A stretch of DNA of 54,757 nucleotides from Candidatus Melainabacteria bacterium. GTDB taxonomy: Bacteria; Cyanobacteriota; Vampirovibrionia; Obscuribacterales; Obscuribacteraceae. This document shows positions 1-54,757 of this stretch, piece by piece. Under the pieces are notes generated by a model that was given only the letters and a program-made list of their open reading frames with translations, was not told the origin of the DNA and searched no databases. Position 1 is the first letter of the stretch, and the number at the start of each line of letters is the position of its first letter. The translations under genes were made by a program, and so were the position numbers. The stretch covers positions 1-54,757 of the forward strand of contig PLXC01000159.1 of NCBI GenBank assembly GCA_003151275.1, in the 5' to 3' direction.

Positions 1-1102
1 GAACAAAATCACCAAGTGGCGTTCCCTTATCCCGTCCCCCAGCGATTAGAACGACTTTATCGGAGGGGAAAGCCTGAAGCGCTTTGATGGCAGAATCAGT
101 GTTTGTCGCTTTTGAATCGTTGTAGTATTTCACACCATTTATGGTGGCTACATACTCGAGCCGATGCTCAAGCCCGGTGAACTCTTTCAAGTACAGCTCG
201 ATCTCGGATTGCTCAACGCCAATAACTGCGCAAACGCTCACCGCAGCAAGAGCATTTTCAAGATTGTGCTGGCCAAGAATTTGCAATTCGGATTGGTGAC
301 AAACGAGCCGGGTGCGACCACCAATTCTGTAAGCCAAATAACCGTCTTTCATGAAAGCGCCTTGCACGGCGTTGTCGAGCTCAGTCGAGGCACTAAAAGG
401 AAAGATTTCAGAACGACCAGGAGTGGCCGCAACAATTGGATCATCCATGTTCAAAACTGAGTATTGGTCAGGTCTTTGATTGGTAAATAGCTTGCGCTTA
501 TCTTTTATATATTCATCGAGAGTACCGTGCCAATCGAGATGGTCAGGCGTCAAGTTTAGCCAAACACCGATGTAGGGTGCAAAGTTTTTGCAGTAATGCA
601 GTTGATACGAACTCACTTCCATAACCAGAAAATCTGGGCGTCGTTCCAACTGATCTAGAACGGGATTGCCTATATTGCCGCAGGCCGGAGCCACTCTGCC
701 GCTCTTCTCCAGAATGTGACTAATCATCGCAGTTGTAGTTGATTTGCCGTTGGTGCCCGTGATTGCGATGATCGGCACACGCGTTTCGCGATAAGCGAGC
801 TCGACATCTGAGATTACTTCCTTGCCAAGTTGTTTGGCGCGTTGAAAAATCTCATGATCTGGTTTGATGCCCGGGCTGGTAACGATGAATTCACCGAAGG
901 TAGCCAGTTCGTCAGTGGGTTTACCAAACTCGACTCGCACACCAAGAGCCTTCAAACTCTTTGCTTTCTGCAATTTCTCGGGTGTTTCTTCAGCTTCCGA
1001 AAGAAGCACACTTGCGCCCAGTCCAGCCAAATACTTGGCAGTTGCGATGCCGCTTCTGCCCAACCCCATGATCGCTATTTTTCTTTTTTCCCAGTCTGCC
1101 AC
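1..1102 (-). CDS. murD: UDP-N-acetylmuramoylalanine--D-glutamate ligase, 3' end cut off by the window
   Basis: Adds D-glutamate to UDP-MurNAc-L-Ala in the cytoplasmic phase of peptidoglycan synthesis. Reading the minus strand from GTG at 1102 gives MADWEKRKIAIMGLG, a Rossmann-like N-terminal domain. The Mur ligase P-loop GTNGKSTT follows, then GNIGNPVL, LNLTPDHLDWHG, NDSKATN and GGRDKG, in the order expected for MurD. About 367 codons are visible. The family is usually near 450 residues, so the last part of the C-terminal domain lies outside the window. The start is the first good in-frame start before the Rossmann segment; no strong Shine-Dalgarno is visible. It lies 62 bases behind the kinase gene ending at 1165 on the same strand, so it may be the last gene of that operon. 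Identification is secure; the exact start is less so. Confidence 0.95.
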   Translation of the reverse strand, partial: MADWEKRKIAIMGLGRSGIATAKYLAGLGASVLLSEAEETPEKLQKAKSLKALGVRVEFGKPTDELATFGEFIVTSPGIKPDHEIFQRAKQLGKEVISDVELAYRETRVPIIAITGTNGKSTTTAMISHILEKSGRVAPACGNIGNPVLDQLERRPDFLVMEVSSYQLHYCKNFAPYIGVWLNLTPDHLDWHGTLDEYIKDKRKLFTNQRPDQYSVLNMDDPIVAATPGRSEIFPFSASTELDNAVQGAFMKDGYLAYRIGGRTRLVCHQSELQILGQHNLENALAAVSVCAVIGVEQSEIELYLKEFTGLEHRLEYVATINGVKYYNDSKATNTDSAIKALQAFPSDKVVLIAGGRDKGTPLGDFV

Positions 1103-1164
1103 AGCGGTAATTCTACCAGCACCCAGCCTTTCAAGTCGCCTACTATTTGCAATCCAGCATTTGT

Positions 1165-2973
1165 CTACACTACACCTGTTCTATTGCCGGGAACCGGCGG
1201 CAAGGTGAACCAGAAAGCGCTACCGACCAAAACATCTGAGTGCCTGACGGCAATCGTGCCACCATGACCTTCGACAATCAACTTGCAGATGGCAAGTCCC
1301 AGTCCTGTTCCCAGCGCCGCTGAAGAGCGGTGTGAGATTTGCTCGAATGGCGCGAAGATTTTTTCGGCAAATTCGTAGGGAACACCTGGTCCTTGATCGT
1401 GAATCGCAAGTTCCACCATGCCATTCACTAAACGTGTTTGAACCTTGATCACTCCGCCTTCAGGCGAGTGCTTGAGTGCGTTTGACAGCAGATTAACCAG
1501 CACTTGAATCAATTTACGTTGGTCGCCGACGACTGTGAAATCGTTGACCGGAGACTCGATCGTGATGTGTCTTTGATCGCTAAGCGCTTGAACCATTCGT
1601 ACAGATTCGTTCACAATCTCGCTGATTTGAGTCGGAACCATGTCGAAATCCATTCTTCCTGCTTCGAGTTTTTCAAAATCAAGCAAATCATTCACAAGTT
1701 CAATCAGGTGATCCACACTTCGCTCAGCACCGTTCAATTCGCTTTCTACGGGCGCGCTTATTTGTCCCGCTGCACCACTTTGGACTAAGTTGATGGAACT
1801 CAAAACAGACATCAACGGCGTGCGCAAATCGTGGCTGATCATGGCAATAAAATCTTGTTTCAAACGCTCAACATGCTTGCGCTCTGTGATGTCGTGTGCC
1901 ACGCAGAAGAAACTTTTTTCTCGTTGTGACCAGATCGCCGACCAGGATGTGTCGATTGCTTCGAGGTCTTTTGACTGCATCCTGACTTCAAAAGAAAGAG
2001 TCTGGCCTTCTTTGTATTGGTAATAATTGCTGAAATACTGATTGACCTGATCGCGATTCTCTTTTGAAATTAAGAGTAAAACGGAAGTGCCGATCAATTT
2101 TTCATGATCAACCCCAAGTAATGTCGCCGAGTATGGGTTGACGCTTTTAAAAACGCCATTCTTATCAATCGAAAAAACCAAATCGGCAGCGTAATTGATC
2201 AAGTTTCTTTCGTTGATCAGAGCTTGCTCGATTGCATCATTGACCGTGTGCAAAAGCCGATCGAGATTAGCAAGCTCATCATTGCCAATCATCTCGGGTT
2301 CGAGCGGTTGTCGCTTAGAGATACTTAGCGCGTTTTTCACCATGCGCTGAAGCGGTTTGCTTATCGTCATCGAACTAAAATAAGCTAGTGCCAGAGCGGC
2401 GAGTGAGCTAACCACAACAGCGGCAAGCAACCATAAGCGAATCAATTGACGCGCTTTCTCCCTCAGCTCCGGTTGCTTCGGCTGAGTTTGGTTTTCAATT
2501 TCGATCATGTTATTGAAGATGTCGAATAAATGTTGTGTAGTCACAAATAGTTTCAGCTCGAGAAGATCTTTCGGTCCTAAGATATTGTGCGGATCTTCAG
2601 CTTTAGCCACCTGCAGTTGCTGAACGAATTTTTCAGCAAATCGCGAAAGGCGTTGCACATTTTTAGCTTCCAACGGTTCGTCAACCAAACGCTGTTGGAG
2701 AGCCCGAACGCTCGATCTTACGTAATCCAAATCGGATTGGGTTAACGGCCTGGGAAGAATTCCTGAAGCCCTGTCTGATGCAAATACTGACTGCATTAAG
2801 GTGCCCATGTTGGCAGACAATCGATTGCATTCCGAGATCACATCTTGTGCCCTAGCTTCTTTGGCAGCCAGCTGTTGAACGTGCCAGAGAAGCAAAGCTA
2901 GAACAATAACAATGATCAATTGAAAAATCAGGGGAAAGCTGACGACTAGCAATCCTTTTGTTGCTAATTTCAT
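1165..2973 (-). CDS. Membrane sensor histidine kinase, type A copy 1 (HAMP-PAS-HisKA-HATPase)
   Basis: A two-component sensor kinase of 602 residues. Membrane segment 1 is at about 8-30. A mostly helical extracytoplasmic region follows (30-178), then membrane segment 2 (about 179-200), HAMP (200-250) and a PAS domain (about 258-365, starting YAADLVFSID). HisKA carries the phospho-acceptor in ISHDLRTPL (His381). The ATPase domain has the N box LVNLLSNALKHSP, G1 DQGPGVP (near 526) and G2 GTGLGLAI (near 555). All catalytic motifs are intact. Its ATG overlaps the TGA of the upstream B1 kinase (ATGA), which implies translational coupling. It is closely similar to the gene at 4871-6658. No receiver domain is fused or adjacent, so the partner and signal are unknown. 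Confidence 0.93.
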   Translation of the reverse strand: MKLATKGLLVVSFPLIFQLIIVIVLALLLWHVQQLAAKEARAQDVISECNRLSANMGTLMQSVFASDRASGILPRPLTQSDLDYVRSSVRALQQRLVDEPLEAKNVQRLSRFAEKFVQQLQVAKAEDPHNILGPKDLLELKLFVTTQHLFDIFNNMIEIENQTQPKQPELREKARQLIRLWLLAAVVVSSLAALALAYFSSMTISKPLQRMVKNALSISKRQPLEPEMIGNDELANLDRLLHTVNDAIEQALINERNLINYAADLVFSIDKNGVFKSVNPYSATLLGVDHEKLIGTSVLLLISKENRDQVNQYFSNYYQYKEGQTLSFEVRMQSKDLEAIDTSWSAIWSQREKSFFCVAHDITERKHVERLKQDFIAMISHDLRTPLMSVLSSINLVQSGAAGQISAPVESELNGAERSVDHLIELVNDLLDFEKLEAGRMDFDMVPTQISEIVNESVRMVQALSDQRHITIESPVNDFTVVGDQRKLIQVLVNLLSNALKHSPEGGVIKVQTRLVNGMVELAIHDQGPGVPYEFAEKIFAPFEQISHRSSAALGTGLGLAICKLIVEGHGGTIAVRHSDVLVGSAFWFTLPPVPGNRTGVV

Positions 2974-4790
2974 CGCTCGCCTTCTTCATCTTGGAAGTTA
3001 GGGATTTGAATGTAAAAGCGGCTGCCTTGCCCCTCAACACTATCAACTCCGATCGTTCCACCATGCGCCTCAGCAATCAGTTTGGAAATTGCCAAACCTA
3101 ATCCTGTGCCTTTGACTGTGGTGCTGTGCTTCGATTTGGATTGCCTGAACTTTTCGAAAATAAGCTCTCTCTCTTCTGCAGCAATACCAGGGCCCTGGTC
3201 GATAATGCTGATCTCTGTGATCGAGCCCAGGTTCTTTAATTCCAAGCTAACAACGGAACCACGCGGTGAGAATTTAATGGCGTTTGACAACAAGTTGATC
3301 ACAACACGCACGAGGCTTCGTTCATTTGCATACAAAGCCGCGTCACCAAAAGGTCTGCGGATCTGTACTCCTAGCGATTGGGCCAAAAACTCAAGCGAGT
3401 CACAGGCTGCGGAACAGACATCCATTGCGCTGACCACGCCCAGGTCCATGACGACTTTGCCAGCTTCCAGCTTTTCCAGATCCAGCAGGTCTCTAATTAG
3501 ATCCATCAATCTTTCGAGACTACCATCAGCTTTTTCCAAAACCTGAAGAGCCTTAGCAGGCAGTTCTCCCTTTCCGCCAGCCGTAAGCACTGACAATGTC
3601 GCTGAGATAGAGGAAAGGGGAGTTCGCAAATCATGGCTAGCTATTGAAATGAAGCGTTGCTTCATTCTTTCTGCGGCTCGTCTCTCACTTATATCGTGCG
3701 CAACGCAATAAAACGTCTGTGTTGATCTGACCCAACTGCCTTTCCAGAGAATGTCTTTGATAGCACCATCCTTGCAAATCAATTGACTGTCAAAAGCCGC
3801 ATCAACGTTGGTTTGAGCTATTGACTCAAGAGCTGCGCGAATAGCCTGTTCGTTCTCTTTTACTTGCAGCGAGATAAAAGATTCACCGAGCAAATCGTCC
3901 GCTTCATATCCCCAAGAAGGCAATGCCGCCGCACCAAGCGCCGTGAATCGATAGCGTTTATCAAGAGAACAAATTACGTCAGTTGCCACGTCTAGAATCG
4001 CCAATTCTTTTCTCCGAGTTTCAGTCAGAACATGATTGGCTTTTTCAAGGGCCAGAGCCACCTCACCAATCTCATCATCGCCTGGAGACATAGTCTTGAA
4101 CGAGGCTCTCATGGCTAAAAATTGAGCGTTCTCCTCAATGAGCTGCAACCGTTTCAATATATTTTCCGAAAAGACCTTAGCAGCCACAAAGGAGATAATT
4201 GCGCTGAACAATATTCCAACAACCAAAATGGCAATGATCGCCTCACGAATCAATTCCAATTGCCGGGGCGCGATGAGCCGCATGTCATCTTCAGAATGGA
4301 TCAATCTAACGCCGACCGGCTGAAATTCAATAAGCAACGGTAACAAGTTGGCGCGCATATACGCGGGGCGTTTTTGATAAGGTACGTTAGGGTTGGTAAA
4401 TATTTCCTTTCCTTCAATAATCAAATCGATGCCGCGATTAAGGATCCTAGGAATCGGAGCAATCGCCTCTGCCAGCTCCGGTCTAATTTGAGCTGAGCCG
4501 GCGATCATGTCGCGACTGTCGCGCATAGCTGTAACAGCGTGGTCGAGTTCAGTCTTTAAGTCCGCAGTACCTTGAGTGAGACTGGAAGCTACAGCAAGAA
4601 GACTGTGAAGAAGCGCACCCTGAGCTTTATGAAATCGAAGCACGACCTCTTTTGATTTCTCATACTTATCCGTCTGCTCCTCGGCGTAACCCAGCAGCAA
4701 AGCTAACGATGAAACAAAGATGAGTTCAAATACAAGTGGAACCAAAACGAGCAAGAGCAGTTTGTGCCAAACTGACAATTTTAGGCGCAA
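2970..4790 (-). CDS. Membrane sensor histidine kinase, type B copy 1
   Basis: Sensor kinase with the same order of parts as its neighbours: membrane segment, extracytoplasmic helical region, second membrane segment, HAMP, PAS-like region, HisKA with ASHDLRTPL (His near residue 386), then N box INLLSNAIKFSP, G1 DQGPGIA and G2 GTGLGLAI. I chose the TTG at 4790 (606 residues). It has GGAG nine bases upstream and lines up exactly with the TTG starts of the other two B copies. The frame stays open to a GTG at 4856, giving 22 extra poorly conserved residues with a weak ribosome site. The stop overlaps the start of A1 by 4 bases. Type B differs from type A in its sensor region but keeps a similar hydrophobic N-terminus, which suggests ancient paralogy. 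Confidence 0.92.
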   Translation of the reverse strand: MRLKLSVWHKLLLLVLVPLVFELIFVSSLALLLGYAEEQTDKYEKSKEVVLRFHKAQGALLHSLLAVASSLTQGTADLKTELDHAVTAMRDSRDMIAGSAQIRPELAEAIAPIPRILNRGIDLIIEGKEIFTNPNVPYQKRPAYMRANLLPLLIEFQPVGVRLIHSEDDMRLIAPRQLELIREAIIAILVVGILFSAIISFVAAKVFSENILKRLQLIEENAQFLAMRASFKTMSPGDDEIGEVALALEKANHVLTETRRKELAILDVATDVICSLDKRYRFTALGAAALPSWGYEADDLLGESFISLQVKENEQAIRAALESIAQTNVDAAFDSQLICKDGAIKDILWKGSWVRSTQTFYCVAHDISERRAAERMKQRFISIASHDLRTPLSSISATLSVLTAGGKGELPAKALQVLEKADGSLERLMDLIRDLLDLEKLEAGKVVMDLGVVSAMDVCSAACDSLEFLAQSLGVQIRRPFGDAALYANERSLVRVVINLLSNAIKFSPRGSVVSLELKNLGSITEISIIDQGPGIAAEERELIFEKFRQSKSKHSTTVKGTGLGLAISKLIAEAHGGTIGVDSVEGQGSRFYIQIPNFQDEEGER

Positions 4791-4870
4791 GCTTAGAATC
4801 TCCGAAATCTCGCTAAAGACACTTCGCTTGTATTTTAGCAGCGATGCAGGTGCCACGCGTTGCTGTCACT

Positions 4871-6658
4871 TCATGTCGCTTCAACCGTGAACCAAAAAGC
4901 ACTTCCATTCAGAAGACGGGATGACCTAACGCCAATTTCGCCACCATGTCCTTCGACAAGCAGCTTGCAGATGGCAAGCCCAAGTCCAGTTCCCAAGGCT
5001 GCTGTGGAGCGATCAGAAATTTGTTCAAATGGAGCAAAGATTTTGTCGACAAATTGATCGGGCACACCTGGTCCCTGATCATGGACAGAGAGTTCTAACA
5101 TTTTATCGACCAAGCTTGTTTGGACTTTAATCAGTCCACCTTCGGGCGAGTGCTTGAGTGCATTTGAAAGTAGATTCACCAATACTTGAATCAATTTACG
5201 TTGATCACCTGCGACTGCGAAATCCTTGATCGAAGACTCAATGGTGACTTTTCTCTGATCGCTTAGCGCTCGAACCATTCGCACAGACTCGTTCACGACC
5301 TCGCTGATTTGAATAGGAACGATGTCGAAATCCATTCTTCCCGCTTCAAGTTTTTCAAAATCGAGCAAGTCATTCACAAGTTCAATCAGGTGATCCACAC
5401 TTCGTTCAGCACTGTTCAACTCACTTTCTACGGGCGCGCTGATCTCACCCGTGGCTCCACTTTGCACCAAGTTTATAGAACTCAAAACTGACATTAGCGG
5501 AGTGCGCAGATCGTGGCTGATCATGGCAATGAAATCTTGTTTCAAACGCTCAACATGCTTGCGCTCAGTCACATCGTGTGCAACGCAGAAAAAACTATCT
5601 TCTCGTTGTGACCAGATCGCAGACCAAGACGTGTCGATCACTTCCTGATCTCTTTTTTGCATCTTGATTTCGAAAGAAAGCGTCTCATTCTCTTTGTCGT
5701 AACTGCTGAAATATTGAGTAGCCGTCTCGCGATCCTCTTTAGGAATCAACAGTAAAACCGAAGTGCCAATCAACTGTTCATGCTCGAAACCAAGCATCGT
5801 CTTGGAATATGGATTCACGCTTTGAAAAATGCCACTCCGATCGATTGAAAAAACCAAATCCGCGGCATAGCTGATCAAGTTTCTTTCGCTGGTCAAAGCT
5901 TCCTCGATCGCCAAGTTGACAGAATGTAAAACTCGATCGAGATTGGCCAACTCATCATTGCCATCCATCAGCGGCTCAAGTTCTTGTCGTTGAGAGATGC
6001 GCTGCGCATTTTTAACCATTCGCTCCAATGGTTTTCTAATCGTCATCGAACTGAAATAGGCCAAACCGAGAGCGGCGAGTGCACTAAATCCAACAGCTGC
6101 AAGCAGCCAAAGGCGAATCACTAAGCGCCCTTGTTCTCGTTGCTTCGGTTGTTCAGGATGTGTTTGGTTTTCGATTGCAATCATGTTATTGAATATGTCG
6201 AATAGATGACCTCCAGTAATAAACAGTTTCAGTTGCAGGAGGTCTTGGCTTGCGTGAAGATCTGTCTTCGCAGGGTCGCCAGCGTCCTTTGCCGCCTTTA
6301 ATTGGCGAATGAATTTTTCGGTAAATTGAGAAAGACGTTGTACATTTTTGGCTTCTTCCGGTTGATCCAACAATTTTTGTTGCAAAGCCTGGACGCTGGT
6401 TCGAATAAAATCGAAATCAGATTGTTCCAATGGGCGTGTTAGAGAACCAGGTTGGCTATTGGATGAAAATACAGATTGCATCGTCGAACCAATATTGGTG
6501 GCTACACGATTACACTCAGCAATGATGTCTTTCGCTCTGGCTTCTCTGGCAGCCAGATTTTGTGCCTGCCAAAGAAGCACCGCTAATACAGAGACAATAA
6601 TCAGCTGAAAAATCAGAGGGAAACTTACTACTAACAGTCCTTTTGTCGACAGCTTCAC
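4871..6658 (-). CDS. Membrane sensor histidine kinase, type A copy 2
   Basis: 595-residue kinase, the closest relative in the window of the protein at 1165-2973; long stretches are identical in the PAS, HisKA and ATPase parts. It starts with GTG, whose last bases form the TGA of the upstream B2 kinase (GTGA overlap). It has membrane segments near 8-30 and 182-204, HAMP, PAS beginning YAADLVFSID, phospho-acceptor His382 in ISHDLRTPL, G1 DQGPGVP and G2 GTGLGLAI. The extracytoplasmic part differs most from copy 1, including a short insertion around residues 124-135. That pattern fits duplication followed by drift of the sensing part, while the kinase core stays fixed. The cognate regulator is not visible. 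Confidence 0.93.
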   Translation of the reverse strand: MKLSTKGLLVVSFPLIFQLIIVSVLAVLLWQAQNLAAREARAKDIIAECNRVATNIGSTMQSVFSSNSQPGSLTRPLEQSDFDFIRTSVQALQQKLLDQPEEAKNVQRLSQFTEKFIRQLKAAKDAGDPAKTDLHASQDLLQLKLFITGGHLFDIFNNMIAIENQTHPEQPKQREQGRLVIRLWLLAAVGFSALAALGLAYFSSMTIRKPLERMVKNAQRISQRQELEPLMDGNDELANLDRVLHSVNLAIEEALTSERNLISYAADLVFSIDRSGIFQSVNPYSKTMLGFEHEQLIGTSVLLLIPKEDRETATQYFSSYDKENETLSFEIKMQKRDQEVIDTSWSAIWSQREDSFFCVAHDVTERKHVERLKQDFIAMISHDLRTPLMSVLSSINLVQSGATGEISAPVESELNSAERSVDHLIELVNDLLDFEKLEAGRMDFDIVPIQISEVVNESVRMVRALSDQRKVTIESSIKDFAVAGDQRKLIQVLVNLLSNALKHSPEGGLIKVQTSLVDKMLELSVHDQGPGVPDQFVDKIFAPFEQISDRSTAALGTGLGLAICKLLVEGHGGEIGVRSSRLLNGSAFWFTVEAT

Positions 6659-8475
6659 GGCTCTTCCTCTTCGTCTAAAAAGTTAGGAATGCGAATGTAA
6701 AAGCGACTGCCCTGCCCCTCAACACTATCAACACCGATAGATCCGCCATGAGCCTGAGCAATTAATTTGGAAATTGCCAAACCCAATCCAGTACCCTTAA
6801 CGGCAGTGCTGTTGGTCGACTTTGATTGCCTGAATTTCTCGAAAATAAGTTCTCGATCTTCTTCTGGAATACCGGGACCTCGATCTATGACACTTATTTC
6901 CGTCATCGCACCCAAGTTTTCAATTGTCAACTTTACAGTTGAGCCACGCGGTGAGAACTTGATGGCATTGGATAGCAAGTTGATCACTACTCGAACCAGG
7001 CCGCGCTCATCTGCATATAAAGCAGCATCCCCAAATGGTCTAGCGACCTGTACACCAAGCGACTTAGCGAGAAATTCTAACGAGTCACAAGCGGCCGAGC
7101 AAACATCCATCGCGCTTACGACACTCATACTGATCACAACCTTCCCGGCTTCCAGCTTTTCAAGGTCTAGAAGATCTCTGATCAAGTCCATCAATCTCTC
7201 AAGACTATTGTCTGCTTTCTGCAAGACCTGCTTAGTATTCGCAGGCAGGTCTCCTTTTCCGCCAGCCGTCAAAACGGAGAGCGTTGCCGAGATCGAAGAA
7301 AGCGGAGTTCTTAGATCGTGGCTAGCTATTGCAATGAATCGCTGCTTCATTCTCTCTGCGGCTTTTCTTTCACTTATGTCATGCGCAACACAATAAAAAG
7401 ACTGACCGGATCGAGCCCAATTTACTTTCCAAAGAATATCTTTAAAACTGCCATTCTTACAAATCAATTGACTGTCAAACTCCGCATCAGTTCCGGATTG
7501 AGCAATTGCTTCAAAAGCAGCACGAATTGACTGTTCGTTCTCTGCTTCGTGTAATGAGAACAGCGACTCCGCCAGCAATTCGTCCGGCTCATACCCCCAC
7601 GAAGGAAAGGAAGCAGCACCAACTGCGGTGAATCGCAGTCGTTTATCCAAAGAGCAAATGACGTCAGCTGCCACATCTAGAATAGTCAACTCCTTTCTCC
7701 GAGTCTCAGCAAGAACATAGTTGGCATCTTCCAATGCCTGTGTTAATTTTCCGATTTCATCGTATTCAATTGAAGTTTCTTTAAATGGTGCCCGCATAGC
7801 GAGGAGCTGCGCGTTTTCCTCAATCACCTGCAGACGCCTCAAAACATTTCTCGAAAAGATCCTTGCCGCAACTATAGAGATAATTATGCTGAACAATATT
7901 CCAACTACCAAAATGACAATCACCGCAAGACGAATCAACTCCAGCTCGCGCGGAGCAACCGCACGCATATCGTCTTCAGCACGCATCAAATGATTGGCGA
8001 TCGGTTGAAATTCAAAAAGCAGCGGCAACGCAGCCTCGCGCATAAATTTGGGACGCTTACGGTACTCTACGTTAGGATTAGTAATTATTGCTTTACCTTC
8101 GGCACTCATCGAAATAGCACGATCAAGCAATTTTGGTATTGGAGCAACTGCGTCTGCAAGCTCTGGTCTAATGTCGATTGTGCTAGCAATCATGTTTCGG
8201 CTTTCACGAATCGATGCAATTGCGCGATCAAATTCAACACCGATTTGGCTAGAACCTTCATTAAAACTCGAAACGACCTTGGTCATGCTGCGCAGAAGCG
8301 CAGCTTGCGCCATGTGAAATCGCAAGAGAACCTCTTTGGATTTCTCATACTGGTCCGCCTGCTCTTCCGCGTAACCCAGGAGCAACGCGAGTGATGCAAC
8401 GAAAATAATTTCAAATACAAGCGGAATCAAAACCAGTAGAAGCAACTTATGCCAGACTGATAATTTTAGGTGCAA
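6655..8475 (-). CDS. Membrane sensor histidine kinase, type B copy 2
   Basis: Sensor kinase closely similar to the one at 2970-4790 and of identical length (606 residues) when both are read from the conserved TTG. The start at 8475 has GGAG ten bases upstream. The frame extends to another TTG at 8520 that has no ribosome site. Parts in order: membrane segment, helical extracytoplasmic region, membrane segment near 190-210, HAMP, PAS-like region, HisKA with ASHDLRTPL, N box INLLSNAIKFSP, G1 DRGPGIP and G2 GTGLGLAI. The stop overlaps the GTG of A2 by 4 bases. It sits 64 bases downstream of A3, on the same strand and probably in the same transcript. Confidence 0.92.
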   Translation of the reverse strand: MHLKLSVWHKLLLLVLIPLVFEIIFVASLALLLGYAEEQADQYEKSKEVLLRFHMAQAALLRSMTKVVSSFNEGSSQIGVEFDRAIASIRESRNMIASTIDIRPELADAVAPIPKLLDRAISMSAEGKAIITNPNVEYRKRPKFMREAALPLLFEFQPIANHLMRAEDDMRAVAPRELELIRLAVIVILVVGILFSIIISIVAARIFSRNVLRRLQVIEENAQLLAMRAPFKETSIEYDEIGKLTQALEDANYVLAETRRKELTILDVAADVICSLDKRLRFTAVGAASFPSWGYEPDELLAESLFSLHEAENEQSIRAAFEAIAQSGTDAEFDSQLICKNGSFKDILWKVNWARSGQSFYCVAHDISERKAAERMKQRFIAIASHDLRTPLSSISATLSVLTAGGKGDLPANTKQVLQKADNSLERLMDLIRDLLDLEKLEAGKVVISMSVVSAMDVCSAACDSLEFLAKSLGVQVARPFGDAALYADERGLVRVVINLLSNAIKFSPRGSTVKLTIENLGAMTEISVIDRGPGIPEEDRELIFEKFRQSKSTNSTAVKGTGLGLAISKLIAQAHGGSIGVDSVEGQGSRFYIRIPNFLDEEEEP

Positions 8476-8539
8476 GCTAACAAATCTCCGAAATCTCGCA
8501 ACAGGCGCTTCGCTAGGCAATTCTAGCAGGAGACGTCAC

Positions 8540-10303
8540 TCACCGCGCTTTAACTGTAAACCAAAACGCACTGCCATTGAGCAGGCTCGATCGCCTGACG
8601 CCAATTTCGCCTCCCTGTCCTTCGATAATCAGCTTGCATATTGCTAGTCCTAAACCAGTTCCCAGTGCCGCTGTGGGTCGATCAGTGATTTGCTCAAACG
8701 GCGCAAAAATTGATTCGGCGTATTCATCTGGTATACCTGGACCTTGATCATGCACTGAAATTTCCACCAGATCTTCAACTTTCACACTCTCCAGTCTAAT
8801 CAAGCTGTTGTTAGGCGAGTGTTTCAGAGCGTTTGAAAGTAGGTTGACGACAACCTGCACTAATTTTCGATGATCACCAATAACTAGAACTGTCTGATCG
8901 GGGATTTGGATCTGAACCTGGCGCTCGTCACTCAGTGCTTTTACTAATTGTACGGCTTCATCGAAAACCTCATTGAATGACACAGCTGTCAGGTCAAAGT
9001 CCATTCTTCCGGCTTCCAATTTTTCAAAATCGAGCAAATCATTGACTAAATCAATTAGGTGCTCTGCACTACGGCTGGCACTATTCAACTGGCGTTCAGT
9101 CTGTGGTTGAAGAGGACCCGTGGCGCCACTTTGAACAAGATCGATCGAACTGTTTACGGACATGAGTGGAGTGCGCAGATCGTGAGAAATCATGGCAATA
9201 AAATCTTGTTTCAGACGTTCCAGATGCTTGCGCTCTGTAATATCGTGAATGACGCAAAACAAGCTGTTGTCGCGCTCGGACCAAATAGCTGACCAAGAGG
9301 TTTCGATCACGAGTTGCGTGCTTGATTGCATGCGCACTTCTAATGTAGTTGTGCCACCATTTTGATTGCGCGCGGTAATCAGCCTATCGACTTTATCGCA
9401 ATCATCCGAAAGAACTACATCGAGAACTGAAGAACCGATCAGATCCTCGGGATGGTAACCAAGCAATGAGCTAGCGAAAGGATTTGCGCTTCTAAAAATT
9501 CCATGTTGATCAATCGAGCAAACAAGATCACCGGCGTAGCTAATCAGATTACGTTCGCTTGTAAGGGCTACATCAATTGATTCGTCAACCTGATGCAACA
9601 AATTATCCAAATCGGCTAGTTCGTCACGTCCGTCGATTGCCGGCTCAAGGGCAATTCGTTTGGAAATATTAGCCGCGTTTTTAGCCATTAATTCAAGCGG
9701 TTTGCGAATACTAATGGAAGCGAAATAGGCCAGTGCCAAAGTCAAGATTATGCTGACGATAACGAAACCGATTAAAGAATATTTGATTGCCTCCGCAGCT
9801 CTAGCCCTCTCTTCTGGATCATTGCGGTGCATAGTATTTACTGATGCAATAACTGAGCCGATGCTAGAGTATGTTTGATCGAGGGCTCTAAACAAATATT
9901 TCTCAGAACGAAATTTACTGCCTTGGCTTTCAAGTTTGTGATCTCTGGCTGCGTATAAAAGAGGAATGAAGGTAGTGCTGAGCTTTGTCAACTGCTCCAT
10001 AGCTGCTGTTTGATCTTTCTCAGCGCCTAGCTTTTGCTTCAGCTCTGTCACATTTCTCTGAAGCAGCGTGATGTCATCATTAGATAAAGGAGTCGAATCA
10101 CCATCTATTCCGTAAACATGCTTGACCAGTTGGAATGCATTTTGAGTTAGCAAATTGCAATCAGCGATAATATCCTTGGCGCTGGCTTCTTGAAGAGCAA
10201 GATTGTGTGCTTGCCAGAGCAGCATCGACAGCGTGACTATTAAGATCACTTGCATAACAACTGGCACACTGACCAGCAATATTCCTTTAGTAGCCAATTT
10301 CAT
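8540..10303 (-). CDS. Membrane sensor histidine kinase, type A copy 3 (divergent)
   Basis: 587-residue sensor kinase with the type A layout: membrane segments near 8-30 and 175-197, HAMP, PAS beginning YAGDLVCSID, phospho-acceptor His374 in ISHDLRTPL, N box VNLLSNALKHSP, G1 DQGPGIP and G2 GTGLGLAI. Its ATG overlaps the TGA of B3 (ATGA). It is clearly homologous to A1 and A2 but much more different from either than they are from each other, above all between residues 45 and 175. This suggests that the B3-A3 module split off first and the other two modules arose by a later tandem duplication. All kinase motifs are intact. Confidence 0.92.
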   Translation of the reverse strand: MKLATKGILLVSVPVVMQVILIVTLSMLLWQAHNLALQEASAKDIIADCNLLTQNAFQLVKHVYGIDGDSTPLSNDDITLLQRNVTELKQKLGAEKDQTAAMEQLTKLSTTFIPLLYAARDHKLESQGSKFRSEKYLFRALDQTYSSIGSVIASVNTMHRNDPEERARAAEAIKYSLIGFVIVSIILTLALAYFASISIRKPLELMAKNAANISKRIALEPAIDGRDELADLDNLLHQVDESIDVALTSERNLISYAGDLVCSIDQHGIFRSANPFASSLLGYHPEDLIGSSVLDVVLSDDCDKVDRLITARNQNGGTTTLEVRMQSSTQLVIETSWSAIWSERDNSLFCVIHDITERKHLERLKQDFIAMISHDLRTPLMSVNSSIDLVQSGATGPLQPQTERQLNSASRSAEHLIDLVNDLLDFEKLEAGRMDFDLTAVSFNEVFDEAVQLVKALSDERQVQIQIPDQTVLVIGDHRKLVQVVVNLLSNALKHSPNNSLIRLESVKVEDLVEISVHDQGPGIPDEYAESIFAPFEQITDRPTAALGTGLGLAICKLIIEGQGGEIGVRRSSLLNGSAFWFTVKAR

Positions 10304-12108
10304 TCAGGCTCTCCCTGATCATAATTCGGAATGCGAATATAAAATCGGCTGCCTTTTCCTACTGCGCTTTGCACGCCTATTTCGCCGTTATGTCCTTCAG
10401 CGATCAATTTAGCAATTGCCAGTCCTAAACCAGTTCCCTTTACAGCGGCGGTGTTCGCGGATTTTGATTGTCGGAACTTCTCAAATATCAGCTCCTGATC
10501 CTCAGGAGGAATTCCAGGACCTTGATCGCTGACACTAATTTCGCTGACAGCGCCTAGGTTTTCGATCAACACAGTGACAGAGGATCCACGCGGGGAAAAT
10601 TTGATCGCGTTTGAAATCAGGTTTATTAAAACTCGAACCAGTCGCCGTTCGTCACCCAGCAAAGCGGCGTCTTTATTTGAACGAACAATTTTTACACCGA
10701 GCGATTGAGCCAGGAACTCAACTGAATCGCAAGCGGCTACACACACGTCCAATGCGCTTACTGCGCCAAGATCAAGAACTACTTTGCCAGCCTCCAATTT
10801 TTCCAAATCCAACAAATCCCGAATCAAATCCATCAATCGCTCGAGGCTTGCTTCAGCTTTGCGCAGAATTGATTGTGCCTGTTCAGAAAGACCGCCGGCT
10901 CCAGCAAGAAGCACCGAGAGTGTTGCTGAGATCGAGGACAGAGGTGTGCGTAAGTCATGGCTAACAATGGCTATGAAACGTTGCTTCATGCGATCTGCGG
11001 CGCGTCTCTCGCTAATATCATGAGCGACGCAATAGAACGATTGGTTATCGGGTGACCAGTTTACTTTCCAAAGAAAATCCTTAACTAATCCGCCATCGGA
11101 AACCAACTGTGATTCGAACTCCGCACTCTGCTTCGAGCGTGCAATCTCTTCAAGAGCAGCACGAAAAGCCGGCTCACTCTCCTTTGTTTGCAAAGAAAGA
11201 ATAGAGCGTCCTAATAATTCTTCGGTCGGATAGCCCCAGGCTTGAAGCGAGGCGGCACCAGCGGCGGTGACCCTAAATCTTTTATCGGCGGAACAAATTA
11301 CATCAGTGGCCACGTCTAGAATTGCCAATTCTTTTCTTCTTGCATCGTCAAGCACACACTCAGCTTGTTTCAAGGCTGTGTCTAGACTGGCAATCTCGTC
11401 ATCGCCCATAGGGAAATTTTTTAGGGGCGAGCGCATCGCTAACAAACGCGCATTCTCTTCAATCACTCCCAGTCGTTTCAAAATATCATTCAAGAAAAAC
11501 CAGGCAGCACCAATGGAAATAGCTATGCTGATCACGGTTCCGAGAACGAGAAGCCAGAATACTGAGTCTCTGATTCTTTCTTGCTCTTTGGGAGCAACTG
11601 ACTTCATCTCCGACTCAGCAGCGAGCAGATTCTTTGATAGTTGCTCAAAATCAAGCGATAAAGGCAACCCCGCTTTGCGCATGCGCACCAATTGAACTTC
11701 GGATGGCTGCCCACTGAGAAAGTCTTGCTTGCCTCTCTCAACCATCTTGATGGCGGCTTCGAATAGTTCTGGAGCTGGCGCTATTGCTTCTCTCAGCTCG
11801 GGGCGCAATTTACTCGTCTTATACATGATGGCAACGGCCTTGCGCACTTCCACAACGGTAGCGTCTACACTGCCGAACCTATTAGGATCATGACTGCCGC
11901 CCATCACGATACTACTCATGGTGCGCATGACGGCAGTCTGAGCAAGATTGAACTGCAGGAGCACATCTTTAGACTGTTCGTACTGATCGCTCTCCTGTTC
12001 AGCATAGTGCAAGAGCCCGGCCAACAAAACAACGAAAGAAATTTCGAACAATAGTGGTATCAGAACGAGCAAGAGCAGCTTATGCCATATCGACAATCCG
12101 ATGCTCAA
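10300..12108 (-). CDS. Membrane sensor histidine kinase, type B copy 3, first gene of the kinase array
   Basis: 602-residue sensor kinase that opens the six-gene array. Start TTG at 12108 has GGAG eight bases upstream. It has membrane segments near 9-33 and 182-206, HAMP, a PAS-like region beginning ILDVATDVICS, HisKA with VSHDLRTPL (His384), N box INLISNAIKFSP, G1 DQGPGIP and G2 GTGLGLAI. It is the most divergent of the three B copies. Only about 30 bases separate the start from the hairpin that ends the upstream TPR gene. The array's promoter must therefore overlap that terminator or lie further upstream, or the array relies on read-through. Confidence 0.92.
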   Translation of the reverse strand: MSIGLSIWHKLLLLVLIPLLFEISFVVLLAGLLHYAEQESDQYEQSKDVLLQFNLAQTAVMRTMSSIVMGGSHDPNRFGSVDATVVEVRKAVAIMYKTSKLRPELREAIAPAPELFEAAIKMVERGKQDFLSGQPSEVQLVRMRKAGLPLSLDFEQLSKNLLAAESEMKSVAPKEQERIRDSVFWLLVLGTVISIAISIGAAWFFLNDILKRLGVIEENARLLAMRSPLKNFPMGDDEIASLDTALKQAECVLDDARRKELAILDVATDVICSADKRFRVTAAGAASLQAWGYPTEELLGRSILSLQTKESEPAFRAALEEIARSKQSAEFESQLVSDGGLVKDFLWKVNWSPDNQSFYCVAHDISERRAADRMKQRFIAIVSHDLRTPLSSISATLSVLLAGAGGLSEQAQSILRKAEASLERLMDLIRDLLDLEKLEAGKVVLDLGAVSALDVCVAACDSVEFLAQSLGVKIVRSNKDAALLGDERRLVRVLINLISNAIKFSPRGSSVTVLIENLGAVSEISVSDQGPGIPPEDQELIFEKFRQSKSANTAAVKGTGLGLAIAKLIAEGHNGEIGVQSAVGKGSRFYIRIPNYDQGEPE

Positions 12109-12128
12109 AACGATGTCTCCAGGCCAGG

Positions 12129-12161
12129 CAAAAGAAAAGCGCCGGGATATTTCCCGACGCT
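12129..12161 (-). terminator. Rho-independent terminator of the TPR gene
   Basis: On the minus strand, 10 bases after the TPR stop codon, AGCGUCGGGA pairs with UCCCGGCGCU (10 pairs including one G-U) around an AAUA loop. UUUUCUUUU follows. This is a canonical intrinsic terminator between the TPR gene and the kinase array. Confidence 0.88.
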
Positions 12162-12170
12162 CTCTGATAA

Positions 12171-14048
12171 TTACTTTCCTTGCTTTTCTTTCAACTCAAG
12201 CTTGTAGGCTTTGTTTTCTAGCGAGGTGATTTTCTTGTTCAATTTTTCCAGCTCTTTAGGCGGCAAATCGGGAGAGAGCGCAATATAAGCGCGATATTGA
12301 ACAATAGCTTCGCGCAAATCTTTAGACGCGGGTGGTGACAATTTTTCTAGCGTCTGTCCAATACCAAGTCTGGAAGCGGCAATTTTCGGATTGCCATAAA
12401 TGGATGAATGATACTTATCAATGGCACTAGCTAATTGCTTCTTACGAGACAAATCATCAGCCAGGGTAAGGTCTTGCTTAGCAGCATCTTGGGCTTTAGA
12501 GACCAAATCCAAACCGCGTTTCGATCTTTCTTCGCCACCAGGATAGGAGCCAGCCTTCTTATACGCAGCCTGTGCATTTGGCAAGTCCTTAATCATCAGT
12601 GCTAAATCGGCAACTGCAAAAGTCTGTTTTGCATCGGTAGCGCTGCCTATTACTTGATTGAGCTGTGCGTCGGCATCTTTAAACTTGTTCTGAGCAAGGA
12701 GAGCTTCTGCATACGCAATGCGCTCGCCGTTATTTGTTGGAGTGCCGATTGACGCAAGGTCTACTTTCTCGCCTGACATTGAACGCAATTTTGCTTGAGC
12801 CAGACGCAACTCCATATCATTTGGATTCATTTTGACAGCTTGATCGATCATCTTCTTTGCAGACTCGTACTCGTTTGAAACAAAGAAAGCGCCCGTGGCT
12901 TCTTTATTTGCCTTCAGGTAATACGCGCGCGTCAGTCCTTTTGCAGCCATTGAATTGTTTGGATCAGTATCGAGTACTGTGCGATATTCTTTGATCGCGT
13001 CATCCAGCTTTTCTAACTTGAGACTTTCGTCTGCGACACGAGAATGAAGCACAGCGTTGGTCGGCATCATTTCTAAACCAGAGCGCAAATCGGCAATTGA
13101 ATGTTCGAGGTCGCCGCGTGCTTCGCGAATATCTGCGATACCTAAGTATGCATCTGGATTTTCAGGCTTGATTCGAATCGATTCCTGAAACTCTTTTATG
13201 CCGGCGACAGTATTTCCTTGCTGTGTATAAGCTTGTCCCATGGACAATCTTGCCGGTGCACTGTTTGGATTTTGATACAGCGATGTGTTCAACTCTTTGA
13301 TTGCATCATCAAGTTGACCTTGCCTGAGATAAGTGGTGCCCAATCCGTAGTGAGCAGTTGAATTGCCGGAGTTAAGCGCAATTGCTTGTTTGAACGCAGT
13401 CATTGCGTCGACCAAATTGCTTTGTTGGAGTTTTACAACACCTAAACCGGCAAAAGCCTCGGAGTACTGCGGATCGATCTGGGTTGCTTGTTTGAACTCG
13501 TTTACGGAATCATCAAGGCGTCCCTGTTCTTTGTAGATCATACCGAGGGTATAGTGCGCTTCCGGCATACCTGGATCGATTGCCAATCCTTGGTTGCACT
13601 CGGCTTCAGCGGTTTTTAGCAGAGATTCTTTGTTTTTGATAATTGTATTTGACGATGACTGCAAGCGGTTGAACTGCACCATAGCTTTGCCACTATGTGC
13701 CATGGCATTGCGCGGATCCATGGCTAATGCCTTATCAAACTGATCCGATGCAGCATCCAATTTAAACTGCTTAGCGTATGCCATTCCCAACCCAACTAAA
13801 GCGGGCACGCTTTTGGCGTTCTTGCCGACGACAGCTCTGTACAAATCTGCGGCGTCAGCGTACTTTCCTTTCAACATAAGATCATCTGCCATTACAACTT
13901 CGCGATCGATCTTTATCTTCAGTAATTTCTTTGCGATCAAACGACCGTCATTATTTCCAGAAGCGATTCCCGGTAGCGCCGCTTGTCCTAAACCGAAAGT
14001 ACTGGCAACTACAAGACCTAACTTTAGAAACGAAATTCTAGACTTCAT
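12171..14048 (-). CDS. Exported TPR-repeat protein
   Basis: 625-residue protein of tetratricopeptide repeats, probably a periplasmic or surface scaffold; no enzyme motif is visible. Residues 1-30 form a signal peptide (MKSRISFLKLGLVVASTFGL, cleavage near AALPGIASG). From about residue 50 to 400, roughly ten TPR units follow, with the usual G-Y-A-F-P pattern (for example LGMAYAKQFKLDAASDQFDK and ALAMDPRN). The C-terminal third is a looser helical region rich in Lys and Ala. GGGAG five bases before the ATG supports the start. It ends in a strong terminator, so it is probably monocistronic. Partner and role cannot be read from the sequence. Confidence 0.85.
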   Translation of the reverse strand: MKSRISFLKLGLVVASTFGLGQAALPGIASGNNDGRLIAKKLLKIKIDREVVMADDLMLKGKYADAADLYRAVVGKNAKSVPALVGLGMAYAKQFKLDAASDQFDKALAMDPRNAMAHSGKAMVQFNRLQSSSNTIIKNKESLLKTAEAECNQGLAIDPGMPEAHYTLGMIYKEQGRLDDSVNEFKQATQIDPQYSEAFAGLGVVKLQQSNLVDAMTAFKQAIALNSGNSTAHYGLGTTYLRQGQLDDAIKELNTSLYQNPNSAPARLSMGQAYTQQGNTVAGIKEFQESIRIKPENPDAYLGIADIREARGDLEHSIADLRSGLEMMPTNAVLHSRVADESLKLEKLDDAIKEYRTVLDTDPNNSMAAKGLTRAYYLKANKEATGAFFVSNEYESAKKMIDQAVKMNPNDMELRLAQAKLRSMSGEKVDLASIGTPTNNGERIAYAEALLAQNKFKDADAQLNQVIGSATDAKQTFAVADLALMIKDLPNAQAAYKKAGSYPGGEERSKRGLDLVSKAQDAAKQDLTLADDLSRKKQLASAIDKYHSSIYGNPKIAASRLGIGQTLEKLSPPASKDLREAIVQYRAYIALSPDLPPKELEKLNKKITSLENKAYKLELKEKQGK

Positions 14049-14481
14049 AAAATCTCCCGCAAGGTATAACTAACATCCGAACTTTCTACAGGCGTCAACA
14101 ATCATATAGTTGTACCTTATATTGATCGCTCCGTCGCCTTCAGTTCCTTCGGCTCCTCCGCTCTGACCCGTTCGCTGCGCACGTCACGCCGTGCTCCGCT
14201 CTCTACAGCTTCGTTACTGTTTTATATTGATCGCTCCGTCGCCTTCAGTTCCTTCGGCTTCCTCGGCTCCTCCGCTCGCTACAACTTCGTAAATGTTTTG
14301 TATTGAACCCACGCTCCGCTCTCTACAACTTCGGTTTCTGTTTTGTATTGAACCGGTCGCCTTCGGTTCTGTCGGCTGTTCCGCTCAGATCCGCGCGCTT
14401 CGCTCGCTACAGGCGGGTTGGTCCTATAATTAAATGCATCCATACTTCTAGCGAGTCTATCTATATATAGAGGGGTTTATT
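14049..14481. repeat. Intergenic region with short imperfect direct repeats
   Basis: A 433-base gene-free stretch between two divergently oriented genes. A 38-base unit starting TTATATTGATCGCTCCGTCG occurs exactly twice, at 14117-14154 and 14222-14259. Shorter relatives follow: TTTTGTATTGAACC near 14295 and 14341, and CGCTCCGCTCTCTACA-CTTCG three times between about 14190 and 14335. The repeats do not have CRISPR geometry. A TATAAT at 14425-14430, without a good -35, may be the -10 of the yebC promoter. No terminator or structured RNA family was recognised. Confidence 0.7.
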
Positions 14482-15237
14482 GTGTCCGGTCATTCCAAGT
14501 GGGCAACTATCAAAAGGGCCAAGGCCGTAACTGATGCCAAAAGAGGCACCGTTTATGCGCGCATGGCGCGCGAAATTATCGTCGCAGCAAAACAAGGCGG
14601 TGATCCGACGGCAAATTTTCGTTTGAGACAAGCCATCGAGCGCGCCAAAGCTGAGGGTGTTCCAAATGACAACATCCAGCGAGCAATAGAAAAGGGCACA
14701 GGCACAGGTGCTGCAGATGCCTATGAAGAATTGACATATGAAGGATACGGACCCGGGGGCGTGGCGGTGATGGTGCGATGCACAACTGATAACCGAAATC
14801 GCACCGCCGGAGACATCCGCAGCTATTTTTCAAAGTACGGCGGCAACCTCGGCGACACCGGATGCGTCGGCTGGAATTTTAAAGAACGCGGCGAAATTCA
14901 AGTCACGAAAACCAAAACTTTAGATGAGAACAACCTGCTTGCTGCGGCTGTGGACGCGGGTGCAGAGGATCTTGAGACCGATGCTGAAGATTGCATATTA
15001 GTAGTATGCGAACCTTTCCAACTCGAACCCGTTCGCAACGCTTTGGAAAAATCCGGATACGAAATTACCTCAGCACAAGTTTCGATGGCACCAAATTCGA
15101 CTGTCGAGATAGCAACTGCAGACACCGCAAAGCAGCTTCTCAGGCTGCTCGACGCGCTTGAGAATCACGACGACGTGCAAAATGTGTACGCGAATTTCGA
15201 CATGGACGAGAAGTGGCTTCAGGAATTAGTTAGCTAA
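14482..15237 (+). CDS. yebC: YebC/PmpR family DNA-binding regulatory protein
   Basis: 251-residue member of the YebC/TACO1 family. The family was long annotated as transcriptional regulators, and more recent work links members to translation of difficult peptide sequences. The start is GTG with GAGGGG six bases upstream, giving MSGHSKWATIKRAK, the hallmark family N-terminus. Further family signatures are AREIIVAAKQGGDP, AIERAKAEGVPNDNI, TYEGYGPGGVAV and NRNRTAGDIRSYFSKYGGNLG. The length is normal for the family. It stands alone ahead of a 544-base spacer. Confidence 0.97.
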   Translation: MSGHSKWATIKRAKAVTDAKRGTVYARMAREIIVAAKQGGDPTANFRLRQAIERAKAEGVPNDNIQRAIEKGTGTGAADAYEELTYEGYGPGGVAVMVRCTTDNRNRTAGDIRSYFSKYGGNLGDTGCVGWNFKERGEIQVTKTKTLDENNLLAAAVDAGAEDLETDAEDCILVVCEPFQLEPVRNALEKSGYEITSAQVSMAPNSTVEIATADTAKQLLRLLDALENHDDVQNVYANFDMDEKWLQELVS

Positions 15238-15781
15238 AAATGGCTTGTTTAGCCTGTCGCACGCTGCATCGATAAGCTCAAGTAATTGCAACGAAACGTT
15301 ACCTGAATTGTACGTGCACTTGGTAACGGGCATATAGCCTGAAGCTTCAAGTGGATATGCAGATTGCGCCGATCGCAAGTCACGCGAATACGTGAAAAGG
15401 GACAGAATTAGGCGCAGTTAAGAGATCTTTTTACACAGCGTTACCTTCCCTACATGACTACCAACTCTTGTCATTCTTGTGAGACCGGTTTCATGTTCCA
15501 AGGTTGTGCTCAGCACTATCGATATACAGAAAACATAGTTTCCACGCCGGTTTCGAAGAGCTGTCAACCCCTCGGAATTTAGAGATTTGCCATAAACCAG
15601 CTAACCATCACAGACTCAACGAAATTCGATTTGTCAGGGGATCTTTGACGCGCCACCAGAAGGTTTGGTAACGTACGCCTGCTTCGAGACCCAACTTGCA
15701 AGTTTGGCGTAAGGGAAGCAGATCAGCTCTAGTACCACTACATAGTGCGTACTAAAGAAGGTCCTCTATCCAGAGAAATCG
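15238..15781 (+). other. Long gene-poor leader region before the RlpA-like gene
   Basis: 544 bases without a recognised gene. Inverted repeat CGTTACC (15297-15303) / GGTAACG (15322-15328) brackets an 18-base loop. The same two 7-mers recur at about 15439 and 15667, so alternative long-range pairings are possible. A 42-codon open frame (15454-15582, MTTNSCHSCETGF...) with four Cys lacks a ribosome site. Cell-wall hydrolase and RlpA genes are sometimes preceded by the c-di-AMP (ydaO) riboswitch, but I could not place its conserved core here. Whether this is a structured 5' UTR remains open. Confidence 0.35.
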
Positions 15782-16672
15782 GTGAAATCTGTGAATTCAG
15801 GAAAAAAGGTTAGTCTGTCCGTTGCCGCCTTGGCATTTACCCTTGGCTGTGGTTTTCTTACACAGCCGGCAAATGCGTTTCAGGCTAGCGACATACAACC
15901 AGAAGTAGTTTCGAACGTCTGGGAGGAAAACAACGCTGAATACGCGTCTGTTTCTCTGAACGGCAAAGACCTCCTTACCTATAAAGCGAATATTGATAAT
16001 CATGTCGCCGAAGAAAAGGCTGAAGATTTGGCCGACAAGATCAAAGACATGATGCAAGAAGACAAATTTGATGCCACCAAGTTGCTGCCTGCCAAAGAAG
16101 GCGAAATGGCTGCACTTAAGATGGATGGAGCTACCGTTCTTAAATTTGACGTTTCTCAAACAGTTGACGGCAATAAGCCGAGCTCGGGTTCGGCACTAGA
16201 ACAAAGCTTGAAGATGGTAAATGTAATTCGTGTAGCAATGGGCGCACCGGCTTTGCCTAGCTCATTCTTGAAAACGGGCGAAGTTCCGGCGGCAAATGCT
16301 ACTGCTGCCACTTCAGCTCCTGCCAATAAGTTAGGTATGCTCCGGTTTGCCAAGGCAATCGGAAGTAAATTCAGCGGTCATGCTTCCTGGTATGGTGGCA
16401 AATTCCATGGTCGGAAAACATCTGATGGAAGTAGATTCGATCAAGATGGCTTGACGGCCGCACATAGAAGTTTACCTTTCGGCACAAAATTGCTGGTCAT
16501 GAACAGGAAGACCGGCGACTCATGCGTCGTTCAAGTTAACGATCGCGGACCTTTCATCGGTAATCGAGTGATCGATTTATCAAGAGGCGCGGCTCGTCGA
16601 TTGAACATGCTCGGGTCCGGAGTTGCAGTCGTAGACTGTCTCGTGCTTCGCCCAGACGGTACCGAACTTTAA
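15782..16672 (+). CDS. rlpA: RlpA-like septal ring lytic transglycosylase / DPBB-domain exported protein
   Basis: 296-residue exported protein ending in a double-psi beta-barrel domain of the RlpA type, which in studied members cleaves denuded glycan strands in the periplasm. Residues 1-32 are a signal peptide (cleavage after ANA). Residues 33-190 are a poorly conserved region rich in Lys, Ala and Asp. The DPBB domain spans about 200-290 with GHASWYGGKFHGRKTSDG, LPFGTKLLV and VQVNDRGPF, then RVIDLSRGAARRLN. The usual catalytic Asp is present in NDRGPF. There is no SPOR domain, unlike Escherichia coli RlpA. The start is the GTG at 15782; a second in-frame GTG lies four codons on. Confident for the domain, less so for actual enzyme activity. 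Confidence 0.88.
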   Translation: MKSVNSGKKVSLSVAALAFTLGCGFLTQPANAFQASDIQPEVVSNVWEENNAEYASVSLNGKDLLTYKANIDNHVAEEKAEDLADKIKDMMQEDKFDATKLLPAKEGEMAALKMDGATVLKFDVSQTVDGNKPSSGSALEQSLKMVNVIRVAMGAPALPSSFLKTGEVPAANATAATSAPANKLGMLRFAKAIGSKFSGHASWYGGKFHGRKTSDGSRFDQDGLTAAHRSLPFGTKLLVMNRKTGDSCVVQVNDRGPFIGNRVIDLSRGAARRLNMLGSGVAVVDCLVLRPDGTEL

Positions 16673-16740
16673 GTTAGAACCTGAGAGCAGCGCATTTCTG
16701 TTAGAATTCAATCACTTTAGGCATTCCAAAACGTAAATCG

Positions 16741-16820
16741 CTCCTTGAGCGCTGCCAGCCTGGCGGCTTTGCGGACAAAAGAGTGGTTTTCAATGCCGGC
16801 TGAAAACCGGCGCTCAGGAG
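16741..16820 (+). promoter_or_regulatory. Nested inverted repeats sequestering the gltX ribosome binding site
   Basis: CTCCT (16741-16745) plus GAGCGC (16747-16752) pair with GCGCTC (16810-16815) plus AGGAG (16816-16820), with T16746 bulged. This 11-pair outer stem buries the gltX Shine-Dalgarno. Inside, GGTTTTCA (16785-16792) pairs perfectly with TGAAAACC (16801-16808). A competing hairpin, GCCGG (16795-16799) with CCGGC (16807-16811), would break both stems and free the AGGAG. The element may equally be a dispersed palindromic repeat that landed here. Confidence 0.5.
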
Positions 16821-16826
16821 ATAACC

Positions 16827-18302
16827 GTGTCCAGCTCCGTTCGAGTAAGAATTGCGCCCAGCCCCACTGGTACTCTGCACTTGGGCACAGCAAGAACTGC
16901 TCTTTACAATTTCCTGTTTGCGCGCCGCCATGAAGGTGCTTTCATCTTGCGTCTTGAAGACACTGACGAAGAGCGTTCCAAAGAGGAATACACCGACGAC
17001 ATCATTGCCGGTTTGAAGTGGCTTTGCATCAATTGGGACGAAGGACCGGACATTGGCGGCCCGCATCCACCTTATCGTCAAACGCAAAAAATCGATCATT
17101 ACAGCAATCTCGCCAATAGCTTGATCTCAAAAGGCTTGGCGTATCTTGCATACGAAAGTCCAGCTGAACTTGAAGCATTGCGAGAACAACAAAAAAGCAC
17201 TAGTCAAGCTCACCGCTACGATAACAGTGGCCGTCATTTAAACGATGCTGACTTGAAAAAGTATGAGCAAGAAGGTCGCGCTCCGATGATCCGCTTTAAG
17301 GTCGAGGAACCGCGGATAGTGTCATGGAATGATGCGATAAAAGGCGAAATATCCGTCGATACCGCGGACCTTGGTGGCGACATGGTGATCGTCAAATCTA
17401 ACGGTGTTGCGATCTACAATTTCGCAGTTGTGATCGATGACATCGATATGAAGATGACGCACGTCATCCGCGGAGAAGATCATATCCACAACACCGCCAA
17501 ACAAATTCTTTTGTACGAAGCACTCGGATACGAACATCCTGTCTTCGGTCATACTGCGCTAATTCAAGACACAGAACACCGCAAGTTATCTAAACGCTTG
17601 CATGGCGAATCTGTGCACATCGACAATTATCGGATATTAGGTTACATGCCTGAAGCGATGGTAAATTATCTCGCGCAAATGAGTTGGACACCACAAGTGG
17701 AAACCGGTGAAGCAAAAGAAATATTCACCCTTGAAGAAGCGAGCAAGTTATTTGAGCTCGAGAGAGTCAGTAAGAGTGCAGCCGTGTTTGATCTGCAACG
17801 ATTGAATTGGTTTAACGCCCACTACATTCGCAGTTTGCCTTTGTCTGTAATCACTGACAGAGCGGCACCATTTTTGGAGCAATTCAATCTTTCTGAGTAC
17901 TCGCGTGAGCAGCTAGAACAGCTAATCGACACAGTTCGTTCTGGATTATCCGTATTAAGTGAACTACCCGATGCTGTGCGCTTCTACTTCGGTGAAACTT
18001 TGGCGATCCCGCAGGAATTGAAAGACGAACACTTATGCACCGAGTCAGCCAAGAAAATCATGTCACAGACTTTAGAGAGTTTGAAGGACGTTCCGTGGAG
18101 CGAACCTGCTGGCTGCAAGAAATTCGTCGACAAGGTGGGTAAAGATTTGGCAATCAAGGGCAAGGATTTGTACTGGCCATTGCGTGTTGCGTTGTCTGGC
18201 TCGACGCACGGACCCGACATGGGCTTCATGATTTCAATACTCGGTGAAAAGCGCGTCAAAGCCAGATTAGAGTCGGCTTTGAATCTGTGTAGTCAGGTCT
18301 GA
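16827..18302 (+). CDS. gltX: Glutamyl-tRNA synthetase
   Basis: 491-residue class I synthetase charging tRNA-Glu (and often tRNA-Gln in bacteria lacking GlnRS). The HIGH signature is HLGT (18-21) in APSPTGTLHLGTARTAL. The KMSKS equivalent is KLSKR (253-257). Between them are LRLEDTD and IRGEDHI, typical of GluRS. The C-terminal anticodon-binding helical domain is complete and the length is normal. GTG start with AGGAG six bases upstream; that site can be hidden in a leader hairpin. cysS follows 37 bases downstream on the same strand, the gltX-cysS order seen in many bacteria. Confidence 0.98.
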   Translation: MSSSVRVRIAPSPTGTLHLGTARTALYNFLFARRHEGAFILRLEDTDEERSKEEYTDDIIAGLKWLCINWDEGPDIGGPHPPYRQTQKIDHYSNLANSLISKGLAYLAYESPAELEALREQQKSTSQAHRYDNSGRHLNDADLKKYEQEGRAPMIRFKVEEPRIVSWNDAIKGEISVDTADLGGDMVIVKSNGVAIYNFAVVIDDIDMKMTHVIRGEDHIHNTAKQILLYEALGYEHPVFGHTALIQDTEHRKLSKRLHGESVHIDNYRILGYMPEAMVNYLAQMSWTPQVETGEAKEIFTLEEASKLFELERVSKSAAVFDLQRLNWFNAHYIRSLPLSVITDRAAPFLEQFNLSEYSREQLEQLIDTVRSGLSVLSELPDAVRFYFGETLAIPQELKDEHLCTESAKKIMSQTLESLKDVPWSEPAGCKKFVDKVGKDLAIKGKDLYWPLRVALSGSTHGPDMGFMISILGEKRVKARLESALNLCSQV

Positions 18303-18339
18303 TACCAACAGTGTCACTCCCTATTACGTAGATAACCTT

Positions 18340-19752
18340 ATGACTTCGCTTCATTTATTCAACACACTTTCAGGCAAGAAAGAACAATTCGTTCCACTCG
18401 ATGGCAAGACTGTCCGCATGTACGCTTGCGGTCCGACAGTCTATGACTCAAGTCATCTAGGTCACGCTCGCATGGCAATAGTGTGGGACGTAATTCAACG
18501 TTATCTGCGCTCAATCGGCTATAACGTAATCTTCGTTCGCAATATTACCGACGTCGACGACAAGATAATCAATCGTGCAAAAGAGCTGGGCACAAGTCCT
18601 GATCAGCTTTCTCGACTGTACACTTATGAGTTTTGGCGCGACATGTACGCGTTAAATGTTATGCCTCCAGATTTTGAACCGAAAGCAACGGAGTTCATCG
18701 CACCGATGATTCAATTCGTCAAAGAATTGATAGAAAAGGGTCACGCTTACGAAGCGAATGGAGACGTTTACTTTGATGTAGCCTCGTTCAAAGAGTATGG
18801 GAAACTAAGCAAACAAAACCTTGAGCAGCTACAAAGCGGAGCGCGAGAGCAAGTTCGCGCGCAGGAAGATCTTCAAAACGTGAAGCGAAACCCAGTTGAT
18901 TTCGCCTTGTGGAAAGGTTCAGACAAGAATGAACTCGGCTGGCCAAGCCCCTGGGGATATGGTCGTCCAGGTTGGCACTTGGAGTGCTCGACAATGATTC
19001 GCACGGTGCTTGGCGAGACTATCGACATTCACGGTGGTGGCGAGGATCTAGTTTTTCCACACCACGAAAACGAAATTGCACAATCCGAGTCACTCTTCAA
19101 CAAGAGTTTGGCGAAGTATTGGATGCATAACAGTTTCGTGCAAGTCAGCGCCGAAAAAATGTCAAAGTCACTAGGCAACTTTAAAACGATCAACGATTTG
19201 CTGCAAAACTACTCTGCAGATACGTTGCGCTTGCTGGTGCTGCAAACGCATTATAGAAATCCGATCGACTTCACCGCTGAGAGTCTCGCAGGCGCTAAAA
19301 CTGCCGTGTTGCGGCTAGTCAGAGCTGCCGCTTTGGATGTACAAACTGATGACAATTCCAGCAGCGTTCCCACAAAAGTAACTGAGGCCATTGCCGAGGC
19401 TCAAAAGCAATTCACAGAAGCGATGGACAACGACTTCAACACCGCGATTGCCATCACTACGCTCTTTAGCCTGGCTGATAAAGTGTTCCAGACAAAGGAT
19501 TCCGCTGAGCAAAAGGCCTACGCCAGTGCGCTGGTTAAACACGCAAAAATTCTTGGTTTTACGCTCTCGGATACTCGCACCGAAGTACAGCCAGAAACGG
19601 CGAGAGGCGTAATGGCTCTTGTTCTCGAGTTGCGGAAGAATGCCCGAGAGAGCAAAGACTATGCAACTTCAGACCTAATTCGCACTCAGCTGGTGCAACT
19701 TGGCATTAATGTCATGGACAGTCCGGGCGGAGCCACCTGGGAAAAGACTTAA
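18340..19752 (+). CDS. cysS: Cysteinyl-tRNA synthetase
   Basis: 470-residue class I synthetase charging tRNA-Cys. HIGH is HLGH (39-42) and KMSKS is KMSKS (273-277). The zinc ligands Cys30 (YACGPTVYDSS), Cys216 (GWHLECSTM), His241 and Glu245 (FPHHENEIAQSE) are all present. The DALR anticodon-binding domain occupies the C-terminus. Start ATG at 18340 with only a weak ribosome site, consistent with reading from the gltX transcript. Length and motifs are ordinary for the family. Confidence 0.98.
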   Translation: MTSLHLFNTLSGKKEQFVPLDGKTVRMYACGPTVYDSSHLGHARMAIVWDVIQRYLRSIGYNVIFVRNITDVDDKIINRAKELGTSPDQLSRLYTYEFWRDMYALNVMPPDFEPKATEFIAPMIQFVKELIEKGHAYEANGDVYFDVASFKEYGKLSKQNLEQLQSGAREQVRAQEDLQNVKRNPVDFALWKGSDKNELGWPSPWGYGRPGWHLECSTMIRTVLGETIDIHGGGEDLVFPHHENEIAQSESLFNKSLAKYWMHNSFVQVSAEKMSKSLGNFKTINDLLQNYSADTLRLLVLQTHYRNPIDFTAESLAGAKTAVLRLVRAAALDVQTDDNSSSVPTKVTEAIAEAQKQFTEAMDNDFNTAIAITTLFSLADKVFQTKDSAEQKAYASALVKHAKILGFTLSDTRTEVQPETARGVMALVLELRKNARESKDYATSDLIRTQLVQLGINVMDSPGGATWEKT

Positions 19753-19977
19753 TTTAGCGATTTTTCCTCGGTTCATACGTAGATTTCCCACTATTTCTGT
19801 GGAATTTTCGTGTTTTCCGGTTTTCAAAGCGTGCACAGAAGGGTATTGTTTGAGTATCGAGCACTTGTGCTCTCAGATCCCTGCTTCAGCGTAACCAAAT
19901 TCATCAGCCGACTGACTCATCATCAGTTTGTCGAAAGCTTGCACAAGAAGTGCAGTCAAATCCCCAAGGAGCCTTTT

Positions 19978-21090
19978 ATGAGCGACCGTGAAATTTCCAG
20001 ATTGACTCGTGATCTTCAAACAGGCAATGCGGAAGATGCGTCCAGTGTCATTCGTCATGAGATCCAGGTTAATCCGCAATCCGCCTTGCAAGAGGTGCGT
20101 CAGGCAAACCAACTAGCCGGGCCCAATGCTCGCCTACACGTCGGCCATAAGCAAGACGGAGACATGGCAATCGTCGACCACACGGGCCGTCCTATAGTTC
20201 AGCTAGGTCACTTAGGTCAGCAAAATCTAAATAATCAGAACGGTCGCTACCAAGACCAGTCCTATCTAAACGGTCAGAACGGTCGTCCACAGGACACGTC
20301 CTATCTAAACAACCAGAATGGTCGCTATCAGGACCAATCCTATCTAAATGGTCAGAACGGTCGCTACCAAGACCAATCCTATTTGAATAATCAGAACGGT
20401 CGTCCACAGGACATGTCCTATCTAAACAATCAGAATGGTCGCTACCAAGACCAGTCCTATCTAAACGGTCAGAACGGTCGCTACCAGGACCAATCCTATT
20501 TGAATAATCAGAACGGCCGCTATCAAGACGGTTCCTATTCAAATGGTGGTCAAAGTCAAGTCGTAGGCAGACTGGCTAATGACTTGAGTCGTGGCGACGC
20601 CCGAGATGCTTCAAACGTTTTGAACTATGTTTTGCGTAGTGGAGATGATGCCACCCGAGTTATTCAAGAAGCTAATCGTTGCGCCGATCAACAAGCCGCT
20701 CGCATGGGCTACAGGTCAGCAATGGAGCACATTGGAATCAATAGAAGGGGAGACATCGCCATAGTTGACCAATACGGACAACCAATTGAACGTGCAGGCA
20801 ACATCAACGACAGCCGTCAACAAAACAATAACTCTAGCTATTATCAGGATCGGCAACAGAGTAACTATTACGACAACAGAAGCACCTACGCTCCCCAACA
20901 AAACGGCAGTAACTATTACGGCGATCAATATCAACAACAGCAACAACAGCAATGGCAGCAACAACAGCGCTACGGCAATATGAATGGTGGCAACGCTGCA
21001 TTGGGGATCGGAATTGGAGTAGTTAGCGGTTTGCTCCTGTCCAACATTGGCAGAAACAACAACAACAACAATTTCCATCGCCATCGTTAG
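19978..21090 (+). CDS. Repeat protein: two homologous domains flanking a 13-residue tandem array, with Q/N-rich tail
   Basis: 370-residue protein of no recognised family. ATG at 19978 has AAGGAG six bases upstream, so the longer open frame back to 19810 is unlikely to be translated. Residues 1-80 (MSDREISRLTRDLQTGNAED...) and about 190-275 (VVGRLANDLSRGDARDASNV...) are similar to each other. Both contain a GD-AIVD--G-PI motif, so the gene holds an internal duplication. Between them lie eight copies of a 13-residue unit, L-N-N/G-Q-N-G-R-Y/P-Q-D-x-S-Y. After the second domain comes a Q/N/Y-rich stretch with a poly-Gln run, a glycine-rich hydrophobic segment (GIGIGVVSGLLLSNIG), poly-Asn and HRHR. 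There is no signal peptide. It resembles prion-like or adhesive low-complexity proteins; the function is unknown. Confidence 0.75.
   Translation: MSDREISRLTRDLQTGNAEDASSVIRHEIQVNPQSALQEVRQANQLAGPNARLHVGHKQDGDMAIVDHTGRPIVQLGHLGQQNLNNQNGRYQDQSYLNGQNGRPQDTSYLNNQNGRYQDQSYLNGQNGRYQDQSYLNNQNGRPQDMSYLNNQNGRYQDQSYLNGQNGRYQDQSYLNNQNGRYQDGSYSNGGQSQVVGRLANDLSRGDARDASNVLNYVLRSGDDATRVIQEANRCADQQAARMGYRSAMEHIGINRRGDIAIVDQYGQPIERAGNINDSRQQNNNSSYYQDRQQSNYYDNRSTYAPQQNGSNYYGDQYQQQQQQQWQQQQRYGNMNGGNAALGIGIGVVSGLLLSNIGRNNNNNNFHRHR
20227..20538 (+). repeat. 39-base tandem repeat, eight copies, in frame
   Basis: Eight head-to-tail 39-base units encoding 13 residues each, of the form CTAAAYAAYCAGAAYGGTCG and onward. 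Copies alternate in two positions (Asn/Gly at position 3, Tyr/Pro at position 8), giving a higher-order pattern that suggests copying in blocks. The reading frame is kept throughout. Confidence 0.9.
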
Positions 21091-21443
21091 AGGCGCAGCA
21101 ACGAACCCGTAGCTCGTTGGAAAACGCGAAGCGACGAACTTGTATGTCGTTGCAACCGGCAGAATCTGGTTACCGAGCCTAACAAACACATTTGCGTGAT
21201 GAAGGGATACCCTTCGTACTTTTTGCTCAACATTAATCGGTAAAGCAATATTACATCAAGGTTTCCGGACTTCCCGATTTTCCGAAAGCATTGCTACGCA
21301 AGCATCGATGGCACCACAAAAACCCGCGATTTTTGCTTAACATATTAAATGAGGGTGGTCTGAAGGGACATACCCCACCCTTTTAATCTGGCGTCCAGAC
21401 CGCGTTTAGGTCCAAAAATTATTTAAGTGAAAACGACTGAAAC
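21091..21443 (+). other. Intergenic region with several hairpins, possible terminators
   Basis: 353 bases with no gene. Hairpins seen in order are CAACGA/TCGTTG (21099-21119), GAAGGG-ATA-CCCTTC (21201-21215, with TTTTT at 21220-21224) and GGGTGG/CCACCC (21353-21380, followed by TTTT). The second and third could end the upstream plus-strand gene; neither is a strong intrinsic terminator. Nothing else recognised. Confidence 0.4.
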
Positions 21444-21911
21444 TTACTTTGAAATGAGCTTTTGCGCATCAGCGATACTTGAACTGGTCGCAGAGACTCT
21501 TCCGAAGTCACCCCTGTAGGTGATGAAAGCATTCGTGTAACTCGAATTGAATGAAGGATCATCCAAAAACAAAATCCAATCCGAGTCAATTTTCGGCATT
21601 TTTGCGTCAGAGAATTTCCAGTTCTGTTCGGCTAAACAAGCCGAACCGTCGTGAAATGCATACGCGACATTTATGTTCGGATCCTTGACCTCGGGACCTT
21701 TCAAAATTTTCGCTATTTTGTATTGCGCCATGACGCCATTGAAGTATGTGACTGGCAATTGGAACGGTTTGTAACCCTTATATTTGGCCACCAAAATCCA
21801 TTTGCTTTGCGCTGCTTCTTTTTTAGTCGGAGCCATCATTGGTTCAGCGGCACAAGGACGGAGGGACGTGCTAAGGCAAAATGCAATGGTGGCAATTTGG
21901 CCAATTTTCAT
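21444..21911 (-). CDS. Small exported protein of unknown function
   Basis: 155 residues when started at the ATG at 21911, which begins a clean signal peptide (MKIGQIATIAFCLSTSLRPC, cleavage near CAAEP). The frame stays open 27 codons further upstream, but those residues do not look like a leader. GGAG lies 11 bases before this ATG. The mature part is soluble and mixed alpha/beta in appearance, with aromatic motifs such as YKGYKPFQLPVTYFNG and DSDWILFLDDPSF. Two Cys (one in the leader, one in GSACLAEQNW) are present. No family is recognised. It is transcribed away from the channel gene that begins at 22066. Confidence 0.7.
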   Translation of the reverse strand: MKIGQIATIAFCLSTSLRPCAAEPMMAPTKKEAAQSKWILVAKYKGYKPFQLPVTYFNGVMAQYKIAKILKGPEVKDPNINVAYAFHDGSACLAEQNWKFSDAKMPKIDSDWILFLDDPSFNSSYTNAFITYRGDFGRVSATSSSIADAQKLISK

Positions 21912-22065
21912 TGTTGATATCGCTCCAATTTTTATAAATCGAATGAGTGAAATTGCCGATAGGTTATGTTTTTGATAAAGGGAAAACGGCATTAATGCAA
22001 TCAGGGCTCTCTTTTATCGTATATTACAGGGACTTGTAGTCCTAATAGTATCCATTCGTGTCGAC

Positions 22066-23160
22066 ATGATCGAATCGTTCCTTGGAATCTGTCTTGTAAC
22101 TCTGGTTCTCTTCGATGTTTTCCAGACGATCGTCGTGCCGCGTGTTACCCCTCGCTCCTTGCGGATCGCCCCATTTTTAATCGGGGACATTCTTTGGCCG
22201 CCATATCGCAAGCTTACAAAGTGGAAGCCACTCCGAGCATATCAACGTGATCTTTTGGATCTGTTTGCACCCGTTACTTTCGTGACGATAGTACTTACTT
22301 GGCTCATTCTCCTAACCCTCGGGTACGCGCTAATCATCTACAGCTTACGACTCAATGTCACTCCAATTATCAATTCGTTTTTTGAAGCATTCTACTTTGC
22401 CGGATCCTCGGTGCTTACACTCGGCTTTGGCGATGTCGTCGCGTTGGGTGTTCGAGCACGTTTCGTTGTGCTTTCTGCTGCCACCAGCGGATTGATATTT
22501 ATGGCACTTGCCGTGTCATATTTATTTTCTCTGCAAACTTTGGTGCAACAAAGAGAGCAACTTGTAAACACGGTTATCAGTAGAGCAGGCGCTCCCGCAT
22601 CGGGACTAGTTCTCATGCTGCGCTATAAGGAATTGAACATTTTGCCAGCTTTGTACACCAATTTTTTGCAATGGGAATCTTGGATTGCAGGCATTCTGGA
22701 AAGTCATCGAGCATATCCAATGCTCTTATTTTTCCGATCCTCTAATAGCACCGATTCATGGATAAGCGTGGTCGGAGCGATGCTAGACGCCTCATCTTTA
22801 ATAGTCACCACAATCAAAGATGTCTCGCATGGTGAAGCTGAACTCTTCTACTGGTTGGCGTGCAGCACCGTCAAATCAATGTGTAGTTATTTGCGCCTGA
22901 AGGTCGTCGATGGAGAAACACTAACGGTCGAAGAATTCAATGAAGGCATCTCGCTGTTGCGTGACGCAGGCTACTATGTCGCAGACGATGATTTAGCCTG
23001 GAAATTATTCAAAGTTCGTCGCACTGGCTATTTGCCATATCTGCGCGCACTGTCTGACTACTTCTTGCTGCCAAAGCAAACATGGTTGCACGAATTAGCA
23101 ATTAGTCAAATATCGATCAAAGATAGCGTTGAAGATTCCGTATTTCAACCACAAGTTTAG
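22066..23160 (+). CDS. Potassium-channel-like membrane protein (two-TM pore domain)
   Basis: 364-residue membrane protein. A hydrophobic segment at 4-24 and one at about 68-92 precede a pore loop with the selectivity-filter-like motif TLGFGD (118-123) in FAGSSVLTLGFGDVVALG. An inner helix follows at about 130-155. This is the arrangement of small potassium channel pores (Ion_trans_2). The filter reads L-G-F-G, where T-x-G-Y/F-G is typical, so potassium selectivity is probable but unproven. Residues 160-364 form a soluble, mostly helical domain that is not an obvious RCK/TrkA-N domain. The last codons overlap the end of the convergent gene at 23157. Confidence 0.8.
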   Translation: MIESFLGICLVTLVLFDVFQTIVVPRVTPRSLRIAPFLIGDILWPPYRKLTKWKPLRAYQRDLLDLFAPVTFVTIVLTWLILLTLGYALIIYSLRLNVTPIINSFFEAFYFAGSSVLTLGFGDVVALGVRARFVVLSAATSGLIFMALAVSYLFSLQTLVQQREQLVNTVISRAGAPASGLVLMLRYKELNILPALYTNFLQWESWIAGILESHRAYPMLLFFRSSNSTDSWISVVGAMLDASSLIVTTIKDVSHGEAELFYWLACSTVKSMCSYLRLKVVDGETLTVEEFNEGISLLRDAGYYVADDDLAWKLFKVRRTGYLPYLRALSDYFLLPKQTWLHELAISQISIKDSVEDSVFQPQV

Positions 23161-24272
23161 GCAGACCACGCGCTGGAGCGATCTTTCACTCGCCAGATGA
23201 ATCCATCCAAAAGGTAATGTGTCGACTGTGGCAAGGCCAGGAAAGGCACCAGAAGTGCCAGAATGGCAGCATCCCCAACGGACGGCAACATGGCAAATGG
23301 GGCAAATAAATTCAAATGTTCACGCCAGACAAGACCGTCCCAAAGACCTTCTTCTAAGTAAGCGAGCACTGCAAGGAAGGCAAAGAATATCAGAACATTG
23401 GAAATTAATACTTTTTTCCAAGCACCATTACTTACAAGCTGTTTTGTGCTTTCACCGTTCTTCTGATGGTGATATAGCCAGATTAGAGCTATGTATGGAA
23501 TGCCGTGACTAACGACATTGGTAATTGTAAAAGCCATGTCCGAATTCAAAGTTATGATTCCAGTCCACCAGCTTAGAGCCGTTCCGACAATTAGCAAGTT
23601 GCGCGGAACGTTGAAAAATCGCGTTGTTTTTGCTAGCGCAATCTCCTTGACGCCATACGAGACTGCCACTAAAACGTAACCCCACAGTGCGATTTGAGTA
23701 ATGACCGCAGGCACAGATTCGATGAAGTCACCAGCGACAAACCATGAAAAATTCCGAGGCATATTCGTGTGCCAAAACAGCATTGGATAAATTGTCGCCA
23801 TGTACACCGCAGCACAATCTAACCATTTAAACCGCTTCAGCGCGGGTGGATCTTTTCTTGAATAGAGAATTACAAATCCAAATTGCTGACGAATAAAGTG
23901 GAAGACCGCTAGATAAGCAAGAGCGCGCCAAAAGAAAAGTCCATCAAGCGAATAAAGGAGACTGCCGCCGATCCAAGCGATAGCAGGTATAGCCAGCAAA
24001 ACCGACCTGTTCTTTTCGAAGGCTTCGGGGTTAAGATATGTACGAAAAAGAGTAGCGTACACGTGAGCAACATCTATCAGCAGAACGAAGCAAACCCACA
24101 CCCACAAAGGCACGTTCTGACTTGCCGCCATCTGATTCCGGAATAGCAGAACGAAGGCAGAAGATATAAAAGCAGGCGAAATTATCCACAAACAGTCCCA
24201 TCCGGCCGAGGAAAGCCAAGCCTGTGATGAGGTCTTTGTGGCTATTGCAACAGTTGGATGACTAGTCTGCAT
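23157..24272 (-). CDS. Multipass membrane protein of unknown function
   Basis: 371 residues with about nine to ten hydrophobic segments spread over the whole length, starting with WDCLWIISPAFISSAFVLLF near residues 26-45. Recognisable charged or aromatic patches are HFIRQQFGFVILYSRKD and SHGIPYIALIWLYHHQKNG, which could line a substrate or cofactor site. I do not recognise the family. It is the last gene of the minus-strand polyamine-type cluster, 38 bases after the FAD oxidase. Its TAA overlaps the TAG of the convergent channel gene. Membership in the cluster is inferred from spacing and strand. Confidence 0.75.
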   Translation of the reverse strand: MQTSHPTVAIATKTSSQAWLSSAGWDCLWIISPAFISSAFVLLFRNQMAASQNVPLWVWVCFVLLIDVAHVYATLFRTYLNPEAFEKNRSVLLAIPAIAWIGGSLLYSLDGLFFWRALAYLAVFHFIRQQFGFVILYSRKDPPALKRFKWLDCAAVYMATIYPMLFWHTNMPRNFSWFVAGDFIESVPAVITQIALWGYVLVAVSYGVKEIALAKTTRFFNVPRNLLIVGTALSWWTGIITLNSDMAFTITNVVSHGIPYIALIWLYHHQKNGESTKQLVSNGAWKKVLISNVLIFFAFLAVLAYLEEGLWDGLVWREHLNLFAPFAMLPSVGDAAILALLVPFLALPQSTHYLLDGFIWRVKDRSSAWSA

Positions 24273-24310
24273 ACACTTCCATTATCATGTACTTGGCGCC
24301 AGGGACCTAT

Positions 24311-25960
24311 TCACAACATTTGCGGTTTCCCTTGCTGGATGCTTGCGAGGATTACTTTTGCGGCTTCAACACCGTGGTATTGAGCCTCTTCAAAATTGGA
24401 CATGCCGCTCATGTCGGAGTGCGCAAATATTATATTCCCGTCGAGCTCCTTCATTTGTCTGCGTGTATCACCCCAGATGAAGCCGACTGCAGGGCGAATC
24501 ATGCCATGCCCCCAAGGCCACAAATCCATGGAAATAATCTCTTCTGCAATTGATGGATGCATTTTTTGTAGATCGTTAACTATGATTTGAGACCATTGTT
24601 CTGGCGATGAACTGTAAAGGTTCTCCCTGGCAGCCTTAGGCTCACTTTGGGAGAGTGGATAATAATAGGTAATGACGTTCGGTTTTTGCCTCGTAGTTAT
24701 GTCCTGGTGGTTTGCCATCACATAACCGAGAGAATCACTGTAGTAACTTACATTATCCCAAGCAGGAGCGAGCCCGCGCGCATCAGGCAGGCTCCTCAAG
24801 CTGATGTTCGCCACCATCCACGGTGCGTAGCTTAAATCCTTGATCGTTGTAGCTGACGTTTGAGGGACAACTACATGTGCGGCCACAAATCTTGGCGCAG
24901 CAAATATGACGAACTGTGATTCAAAAGCCTTGTATTTCTTGGTTTGTGAGTTCATACAGGTGGTAATGACTTTATCTCCATCCTGTCTGACCTCAGTCAC
25001 TAGTGAGTGCACCTGGATTTGATCTTTCAAAGGCTGTTTCAACTTTTCTACCAGAAAACCATTGCCTTGTGGCCAGGTAATCACCGAATTCGGCTCTGAA
25101 TTAGCCGCCAGCCCGCGGCGACCGGCAAAGTAATGAATGCCAGCCCAAGCGGATACGTTTTGGAGCGTGGAGCCGTAGTCGTCTCGACAGCAATAGTTCA
25201 CGTACCAGAGTATTGGCTTTGATTGGAAGTGATTATCTTTCATCCATTGATCCATCGAAATGGAGTCTAGGGAAGTGTATTTGGAATCACAAGAGCTAAG
25301 ATCTAGGGGGATGGCGAAAGCAAGTTTGCCATCACGGCCGGTGGCGTTTCGAAAATCCACCATCGTCTTGAAAAATCGAGCCACGTCTTCGTTCTCATTC
25401 TTTTGCAAGCCTCGTTTTGGAACTAACCCATCATGAAAGGACCCGTCCTTAAACAAGCGCTCCTGTGGCTCGTGACACAGCATCAATTCGTCGTAGATAG
25501 CCAGCCCATCTTTGTTATGACCCTGAATGATGCCTAGCTCTTGAAATAGTTCACGAACGTACTCCGATTCCGGATTAGCAATAGGAACATAGTGCGCCCC
25601 CCAGGGATAGGCGCCGAATTCGTTTTTACCCGAAGATGAATTGCCACCCACATCCTTTTCCAAATCCAACAGAACAAAATCAGTTACACCGTGCTTCTTC
25701 AGCCACCACGCTGCGGACAAGCCTGCCATGCCGCCCCCAACAATCGTTATTTTCGTCGCAACTGAAGGCACATTTCCTTTCGGTCCAAGAGCTTTAGGAT
25801 CTCGCAAAAGGTGTCCAATCTCTCTTGAAGGTCCCAGCATGCGACAAGGGAATTGTGGTGAGGGATGAGTCCACTCGATATAAGTCTTGCCAACCAGCGC
25901 CGCTACGCCACAGCCGGCCAACCCTTTCAGGAATGTGGCCCGACTAATGGGCGTCGACAT
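24311..25960 (-). CDS. Exported FAD-dependent amine oxidase-like protein
   Basis: 549 residues. The N-terminus SRATFLKGLAGCGVAALVG looks like a Tat-type leader with a single Arg, and also contains a lipobox-like LAGC (Cys17). Export is likely; the route is uncertain. The FAD-binding GGGMAGLSAAWWLKKHG (75-91) and a following acidic residue in LLDLEKDVGGNS fit the flavin amine oxidase / phytoene desaturase superfamily. The C-terminal FAD-contact region is NIIFAHSDMSGMSNFEEA. The start overlaps the 3' end of the aminopropyltransferase gene by 17 bases, so the two are tightly coupled. Given that neighbour, a polyamine or an aminopropylated product is a reasonable guess for the substrate, but the sequence alone does not show it. 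Confidence 0.82.
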   Translation of the reverse strand: MSTPISRATFLKGLAGCGVAALVGKTYIEWTHPSPQFPCRMLGPSREIGHLLRDPKALGPKGNVPSVATKITIVGGGMAGLSAAWWLKKHGVTDFVLLDLEKDVGGNSSSGKNEFGAYPWGAHYVPIANPESEYVRELFQELGIIQGHNKDGLAIYDELMLCHEPQERLFKDGSFHDGLVPKRGLQKNENEDVARFFKTMVDFRNATGRDGKLAFAIPLDLSSCDSKYTSLDSISMDQWMKDNHFQSKPILWYVNYCCRDDYGSTLQNVSAWAGIHYFAGRRGLAANSEPNSVITWPQGNGFLVEKLKQPLKDQIQVHSLVTEVRQDGDKVITTCMNSQTKKYKAFESQFVIFAAPRFVAAHVVVPQTSATTIKDLSYAPWMVANISLRSLPDARGLAPAWDNVSYYSDSLGYVMANHQDITTRQKPNVITYYYPLSQSEPKAARENLYSSSPEQWSQIIVNDLQKMHPSIAEEIISMDLWPWGHGMIRPAVGFIWGDTRRQMKELDGNIIFAHSDMSGMSNFEEAQYHGVEAAKVILASIQQGKPQML

Positions 25961-27452
25961 ATTCGCTCCACTCTGACTCGAATAGATGCACCAGAGATTG
26001 ATTGTTCAATTTATTGATCGTGCTAACGGTAGGCAGCATATCCTTCGCGAAACAAAGCATTTGTGTAACAGTGGCATCCGACACGTAGCGCAGCCCGGGT
26101 GGATAGCTCTTCTCATCTGCAGGTTTAAAAGGCTCCAACGAGCCGATCACATAACCCCAGTCACCGAAAGACGGTACATAAGCGTGATATGGTGTAGTCT
26201 GGAAACCAACTGATGCCAAAGTCTTGTCGACACACCAGAATGAATTCTTTGCGTAGTAAGGCGACGTGCTTTGCACAACGACCATTCCATTTGGCTTCAG
26301 AGTTTTCTTCAAAGCTTTGTAGAAGGTGTCGCTGTACAATTTTCCAAGCGAATAATTGCTCGGGTCCGGAAAATCTACAATTGCAAGATCAAACTTCTGG
26401 GGTGTCGTTCGCAACCAAACAAACGCATCATTGATTATCACCGCAACTTTCGGATTATTTAGAGAGTTCTCGTTCAGCCTGGTAAGCAACACCTGCTCCT
26501 TGAACAGATTGATCATCTGCTTATCCAAATCGACGAGAGTGATCGATCGCACTGAAGGATATTTGAGAAGTTCGCGCACTGCAAGCCCGTCGCCACCACC
26601 CAGGACGAGGATGTCTTGCGGATCTTGCATGCTTGCCATGGCTGGATGCACAAGAGCCTCATGATAGCGATACTCATCGCGTGAGCTAAATTGCAAATTG
26701 CCATTTAAGAACAAACGCAGATCTTTGGTATTACCTGTAATGACAATGCGCTGATAAGGCGTTGTAGTTGAATAAATAATAGGATCGGGATAAGTCGATG
26801 CTTCAGCTATACCCGTGAGCTTATCAGCAAAAGCAAAACCGCAAACTAGCAGGAAGACCAACAGATAGGCAGTTGTCTTCAAAGAATTCTTCCAAGGCAA
26901 TTGCTCACGGAATAAGTGAATCGTCCAGATTGCGACGCCCAAATTGAACAGTCCAAACAGAAAGGATGTTCGAATCAAACCCAGATAGGGAACCAATACC
27001 AAAGGGAAGAGCAAAGATGCAAGAAGCGCACCGACATAATCAAAAGTGAAGACTTGGGATACCAGATCTTTGAAGTCCAATCGTTCCTTGAGAATTCTCA
27101 TCAACAACGGGATTTCCAGCCCGATCAAAATACCAATGATCGAAACAAGGCTGTACAGCAAGATGCGAAAGTTGTCGATGTGTTCGAACAATAAGAACAA
27201 GAGCGACGCGGACGAACCACCAACCAATCCTATTAAAAGTTCGACCTGAACGAAAGTAAAAGCGATGTTTTTTTCTATGTATCTAGAAAGAAATGAGCCG
27301 ATGCCCATCGAAAACAAATAAACACCAATCACCGTTGAGAACTGCGTGATCGAGTCTCCAAGCAAATAACTCGCGATTGTGCCGGCAATTAGTTCGTAAA
27401 TCAATCCGCACGTCGAAATGACAAATGCGGTAATCAGAAGCGCATAGGTCAA
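25944..27452 (-). CDS. speE: Membrane-fused polyamine aminopropyltransferase (spermidine synthase-like)
   Basis: 502 residues. The first 210 hold about seven hydrophobic segments (from MTYALLITAFVISTCGLIYE onward), resembling the membrane domain found in MFS-like spermidine synthase fusions. The C-terminal 280 residues are an aminopropyltransferase. GGGDG (285-289) binds decarboxylated SAM, LVDLDKQM supplies the following acidic residue, NDAFVWL forms the next strand, and VDFPDP (359-364) matches the catalytic D-x-x-D-P motif. The family transfers an aminopropyl group from decarboxylated SAM to an amine. Start is TTG at 27452, seven bases after the DUF350 gene. The acceptor here could be putrescine, another amine, or a membrane-bound target. 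Confidence 0.9.
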   Translation of the reverse strand: MTYALLITAFVISTCGLIYELIAGTIASYLLGDSITQFSTVIGVYLFSMGIGSFLSRYIEKNIAFTFVQVELLIGLVGGSSASLLFLLFEHIDNFRILLYSLVSIIGILIGLEIPLLMRILKERLDFKDLVSQVFTFDYVGALLASLLFPLVLVPYLGLIRTSFLFGLFNLGVAIWTIHLFREQLPWKNSLKTTAYLLVFLLVCGFAFADKLTGIAEASTYPDPIIYSTTTPYQRIVITGNTKDLRLFLNGNLQFSSRDEYRYHEALVHPAMASMQDPQDILVLGGGDGLAVRELLKYPSVRSITLVDLDKQMINLFKEQVLLTRLNENSLNNPKVAVIINDAFVWLRTTPQKFDLAIVDFPDPSNYSLGKLYSDTFYKALKKTLKPNGMVVVQSTSPYYAKNSFWCVDKTLASVGFQTTPYHAYVPSFGDWGYVIGSLEPFKPADEKSYPPGLRYVSDATVTQMLCFAKDMLPTVSTINKLNNQSLVHLFESEWSEYVDAH

Positions 27453-27458
27453 GCTAGA

Positions 27459-27677
27459 TTACCCATGAATCGCCGCAGCGATAATGCTACCGACTGCCAT
27501 CACCATCGCGGCAAGCACTATTGAGAGAGGCAGATTTTTTTCTACTACGATGTCCTTCCACATATCGCCGGGCGTGAGCCAGTCAAAGACTACCGTCGAA
27601 AAACAGAGGATACCAATGCCCAGAAGCGAATAAACGACCGCAGCACCGATGTAGTGTAAAGATAAAACTTGTTCCAC
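27459..27677 (-). CDS. DUF350 (YjfL-like) small membrane protein
   Basis: 72 residues with two hydrophobic segments, about 9-30 and 49-70. The central WLTPGDMWKDIVVEKNLPLS loop followed by an alanine/glycine-rich second helix is typical of DUF350. GTG start with a very strong AGGAGGAG five bases upstream. DUF350 proteins recur beside polyamine, SPFH or PspA-type genes in many bacteria, including E. coli yjfL; that context is known while the biochemical role is not. It lies between a 46-residue membrane protein and the aminopropyltransferase. Confidence 0.85.
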   Translation of the reverse strand: MEQVLSLHYIGAAVVYSLLGIGILCFSTVVFDWLTPGDMWKDIVVEKNLPLSIVLAAMVMAVGSIIAAAIHG

Positions 27678-27692
27678 GAACTCTCCTCCTGA

Positions 27693-27833
27693 TTACTTGT
27701 GATAATGCCCGCCCGGGCCTGTAGGTCTTGCTGAACCGACACCAAATGGATCTACAACTTTCCAACCAGTCATTCCTGCATACACAAAGAGCGCGCAGAG
27801 AAGGATTCCGACAATGAGATAGAAGCGTACCAT
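27693..27833 (-). CDS. 46-residue single-span membrane protein
   Basis: Short open frame starting at ATG 27833, with GAGG eleven bases upstream, and ending 15 bases before the DUF350 GTG. Residues 4-20 (FYLIVGILLCALFVYAG) form one membrane span. The tail reads GWKVVDPFGVGS and ends in a Gly/Pro/His-rich GPGGHYHK. It fills the gap between two cluster genes exactly and keeps operon spacing, which is the best evidence that it is real. No function is known to me. The C-terminal histidines could bind metal. Confidence 0.72.
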   Translation of the reverse strand: MVRFYLIVGILLCALFVYAGMTGWKVVDPFGVGSARPTGPGGHYHK

Positions 27834-27846
27834 GCTAGTTTATACC

Positions 27847-29220
27847 TCAACTGTCTGCTGTTATGTAGGGACTGTAATCGCTGTTTGCCCATCGAGCCAC
27901 TTCATCACGTCGCATTAGCGCCCAGCACCACAGGGGCACTATCGAGAGGAAGAACGCAAACCACCAATAATTCGCATAGGATGGAACATCACGTCTGACA
28001 CTTAGAGTAAATTGTTTTTGACTGACGTCCTTAAAGTCACCGCTTTCGGTATCAATGTTGAGGTAATACTGACCTCCTGGAACAGCAGATATTTCTAGAT
28101 CTTTGCTTGAGCTACCTTCGCTCCAATAGCCGTCGCTGTCGGTGCCGGAGTAAAACTCGGACGTCATTTCGAATGGATAGCTGGTGCCGTCCGTGTTATT
28201 GACTAACTCGCCAGATACATAAAACCAACTATTGTTGACTGGAGCTTGCAGATTGATTAGTACGTTGGCTGAATTTTTTTCCATATTGAAAACAGGAACT
28301 GTTATGTCGTTGACCTTGGTGTTCGGAACAAAATTGCCAATATATTGAGTCGCCATCTCGTTTTTCGCAGTTGCAACAAAGAAATATTGAGTGCATGTTA
28401 GGAACACCAAAAACAGCACCCATATCACCCAAATCTTTTTCCAATTTGCAGTCGCCGCAGATGGCTCAATTGCACCGATCACAACAGATTGCGGAAGCAT
28501 TCCCTTTACTTTGAATGCTTCTTCGATCTCCTTCGGGTCAATGTGCTCTGCTAGGCTCCAGACGACCTCAGTGTCATCCTTTTCCATGGATAACATTTCA
28601 GGTGGCTCGATATAGTCCGCCATGAGAACTTCACTGCCGACAGCAACTCTCCAATAGAATTCGCCAATTACAAAGTCGACGCGTGCCTTACCCTTGTTAT
28701 AAAGACGAAATTTTTTCTCGCCTTTATATTCCAAAGATGCGAATTCGAAACTCTTGAAGCCCATGGTCGTTTGTTTGATTTCAGGCTTTCTCTTAATCGT
28801 GTTGACGAGAGTAAAGTTGCCCTTGTCTTGGGTCAACCATCTATAGCCGTAATAGGGATTGAACAGCAAATATTCCATCCAGTAATATTTGCTGGCAACG
28901 TCCGAGCGCACCATGAAACCAATCACTTCAAAAGTTTTGCCCCGCAGTTTTCCACGCGAGCCCAAAGGGATATTGGGCGTGTAAAGATCAACTTTGCGGA
29001 AGTATTCAGTGAGAATTGTATAGTTGGGGTTAGAAACATCGATGATTGAGCTGCAACTGTCGCAGACGATGGACATCGAAGCGCCCGGATACTTAAGCGT
29101 TATGGAGGCACCACAGCTGGGGCAAGAAAATGTCTTAACGCGCGGCTTAGTAGGCGGCGGCGGATCAGGCACAGCAGACTTATCATCAGGAGGTTGAGGA
29201 TCACCGGGATTACCAGCCAT
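27847..29220 (-). CDS. Zinc-ribbon DUF4178 membrane protein (long)
   Basis: 457 residues. A Pro-rich N-terminus leads into a zinc ribbon with CPSC (33-36) and CDSC (53-56). A DUF4178-like beta-rich domain follows, about 70-210, with GKTFEVIGFMVRSD and YYWMEYLLFNPYYGYRWL. Membrane spans lie near 259-281 and 418-437, enclosing a predicted extracytoplasmic beta-rich region of about 135 residues. It overlaps the end of the shorter DUF4178 gene by 11 bases, so the two are probably translated together. DUF4178 has no established biochemical role. The family assignment rests on the pattern and context, not on a search. Confidence 0.82.
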   Translation of the reverse strand: MAGNPGDPQPPDDKSAVPDPPPPTKPRVKTFSCPSCGASITLKYPGASMSIVCDSCSSIIDVSNPNYTILTEYFRKVDLYTPNIPLGSRGKLRGKTFEVIGFMVRSDVASKYYWMEYLLFNPYYGYRWLTQDKGNFTLVNTIKRKPEIKQTTMGFKSFEFASLEYKGEKKFRLYNKGKARVDFVIGEFYWRVAVGSEVLMADYIEPPEMLSMEKDDTEVVWSLAEHIDPKEIEEAFKVKGMLPQSVVIGAIEPSAATANWKKIWVIWVLFLVFLTCTQYFFVATAKNEMATQYIGNFVPNTKVNDITVPVFNMEKNSANVLINLQAPVNNSWFYVSGELVNNTDGTSYPFEMTSEFYSGTDSDGYWSEGSSSKDLEISAVPGGQYYLNIDTESGDFKDVSQKQFTLSVRRDVPSYANYWWFAFFLSIVPLWCWALMRRDEVARWANSDYSPYITADS

Positions 29221-29839
29221 CGATATGCCTCAAGTTCTTAAACTGGAAATCGTCGAAGTCTTTATACGCACCTAAAAACATGCGCGTCTCGTTTGCTGCA
29301 TACTCAATTGTGGCCATCTCGTCTTCGAAGCCTGTTAGGTCCACGCTTGTAGACTCGCGTCCTTGCACGGCGTTGAACGGCAATTCACCTTCGCTAAAAA
29401 GACATTTCACTGGTCGAAGATCTTCGATCTCGAAAATTCCTTTAGAGCCAAGGTCAACCGTCTTACCGGGGAATAAACTAGCCTTGCTTGGCACCTGAAC
29501 CTCAAAGAACGGGAAGCACAAAGCATAAAAACCTTGTGCCTCTGCGAGCCAACCAACTTTTCCGTCACCGAACATGGTGAACCACTCATTCCAAAATCCG
29601 TCGGCATAACCGACCTTCAATCGGCCAATGACTTCAAATTTTTCATTGGAAAACATTCCGGATGTACCGATTTGGATCGGGGTTAAATCATCCAAAAGGT
29701 CAGCTACAGTGCCAATCTTCTCCAAATCCATATCTTGCCGAACAAGACAGGATTTGCAAAAACTGCAAACAGCATAAACTGATGCTTTTGATTTAAATTC
29801 GACGTTTGCCCCACAAGAGGGACAACTCAGGGTCAACAT
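29210..29839 (-). CDS. Zinc-ribbon DUF4178 protein (short)
   Basis: 209 residues without a membrane span. The zinc ribbon has CPSC (6-9) and CSFC (25-28), plus a further Cys31. The rest is a beta-rich DUF4178-like region with NEKFEVIGRLKVGYADGFWNE and VGWLAEAQGFYAL, paralogous to the start of the next gene. The ATG follows immediately after the TAA of the SPFH gene (TAAATG), and its 3' end overlaps the long DUF4178 gene. It is probably a soluble partner of the membrane-bound paralogue. Confidence 0.82.
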   Translation of the reverse strand: MLTLSCPSCGANVEFKSKASVYAVCSFCKSCLVRQDMDLEKIGTVADLLDDLTPIQIGTSGMFSNEKFEVIGRLKVGYADGFWNEWFTMFGDGKVGWLAEAQGFYALCFPFFEVQVPSKASLFPGKTVDLGSKGIFEIEDLRPVKCLFSEGELPFNAVQGRESTSVDLTGFEDEMATIEYAANETRMFLGAYKDFDDFQFKNLRHIDGW

Positions 29840-30820
29840 TTACGAAATGCTCTTGAGGAGTTCAGCTTTCTTTTTATCGAACTCTTCTTGAGTGAGCACG
29901 CCTTTTGTCACTAACCCATGCAACTTCTCAAGTTTCGCGTAAACATCTTCTTCAGCAGCGCCGCCAGATTGTCCTCCTAACGACTGAGCAATGCTCTGTC
30001 CCATTGCAGCGCCAATACCTAGCCCTACACCAGCTCCAGCGAAGCCGCCGGGGTTGTTTGCTGCCGCGGAAATACTGTCGGCCGCCTGGAAGTTGGCATA
30101 CTTCTTCATGTCGCCAACAAGGTTCATCTGCGATTGCTTGTCCAGGTAAGCTTGCAATTCTTCCGGTAAGGTGACGCTCTGCACAAGGAATGTATTCAAC
30201 TTCAATCCGTATTGCAAAAAAGGCAAGTCAAGTTCAGCTCTCATCAGCTCAGAGAACTTCTGTTGATTGGCGGCTATGTCCAAAAACGCTGTCTCTGCTT
30301 GACCGAGTTTGGTTGCGATTTGCGTGATGATCATCGATCTCAACTGACCATCTAGTTCGCTGGTGGTGTATTCCTCGCGTGTGCCGCTGATTTTTTGATA
30401 AAAGGTAGTTGGCTCTTCAATCTGATATGAAAACGTTCCGAACGCTCTTAAGCGGATCACGCCAAACTCTTTGTCGCGGATGGAAATTGGCGTCTGGGTG
30501 CCCCAGCGCTGATCGATCTGCTCGCGTGTCGAGAAAAAATAAACTTCCGATTTGAAAGGCGACTTAAACGCTTTGTCCCAATTCAAAAGCGTCGTCAGAA
30601 TTGGCAGGTTTTGCGTGGTCAGCGCGTAGCGACCAGGGCTAAAAACGTCGGCGACATTGCCTTCATTCACAAACAAGGCCATCTGCGAGTCTCGAACTGT
30701 AAGTTGCGCTCCAGTTTGGATTTCTTTATCAAGGGTGGGAAACCGGTGAGCGAGTACACCATCTGTGTTTTCGGTCCACTCGATTACTTCGATAAATTGC
30801 TTTTTGAAAATGTCTAACAT
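29840..30820 (-). CDS. SPFH (band 7) domain protein with C-terminal SHOCT domain
   Basis: 326 residues. The N-terminal SPFH domain (about 20-235) is of the soluble virion-core / YdjL-like type, with TLDKEIQTGAQLTVRDSQMA and FNVSPGRYALTT-like sequence (FSPGRYALTTQNLP). A glycine/alanine-rich hydrophobic stretch at 256-284 is followed by a SHOCT helix pair (294-326), LEKLHGLVTKGVLTQEEFDK. ATG has GGGAG six bases upstream. It is the first gene of the minus-strand cluster and divergent from speD. SPFH proteins assemble into membrane-associated rings and recruit partners, so it may organise the following membrane proteins. Confidence 0.88.
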   Translation of the reverse strand: MLDIFKKQFIEVIEWTENTDGVLAHRFPTLDKEIQTGAQLTVRDSQMALFVNEGNVADVFSPGRYALTTQNLPILTTLLNWDKAFKSPFKSEVYFFSTREQIDQRWGTQTPISIRDKEFGVIRLRAFGTFSYQIEEPTTFYQKISGTREEYTTSELDGQLRSMIITQIATKLGQAETAFLDIAANQQKFSELMRAELDLPFLQYGLKLNTFLVQSVTLPEELQAYLDKQSQMNLVGDMKKYANFQAADSISAAANNPGGFAGAGVGLGIGAAMGQSIAQSLGGQSGGAAEEDVYAKLEKLHGLVTKGVLTQEEFDKKKAELLKSIS

Positions 30821-31049
30821 CGCGCACTCCCGTCTAGATTGGAAGGAACAGAACGAACTTGTCTAAACTGTAAATATGATAGACGGTCGAGCGCATCACT
30901 CTAGTTGAAAAGCACAAATTAGTTTAGGTTCGGCTAGCATTTGGAAGAAATAAAAGGCATTTTCGCACCCAACCATGAGATATCAGTATGCTTGGTAGGG
31001 TGAGCAAAAGTGGGGAATCAGATAAGATGAATGCCCAAGGAGACAACAG

Positions 31050-31448
31050 GTGCAAGTAAGTTCGACACCGAAGGTCACGAATTCCAGGCAGCATAGCTTC
31101 TCTGGGCGCCACATGCTGGCTAGTTACTTTGAGTGCGAGCAGTCCGCGATTACGGATGCCGATCATTGTCTGACAGCCCTCAAAGAGGCTGCCGCCTCCA
31201 GTGGCGTCACGGTCGTATCTGAGAACGTTCATCGTTTCCCGAACGGGGCGATTACCGCAATCTTACTCCTGGCAGAAAGTCATGCCAGCATCCACACTTA
31301 TCCTGAACATCGCTCCTGCTTCATCGACTTCTTCACCTGCGGTGCAGGCGACATTGAAACCTTTGATTCAGTTTTAAAAGCGGCACTCAAACCGACACAT
31401 GCGGAGATAAGCATCATCGAGCGCGGCGGCAAGAAAAACTCTAAGTAG
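31050..31448 (+). CDS. speD: S-adenosylmethionine decarboxylase proenzyme
   Basis: 132-residue prokaryotic-type SpeD. It self-cleaves between Glu76 and Ser77 in LAESHASIHTYPE, turning Ser77 into the pyruvoyl group. It then decarboxylates SAM to the aminopropyl donor. His82 and Cys97 stand at +5 and +20 from the serine, as in characterised enzymes. The start is GTG with AAGGAG seven bases upstream. It is divergent from the SPFH-DUF4178-aminopropyltransferase run, separated by 229 bases that must hold both promoters. It supplies exactly the cosubstrate that the aminopropyltransferase needs. Confidence 0.95.
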   Translation: MQVSSTPKVTNSRQHSFSGRHMLASYFECEQSAITDADHCLTALKEAAASSGVTVVSENVHRFPNGAITAILLLAESHASIHTYPEHRSCFIDFFTCGAGDIETFDSVLKAALKPTHAEISIIERGGKKNSK

Positions 31449-31736
31449 CACCAAGCGCGGTGTCAAAGAAAACTTAAACGAATGAAAAATTTTGATGAAT
31501 GACCTGAGTTTTCGTTTTAGCCTCGATGCAACGAAGCTCCAGCAATTTGATTAGCATCAGAGAGCGACTACACAGCGAAACGTAGACACGCATATTTTGG
31601 TGTCGGTAGTGAGTCAAAGGCGAAGTTCGTCTGGTTGAGAGATTGGGCTATGCCCACTTGTACAGCAACGCCAAAATAACGGACAATGTCTATGGAAAGA
31701 TTCTAGGAGTCTCTTCGAAGAAAGAGGATACATCTG

Positions 31737-33041
31737 ATGCGTCTATTCAGAGTATTTGCTGGCCGCTCAATGGTCACCATACTTTCGCTAGCATTGAGCG
31801 TCTGGCTCAGTGCTCAACCCTCGTTTGCGCTCGAACGCACTCGCCGAATTCAGATTGCCGAGAACAAAAATAGCGATGCGTCCCTTGCTTTGCAGTTATA
31901 CAACCAGAAGGCCTATGGTCCGGCTACAGACGCATTCGAAAGATTGATCCGCACATCGACCCCGGAGCCAAATCTTTATTATTATGCCGCCTTAGCGAAT
32001 CAAGGCAGCTTGCAGGAAGCACGAGCAAAACAGCTTTTTCAGTACATCGTGACAAATTTTCCTCAAACATTGTGGGCAAGATATGCCAAGTTAGCGTTAG
32101 CTTCTCAACCGTCTCAAGCATCTAGCGCTGGATCTTCTGCCAACTCAATGCCCGTTTCAAAAGATTCGGCCATTAGTGAACTGCCTGATGCAGTTAGAGC
32201 AAAATTGCCTAAAGAAATGCAAGACATGTTGCATACTCCGGCGGGACAGCAAGCAGTAAAGGAAGCTATGTTACAAAATTCCGGTAAAGTGCAATCGATC
32301 CAGCGTGGAGTCCCACCTCCCGCTGGAGGTGGCTCCGAGGCGAGTGTATCGGTGACGACGGTTTGCGATAACAAAGCTCCCAATCAGATCCGAATTCTTT
32401 TCATTGGCAATAGTTTTACGTCAACATACGAACTACCGGGAATGTTTGCAAACTTATGCGGCAACACGGCAAAGCTAAAAATCAGCGAAGTCATCTGCTG
32501 TGAAGCGAGTCGAGTCACCGCTGGTGGCTTTACACTGGAAGATCATTGGCACTCCGGTCAAGCTATGGACACAATCAGAAATGGCGGGCCATGGGATTAT
32601 GTAGTGCTTCAAGAGTCAAGTATTAGACCGATAAGTGAACCTTCATTTTCCCTTGATTATATTGCTCGTTTCGATCGAGAGATTCGCAACCATGGAGCCA
32701 AAACAGTACTCTATGAAACCTGGGCCAACCAGAAAGAACAGGGTAAGCAAGATTTACTAAATCAAACATATCGCACAGCTGCTAATGATAGTCGGGCGAT
32801 ACTGGTTCCAGCCGGTGAGGCCTGGCATGCACTGACTGAAAACCACCCTGAAATAAATCTCTATGGTCCCGACACGCATCACCCGAGCGAGGAAGGTGTT
32901 TATCTAACTGCCTGCGTTTTTTACGCCAAACTCTTTCACAAAAAACCAGAGGATTTGCACACAAGTGCCGGACATATTGAGTCGACTACGGCAGTGATAT
33001 TGCAGAAGCAGGCATGGGAGACTGCCGCTTCATCGCCATGA
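31737..33041 (+). CDS. Exported SGNH/GDSL-type hydrolase with N-terminal repeat region
   Basis: 434 residues. A signal peptide covers about 1-31 (cleavage near SFALE). Residues 45-125 are TPR-like helices (LALQLYNQKAYGPATDAFER). A low-complexity Ser/Pro linker leads to a hydrolase domain from about 215. The SGNH catalytic blocks are FIGNSFTS (Ser226 as nucleophile) and GPDTHHPSEEG (Asp379 and His382). The oxyanion blocks are less clear. Such enzymes hydrolyse esters of carbohydrates or lipids; the substrate is not readable here. ATG with GAGG nine bases upstream. It is followed at 33076 by the methyltransferase remnant. Confidence 0.83.
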   Translation: MRLFRVFAGRSMVTILSLALSVWLSAQPSFALERTRRIQIAENKNSDASLALQLYNQKAYGPATDAFERLIRTSTPEPNLYYYAALANQGSLQEARAKQLFQYIVTNFPQTLWARYAKLALASQPSQASSAGSSANSMPVSKDSAISELPDAVRAKLPKEMQDMLHTPAGQQAVKEAMLQNSGKVQSIQRGVPPPAGGGSEASVSVTTVCDNKAPNQIRILFIGNSFTSTYELPGMFANLCGNTAKLKISEVICCEASRVTAGGFTLEDHWHSGQAMDTIRNGGPWDYVVLQESSIRPISEPSFSLDYIARFDREIRNHGAKTVLYETWANQKEQGKQDLLNQTYRTAANDSRAILVPAGEAWHALTENHPEINLYGPDTHHPSEEGVYLTACVFYAKLFHKKPEDLHTSAGHIESTTAVILQKQAWETAASSP

Positions 33042-33075
33042 TGTCACACGCGCTAGGACAAATGATCGCAACCAA

Positions 33076-33216
33076 ATGTGCTTGTCTGGCACCGGTCGCG
33101 AGCATGAATACGATGACACCACGGATGATGTCTTTAACGTTGTTCGATGTACTGAATGTGGATTGGTCTATCTCAACCCACGCCCGAAAGTTACTGAGTT
33201 GCGAGAATCAATATAA
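33076..33216 (+). pseudogene. Truncated copy of the zinc-ribbon methyltransferase N-terminus
   Basis: 46-codon open frame whose residues 7-43 (starting GREHEYDDTTDDVFNVVRCT) copy the N-terminal zinc-binding part of the methyltransferase at 37269. By hand alignment, 33098-33201 and 37354-37457 match over 104 bases with 13 mismatches and no gaps; several are silent third-base changes. The first CxxC of the ribbon is lost and the frame stops at TAA straight after the shared part, so the catalytic domain is absent. The TAA overlaps the ATG of the next gene (TAATG). Confidence 0.75.
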
Positions 33217-33644
33217 TGAATAGTTCTGATGAAATAGAAGTTGCTCAGCGCGTAGGTCAAACCATGATGGCCAACGACAAAGCGGCACACGCGCTGGGTA
33301 TCAAGCTAGTCGAAATTCGCCCCGGATTTTCAAAAATGACTATGCTAGTTCGGTCCGATATGCTAAATGGATTGGATATCTGTCACGGCGGCATGACCTT
33401 CGCGTTAGCTGACACGGCTTTTGCTTACGCTTGTAATTCACGCAACAAAAAGACAGTCGCACTTCATTGCACAATTAATTATTCCGCCAGCTCTGTCGCG
33501 GGAGACGAATTGACCGCAAGTGCAGAAGAAAAATCTCTCAATGGACGGACTGGCATATACGACATCTCAATCGTTAATCAGCACGGTAAGACTGTCGCGC
33601 ATTTTCGCGGCACCTCCTATCGAACAAGCGACTCCGTTTATTAA
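33216..33644 (+). CDS. paaI: PaaI-family hotdog thioesterase
   Basis: 142-residue single hotdog-fold domain of the PaaI group, which hydrolyses aryl- or acyl-CoA thioesters, in characterised members hydroxyphenylacetyl-CoA. The signature is CHGGMTFALADTAFAYACNS (about 66-85), with the HGG and the acidic residue of ALADTAF used for catalysis, followed by TINYSASSVAGDELTA. Length is normal. No phenylacetate pathway genes are nearby, so a general CoA-ester clearing role is as likely. Its ATG overlaps the stop of the upstream methyltransferase remnant. Confidence 0.88.
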   Translation: MNSSDEIEVAQRVGQTMMANDKAAHALGIKLVEIRPGFSKMTMLVRSDMLNGLDICHGGMTFALADTAFAYACNSRNKKTVALHCTINYSASSVAGDELTASAEEKSLNGRTGIYDISIVNQHGKTVAHFRGTSYRTSDSVY

Positions 33645-33720
33645 GGCTTGTTGTACGTTTTGACAACCGGCTCAAGGGAATCGCTATGCTGGTAAAACAT
33701 CTTACTACGAGCGATTTCCA

Positions 33721-35226
33721 ATGAAACAAGCACCGTTTAGCGATGAGGCTCCAGGAAGCACCAGAAAAGCGAGTGAAACCGTTACTCTGTTACCTGGCAA
33801 AGTTCTACGAATAGTCCCATCCGTTTTCATTGGTTTCGTTCTCCTCTGGATTTACGCAACAGGAATGATTCCACTGTGGCTAGGACTCTTTGAATCGAAG
33901 AAATACGAGCAACAAGCGCAAGTGCAAGCGATCAAATATTTCACTTGGGCAATTGCGGCAAATCCCAGATTAGCAAAAGCATACGAGCAACGAGCTGCTG
34001 CTAAATTCGAACTTGAGAAAAACAAAGGCACAAAAGCCGATTACACCGATGCTCTCAAAGATGTCACAAAAGCCATCCAACTCGAACCCCGAGCTGAGTA
34101 CTATCAAACCCGCCAGTCGATCAACCGCGCGGCAAAAAAATACCGCGATGAGCTTGCCGACGTCGAACATTTGATTGGCGAGACGACGTGGCAAAACTAT
34201 CCGCAATTAGACAATCGTGCGTATATTCATGAACTACTGAATGAACCTGGGCTGGCTCTAGCAGATAGAGAAGCCATAATTGTTAATGCCACCAGGGAGA
34301 TTTCTAAAAACAAAGAAAAGCCCTGGTCGTATGACTATCAACAAAGAGCAGAACAGTATAAATTCGTCGGTCAAATCGACAAGGCAATTGCAGACTACAA
34401 AAGCGCGATCAAACTGCATCCAGACTCAAATGATGAGCTTGCTCTTGGACATTTGTTAGAGAACTCCGGCAGAGAATCTCAAGCCATCGCCACTTACACA
34501 AAGTTGATAGAGTCCTTTAAAGATTCCAATGACAACTCAGGCTTTGACGCATCCGACGTAGACCAAGCTCGCTGGCGGAGAGCAAACTTTTATCTCAAAC
34601 ATGGTCAATATGCGAACGCACTTGCCGACGCTGACGAAATGATCAAATATTCCGATAGTGACCTACGACATGCTTTCCGCATCAAAATTCTTAGATTAAT
34701 GGGACAACAAGACAGGGCGAAAAGCGAGATTCAATCGACGCTGGGGTCGTTCAATGAATATGCGAATGACACTGCTGAAAATAAAGCCGATCGGTATTCA
34801 GCTCGAGCGAACTGCTATGCCGAACTTGGTGAATTTAAAAATGCCATGAGAGACTACTCTACAGCATTTTCACTCGATCCAAAACCAATGCGAAGTTCAG
34901 ATTGCGCGCAGACGTATTGCAAACTGGCTGACTACAACAACGCAATTAAGTACTACAACAAGACAATCACTGACAGCACTGACGAGAGCGAGTTGCAGAC
35001 TGCAGCAGATGGACTAGCAGAAGTCCATCTGCTGCTCAATAAACCGGAATTGTCAGTGCAAGATTGCTACAAGGCGATCGGGTTCAACAACACGGATCCA
35101 AGAAGCGGTGCACCATACTATTGGCGCGCTCTTGCATACAAAAAGCTTGGGCAAAGTGCGCTCGCCAAGTTTGATCAAGATCAGGCAATTGCTTTGAACT
35201 TTTCTCCTGAGCCGGAGCTTGAGTGA
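33721..35226 (+). CDS. Membrane-anchored TPR protein
   Basis: 501 residues. One membrane span near 33-57 (VPSVFIGFVLLWIYATGMIP) places a long helical repeat domain on one side of the membrane, presumably outside. From residue 70 to the end, at least nine TPR-like units are visible, for example ALADADEMIKYSD, ARANCYAELGEFKNAMRDY and NAIKYYNKTITD. No catalytic motif. It is followed by a second TPR gene on the same strand after 118 bases. Probably a protein-interaction scaffold. Confidence 0.82.
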   Translation: MKQAPFSDEAPGSTRKASETVTLLPGKVLRIVPSVFIGFVLLWIYATGMIPLWLGLFESKKYEQQAQVQAIKYFTWAIAANPRLAKAYEQRAAAKFELEKNKGTKADYTDALKDVTKAIQLEPRAEYYQTRQSINRAAKKYRDELADVEHLIGETTWQNYPQLDNRAYIHELLNEPGLALADREAIIVNATREISKNKEKPWSYDYQQRAEQYKFVGQIDKAIADYKSAIKLHPDSNDELALGHLLENSGRESQAIATYTKLIESFKDSNDNSGFDASDVDQARWRRANFYLKHGQYANALADADEMIKYSDSDLRHAFRIKILRLMGQQDRAKSEIQSTLGSFNEYANDTAENKADRYSARANCYAELGEFKNAMRDYSTAFSLDPKPMRSSDCAQTYCKLADYNNAIKYYNKTITDSTDESELQTAADGLAEVHLLLNKPELSVQDCYKAIGFNNTDPRSGAPYYWRALAYKKLGQSALAKFDQDQAIALNFSPEPELE

Positions 35227-35344
35227 ACGTGACGTCAGAAAATAATACTCCCATTCTACCGGTCTAGAGTGGGGAAACACGGTTGGCGGAGAAGGTCTTT
35301 TGGAGCTACGATGAGAAAGCTCCAATCGAATCAAGATCAATCTT

Positions 35345-36328
35345 ATGAACGTCCAACGCACAATTCTCCTAGTCGTCTCTTTAGGAGCACTAATAAATAG
35401 TTGGGCTGCGTCTGTTTCTGCAGCGAGTCTCAGTGTCGCTCCAATGGAAGCGCGAGCACAATGGAATAAAATTGCAGTATGCAACGAAGCGCTAGCAACC
35501 GATCCCGGAGATGCTACAGCCTACAGCACCCGCGGAGATGCATACGCCAAGCTGGGACAATATCAAAAAGCCATTTCTGATTGCAGCACCGCGATCAGCC
35601 TTGATCCGAATTGCGCACCGGCTTACAGAAACCGGGGTTGGGCCTATGGCGAACAGGGACAGTTCTGGAAGGAGATCGCTGATTGCAGCAAGGCTATAAG
35701 TCTGAATCCATCATACGAGCTGGCGTACAGAGGTCGAGCCTATTCGCTAGGAAACCTTGGGCAATATAAACAGGCAATTGTTGACCTAACTACAGCAGTA
35801 ACGCTCAATCCGCAGGATCCGATCGCTTACTCTAACAGAGGATATATGCACGGCATGATGGGGATGCCGCACGAGGCAATCGATGACTTCACTCACGCGA
35901 TAAATTATGAGAATCGTGGAGCAGCATATCTCCTATCAGGAAAAATAAGACTGGGAATCGCGGACTGCACTAAAGCCATAAACCTCGACCCAAACAGCTC
36001 CCTGGCGTACTGCAATCGCGGTTGGGGCTATGGGGAGCTTATGGAGTACGAAAAAGCAGTTAATGACGACGACAGGTCGATCTTGCTCCAACCGAATTGT
36101 GCGCCTGCTCACTATAATCGTGCAAAAGCCTTTGCCGAAACCGGACAATATCGCAAGCAAATCGATGACCTCGACACTGCCATTACCATCAGTCCGAGCT
36201 GCGGGACGTATTACAGTGACAGAGCCCTGGCCAATTTTAATTTGCGGTTGTATCAGAAGGCCGCTTACGACTGTATAAATTTTGTCGGCTTAGAAATATC
36301 GAATTACTTAAGATCCGAACTAAGATAG
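35345..36328 (+). CDS. Exported TPR protein
   Basis: 327 residues. A signal peptide covers about 1-26 (INSWAASVSA, cleavage before ASL). About eight tandem TPRs follow, of the canonical 34-residue Pro-type, for example AYSTRGDAYAKLGQYQKAIS and DCSTAISLDPN. Repeats are similar to one another and end in short CGT/YSDRALA units. One unit near residues 188-200 is shortened (THAINYENRGAAY), suggesting an internal deletion in the repeat array. No enzyme domain. It is adjacent to another TPR gene and possibly part of the same surface assembly. Confidence 0.84.
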   Translation: MNVQRTILLVVSLGALINSWAASVSAASLSVAPMEARAQWNKIAVCNEALATDPGDATAYSTRGDAYAKLGQYQKAISDCSTAISLDPNCAPAYRNRGWAYGEQGQFWKEIADCSKAISLNPSYELAYRGRAYSLGNLGQYKQAIVDLTTAVTLNPQDPIAYSNRGYMHGMMGMPHEAIDDFTHAINYENRGAAYLLSGKIRLGIADCTKAINLDPNSSLAYCNRGWGYGELMEYEKAVNDDDRSILLQPNCAPAHYNRAKAFAETGQYRKQIDDLDTAITISPSCGTYYSDRALANFNLRLYQKAAYDCINFVGLEISNYLRSELR

Positions 36329-36427
36329 ATAAATCAAAGCCGTCTGCACTATTCGTCACCGACTGGCATCTCTGACTGAACATATGTGCTCAACACAATC
36401 GACTCGCTTAGAGGTTCCTCGCTAGAA

Positions 36428-37099
36428 TCAAATCGCGAGCGGATCCTCTCCGGCGCTGCTCTTCAATGAGGTCAGATGCCTGTCTTGTTTCGCTGAAAAA
36501 ACATACCGCAGCGCAAGAGCAACATAGAAAACCAGACTGGCATAAACGTTGACGAACGACACTGCAGCCGCAATTAAGTAGCCGCAAGGCACCCACAAGA
36601 ACGTGCCGTTCACCTCTTGGATCAAGTCTTCGCTCATAGAGGGATCGACAAGACGATGACCATCAGTTGCGTAACGCCAGTGCCAATAACGAATGAAGCC
36701 GAGAATGGATAAATGGACGCCGTAGAAGGCGTTTGCTAGAGGCTGTGTCAGGTTGTTTCCAAGAAAGGATGCGGAGAACGGCAAGAAACTAATCCCCATC
36801 ATAAACAGAAGATTCAGCCACAGGTGAGTGCGATCGGATCTCTTGATGTAGTGGAACTCCATGTGGTGCCCAAACCAGAAGATGCTAACAATGCCGAATG
36901 TAAGCGCAAACGAAAGGAACTTAGGACCGAGCTCCGCTAACGCATGCAGCAGCTGCGCGGACGAACCACCTTCCGGCGCTTTTAGCTCCAGCACCAATAG
37001 TGTAAGGACGATAGCAAAGACGCCGTCAGCAAGAGTCGCTACACGGTCACTTGATAGTGCCTGATTGTCAGTCGGCTCTTCCGGCACAGCATTCTCCAT
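36428..37099 (-). CDS. TMEM175/DUF1211-family potassium channel-like protein
   Basis: 223 residues with about six membrane spans. The first span carries the family signature: RVATLADGVFAIVLTLLVLE fits the R-x(3)-F/L-S/A-D-G-V motif of bacterial TMEM175 (DUF1211) proteins, which are potassium-permeable tetrameric channels. A His-rich patch, FWFGHHMEFH, follows the third span and is also typical. Normally the motif is F-S-D; here it reads L-A-D. It stands alone, convergent with the TPR gene and divergent from the methyltransferase gene. Confidence 0.85.
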   Translation of the reverse strand: MENAVPEEPTDNQALSSDRVATLADGVFAIVLTLLVLELKAPEGGSSAQLLHALAELGPKFLSFALTFGIVSIFWFGHHMEFHYIKRSDRTHLWLNLLFMMGISFLPFSASFLGNNLTQPLANAFYGVHLSILGFIRYWHWRYATDGHRLVDPSMSEDLIQEVNGTFLWVPCGYLIAAAVSFVNVYASLVFYVALALRYVFSAKQDRHLTSLKSSAGEDPLAI

Positions 37100-37268
37100 A
37101 AATCACCGTCTTGTGAAAGAGAATATTATCATTCCCGTCCGCAATAGCTGTCAGGCTTGTTTTCTAGAGGCGCCAGTTCCATCAGCCACTCCTGTCAAAA
37201 TCCTATTATAGCGACTGTTTTAAAAGCACATCTTCATTCTGGTACCATAATGATTCGGCAAATCTCAG

Positions 37269-38273
37269 GTGGCGATGAAATCGGATATTCAGAAGGTAGA
37301 GACAACTTGCAATAACTGCGGGTCAGAGAAACGCGAGTTGATAACAACCGGCAGCGAGCACGAATACGATAACACCACGAATGATGTCTTTAATGTTGTT
37401 CGATGCACTGATTGCGGATTGGTTTATCTCAATCCACGCCCGGATGTTAGCGAGTTGGCGACGATTTACCCGCCGAATTACTATGCCTATGCAATTGAGG
37501 AAAATTACGACGCGTCGCAAAGAGAAAACCTCTATTACAAATTTCGATATGCGAAAATTCTGGCGGGTCTGGAGTATGTGCTCAGTTTTTGTAAGGGGGA
37601 AAAGCTCAAAGTTTTAGACATAGGATGTGCTGATGGTCACATACTCAACTGGTTTCGAAAAGTGCGGACCCACGATGTTGAAACATACGGAGTGGACCTC
37701 AATGAAGCGGCAATTGAAAAAGCGCGGAAGCAAGGTCACACCGTATATGCCGGACGATTTGAAGATGTAGACATACCAGAAGCAACCTTCGATTTTGTGT
37801 GGGCCAGTCACGTTATCGAGCATGTCCCCGATCCGAAAGCATTTACGGAAAAAGTATATCGAATCCTTAAACCAGGAGGAATCTTCTGGTTTTGGACACC
37901 AAATATAGGGTCACTTGATGCGCGACTATTCAAAAATAAACATTGGGGTGCTTATCATTTTCCGCGACACTGGGTTTTTTACGACGAGCGATCAGTCGCG
38001 AAACTGGCTGAGATAACAGGTTTTGAAATAGTAAAAATCGAATACCAACCGAACGCGATTTTTTGGGTGTGGACATTTCATTCAATGCTCAAGAGTAATC
38101 CATTGTTTTCTAAATGGGCAGACGCACTTTTTCCTCCTGTTGATTGGGCGAAAACGAATATTCCAAATCTCATTCGGAATGCCTCCTTTGCCGGTTTAGA
38201 TACGGCGATAAAAGCCGCCACAGGACAAACCTCAAATATGGGTGTTGCCTTTCACAAACCGGATCGAGGTTAG
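37269..38273 (+). CDS. Class I SAM-dependent methyltransferase with N-terminal zinc ribbon
   Basis: 334 residues. The N-terminal zinc ribbon has CNNC (16-19 in the GTG-started form) and CTDC with GLVYLNPRP, as in the Methyltransf_13-type zinc-binding domain of sugar and cell-surface methyltransferases. The SAM-binding motif I is LDIGCADGHIL, followed by YGVDLNEAAIEKA and HVIEHVPDP, then ILKPGGIFWFWTPN. The GTG at 37269 has no clear site. The ATG at 37275 (AGG five bases before it) may be the real start. A second methyltransferase follows after one base. A degraded copy of its 5' part sits at 33098-33201. It probably acts on glycan or glycolipid precursors. Confidence 0.85.
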   Translation: MAMKSDIQKVETTCNNCGSEKRELITTGSEHEYDNTTNDVFNVVRCTDCGLVYLNPRPDVSELATIYPPNYYAYAIEENYDASQRENLYYKFRYAKILAGLEYVLSFCKGEKLKVLDIGCADGHILNWFRKVRTHDVETYGVDLNEAAIEKARKQGHTVYAGRFEDVDIPEATFDFVWASHVIEHVPDPKAFTEKVYRILKPGGIFWFWTPNIGSLDARLFKNKHWGAYHFPRHWVFYDERSVAKLAEITGFEIVKIEYQPNAIFWVWTFHSMLKSNPLFSKWADALFPPVDWAKTNIPNLIRNASFAGLDTAIKAATGQTSNMGVAFHKPDRG

Positions 38274-38277
38274 CGTG

Positions 38278-39405
38278 ATGGACTCCAAGCAAGGTGGTTG
38301 GCACGAAACTTCAGCAGGAATTTACTACGTGCACGCTGGTGCGGTGCAGTTCTACGATGATTGGGACCACTGGCGCAATGGCTTTTGCCGTCTTCTTGAG
38401 ATGAGCGAGTCGGACGCAAAAAGGCTGATCCAAGAAATTGTAACTACGCACTCACAAGATTCATTTCAAAAGTCGAGCACTGAGGACAAAATCGAGCGCA
38501 CTAAGCAAGTTTTCCGAAACAACGTGGCGAAAAACGGCGGAAAGCGTTCAGTTGATTTCTCGAAGTGCGGCATGGCGTTCGATGGCAGCCCTCCTGACAT
38601 GGCATTCGCTGGCTCAATCAGCGGCAATCAAGAACGCGTCATAGTGGGGAATTCGCATCTGCAGTATGCCTGGCAGGTCGATGCGGCTACCAACAAATTG
38701 GTTCGAGCTGACTCCGTTAACTACGACGAACTGTACTTTCAGGATCCTCAACAGCCGCATCTCGGGATGCGCAATTACATTGCGGACCAAGATTGGAGAC
38801 TTGAAAAAGCGCATCGGCAACTTCGAATAGTACTGGCTAATTGCAATCTCGGAAATGACAAGAAGACAGCCCTGGATGTCGGTTCAGCTGTTGGCTATTT
38901 TAGAAAGGCTCTGGCTGAATCAGGGTTTACGCATTACGGGCTAGAGCAATCAAGCGATGCTATCAAAATATGCGCAAGTAAATTTGGATTCGAAACAATA
39001 TTCGGAGAAATCGCCGACCTGCCGGCCATTGCGCCACAGTTGCTCGGCAAGATTGATTTGATAACACTGTGGGACGTTATTGAACATCTGGACGACGGGC
39101 TTATCACCGTCAACATCCTCAAACAATTTCTGTCGGAGAAGGGAGTGCTGGTCATTCGCACACCGAATTTGGTATCACTTGAATATGAGATTTTAGGCGA
39201 TTACTACTACAGCTTTAAACTGGATCACATCAAGTACTATTCGCCACGTTCATTGGACGCATTGGCAACGGCATGTGGGATGTGCCAAATTTACCTTGAA
39301 ACAACTTCGCACATTTTTAAAGGATTGTTTGGCATCGATTACGTGCATCAGTGCTTGTTGGAAGGTAAGGGCGCGGATATTATTGCGATTTATACAAGAG
39401 GATAG
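38278..39405 (+). CDS. Class I SAM-dependent methyltransferase with unusual N-terminal domain
   Basis: 375 residues from the ATG at 38278 (GAGG eight bases upstream); a GTG lies one codon earlier. The first 175 residues (MDSKQGGWHETSAGIYYVHA...) are not a recognised domain. The methyltransferase domain starts at about 190: LDVGSAVGYFRKAL (motif I), YGLEQSSDAIKICA (motif II), LWDVIEHLDD and KGVLVIRTPN. It starts four bases after the stop of the zinc-ribbon methyltransferase, so the pair is likely co-translated. Substrate unknown; cell-surface sugar modification is plausible from the neighbour. Confidence 0.82.
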   Translation: MDSKQGGWHETSAGIYYVHAGAVQFYDDWDHWRNGFCRLLEMSESDAKRLIQEIVTTHSQDSFQKSSTEDKIERTKQVFRNNVAKNGGKRSVDFSKCGMAFDGSPPDMAFAGSISGNQERVIVGNSHLQYAWQVDAATNKLVRADSVNYDELYFQDPQQPHLGMRNYIADQDWRLEKAHRQLRIVLANCNLGNDKKTALDVGSAVGYFRKALAESGFTHYGLEQSSDAIKICASKFGFETIFGEIADLPAIAPQLLGKIDLITLWDVIEHLDDGLITVNILKQFLSEKGVLVIRTPNLVSLEYEILGDYYYSFKLDHIKYYSPRSLDALATACGMCQIYLETTSHIFKGLFGIDYVHQCLLEGKGADIIAIYTRG

Positions 39406-39436
39406 CCGCCACCGTGGCTGCTTCGTGTGGTTATGG

Positions 39437-39560
39437 GCACGCTGGAAGCGTGCGCTCCATTTCTTCCCTATGACTCCTTCGTATGGCTATAGGCACGCTG
39501 GAAGCGTGCGCTCCATTTCCCCTATGACCTTCCTATGGCTATAGGTACGCTGGAAGCGTG
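39437..39560 (+). repeat. Three tandem REP-like hairpin units
   Basis: GCACGCT-GGA-AGCGTGC occurs at 39437-39453 and 39493-39509, and a variant TACGCT-GGA-AGCGTG at 39546-39560. Each is a 6-7 pair stem with a GGA loop. They sit inside units of about 53-56 bases sharing TATGGCTATAGG before and GCTCCATTTC after the hairpin. They lie between the stops of convergent genes, a usual place for REP-type palindromes. Confidence 0.8.
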
Positions 39561-39570
39561 AGCTAAATTT

Positions 39571-40059
39571 CTAGTCGGAAGGAGTACCTGCATATTGCTG
39601 CGAATAATATTGAATCGCTTTACTGTAGCGTGCAATGGATTCGTCACCAGGCTTCTCGACAAGGCAGTGCAACAGCAATGCAGTCGCCAAATTGTGCTTG
39701 CCACTTTCGTGAAGCGCCATCGCTTCGAACACTTTCATGGCCAAATTGTGCGGGAATTGCCTGCTGCCCTCGATAAGAACTTCGATGGATTTCGCGTATT
39801 CACCAATACATCTATAGGTGCTACCTAAGCCAAGGAATGCACCTTCAAGATTTTCGCCCTGCAATCCTAACCGAATTGCTCTTTCGTAATACGGACGCGC
39901 ATCTGCTTCCATTCCAAGATTGTCGTGGATCGACGCGCAACGATAATTCAAGAGAGCATCTGTGGGATGGTCGTAGCAAAGCTTGACTAAAACCTGACGA
40001 GCTCCTTCAAGATCTCCCATTTGAACAAGTGTGTGAGCTTCGTCAAATTGTGAACTCAA
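39571..40059 (-). CDS. Small TPR-like protein
   Basis: 162 residues from a TTG at 40059 preceded by GGGGG. The frame is open back to 40272, but that part lies inside ychF on the same strand and is not credible. Residues form four or five TPR-like helix pairs: AHTLVQMGDLEGARQVL, NYRCASIHDNLGMEADARPY, LGLGSTYRCIGEYAKSIE and AMALHESGKHNLATALL. It resembles the small tetratricopeptide proteins seen after housekeeping genes in this group. It begins about 20 bases after the ychF stop and may share its transcript. No signal peptide is visible. Confidence 0.75.
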   Translation of the reverse strand: MSSQFDEAHTLVQMGDLEGARQVLVKLCYDHPTDALLNYRCASIHDNLGMEADARPYYERAIRLGLQGENLEGAFLGLGSTYRCIGEYAKSIEVLIEGSRQFPHNLAMKVFEAMALHESGKHNLATALLLHCLVEKPGDESIARYSKAIQYYSQQYAGTPSD

Positions 40060-40078
40060 AGACTGTACCCCCAAAATG

Positions 40079-41182
40079 TTAGACGGCAAATCTGTAGTTG
40101 ATGCAATCGCCATCTTGAACTTTGTATTCTTTGCCTTCAAGTCTGACTTGTCCCTTGTCCTTGGCGCCGTTCCAAGTGCCATGCTGCTTGAGTGTGTCGT
40201 ATGCACACACTTCTGCCCGAATGAAACCACGAGCAATATCAGAATGGATTTTTCGAGCCGCTTCTTGAGCAATTGTTCCGCGCGTAATCGTCCATGCTTT
40301 TACTTCGTCTTCACCGACAGTAAAGAACGCAATTAGCATAAGAAGTTGATAGGCAGCCTTGATAAGCTTATCTCGGGATGGTTCCTCAATACCCAAGGCA
40401 GAAAGAAATTCAGCGCGCTCGGCTTCGTCCAATTGGGCAATTTCCATCTCTGTTTTGGCACAGAATGCGATCAACGGCATGCCTCGGTCCGAGCACCATT
40501 TTTCCAACCCAGGCACTGCATCTGCGCCTTTCGGGATGTCAGCTTCATCGACATTAGCCACCACAAGCAATGGCTTTTGCGAAAGAAATGTGTAACCTCT
40601 GATTAGCTTCAATTCTTCTTCAGTTAAAGTTTTTTGACGCAACGGCTTCTCATCGGATAGATCCTTTTGGAATTGAACCAATAGATCTTTTTCTGCTTCC
40701 AGTAATGATTTGTCTGGTCCCTTCTTCTTCTGAATCTCAGCGTCCAACTTGGCTAAACGTTTTTCAACAACGCCCAAATCAGCAATAATAAATTCAAGTT
40801 CCAGTAGCTCGGCATCATTCAGCGGATTCACTGCTCCACTTGGGTGAGTAATCGCCGGATCAGTAAAAGCTCGAACAACGTGCACAAGTGCATCCACCTG
40901 GCGGAGATTCGTCAACATCTGAGGGCTGAATCCCTCAGTCTTTGCTTGTCCCGGGATGACACCGGAAACATCGACTAGTTCGACGGTTGCATAAGCAGTT
41001 TTTTTAGGTTTATACAGCCCCTTTAACCACTCTTGACGGTCATCTGGGACGGGCACAACCGCCATGTTCGGCTCTGCGCTACTCGCTCCAGAAAAGGAAT
41101 GCACTTCAGCATTGCCACCACTGATTGCATTAAAGACTGTTGTCTTTCCGGAGGACGGAAGTCCGATGATTCCAACTTTCAT
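40079..41182 (-). CDS. ychF: Redox-regulated ATPase YchF (Obg-like)
   Basis: 367-residue member of the YchF/OLA1 group, Obg-related P-loop proteins that prefer ATP and associate with ribosomes. The P-loop is GLPSSGKTT (7-15), with switch region ELVDVSGVIPGQ. The G4 position reads NVDE instead of NKxD, the change that explains ATP preference. A coiled-coil insert spans about 125-205, and the C-terminal TGS domain includes FFTVGEDEVKAWTI and GKEYKVQDGDCINYRF. Length and motifs are standard. Confidence 0.97.
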   Translation of the reverse strand: MKVGIIGLPSSGKTTVFNAISGGNAEVHSFSGASSAEPNMAVVPVPDDRQEWLKGLYKPKKTAYATVELVDVSGVIPGQAKTEGFSPQMLTNLRQVDALVHVVRAFTDPAITHPSGAVNPLNDAELLELEFIIADLGVVEKRLAKLDAEIQKKKGPDKSLLEAEKDLLVQFQKDLSDEKPLRQKTLTEEELKLIRGYTFLSQKPLLVVANVDEADIPKGADAVPGLEKWCSDRGMPLIAFCAKTEMEIAQLDEAERAEFLSALGIEEPSRDKLIKAAYQLLMLIAFFTVGEDEVKAWTITRGTIAQEAARKIHSDIARGFIRAEVCAYDTLKQHGTWNGAKDKGQVRLEGKEYKVQDGDCINYRFAV

Positions 41183-41370
41183 AATATTTCGCTTTCTTGA
41201 ATGAACGGTGAGAAGTCGAGCAAGACCACTGGCTGCACCGCTTCCGACAAAACTTTTAGGTACTATATCAGCGTGCCGAGCTAAATATCAACATTCACCG
41301 AATTTGACCGCCGTTTAAAAACCCTTTAGCTGCTCTTTAACTTAGACCGCTTTGGCAGTATGGTTGAGTC

Positions 41371-42000
41371 ATGGAGTACCAACAGGCTGACGAAACACAG
41401 TCGCCCAATCAACCGCCAACATTGGAAAATATAGCTGCCACCCCAGTGCCAGCTGTATTAGGCAATGGCGCTCCATCCAGGCAAGACGCGGACCCTCTTA
41501 CAACTCAAAAACCCGGAAAGAAAAGCCTCAAAGAAACGATCCGCAGAGAAGCCAAGGAAATCGCCGCAATTATCGTTTACCTTGCGATCAGCATGTCGGT
41601 TTTAGCCACTTTGAAATGCCTTATTCTCTTGCAATATGGAGTTAACGAATTCAAAAATGCTTACATTATGGCGATTGTCAGCGCCTTGGCTCTAGGCAAA
41701 ATTATTGTTCTGGCTCAAAAACTTCCGATAGTCAACCGCATGAGGCACAGACCGATCTTCTGGGCGTGCGTTTACAAAGCTTGTTTCTTCACGATACTAA
41801 TGACTTTTGTCCATCACGCAGAGGAAAGATTTATTCACTCTTCAGTCGATCCAAACGACGTATTTCCAATTGCAGGGGTGGTTTGCCATGTACTTTCACT
41901 GTTTGGCATTTTCTTTGCCTTGTTTTGCTACCGCGACTTGGACCTAGAATTAGGCGAAGGCAATCTAACAAAGCTTATATTCAAGTCGCGAAAAACGTAG
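41371..42000 (+). CDS. Membrane protein of unknown function
   Basis: 209 residues: a polar N-terminal 60 residues rich in Gln, Pro and Lys, then four hydrophobic segments at about 68-90, 98-115, 130-148 and 165-187, and a short basic tail ending FKSRKT. HH in MTFVHHAEERFIHSS lies between spans 3 and 4. I do not recognise a family. It is transcribed away from ychF and stands alone. Confidence 0.7.
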   Translation: MEYQQADETQSPNQPPTLENIAATPVPAVLGNGAPSRQDADPLTTQKPGKKSLKETIRREAKEIAAIIVYLAISMSVLATLKCLILLQYGVNEFKNAYIMAIVSALALGKIIVLAQKLPIVNRMRHRPIFWACVYKACFFTILMTFVHHAEERFIHSSVDPNDVFPIAGVVCHVLSLFGIFFALFCYRDLDLELGEGNLTKLIFKSRKT

Positions 42001-42093
42001 AATTCGCGGCACCATATCCGGCACCACGAATTCAACTCCCCTAAAATTTTTGTATGTTACTTCTCGCGGTGAGAACTCGCCGATCTACGCAAC

Positions 42094-42603
42094 TTACTTA
42101 TGAGTTCCAGCGGCTTTCCCTGACACACTGTATCCGAGACCAATGACGCCGCTAATCAATCCTACTGAAGCCAGTGGCAGCGCATCAGCAGAGTTTAGCC
42201 CAACAGCTACTGCCGCAGCCGCAGCCTCTTCTGGAGCAAATAAGGCAAAAGCAAATCCCCCAACTGCCAGAGCACCAGCCGCTGCAACTCCTACCTTCAC
42301 AGGATCATCGCCACATAAGTCATGTTTGATGTAGTGTAAGTTTGGATCCTTGTCCATACCTTGCATAACTGCTTTACCAGCTTCATTGCCCATCGACGAC
42401 AATGCTTGTCCGGCCTGGTGAATTGGAACTGAAAGGTCGATATGGGTAAGTCCTTGCGTGGCATCTTTGACAGTTTTATCTAGGAAACTCGCGCCATGCA
42501 TAATGTCCTGGTACTGTTTTTGAAACGGATTACTTCCACCATTGTCAGTGTGAGCAACGGACTTATCTGAAGGTTGTTCGGCTGCTTCGTGGTGCGTAGT
42601 CAT
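42094..42603 (-). CDS. Small Ala/Gly-rich membrane-associated protein, unknown function
   Basis: 169 residues. The first 100 are polar (MTTHHEAAEQPSDKSVAHTD...). After DLCGDDPVKVG come two Ala/Gly-rich hydrophobic segments at about 103-133 and 138-160, of the helical-hairpin kind. It ends GKAAGTHK. ATG with GAGGA eight bases upstream. No domain is recognised. The pattern (soluble head, glycine-zipper-like tail) resembles small membrane-inserting or stress proteins, but this is only a resemblance. Confidence 0.65.
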   Translation of the reverse strand: MTTHHEAAEQPSDKSVAHTDNGGSNPFQKQYQDIMHGASFLDKTVKDATQGLTHIDLSVPIHQAGQALSSMGNEAGKAVMQGMDKDPNLHYIKHDLCGDDPVKVGVAAAGALAVGGFAFALFAPEEAAAAAVAVGLNSADALPLASVGLISGVIGLGYSVSGKAAGTHK

Positions 42604-42706
42604 GGAGTAGTTCCTCGTTTGCTGTCAACGAAGTCATTATGCGCATCGAGTTTTGGCAAGTTGTTGGCAACGCAAAATGAATTTATTAAATCCAGAACGA
42701 GAGTAG

Positions 42707-42729
42707 ACCGCCCCAAGCATTAGGGCGGT
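42707..42729. terminator. GC-rich hairpin, possible terminator
   Basis: ACCGCCC (42707-42713) pairs with GGGCGGT (42723-42729) around a 9-base loop, downstream of the minus-strand gene ending at 42811. No T-run on either side, so factor-independent termination is uncertain. Confidence 0.3.
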
Positions 42730-42750
42730 TAACGGCTGACAGCGTCCATC

Positions 42751-42803
42751 TTGAAGTCCGCACTTGAGTCCGTACTTGAGTCCGGTACTTGACTCCTTAC
42801 TTG
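42751..42803. repeat. Short tandem repeat of about 12 bases
   Basis: About four to five imperfect copies of a unit close to ACTTGAGTCCGT, just after the 3' end of the minus-strand gene at 42811. Copies vary by one or two bases and one base of length. Confidence 0.6.
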
Positions 42804-42810
42804 GGCGTCC

Positions 42811-43074
42811 TTAGTTAGTGGCGTGCGCAGGTTTAACCGTATGATGCACAGGTTTAGCGGAAGCGTGATGCGGTCCGTGGTGCGAGGATTGCACCGTGGG
42901 CGGTGAGCTGACTGATTGCGCCTGTACTGACTGTTGTGGTAACTGTAATAGATCGATAGACTTCCAATTATGGGTGTGCAACATGTTAGCCATCAAGTAG
43001 GTGCATATGAGGGCTCCAATGCCGCCAAAGATGACACCGCCCGGATAATCATCGCCTTTGCAAAACCCAAACAA
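42811..43074 (-). CDS. Small single-span protein with His-rich tail, unknown function
   Basis: 87 residues from a TTG at 43074 with GGAG six bases upstream. The frame is open to a TTG at 43170 (119 residues) without a ribosome site. One membrane span, GGVIFGGIGALICTYLMANM, lies near residues 12-33. After it comes a Gln/Ser-rich stretch and a tail with several His (SSHHGPHH, KPVHHTVKPAHATN). No family recognised. The His-rich end could bind metal; that is a guess. Confidence 0.55.
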   Translation of the reverse strand: MFGFCKGDDYPGGVIFGGIGALICTYLMANMLHTHNWKSIDLLQLPQQSVQAQSVSSPPTVQSSHHGPHHASAKPVHHTVKPAHATN

Positions 43075-43235
43075 CCAAAACTCCGACCAATTTTGAGAGA
43101 AGAAGCTCTTTTCGTTAAGATTGCGAAAGCTTGTGGCAACCCAGCAACAAACTTTAGTCGTTATTAACAATCGAGCTAAAATGCTTAGACGAAATCCAAT
43201 CGTGTCCCAAACATTTAAAAGAATGCGGTAAAAAA

Positions 43236-43703
43236 ATGTCTACCAATCCGCCACTCCCACCCTTCACCCGTGAATCAGCCATACAGAAAGTGCGTTTAGC
43301 AGAAGACGGCTGGAATTCACGTAATCCACCACGTGTATCACTGGCTTACTCGCTCAGCTCGAAGTGGCGAAATCGTTCCGAATTCTTGACTGGCAGACAG
43401 TCGATCATCGAATTCCTGACCCGAAAGTGGGAAAAGGAATTGGATTATCGGCTGATCAAAGAACTGTGGTCTTTTGACGGAAATCGGATCGCAGTGCGTT
43501 TCGCTTACGAATGGCGCGATGACTCCGGCAACTGGTTTCGCTCCTACGGCAACGAAAATTGGGAATTCGACGAACTTGGTCTTATGACTTCTCGCCATGC
43601 AAGTATCAATGACTTACCAATTAGCGAGACTGATCGCAAATATCACTGGCCATTGGGTCGCAGACCGGACGATCATCCGTCGCTGAGCGATCTTGGACTG
43701 TAA
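43236..43703 (+). CDS. DUF1348 / SnoaL-like (NTF2 fold) protein
   Basis: 155 residues matching the DUF1348 group of NTF2-fold proteins. Signatures are [20 protein letters not shown] near the N-terminus, then [29 protein letters not shown] and [15 protein letters not shown], ending in [10 protein letters not shown]. The family is small, cytoplasmic and of unknown reaction. Length is standard. It stands alone upstream of the tRNA gene, on the opposite strand to it. Confidence 0.9.
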
Positions 43704-43889
43704 GCTACTGAACCAATTATCATATTGTAATGCCACCATTAATGATGGCACCGCAAAAAAATAGAAACCGAATTTGGATTCTCTATCTCCTGAACCTTAC
43801 GAATGTCGTCTGCCAAGTTCAAGCCGTGCGGTTGTAGTGGGCTTTAACCCTACCAGGAAACGCCCACCAGTTCACCATACACGCCAAAA

Positions 43890-43976
43890 TGGCGGAGAGG
43901 GTGGGATTCGAACCCACGTGGCTTGCGCCCATCCGCTTTCGAGGCGGCGCCGTTATGACCGCTTCGGTACCTCTCC
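43890..43976 (-). tRNA. tRNA-Ser (anticodon CGA)
   Basis: On the minus strand the sequence begins GGAGAGG (43976-43970) and pairs with CCTCTCC near the 3' end. The anticodon stem CCGC/GCGG frames the loop CTCGAAA, giving CGA. The T arm holds GTTCGAATCC. A long variable arm (ATGGGCGCAAGCCCAC region) is the mark of a class II serine tRNA, and CCA is encoded at the 3' end. It reads serine UCG codons. Confidence 0.95.
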
Positions 43977-44172
43977 TCAATAGCCAGCATTCTATCAAAC
44001 CGAAGCGGGATGGGAGAACATCAGCTTTTCAAAAGGTGACATTGCTCAAGGCGCCGCGAGCGCTGTAAAGAGTGTTTGGGACACGGGCGATGACAAGGCT
44101 CTGCGCGGCGATGGACGAGGCTGTGCGCGACTCCAGGAGAAGCGTCAGGCAGAAGTGACATCTATTACGAGG

Positions 44173-44799
44173 TTATTGCACGTGAGGAGCGGTAGGGCGC
44201 CCGGCAATTTGAGTTGACGCCTCAGATTGGGCTCGCAAGGTCGCCATGATTTGAGGCATGTCAATCTTGCACTGGCGCTTGATTAGCGGTTGAGGCATAA
44301 AGAAGCCGCCATTAACGTAAGCAGAGTACGTCACAAGAGTGCTGCGTCCACCATCTAACGGCTCAAGCTTCCAAAATCCATCAACTTCTTTGAAAGCGCC
44401 ACTCATACGGTGCCATTCCAGCGCCTTTGGCGCAGTTTCCTTCAATTCAATAGTGTATTCGTACGTACCAAGAGCGCCGCTCGGTGCCACCTGATGTCTG
44501 AGAATTTTCGTTGTGCCGTGATCAGCAACCACGTGACACTTCTTCAACTGTGGAAACACCTTGGTGGCGTTTGAATAGTCTGTTAGGACTTGCCAAACCG
44601 CTTCTGGCTTAGCTTTCATTACGGACCTAATGACACAGAAGGTCTTGCCGTTAATTACTTCTTCCGTGACCTGCTGAGTGCCTGCGTCGGAGGACTTGGC
44701 AAGAACCGGAGCCGAAACAAGAATCGGCTGCAAGAACAAAGTTGCGCAAAGAAGCCGGCCGAGAAGGTCTCTTCTCGCCGCCTGGGGGATAAAATTCAA
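44173..44799 (-). CDS. Exported START-like (SRPBCC / COQ10-type) protein
   Basis: 208 residues from a TTG at 44799 with AAGGA upstream. This start opens a proper signal peptide (MNFIPQAARRDLLGRLLCA..., cleavage near PVLAKSS), while the longer frame to 44928 does not. The mature part is a START-like fold: VMKAKPEAVWQVLTDYSNAT, PQLKKCHV, LEWHRMSGAFKEVDGFWKLE and TLVTYSAYVNGGFF follow the polyketide-cyclase / COQ10 pattern. Such domains bind hydrophobic ligands. Export of the domain is known in cyanobacteria-related groups, but its ligand is not known. Confidence 0.8.
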   Translation of the reverse strand: MNFIPQAARRDLLGRLLCATLFLQPILVSAPVLAKSSDAGTQQVTEEVINGKTFCVIRSVMKAKPEAVWQVLTDYSNATKVFPQLKKCHVVADHGTTKILRHQVAPSGALGTYEYTIELKETAPKALEWHRMSGAFKEVDGFWKLEPLDGGRSTLVTYSAYVNGGFFMPQPLIKRQCKIDMPQIMATLRAQSEASTQIAGRPTAPHVQ

Positions 44800-45100
44800 T
44801 GACTTCCGTCCTTTCTGCAAAGAAAAGGTACTTTTCTTTAATAAGTGTGGTGTCGAATACAATACTGAAATCAGTTTAATTGTCAACCAATAATCTCCAT
44901 ATTCCAGCGGATATAAAGAACCGCACAACGTATATATCGGCTATCCCCTGCCATTTGCTATAAGGTGAAAAGGGGTCTCTAGAACACGAGCGAAGATTCT
45001 ACAGCCTATTGACTTCCTACTCAAGAAAAATTGTTCTAACTGTAAGATTTCCTCTGATTTCACGAACTCCACACATCCCGAAAGTAAAGCCCAGCCACCG
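44800..45100. other. Intergenic region between divergent genes
   Basis: About 300 bases that must hold promoters for the START-like gene (minus) and the lipid kinase gene (plus). A TATAAG at about 44959-44964 and a TTGACT near 45009 are seen, but not at correct spacing from each other. No gene, repeat or structured RNA recognised. Confidence 0.3.
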
Positions 45101-46309
45101 ATGTCAAGACATGCCTTAGTTGTTTACAATCCCACCGCTGGCTCAGCCGCAGGCGCTGATATGTGGCTCGGTCCAGTTGTGCACCGATTGGCCGCGCAGT
45201 ACACCGTGACGGTACTACCAACGGTGCAGGATATGCGACCGGCTGATATTCTCAATGCCATCGGAAAGCCAATCGATTTGCTGGTAGCGGCCGGTGGAGA
45301 TGGAACATTGCGATTTGCGTTGGGTGCTGTCGCTGAGGCGGAAAGCGACGTCCCTGTAGGCATTATCCCCCTGGGTACCGGCAATCAGCTAGCAAGAAAT
45401 TTGTTGATCTATGAGGAAAACATTCTCAGCGATCCACTCGATGAAGCGATAAGTGTCATCCTGGATGGAGTGGCAATGAAAATGGACCTGGGCATCATGA
45501 ACGGTGAATACTTCTGCATCTGCGCAGGCGCTGGACCACTCTCAGATGCCATTTTGATGCCTGATCAGAAAGACAAAGTCAATTGGAAAATGCTTGCCTA
45601 TGCAAGCTCGGTAATCCAAAACTTCGCTATGCCGCCTGTCATGTTCCAAATCACTTTGGATGAAGAGAAAGAAACATTTCAAGTCGCTGCTTCCGGACTA
45701 TTCGTCAGCAACATTGCTGATCTGGGAGTGGGCACTCTTTCAGAAACCGCACAAATAAACGATGGATTGCTTGATCTATGTGTTCTCAATCCAAGTGAAT
45801 TTGGTGACTACCTGCACATGGGATTTCGTTTCGCTGGCGGCTTTGTTGGCGGAGAGGCACCATACTACATCCGCAAAGTCAGATCATTGACAGTAGAAGT
45901 TGTTCCCTCACGCGCAAAGCTGTCTCGCTTTCAACATTTGGGTCACAAAATCCGTAACTTTATTTCCGGCAGCACTGACAGCAGACCACCAGTTGCACAA
46001 CAAGCCACGGCCATGATTGATGGAGATGCTTGTGGCGTGACTCCAATGAAAATCAAAGTGGCACCACATGCGGTGAATGTATTAGTGCCGAGAAGATTCG
46101 CCACAAAACTCAGAAGCAGTGGAACTATGGAAGCTGAACGGATAGAAACTGAACGGACAGGACGGTTAGAAACAGAAAGAGCACGCGTTGAGACGGAACG
46201 TATTGAAACTCAGCAGACCGCAAGGGTTGATTCAGAACATGAAAGTGGTGCCACAACAAATGCAAGCGCCGAAAATTCATCAACACAGCAAAGTGTCGAA
46301 TTAGATTGA
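45101..46309 (+). CDS. Diacylglycerol/sphingosine kinase-like lipid kinase (YegS/DagK family) with repeat tail
   Basis: 402 residues. The catalytic domain (about 1-140) has YNPTAGSAAG, the nucleotide loop AAGGDGTL (63-70) and IPLGTGNQLARNL, the classic signatures of the DAGK catalytic family. The second domain includes MKMDLGIMNG, NIADLGVGTLSETAQINDGL (the DGxLD-like region) and the closing IDGDACGVTPMKIKVAP. Family members phosphorylate diacylglycerol or related lipids at the membrane. Residues 345-402 are an added hydrophilic tail with repeated ETER/RIETER units, rich in Glu, Arg and Thr, not part of the family core. The first 340 residues are a normal-length enzyme. Confidence 0.9.
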   Translation: MSRHALVVYNPTAGSAAGADMWLGPVVHRLAAQYTVTVLPTVQDMRPADILNAIGKPIDLLVAAGGDGTLRFALGAVAEAESDVPVGIIPLGTGNQLARNLLIYEENILSDPLDEAISVILDGVAMKMDLGIMNGEYFCICAGAGPLSDAILMPDQKDKVNWKMLAYASSVIQNFAMPPVMFQITLDEEKETFQVAASGLFVSNIADLGVGTLSETAQINDGLLDLCVLNPSEFGDYLHMGFRFAGGFVGGEAPYYIRKVRSLTVEVVPSRAKLSRFQHLGHKIRNFISGSTDSRPPVAQQATAMIDGDACGVTPMKIKVAPHAVNVLVPRRFATKLRSSGTMEAERIETERTGRLETERARVETERIETQQTARVDSEHESGATTNASAENSSTQQSVELD

Positions 46310-46388
46310 GGTCAGAGGCCGCAAAAGCAATGACGCTGGCTACAGCCCTTTGACCGACGAAATCAGGGTTAATTTATAGAGAAAAGTC

Positions 46389-49091
46389 CTAAACAGGTTT
46401 CTTAGAGATTGTCGATTGAAAGCGGTCATAGACGAAATTCAGTTCGTCTTGCTTTGACTTGATGATGCCGTCCAATCGTCTTTCAAGAATCGCATCCAAA
46501 GCGCGTCCAATCTCGGGACCCGGTGGAACACCTATGTCAACGAGATCGGAACCGCTCAGTTCTATTTGCACTTTTTCAAGATGTTCGAGGTAAAGCCTGA
46601 TCATGCGACGCAACGGCGCTCCCGGCTTTGCCAAACAAGCGGCTATGGCAAGCGATTCTTCAGGCTTGCCTTTTAAAAGATAGTAGATCTGACTATTCTT
46701 GACACCTTGCTTGTTTAAAGTTTCGACAATTTCAGGTAGTTGACGAGGAATGGCTAAGCCCTTGCGAACGATTGTTTTTTGCTCGTTGGTCAAATGCAAG
46801 CGGTCTAAGACAGCATCGATGCGGTGTTCATCAAGTTCAGACAACAGCAACGCAAGATAAACAACCCATGGTTGAGTAAGTGAATATCTCTTCAACAAAC
46901 GTTCCGCACGCCGAAGTAAGGTGCGAATCGAAAGTGAATATTCCAGCTCAGCATCCAAGTATCGCAGCTTCGCTCCTAGTTCAGCCAACAGATCAAGGGC
47001 GCGAATTCGTCGGGGAGATTCCAAGATCGAGCGCAGTTCATCGCGCATCCTGTTGCCGCCAAGATTGTCAAATATTCCCATTGCTACAGCGCGTTTAGCC
47101 AACTCTTTAGTCTTCGGTTCAATGTTGAATTCAAGACGACTGGCGAATCGTACCGCTCGAATAATGCGAGTCGGATCTTCAATAAAACTAAAGGCATGCA
47201 ACACTCTTATGATTTTCTTTTTGATATCCTCCAGTCCGCCGAAATGATCTACCAGCGTTCCGTATCGACCGGGATTGAGACAGATGGCCAGGGCGTTGAT
47301 GGTAAAATCGCGGCGCAATAAATCTTGTTCGAGTTGAGATGCTTCAACCGTGGGAAGGGCAGCTGGAAACTCGTAGAATTCAGTTCGAGCCGTAGAAAAA
47401 TCAACATCTCGCCTTGTATCCGCAAAGAACCAAAGTTTCGCAGTTTGAAATCTTTCGTGTCGTGCCACCACTTCAAGACGCGCCGGATATGCGGACTCCA
47501 TCGCACTCGCAAGCTCTATTGCCGGACCCTCAATGACAAAATCAAGATCGAAATTGGGAACGTTGAGAATCAAATCACGAACTGATCCACCCACTGCATA
47601 TGCCACCATATTCAGCTGCGCGGCGACAGTGCCAGTCTGAGTACAAAGCCATGATGTCGGCGAGTCAAGCTTACTCATTTGCGCCTGCAGGTTTACCGAT
47701 CGGGGCTCAACCTGAACGGTTTGACCGGAGGCAGCGAAGTCATTTTTTAGAAGAGTTGCCCATTCAGGCACCAAAAATACTTTCGAACCGTTGTCTCCGT
47801 AGAGTGTTTTTAGAACATCGCCGCGCGAGACCAGGCCAACTAGTTGTTTGTCATCATCTAATACGGGCAGCCTGCCGATATCCTCAGTGACCATGATTTC
47901 CTGAATTTTACTGAGCGGCGTCTGCTTCTCGATTGAGATCACCGGTTTACTCATGAAACCGCGCACGGGAGCATGTCCTAGTTTGTGGTGAGTAGCCTGA
48001 TCGATGTCTCTTCTGGAAACAACACCGACAAGATTGTCTTCCTCGGCGACGAGCAGACCATCCAGTCCATAACGCAACATGATTCTGCTAGCCTCGTCCA
48101 TCGTGATGCCTGAGCGGATTGTGCGCACAGGTGACACCATGATTTCTTCGGCAATCACTTCTGGTTTTACTTGGGTGCGCAACAACTTCTCAATTTCAGC
48201 GGACAATTCCTTCACTGTTCCTTCCCGAGTCACCGCTGAACCAGCACCGTGGTGCCCGTCACCGCCAAACCGGCGCACTACCAATCTGACGTCGATCAAC
48301 TGAGAGTCACTTCGCCCTACGATATGAATCCGATCGCGCATATAAACAATCGAAAAGGCGGCGTCCGCGGATTCCACTTCTGTCAACTTGCGAGTTAGAG
48401 AAGCTAAACCATCAAAATATTTTGGACGCGTGGCACAAGCCATGACCACCTTGGCACCGCCAACGGTGATGGTGTGCGCGTCCTTAATCAAGTCTTCCAG
48501 TAAACCAACTTGATCATCATTCATTTTGGGTCGAATGTAATCGTTAATAATAGCCAAGTCCGCGCCGCACTTGAGCAAGAAAGCTACACAGGCAGCGTCC
48601 TTTTCGGTAGTGCCACTATAGGTGAGGCAACCAGTGTCTTCATAAATACCGATCGCCAAGAGCGTCGCCTCAAAGGGAGTCAAGTCCATCTTGCTTTTTT
48701 TGATCTTGTCGACAACGATTGTGGTTGCCGCACCAACGCGCTCGATGACTGAGTCTCCGTGTGCAGATGGACCGAGACCGTTGGGATCGAGTTGATGATG
48801 ATCGAAGATCACGTGAGGAATTTTTTGCTCAGTAATTAGTCTCTTGGCTATTTCATCCAACCGATCAATATTCTGACAATCAACTATAAAAACACGCTTA
48901 ACGCTGTCCAAGTCCACATATTTCATTTGAACAACCGGCATCGAACTTCGGTAGAGGGCCACAAAATTGCGCACGTTACCGACCAACGGATAGCCTAAAA
49001 CCATCCGAGCCGATGGATACAATTTCGCAACGCCGAATTGAGCGGCTAACGAATCGAAGTCCATATTGTTATGAGTGAGGATTATTTCCAC
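46389..49091 (-). CDS. DHH-CBS-CBS-tRNA nucleotidyltransferase fusion (CCA-adding/poly(A) polymerase family)
   Basis: 900 residues. Residues 1-310 are a DHH/DHHA1 phosphoesterase with HNNMDFDSLA, IFDHHQLDP (97-99 the DHH triad) and FGGDGHHGAGSA (275-286). Two CBS domains follow (about 315-370 and 375-432). From about 495 comes a class II tRNA nucleotidyltransferase: VGGSVRD (500-506), the metal-binding DLDF pair (Asp515, Asp517), RRDFTINALA, and the helical RNA-binding body with DPTRIIRAVRFASRL. The enzyme adds C or A residues to tRNA 3' ends. This fused arrangement is known from cyanobacteria, Aquifex and relatives, sometimes as a separate A-adding enzyme. GTG start with a weak site. Confidence 0.93.
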   Translation of the reverse strand: MEIILTHNNMDFDSLAAQFGVAKLYPSARMVLGYPLVGNVRNFVALYRSSMPVVQMKYVDLDSVKRVFIVDCQNIDRLDEIAKRLITEQKIPHVIFDHHQLDPNGLGPSAHGDSVIERVGAATTIVVDKIKKSKMDLTPFEATLLAIGIYEDTGCLTYSGTTEKDAACVAFLLKCGADLAIINDYIRPKMNDDQVGLLEDLIKDAHTITVGGAKVVMACATRPKYFDGLASLTRKLTEVESADAAFSIVYMRDRIHIVGRSDSQLIDVRLVVRRFGGDGHHGAGSAVTREGTVKELSAEIEKLLRTQVKPEVIAEEIMVSPVRTIRSGITMDEASRIMLRYGLDGLLVAEEDNLVGVVSRRDIDQATHHKLGHAPVRGFMSKPVISIEKQTPLSKIQEIMVTEDIGRLPVLDDDKQLVGLVSRGDVLKTLYGDNGSKVFLVPEWATLLKNDFAASGQTVQVEPRSVNLQAQMSKLDSPTSWLCTQTGTVAAQLNMVAYAVGGSVRDLILNVPNFDLDFVIEGPAIELASAMESAYPARLEVVARHERFQTAKLWFFADTRRDVDFSTARTEFYEFPAALPTVEASQLEQDLLRRDFTINALAICLNPGRYGTLVDHFGGLEDIKKKIIRVLHAFSFIEDPTRIIRAVRFASRLEFNIEPKTKELAKRAVAMGIFDNLGGNRMRDELRSILESPRRIRALDLLAELGAKLRYLDAELEYSLSIRTLLRRAERLLKRYSLTQPWVVYLALLLSELDEHRIDAVLDRLHLTNEQKTIVRKGLAIPRQLPEIVETLNKQGVKNSQIYYLLKGKPEESLAIAACLAKPGAPLRRMIRLYLEHLEKVQIELSGSDLVDIGVPPGPEIGRALDAILERRLDGIIKSKQDELNFVYDRFQSTISKKPV

Positions 49092-49323
49092 TTGATTCGT
49101 GCTTTGCTCAAAGTCGCCATTATCAGACTGCCGGGCACCATTGCCTAGTTTATACCTTACCCAAAGGCTCAGGTTGCTCTCTTTTTGAACCCACGTTAGG
49201 AGTAAGTGAACATGCCAATCTTAGCCATTTCGTAAGACTTTCCGGGTTTATAAGTCGTCTGCTAAGGGTACTTCTGATGCTAGGTGACACAATATTTTCA
49301 AGAAAATAGAATAGGCGATCAAA

Positions 49324-50079
49324 ATGATTCCTCTGGGAATGCTCGGTCAAATTTATGCCGTCTGCGCGGGGATTGGTTCAATCTTCGTCCTCGGCAGTTT
49401 CCTTCTTGGACATATCGGCGAAGAAGGTCATGGCGGAGACGACGGATCTGATTTCAACGCAGGCGACGATGGTGGTGGCACAGACTTTAGCGCAGGCGAC
49501 GATGGCGGCGGCGGCACAGATTTCAGCGCCGGTGACGATGGCGGAAACTTTAGACTAGCGCCGCTTGCTGGACACAAAATGACGGCTGGTCACAGAGTGG
49601 CAACAAATTCAACAATGGCCTCAGGATTTCTCGGTTTGATTCTCACGCTACTTAGTCCAATGACAGTCTCAGTTTACCTCGCCTTTTTCGGCTTAACTGG
49701 CTTGGTATGCGCTTTCAACGCACCCTGGATGGGTTATTTCTCACTCATACCAGCGATCACCGTGAGCGTCCTCGTATCGGCTGCTTTCAAGGCGATGACA
49801 CAATGGATGATCAAGAACATGTTCAGCTCGACGCATCAAAAAGAGTCGGACCTACTCGGGCAGATGGCAGAGGTCAATGTTCCAATTCATGATGGACGAA
49901 TAGGAGAAGTGACATACGTCCTCAACGCCAAGAGAATGACGTCCACAGCCAAGCCTGCTAAGCCAGGTGTTGACTTCAAAAAAGGATCGAAAGTTTTGAT
50001 TGTTGGCTCTAAAGAACACATTGTTTTTATTGAGCCATACGATCCGGATCAAGAATTAGAAGAACGTTTCATCAGTTAA
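49324..50079 (+). CDS. NfeD-like membrane protein with Asp/Gly-rich loop
   Basis: 251 residues. A hydrophobic segment near 8-29 precedes an acidic low-complexity loop (30-75) with three copies of a DGGG-TDFSAGD unit. Two more hydrophobic stretches follow at 98-125 and 132-155, then a C-terminal soluble OB-fold-like domain (175-251: LLGQMAEVNVPIHDGRIGEV, VLIVGSKEHIVFIEPYD) as in NfeD proteins. NfeD partners flotillins in membrane microdomains. It is the first gene of an NfeD-NfeD-flotillin run. ATG with AGG eight bases upstream. Confidence 0.82.
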   Translation: MIPLGMLGQIYAVCAGIGSIFVLGSFLLGHIGEEGHGGDDGSDFNAGDDGGGTDFSAGDDGGGGTDFSAGDDGGNFRLAPLAGHKMTAGHRVATNSTMASGFLGLILTLLSPMTVSVYLAFFGLTGLVCAFNAPWMGYFSLIPAITVSVLVSAAFKAMTQWMIKNMFSSTHQKESDLLGQMAEVNVPIHDGRIGEVTYVLNAKRMTSTAKPAKPGVDFKKGSKVLIVGSKEHIVFIEPYDPDQELEERFIS

Positions 50080-50091
50080 AAAGGTGAGAAT

Positions 50092-51063
50092 ATGCCTTTG
50101 CCGTTAATCACGCAGTTTTATATAGTATGTTCAGCGATTGGTTCGCTGTTTCTGATTATGTGTGCGTTTATGGGTGCCACTCATCATGGTGGCGGTGGCG
50201 GACACAGCGGCGGTCATGTCAGTGGCGGTGGCGGTGGGCACGCAGGAGTTGGCCACGGCGGTGGCGGACACACGGCAATTGGGCACGGGGGAAGCGGACA
50301 CACAGCGATTGGGCATAGCGCTGGCGGCGGTCACGGAACTGCCGCTGGTCATTCAGCAGCTGGAAATGCCGCAGCCGGACATTCAGCTGCTGGTCATTCA
50401 GCAGCTGGTCATAGTAGCACCGGTGGTGGCACACATTCTGCTGGTGGACATGGAAGCACCAATGCCGGTGCAAACGAATTATTGCAGATCCAAAGTGCGC
50501 AACTACAAGCCAGCACTGGTCCATTCCATGCCCCAAGTCGCGAAGAAGATAAGGGTGGTCCCGTAGAAGCATTGCTGGGAGCGCTCAACCCGACTATTTT
50601 GACGACGTTTCTGGCGTTTTTTGGTCTAACAGGAGTGTTCTTTATATCGAGTTTTCCGATTTTGGGCTGGTTGACACTGGTGCCAGCTTTTATCGCTGGT
50701 TTTATCGCCGTGAAAGTGATGACAAGTGTGATGAATGCAGCATTTGCACGAATGTATTCATCCTCGGCCGCCACCGAAAACGATCTTATCGGACACATGG
50801 CCGAAGTCACCGTGCCAATTACAATTGGCCGAACCGGTGAAGTTACTTACATCGTGTCGTCAAAACGCTACACATCACCAGCTCGGGCCAGAGATCCTGA
50901 ACTGGAAATCCCAAAAGGAACCAAAGTAATCATTTACGATCATCCGGAAAAGTATGTCCTGGTTGAGCTTTGGACAGATTCGTTTATAGATCCGGCATTC
51001 GATGACGACGCTTTGACACCACAAGAAAAGCTGGCGAAAAAGCGATTTGAGAATCTACACTAA
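50092..51063 (+). CDS. NfeD-like membrane protein with Gly/His-rich repeat loop
   Basis: 323-residue paralogue of the preceding protein. The same plan holds: a hydrophobic segment at 5-27, then a long low-complexity loop (28-125) of Gly, His, Ala and Ser built from GHGG, GHTAIGH and GHSAA units, two hydrophobic segments near 163-185 and 190-215, then an OB-like tail (LIGHMAEVTVPITIGRTGEV). The histidines are dense enough to suggest metal binding. ATG has AAGGTGAG four bases upstream, and the gap from the previous stop is 12 bases. The loop has diverged completely from the acidic one next door while the rest is conserved. Confidence 0.85.
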   Translation: MPLPLITQFYIVCSAIGSLFLIMCAFMGATHHGGGGGHSGGHVSGGGGGHAGVGHGGGGHTAIGHGGSGHTAIGHSAGGGHGTAAGHSAAGNAAAGHSAAGHSAAGHSSTGGGTHSAGGHGSTNAGANELLQIQSAQLQASTGPFHAPSREEDKGGPVEALLGALNPTILTTFLAFFGLTGVFFISSFPILGWLTLVPAFIAGFIAVKVMTSVMNAAFARMYSSSAATENDLIGHMAEVTVPITIGRTGEVTYIVSSKRYTSPARARDPELEIPKGTKVIIYDHPEKYVLVELWTDSFIDPAFDDDALTPQEKLAKKRFENLH

Positions 51064-51381
51064 CGCACACTAAATTTGTCCGCAACGGTCGCTCGGTCCC
51101 ACAATACAGTCGTTTGCTGAAAAGAAAATTCACAAATATTGAAGTTGTTTTTTCACGTACTGCCGTCAGCTTTAGGCAAGAAATTGTTCAGAAAAAATGA
51201 CGAAAAGCCTGAAATAATAAGGAATTGATGATGCTGCCAAGAGGCAGTCTTGAGAGCGTATATGATGTTCTCACGCAGTACTAATGAACATCAAAGAAAG
51301 AAAACTGTCTAAAGAAGTCTAATTTTTGGGAATGATAGGGAAAAGAGATGATTCTCGATTTCCAATTGGAGGAACATATAT
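51064..51381 (+). other. Intergenic region upstream of flotillin gene with two inverted repeats
   Basis: 318 bases without a gene. Hairpin CTGCC-AAGA-GGCAG lies at 51234-51246. A perfect 8-base inverted repeat, TGATGTTC (51263-51270) and GAACATCA (51286-51293), is separated by 15 bases and could be an operator or RNA stem. No promoter motif is convincing. The flotillin site GGAGG at about 51368 is clear. Confidence 0.45.
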
Positions 51382-52935
51382 ATGGAGCTTGGTTCTTATT
51401 TAGCCATAGGCGTTGGAGTCACGTTATTCTTTGTCATAGTCTACCTGATGGTTAATCTATACCAAAAGTGCAGTCCAAACGAAGCGATGATCATCTCCGG
51501 GATGTATGCGGGACGTGACGGCAGAAGTTACAAAATCATCGTTGGTGGTGGCGCTGTTATGCTGCCGATGGTGCAACAAAAAAGCGTTTTGAGCCTTGAA
51601 GTCATGACGATTGACGTGCACTCCCAGGCGCCGATGATCACCAAAAACGGTGTGCCGATTTTCGTAGAAGGAGTTGCTCAGGTAAAGGTTAAGGGCGATG
51701 AAATTTCAATCGCAACCGCTGCTGAACAGTTCCTTGGCAAGACAGAAGAAGAAATAAAGAACATCGCTCACGAAAGTCTTGTTGGTCACTTGAGAGCCAT
51801 TTTAGGCACAATGGCTGTTGAGGAATTGGTACAAAACAATGACTCATTCGCACAACGCGTTCAAGAAGTGTCGCTCGGTGACCTAGCAAAAATGGGATTG
51901 ACAGTCGTATCATTCACGATCAAAGAAATCAAAGACACAGTCGGATATTTGGAATCCCTCGGTCGCCAACAAACGGCTGAAGCGAAGAGAAATGCTGATA
52001 TAGGTGTGGCCCACGCAGCTAAAGAAACTCAAATCCAACAAGCACAGGCTCAACGAGATTCACAAATTGCTCAAGCGCAAGCGGCAGAAGAAGGTGCGAA
52101 AGCCAAACTGTTAGCCGACACCAGAGTAGCTGAAGCTTCGAAAAACTTCCAAGTCAATCAAGCTCAGTTCCAAACTGAAGTCGCAGTCAAGAAAGCTGCG
52201 TCAGACATGGCATACGAAATCGTCAAAGCACAGACGCAACAAAAACTTGTTGAAGAAACGCAGAAGATCAGAATCGTTGAAGCGCAGAAGGAAGTTGAAC
52301 TGCAACAAGTCGAAGTGCAAAAACGACAAGTGTCACTAGAAAGCGAAGTGACTAAACCAGCCGAAGCAGAGCAAATGAGAATTCGCTTGATGGCACAGGC
52401 CGAGCAAGAGAAGCGCAAGTTGCTCGCAGAAGCTGACGCACTATCTGCAAAACTGCAAGCACAAGGTCAAGCCGATGCCACACGCCTAAGAGCGCTGGCT
52501 GACTCCGAAGCCACTAAAGCGCTAGGTCTTGCCCACGCCGAAGCAACAAGAGCACAAGGTCTGGCCGAAGCAACGGTAACAGCTGCCAAAGGTCAAGCGG
52601 AAGCTGAAGCGATGGCCAAGAAAGCCGAAGCGTTTAAGCAATATAATGACGCTGCTATGACCAGCATGATCATCGAAAAACTCCCAGAAATGATTGCCGC
52701 CGCTGCTTCACCTCTCTCCAAGATTGGCAGCATGACAGTACTTTCCTCTGGCAACGACGGTGGCGCCAGCAAAATAACCAACGACGTCCTCAACGTGGCT
52801 ACTCAAAGCATGATGATGATCAAAGGTTTAACGGGAATCGACATTGCAGACGCACTCAAGCGCGATCGCAAAGTCATTGATGGTGGGAATGCTCGCAGTC
52901 AAGCAGTAGAACCAACGAAAACACTGAACAGCTAA
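51382..52935 (+). CDS. Flotillin-like SPFH protein
   Basis: 517 residues. A membrane-inserting segment spans about 6-27 (YLAIGVGVTLFFVIVYLMVN). The SPFH domain (about 30-205) contains YKIIVGGGAVMLPMVQQKS, VDVHSQAPMI-type sequence and the LVGHLRAILGTMAVEELVQN helix. A long Ala/Gln/Glu-rich coiled coil (about 205-420, with QAQRDSQIAQAQAAEEGAKA) and a C-terminal flotillin tail ending TGIDIADALK follow. It resembles bacterial FloT, which organises membrane microdomains and oligomerises through the coiled coil. It is downstream of two NfeD-like genes but after a 318-base gap, so it may have its own promoter. ATG with GGAGG nine bases upstream. Confidence 0.95.
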   Translation: MELGSYLAIGVGVTLFFVIVYLMVNLYQKCSPNEAMIISGMYAGRDGRSYKIIVGGGAVMLPMVQQKSVLSLEVMTIDVHSQAPMITKNGVPIFVEGVAQVKVKGDEISIATAAEQFLGKTEEEIKNIAHESLVGHLRAILGTMAVEELVQNNDSFAQRVQEVSLGDLAKMGLTVVSFTIKEIKDTVGYLESLGRQQTAEAKRNADIGVAHAAKETQIQQAQAQRDSQIAQAQAAEEGAKAKLLADTRVAEASKNFQVNQAQFQTEVAVKKAASDMAYEIVKAQTQQKLVEETQKIRIVEAQKEVELQQVEVQKRQVSLESEVTKPAEAEQMRIRLMAQAEQEKRKLLAEADALSAKLQAQGQADATRLRALADSEATKALGLAHAEATRAQGLAEATVTAAKGQAEAEAMAKKAEAFKQYNDAAMTSMIIEKLPEMIAAAASPLSKIGSMTVLSSGNDGGASKITNDVLNVATQSMMMIKGLTGIDIADALKRDRKVIDGGNARSQAVEPTKTLNS

Positions 52936-53496
52936 TTGGATTCGGATAAGAGGATCATTGTTACTGGTGCGAGCGGGGTCGGCAAAACCACTCTTGTGGA
53001 GATGCTGGCTCCGCTCCTTTCTTTATCAGTCATCCCGGAGTTAGGCAGAAAACTTTGTCATGACCTCGGTTATCAAAAAATCGGCGACATTCCAGACCAA
53101 GAAGACTTCAAACGGAAGGTTCTGGAGGCGCAGATAAGCGCAGAAAACGCCGCCGGATCTTTTATTTCAGACCGATCAACTGTTGACTGCTGGGTGCTGT
53201 GGCAGAGGTGGAACATGTGTCAGGCAATGACATTTGACAGCGAAGCCTATTACGACCAGTGCCGCAGACAAGCAGAAAAATACACTCACATCATTTATGT
53301 GCCGCCAATGTTTCCGCCTGTTGAGGACGGATTCAGGTGGACAGAGCTTGACTATCAAAAACAGATCGATCGACTAATGCGCATGACGATTTTCGAATGG
53401 CAGTTGTCACACATCACATATGTGGTTCAATCATCAGATAACGAATCACGCCTGGAAGAGATCAAGCTTTGGCTAAACGAGCCGCGCTCTACATAG
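52936..53496 (+). CDS. AAA/kinase-like P-loop NTPase
   Basis: 186 residues with Walker A GASGVGKTT (11-19) at the N-terminus. This is the arrangement of NadR-kinase-like or AAA_28 proteins (small P-loop kinases). A DRSTVDCW motif near residue 80 could give the Walker-B-like or substrate Asp. The rest includes YVPPMFPPVEDGFRWTEL and ends NEPRST. Start is the TTG straight after the flotillin TAA (TAATTG); without a ribosome site it presumably depends on coupling. Substrate unknown; nicotinamide riboside is one possibility from fold only. Confidence 0.78.
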   Translation: MDSDKRIIVTGASGVGKTTLVEMLAPLLSLSVIPELGRKLCHDLGYQKIGDIPDQEDFKRKVLEAQISAENAAGSFISDRSTVDCWVLWQRWNMCQAMTFDSEAYYDQCRRQAEKYTHIIYVPPMFPPVEDGFRWTELDYQKQIDRLMRMTIFEWQLSHITYVVQSSDNESRLEEIKLWLNEPRST

Positions 53497-54416
53497 CAAT
53501 CTGCCTGCCCTTACTTACTGGTTACGCCGCGATCTCCGCAAATGGATCAGCCGACGCCAAGAAGCCAGCCTCGCGCGTCGTTTCATTTGCACCGTCAAAC
53601 ACCGAGCTGCTGTATGCAATTGGTGCATCAGACCGGATCATCGGTGTCTGCTCCTACTGTGATTATCCCACCTCTGTTAAAAGTAAGACTCTGGTTGGCA
53701 ACTTCATCTCGGCCAATCTTGAGCGGCTGGCTGGCTTGAAGCCAGACAAAATTGTTTTGGTCAGCGGTCAAGAATCGCTGGCTGGCATGCTCTCTCACAA
53801 TGGCTACCAAGTTTCGATTCTAAAAAATGATCACCTCTCTGACATATCGAAAAACTTGCGCCAACTTGCCGCTCTCACTGACAACACCGCCCGCGGTGAA
53901 CAAGTAGCAGCTACGTTCGACAAGTGCCTTCTAGATTTCAAAACGATAACTTCTCGCTCGAACAAGCCCGCGGTATTTTATTGCGTATGGCCGCAACCGC
54001 TTTTAACGGTGGGGAAATTTAGTTATCTCACTGAAGCGATCACCGCATGTGGTGGCGAAAGCATTTCTCAAAAGATGGAGGCAGGCTATCCTCATTTTTC
54101 AATGGAAAAACTGGTTCTGGCAAATCCTGACGTGATTGTCATGCCTTATGAGTGCAAAGACCACGAATTCCTCAAGAAACACCCCTGGTCATCTCTTAAG
54201 GCAGTCAAAAACGAGCACGTCTATTTTTTGCCCGATCCGCCCCACGATGGACTGGCTAGACCGACACTGCGTCTGGCCACTGGACTGAACTGGCTCGCTA
54301 AGAAAATCCATCCGGAGTTAGCCGCTCAGCTCGACACTTGGTACTCCCATACTCAGTCTTCGTTGACCGCTACTTCAACTGTTTCGCCTACTAAGATCTC
54401 TGCGGGCAATAAATAG
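53469..54416 (+). CDS. BtuF-like ABC-transporter substrate-binding protein
   Basis: 315 residues. A signal peptide (MAKRAALYIAICLPLLTGYA, cleavage near ISANG) precedes a helical-backbone metal receptor / BtuF fold: RVVSFAPSNTELLYAIGA, IGVCSYCDYPTSV, LKPDKIVLV and VYFLPDPPHDGLARPTLRLA. The PSNTELLYAIG and CDYP motifs are typical of cobalamin/corrinoid-binding BtuF-type proteins; haem or siderophore binding is the alternative. Starts at a TTG inside the previous gene (28-base overlap). No transporter permease or ATPase is in the window, so the partners must lie elsewhere. Confidence 0.88.
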   Translation: MAKRAALYIAICLPLLTGYAAISANGSADAKKPASRVVSFAPSNTELLYAIGASDRIIGVCSYCDYPTSVKSKTLVGNFISANLERLAGLKPDKIVLVSGQESLAGMLSHNGYQVSILKNDHLSDISKNLRQLAALTDNTARGEQVAATFDKCLLDFKTITSRSNKPAVFYCVWPQPLLTVGKFSYLTEAITACGGESISQKMEAGYPHFSMEKLVLANPDVIVMPYECKDHEFLKKHPWSSLKAVKNEHVYFLPDPPHDGLARPTLRLATGLNWLAKKIHPELAAQLDTWYSHTQSSLTATSTVSPTKISAGNK

Positions 54417-54757
54417 CCTGACTGGGATAATCTTCTAATAAATATCTTTATTCAGACGTCCGCGCCCGGTAAGTCAAGCGGCCGACCCAGCCCCGCCCAC
54501 AAAAGGCGCTTCGACGCTGCGAATTTATCGCAACAAACATAGTTGTAGTTTCGTTACGCTGACCTAAAGTTCAGAAAAAGTGCCGATTAGCGTGGATATA
54601 ATTGGCGGACATCAACTGCACCGATCATCAGTGGCTTTTGGAGTCTTATCGGTATGCGAATTACAAATCAATTGCTGTCCGAGGATCTAGTGCACACTTG
54701 TGGGGTCTATCCTAGGAGCGCCTATGCACACGAGTGGGGTCTATGCAGCAAGCTGCC
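54417..54757 (+). other. Right-edge region: no convincing gene, short direct repeat
   Basis: 341 bases. A TATAAT at 54597-54602 could be a -10. From ATG at 54654 (GGAG ten bases upstream) a frame reads MRITNQLLSEDLVHTC and stays open to the edge, possibly the start of a gene. Within it, TGCACAC-nnGTGGGGTCTAT is repeated at 54691-54710 and 54725-54744, 34 bases apart; because 34 is not a multiple of three, this argues for a DNA-level repeat rather than a protein repeat. Confidence 0.35.

What the first reader, a model, noticed from the sequence alone, without database searches (positions are those of the whole stretch)
23157..31448. Polyamine-linked membrane system: SPFH, DUF4178 pair, DUF350, aminopropyltransferase, FAD oxidase and SpeD
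Eight tightly packed minus-strand genes plus divergent speD combine synthesis of the aminopropyl donor, a membrane-embedded aminopropyltransferase, an exported amine oxidase-like enzyme and SPFH/DUF350/DUF4178 membrane proteins. Parts of this neighbourhood are known to recur in bacteria, but its function is not established. The logic suggests that an amine is made, attached or oxidised at a membrane domain, perhaps for envelope stress or defence. The exported oxidase and the extra multipass protein look like an extension of the usual set.
Basis: partly seen in the sequence, partly recalled or inferred. Interest (0 to 1): 0.78.

Follow-up and report, generated by a model that had tools for sequence, protein, structure and literature searches.

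The report
Operon that may tag C-terminal lysines
This bacterial operon probably adds a polyamine-like group to the last amino acid, a lysine, of a small membrane protein and then oxidises it; if confirmed, that would be an unrecognised kind of protein modification at the cell envelope.

Summary
All nine genes are real. They belong to a known but functionally open operon family: a 7-TM protein fused to a spermidine-synthase domain, with SpeD and DUF350 (Li 2019, title seen only; Ravi 2024). The oxidase and the 371-aa protein are not local oddities: with the fusion they form a recurring block in Obscuribacterales, Bacteroidota and Proteobacteria. Oxidase presence needs one change on the fusion tree. 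In 23 of 26 relatives' genomes triamines can be made elsewhere, so SpeD and the fusion look dedicated.

The new result concerns the overlooked 46-aa protein. In 46 of 58 fusion loci from three phylum samples, a membrane-anchored protein has a floppy tail ending exactly in lysine. The carriers differ (small TM protein, lipoprotein, DUF4178 protein). Oxidase loci end in His-Lys, the others nearly always in another residue plus Lys. DUF1190 tails mostly end in Gly-Gly and never in Lys. Charge counts place the synthase domain outside the cell in 58 of 58 fusions, where lipoprotein tails and oxidase also lie.

Best reading: the fusion aminopropylates the C-terminal lysine and the oxidase then acts on it. 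The tail is shown; the chemistry is inferred.

The parts
29840..30820 (-). SPFH/Band_7_1 protein with C-terminal SHOCT, 326 aa
   Evidence: PF13421 E 1.4e-75, PF09851 7.9e-7; in 8 of 8 Obscuribacterales loci and 1 of 3 proteobacterial seed loci (the contigs of the other two begin at the fusion), in 0 of 59 Bacteroidota loci
29210..29839 (-). short DUF4178 protein, 209 aa, with CxxC pairs at the N-terminus
   Evidence: PF13785 2.1e-7; sequence
27847..29220 (-). long DUF4178 protein, 457 aa: zinc-ribbon-like N-terminus, DUF4178, TM ~266-284, acidic ectodomain, TM ~416-434
   Evidence: PF13785 1e-21; family-averaged hydropathy
27693..27833 (-). 46-aa single-TM tail protein ending ...GPGGHYHK; proposed acceptor. 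C-terminal Lys codon 27696-27698, His codon 27699-27701
   Evidence: the 6 database hits, one of them the window protein itself, all end HYHK
27459..27677 (-). DUF350, 72 aa, two TM segments
   Evidence: PF03994 3.2e-11
25944..27452 (-). 7TM-spermidine-synthase-like aminopropyltransferase fusion, 502 aa; GGGDG at 285-289, D360-x-x-D363, Q394
   Evidence: NF002956 E 1.1e-202; aligned to solved aminopropyltransferases; conservation; topology
24311..25960 (-). FAD oxidase of amine-oxidase-like fold, 549 aa, N-terminus resembling a Tat signal (ISRATFLK, one Arg)
23157..24272 (-). 371-aa multipass protein ('MP371'), no Pfam or NCBIfam family, invariant D67 H70 H125 R128 Q129 Q130 H168 H256 E307 E308 D312 H352 D356
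31050..31448 (+). speD (AdoMet decarboxylase), divergent; GTG start behind AAGGAG; processing motif ESHASIHTYPE...FTCG
   Evidence: PF02675 1.7e-27

Best explanation
SpeD makes decarboxylated AdoMet (dcSAM). The membrane-embedded spermidine-synthase-like fusion transfers its aminopropyl group, not to putrescine, but to the epsilon-amine of the C-terminal lysine of a membrane-anchored tail protein (here the 46-aa protein ending HYHK). This gives a spermidine-like aminopropyl-lysine at the end of a flexible tail on the outer face of the membrane. In the clade to which this window belongs, an exported FAD oxidase then oxidises that group, and the His-rich membrane protein MP371 carries out a further, unknown step. 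SPFH, DUF4178 and DUF350 scaffold the site; DUF350 or the 7TM domain may pass dcSAM across. SHOWN: recurring gene block, C-terminal Lys tail, His-Lys in oxidase loci, retained active-site motifs, charge distribution. INFERRED: the acceptor, the sidedness, the order of steps, the role of MP371.
For: (1) Tail: in the 58 fusion loci of three phylum samples, same-strand upstream ORFs with a hydrophobic segment and a G/S/R-rich end (10 or more of the last 20) end in Lys in 32 of 33; antisense control 0 of 3. At 8 or more of 20: 35 of 40; antisense 0 of 8. A stricter G/S rule gave 26 of 30, antisense 0 of 8. Over all rules 46 of 58 loci carry one. In oxidase loci, 74 of 80 rows (72 of 78 distinct) end HK; 4 of the 6 misses have a contig end at the fusion. 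The same HK rule fires in 1 of 43 loci without oxidase, on a spurious frame; 0.33% of 39,580 ORFs end HK. (2) The carriers differ: 1-TM small protein, lipoproteins of 240-380 aa frames, the C-terminus of a DUF4178 protein. (3) HK with oxidase 13 of 13 tails, without it 1 of 33. (4) Independent triamine route found in 23 of 26 genomes (L129-L131). (5) The catalytic domain keeps GGGDG and DxxD of aminopropyltransferases. (6) Topology: K+R in loops 2, 4, 6 exceeds loops 1, 3, 5 in 58 of 58, with seven TM peaks; a lipobox was seen in 4 of 4 lipoprotein-like carriers looked at; the oxidase has a Tat-like RR motif in 51 of 68 loci. (7) Contrast: DUF1190 tails end GG in 19 of 28 and Lys in 0 of 28.
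Confidence: 0.5

Rival explanations
1. Lipid aminopropylation: the 7TM domain presents an amino-lipid (such as phosphatidylethanolamine) and the fusion adds an aminopropyl head group, later oxidised outside; the tail protein is only a subunit.
For: The membrane domain is rich in polar residues conserved at 93% or more (E20, D33, Q37, E71, R96, E113, R119, K128, D138), more than an anchor needs; genes for membrane scaffolds lie beside it.
Against: It does not explain an exact C-terminal Lys on different carriers or the His-Lys of oxidase loci.
Confidence: 0.17
2. Ordinary or variant polyamine synthesis: the fusion makes spermidine, thermospermine or similar, and the oxidase converts it (compare the norspermidine route by thermospermine synthase plus polyamine oxidase).
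For: Catalytic residues are retained, and the best-scoring solved relatives are a polyamine aminopropyltransferase and a thermospermine synthase, closely followed by spermidine synthases; putrescine oxidase and spermidine dehydrogenase are among the best fold matches of the oxidase; an engineered synthase-plus-oxidase pair makes norspermidine in E. coli (PMC11531321, abstract and outline seen).
Against: The 15 Bacteroidota genomes tested have NspC over cut-off (3) or a deoxyhypusine-synthase-like homospermidine enzyme (12), and 8 of 8 Obscuribacterales have the latter or a separate speE-speD pair. The oxidase appears exported. From recall, Li 2019 reported that the fusion did not complement an E. 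coli speE mutant.
Confidence: 0.15
3. Polyamine-sensing envelope-stress scaffold, a PSP-like membrane-dynamics system without a defined covalent product (the proposal of Ravi 2024).
For: Ravi 2024 section 19 and one passage of section 20 describe related operons in which band-7/SHOCT, DUF350, DUF4178, 7TM-synthase, AdoMetDC and polyamine oxidase occur in differing sets, and suggest monitoring of polyamines or aminopropylation of other substrates.
Against: It is compatible with, but does not predict, the terminal-Lys tail or the oxidase-specific His-Lys; no PspA is among the nine genes.
Confidence: 0.13
4. Same chemistry but in the cytoplasm: the topology inference is wrong, the tail is modified before export and only the oxidase works outside.
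For: dcSAM is made in the cytosol; C407 is conserved in the seed-set fusions, unusual for an exposed domain.
Against: 58 of 58 fusions obey the opposite charge rule.
Confidence: 0.2

Closest known systems
7TM/MFS-spermidine synthase fusion operons with AdoMetDC and DUF350 (Li et al. 2019 Biochem J 476:2579; title seen in reference lists; content recalled, not held)
   Same: Fusion family, SpeD, DUF350; role outside polyamine synthesis proposed (recalled)
   Different: Oxidase, MP371, SPFH and two DUF4178 genes are added; a concrete acceptor, the C-terminal lysine, is proposed here
Band-7/SHOCT and 7TM-synthase polyamine operons of Ravi et al. 2024 (PMC11237479; section 19 read, other passages by term search)
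   Same: Band-7 plus SHOCT, DUF350, DUF4178, 7TM-synthase, AdoMetDC, a polyamine oxidase and lipoproteins are all named there, spread over several operon types
   Different: 'lysine' and 'glycine' occur 0 times in its main text, so no tail motif is described there; a protein like MP371 was not in the passages seen; no PspA here
DUF1190 (YgiB/YjfM-type) lipoprotein with glutathionylspermidine-synthetase-like ATP-grasp enzyme
   Same: DUF350 partner and polyamine link (Ravi 2024); lipoprotein with a Gly/Ser-rich tail
   Different: Tail ends Gly-Gly in 19 of 28 loci, never Lys, as would suit amide ligation to a carboxylate rather than alkylation of an amine
SpdH spermidine dehydrogenase and putrescine oxidase
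   Different: About 15% identity; other flavin oxidases lie within 2-4 Z units; the operon family has no lysine conserved at 90% or more
Deoxyhypusine/hypusine modification of eIF5A
   Same: Works like it in idea: a polyamine fragment put on a protein lysine (recalled)
   Different: Different enzyme, donor and site; not a family member

Membership tests
7TM-spermidine synthase fusion (NF002956 / PRK03612) | Score over NCBI's curated cut-off across the full length | tested here: met
   674 bits against 472, residues 3-498
7TM-spermidine synthase fusion (NF002956 / PRK03612) | SpeD and DUF350 in the neighbourhood | tested here: met
7TM-spermidine synthase fusion (NF002956 / PRK03612) | Does not make spermidine from putrescine | not testable with these tools
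   Needs an assay; Li 2019 result recalled only
Bona fide AdoMet decarboxylase (SpeD, class 1b) | Ser, His and Cys of self-processing kept (T. maritima S63, H68, C83 per PMC10407285, passages) | tested here: met
   Window ESHASIHTYPE...FTCG. In the Bacteroidota operon SpeDs the Cys is Ser in 52 of 52 scored
Classical FAD polyamine/monoamine oxidase | Fold | tested here: met
Classical FAD polyamine/monoamine oxidase | Active-site lysine near the flavin N5 (recalled) | tested here: inconclusive
   No lysine among columns conserved at 90% or more in 50 rows; its place was not mapped on a structure
PSP (PspA-based) envelope stress system | PspA/Vipp1 protein in the operon | tested here: not met
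   None of the nine operon proteins matches PspA in Pfam; the rest of the window was not scanned and the genome is not held
Protein C-terminal lysine aminopropylation | Conserved C-terminal Lys acceptor encoded with the transferase | tested here: met
   46 of 58 sampled loci; terminal-residue control
Protein C-terminal lysine aminopropylation | Aminopropyl group detected on that Lys | not testable with these tools
   Needs mass spectrometry

The most novel reading that the evidence does not exclude
A widespread bacterial system puts a polyamine on the very C-terminus of membrane-anchored tail proteins outside the cytoplasmic membrane. A membrane-embedded spermidine-synthase relative, fed with exported dcSAM, aminopropylates a C-terminal lysine; the DUF1190/ATP-grasp branch does the equivalent by ligating an amine to a C-terminal Gly-Gly. 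In the window's clade an exported oxidase and a new four-histidine membrane enzyme process a His-Lys end further, for example to a reactive aldehyde for cross-linking.
Probability: 0.35. Interest if true: 0.92.

Novelty: new variant of a known kind. Interest (0 to 1): 0.76.

Why it matters
What the 'polyamine-independent' AdoMet decarboxylases and their membrane-fused spermidine synthases act on is an open question; fusions over the family cut-off occurred in 28 of 249, 12 of 198 and 18 of 194 sampled genomes of three phyla. A concrete acceptor turns it into one mass-spectrometry experiment. If right, it adds a protein modification (aminopropyl-lysine at a C-terminus), possibly an extracytoplasmic use of dcSAM, and a common logic for the DUF350 operons.

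Tried and rejected

Potassium channel 22066-23160 as part of the system: found beside 1 of 70 seed operons, the near-identical L001, so rejected.

SpeD turned ornithine/arginine decarboxylase (PMC10407285, section 5 and passages): not supported for the window, whose processing motif and TYPE proline are retained; which Pro is diagnostic there is my inference.

Large MFS-synthase fusions were looked at for topology; segment counts of 12-14 were not decisive. One literature lead, the P. aeruginosa bac cluster (PMC10948618, passages), is reported there to have no spermidine synthase in or around it and was dropped. A look for polyamine data on Hymenobacter found 0 papers.

Not in print: the listings of searches of the held open-access library showed no paper on protein aminopropylation or on this tail (titles and abstract starts; one returned 0 papers). 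Subscription papers, Li 2019 included, are not covered.
Full report
OBSERVATION. The nine genes exist as described. Eight lie head to tail on the minus strand with gaps of at most 38 bp or small overlaps; speD starts 229 bp from the SPFH gene on the other strand, at a GTG behind AAGGAG. The 371-aa protein has no family in Pfam or NCBIfam. The window's genome is not held, so genome-wide statements come from relatives, whose completeness the tool did not tell. The closest is L001, a Melainabacteria MAG with 94% identity in the 371-aa protein.

A RECURRING BLOCK. The 371-aa protein gave 70 loci in a species-level genome collection: 8 Obscuribacterales-type, 59 Bacteroidota, 3 Proteobacteria by record title. 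HMMs of the window proteins show the fusion in 67, the oxidase in 69 and SpeD in 58 of the 70 loci, apart from two Obscuribacterales SpeDs on the same strand. SpeD is upstream of the other genes in Bacteroidota, downstream in the 3 proteobacterial loci and movable in Obscuribacterales (3 of 8 nearby). SPFH is in 8 of 8 Obscuribacterales, 1 of 3 proteobacterial (the other two contigs begin at the fusion) and 0 of 59 Bacteroidota loci. In some Hymenobacter loci several kilobases part the genes. Among unlabelled genes no cluster holds a fixed place across the loci (the 14 largest clusters printed). Three strong hits from a Bacteroidota sample that are not seed loci carry SpeD-DUF4178-DUF350-fusion-oxidase-MP371 (L150-L152).

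HOW THE PARTS ARE NESTED. In samples of 249, 198 and 194 genomes from the phyla of G020 (Pseudomonadota), G010 (Bacteroidota) and G001 (a Melainabacteria MAG; Cyanobacteriota by recall) the fusion passes its cut-off in 28, 12 and 18. MP371 hits stronger than 1e-100 occur in 1, 4 and 1, all in fusion genomes, three of the six being the centre genomes; weaker, distant matches bring the tallies to 4, 15 and 6. Of the 58 fusion loci 15 have the oxidase nearby. On a 73-row quick tree of the fusion, oxidase presence needs one change (shuffled mean 23). The exact branch has support 41; the clade including L110 has 98. L110 shows no oxidase, but its contig begins 0.8 kb upstream of the fusion. MP371 needs four changes, within that clade. 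One long branch (L120) lies far from it.

TRIAMINES ARE MADE ELSEWHERE. In 26 genomes with the block, families PF01564, PF02675, TIGR01047 (nspC) and PF01916 (homospermidine by a deoxyhypusine-synthase homologue, named SpeY in PMC10407285, passage) were sought. The 15 Bacteroidota have nspC over cut-off (3) or PF01916 (12), never both and never neither; weaker nspC-like matches were not counted. Of 8 Obscuribacterales, 6 have PF01916; the two without it, and one with it, have a separate speE-speD pair (L129-L131). For the 3 proteobacterial genomes no route was found. In 13 of 15 Bacteroidota the fusion is the only spermidine-synthase match over 100 bits; G017 and G018 have another. So a triamine route apart from SpeD plus fusion is visible in 23 of 26; which polyamines these bacteria hold was not looked up. 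This agrees with the title of Li et al. 2019 (not held) and with Ravi 2024's remark on aminopropylation of other substrates.

THE TAIL. Looking for the 46-aa gene in other loci showed a small one-TM protein between the long DUF4178 gene and DUF350 that ends exactly in (F/Y)(Y/F)HK, HYHK, THK and the like. In oxidase loci 66 of 80 rows were found by rule and 8 more by frame inspection. That is 74 of 80, or 72 of 78 distinct loci, because L132 and L133 repeat L007 and L008. Misses: L013, L017, L056 and L063 (contig begins at the fusion), L040 and L103. The same rule fired in 1 of 43 fusion loci without oxidase, on a frame that is not the tail protein (L158). 130 of 39,580 frames end HK, the tails included. 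The linker before the end varies. In the window the stop codon of this gene lies 15 bp from the next start, so no overlapping gene explains the ending. The search with the window protein gave six hits, one being itself; all end HYHK.

THE TAIL IS GENERAL. Fusion loci without oxidase have the same design on other carriers: lipoprotein-like proteins ending GGFGK, GSFGK, FGGK or RGK in the Bacteroidota and Pseudomonadota samples (lipobox seen in L108, L123, L154, L159; L120 has a TM without lipobox); TM proteins of 59-100 aa ending GPGAGK, GLSGGK, GLRGGK or GRIK. In L101, L102, L104 and L105 the tail is the C-terminus of a DUF4178 protein after its last TM, ending GGSHK or GGGHK. Control: upstream same-strand frames with a hydrophobic segment and 10 or more G/S/R in the last 20 residues end in Lys in 32 of 33, against 0 of 3 antisense; at 8 or more, 35 of 40 against 0 of 8. 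These rules were set after the motif was noticed. The same rule is weak in the 70 seed loci (15 of 40 and 8 of 11; antisense 0 of 18 and 0 of 4): their short tails are less Gly-rich, and a DUF4178 frame ending in Ser passes in 12. There the HK count above is the proper test. With all rules together 46 of 58 sampled loci have a tail-Lys protein. Twelve do not: L040, L103, L109, L118, L121, L155, L156, L162, L164, L169, L170, L174. Penultimate His goes with the oxidase: 13 of 13 tails in oxidase loci, 1 of 33 in others (L110, which sits in the oxidase clade) (Fisher 1.4e-10). Since the oxidase loci are one clade this is near to one evolutionary event, and the p-value overstates independence.

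A CONTRAST. DUF1190 lipoproteins, partners of a glutathionylspermidine-synthetase-like ATP-grasp enzyme in operons that also hold DUF350 (Ravi 2024), were read in 28 loci of the same Pseudomonadota sample: 19 end Gly-Gly, 6 Ser, 3 (the weakest matches) otherwise, 0 Lys. A terminal carboxylate suits an amide ligase; a terminal lysine suits an aminopropyltransferase. I did not check the ATP-grasp gene in these loci.

SIDEDNESS. Family-averaged hydropathy gives seven TM segments before the synthase domain. K+R in loops 2, 4, 6 average 2.45, 2.86, 3.10, and in loops 1, 3, 5 0.43, 0.41, 0.45; even loops exceed odd loops in 58 of 58 fusions. With the N-terminus inside and seven spans, the synthase domain is outside. 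Lipoprotein carriers are outside by their signal; single-TM tails lean the same way (net charge before the TM exceeds that after it in 44 of 57, equal in 8, less in 5). DUF4178 carriers have one C-terminal TM in L101, L102 and L104, but two predicted segments in L105 and L110 and three in L153, which leaves their side open. The oxidase is outside if its signal works. So transferase domain, tail and oxidase are predicted to meet on one face. The awkward consequence is that dcSAM must get there; the 7TM domain or DUF350 could carry it, which is speculation.

VERDICT. The family is known (Li 2019; Ravi 2024), the oxidase/MP371 branch is a variant of it, and the acceptor proposal is new in what I could search. 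I hold the tail motif as shown (about 0.95), C-terminal lysine as acceptor at 0.5, and extracytoplasmic chemistry at about 0.5 given the acceptor.

Noticed in passing
L009-L070 (Bacteroidota operon SpeDs): The catalytic Cys of SpeD (T. maritima C83) is Ser in 52 of 52 Bacteroidota operon SpeDs scored, but Cys in 6 of 6 others including the window. This may slow or change the decarboxylase.
   Followed up: partly
L136-L149: A broad set of stand-alone multipass proteins distantly related to the 371-aa protein; four were aligned and keep four His and an HY..D motif, and those four have no Pfam family over cut-off.
   Followed up: partly
L184-L211: DUF1190 lipoproteins end exactly in Gly-Gly in 19 of 28 loci, a candidate ligation end for the ATP-grasp partner.
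   Followed up: partly
window 22066-23160 (+): Ion_trans_2 potassium-channel-like protein whose end overlaps the last gene of the operon by 4 bp tail to tail; beside the operon in 1 of 70 seed loci (L001).
   Followed up: yes
window 19810-21090 (+): Protein with tandem repeats of the type NGQNGRYQDQSYLN and a Gln/Asn-rich end; not examined.
   Followed up: no
L128 (8.0 kb), L134 (1.0 kb): Two Obscuribacterales genomes (G002, G006) have a further, divergent SpeD (ESHISIHSFPE...FSC) on another contig than the speE-speD pair and the operon; substrate unclear.
   Followed up: no
L015, L024, L042 and other Hymenobacter loci: Several kilobases lie between the oxidase and MP371, or between the fusion and the oxidase, in some Hymenobacter operons; the inserted genes were not identified.
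   Followed up: no
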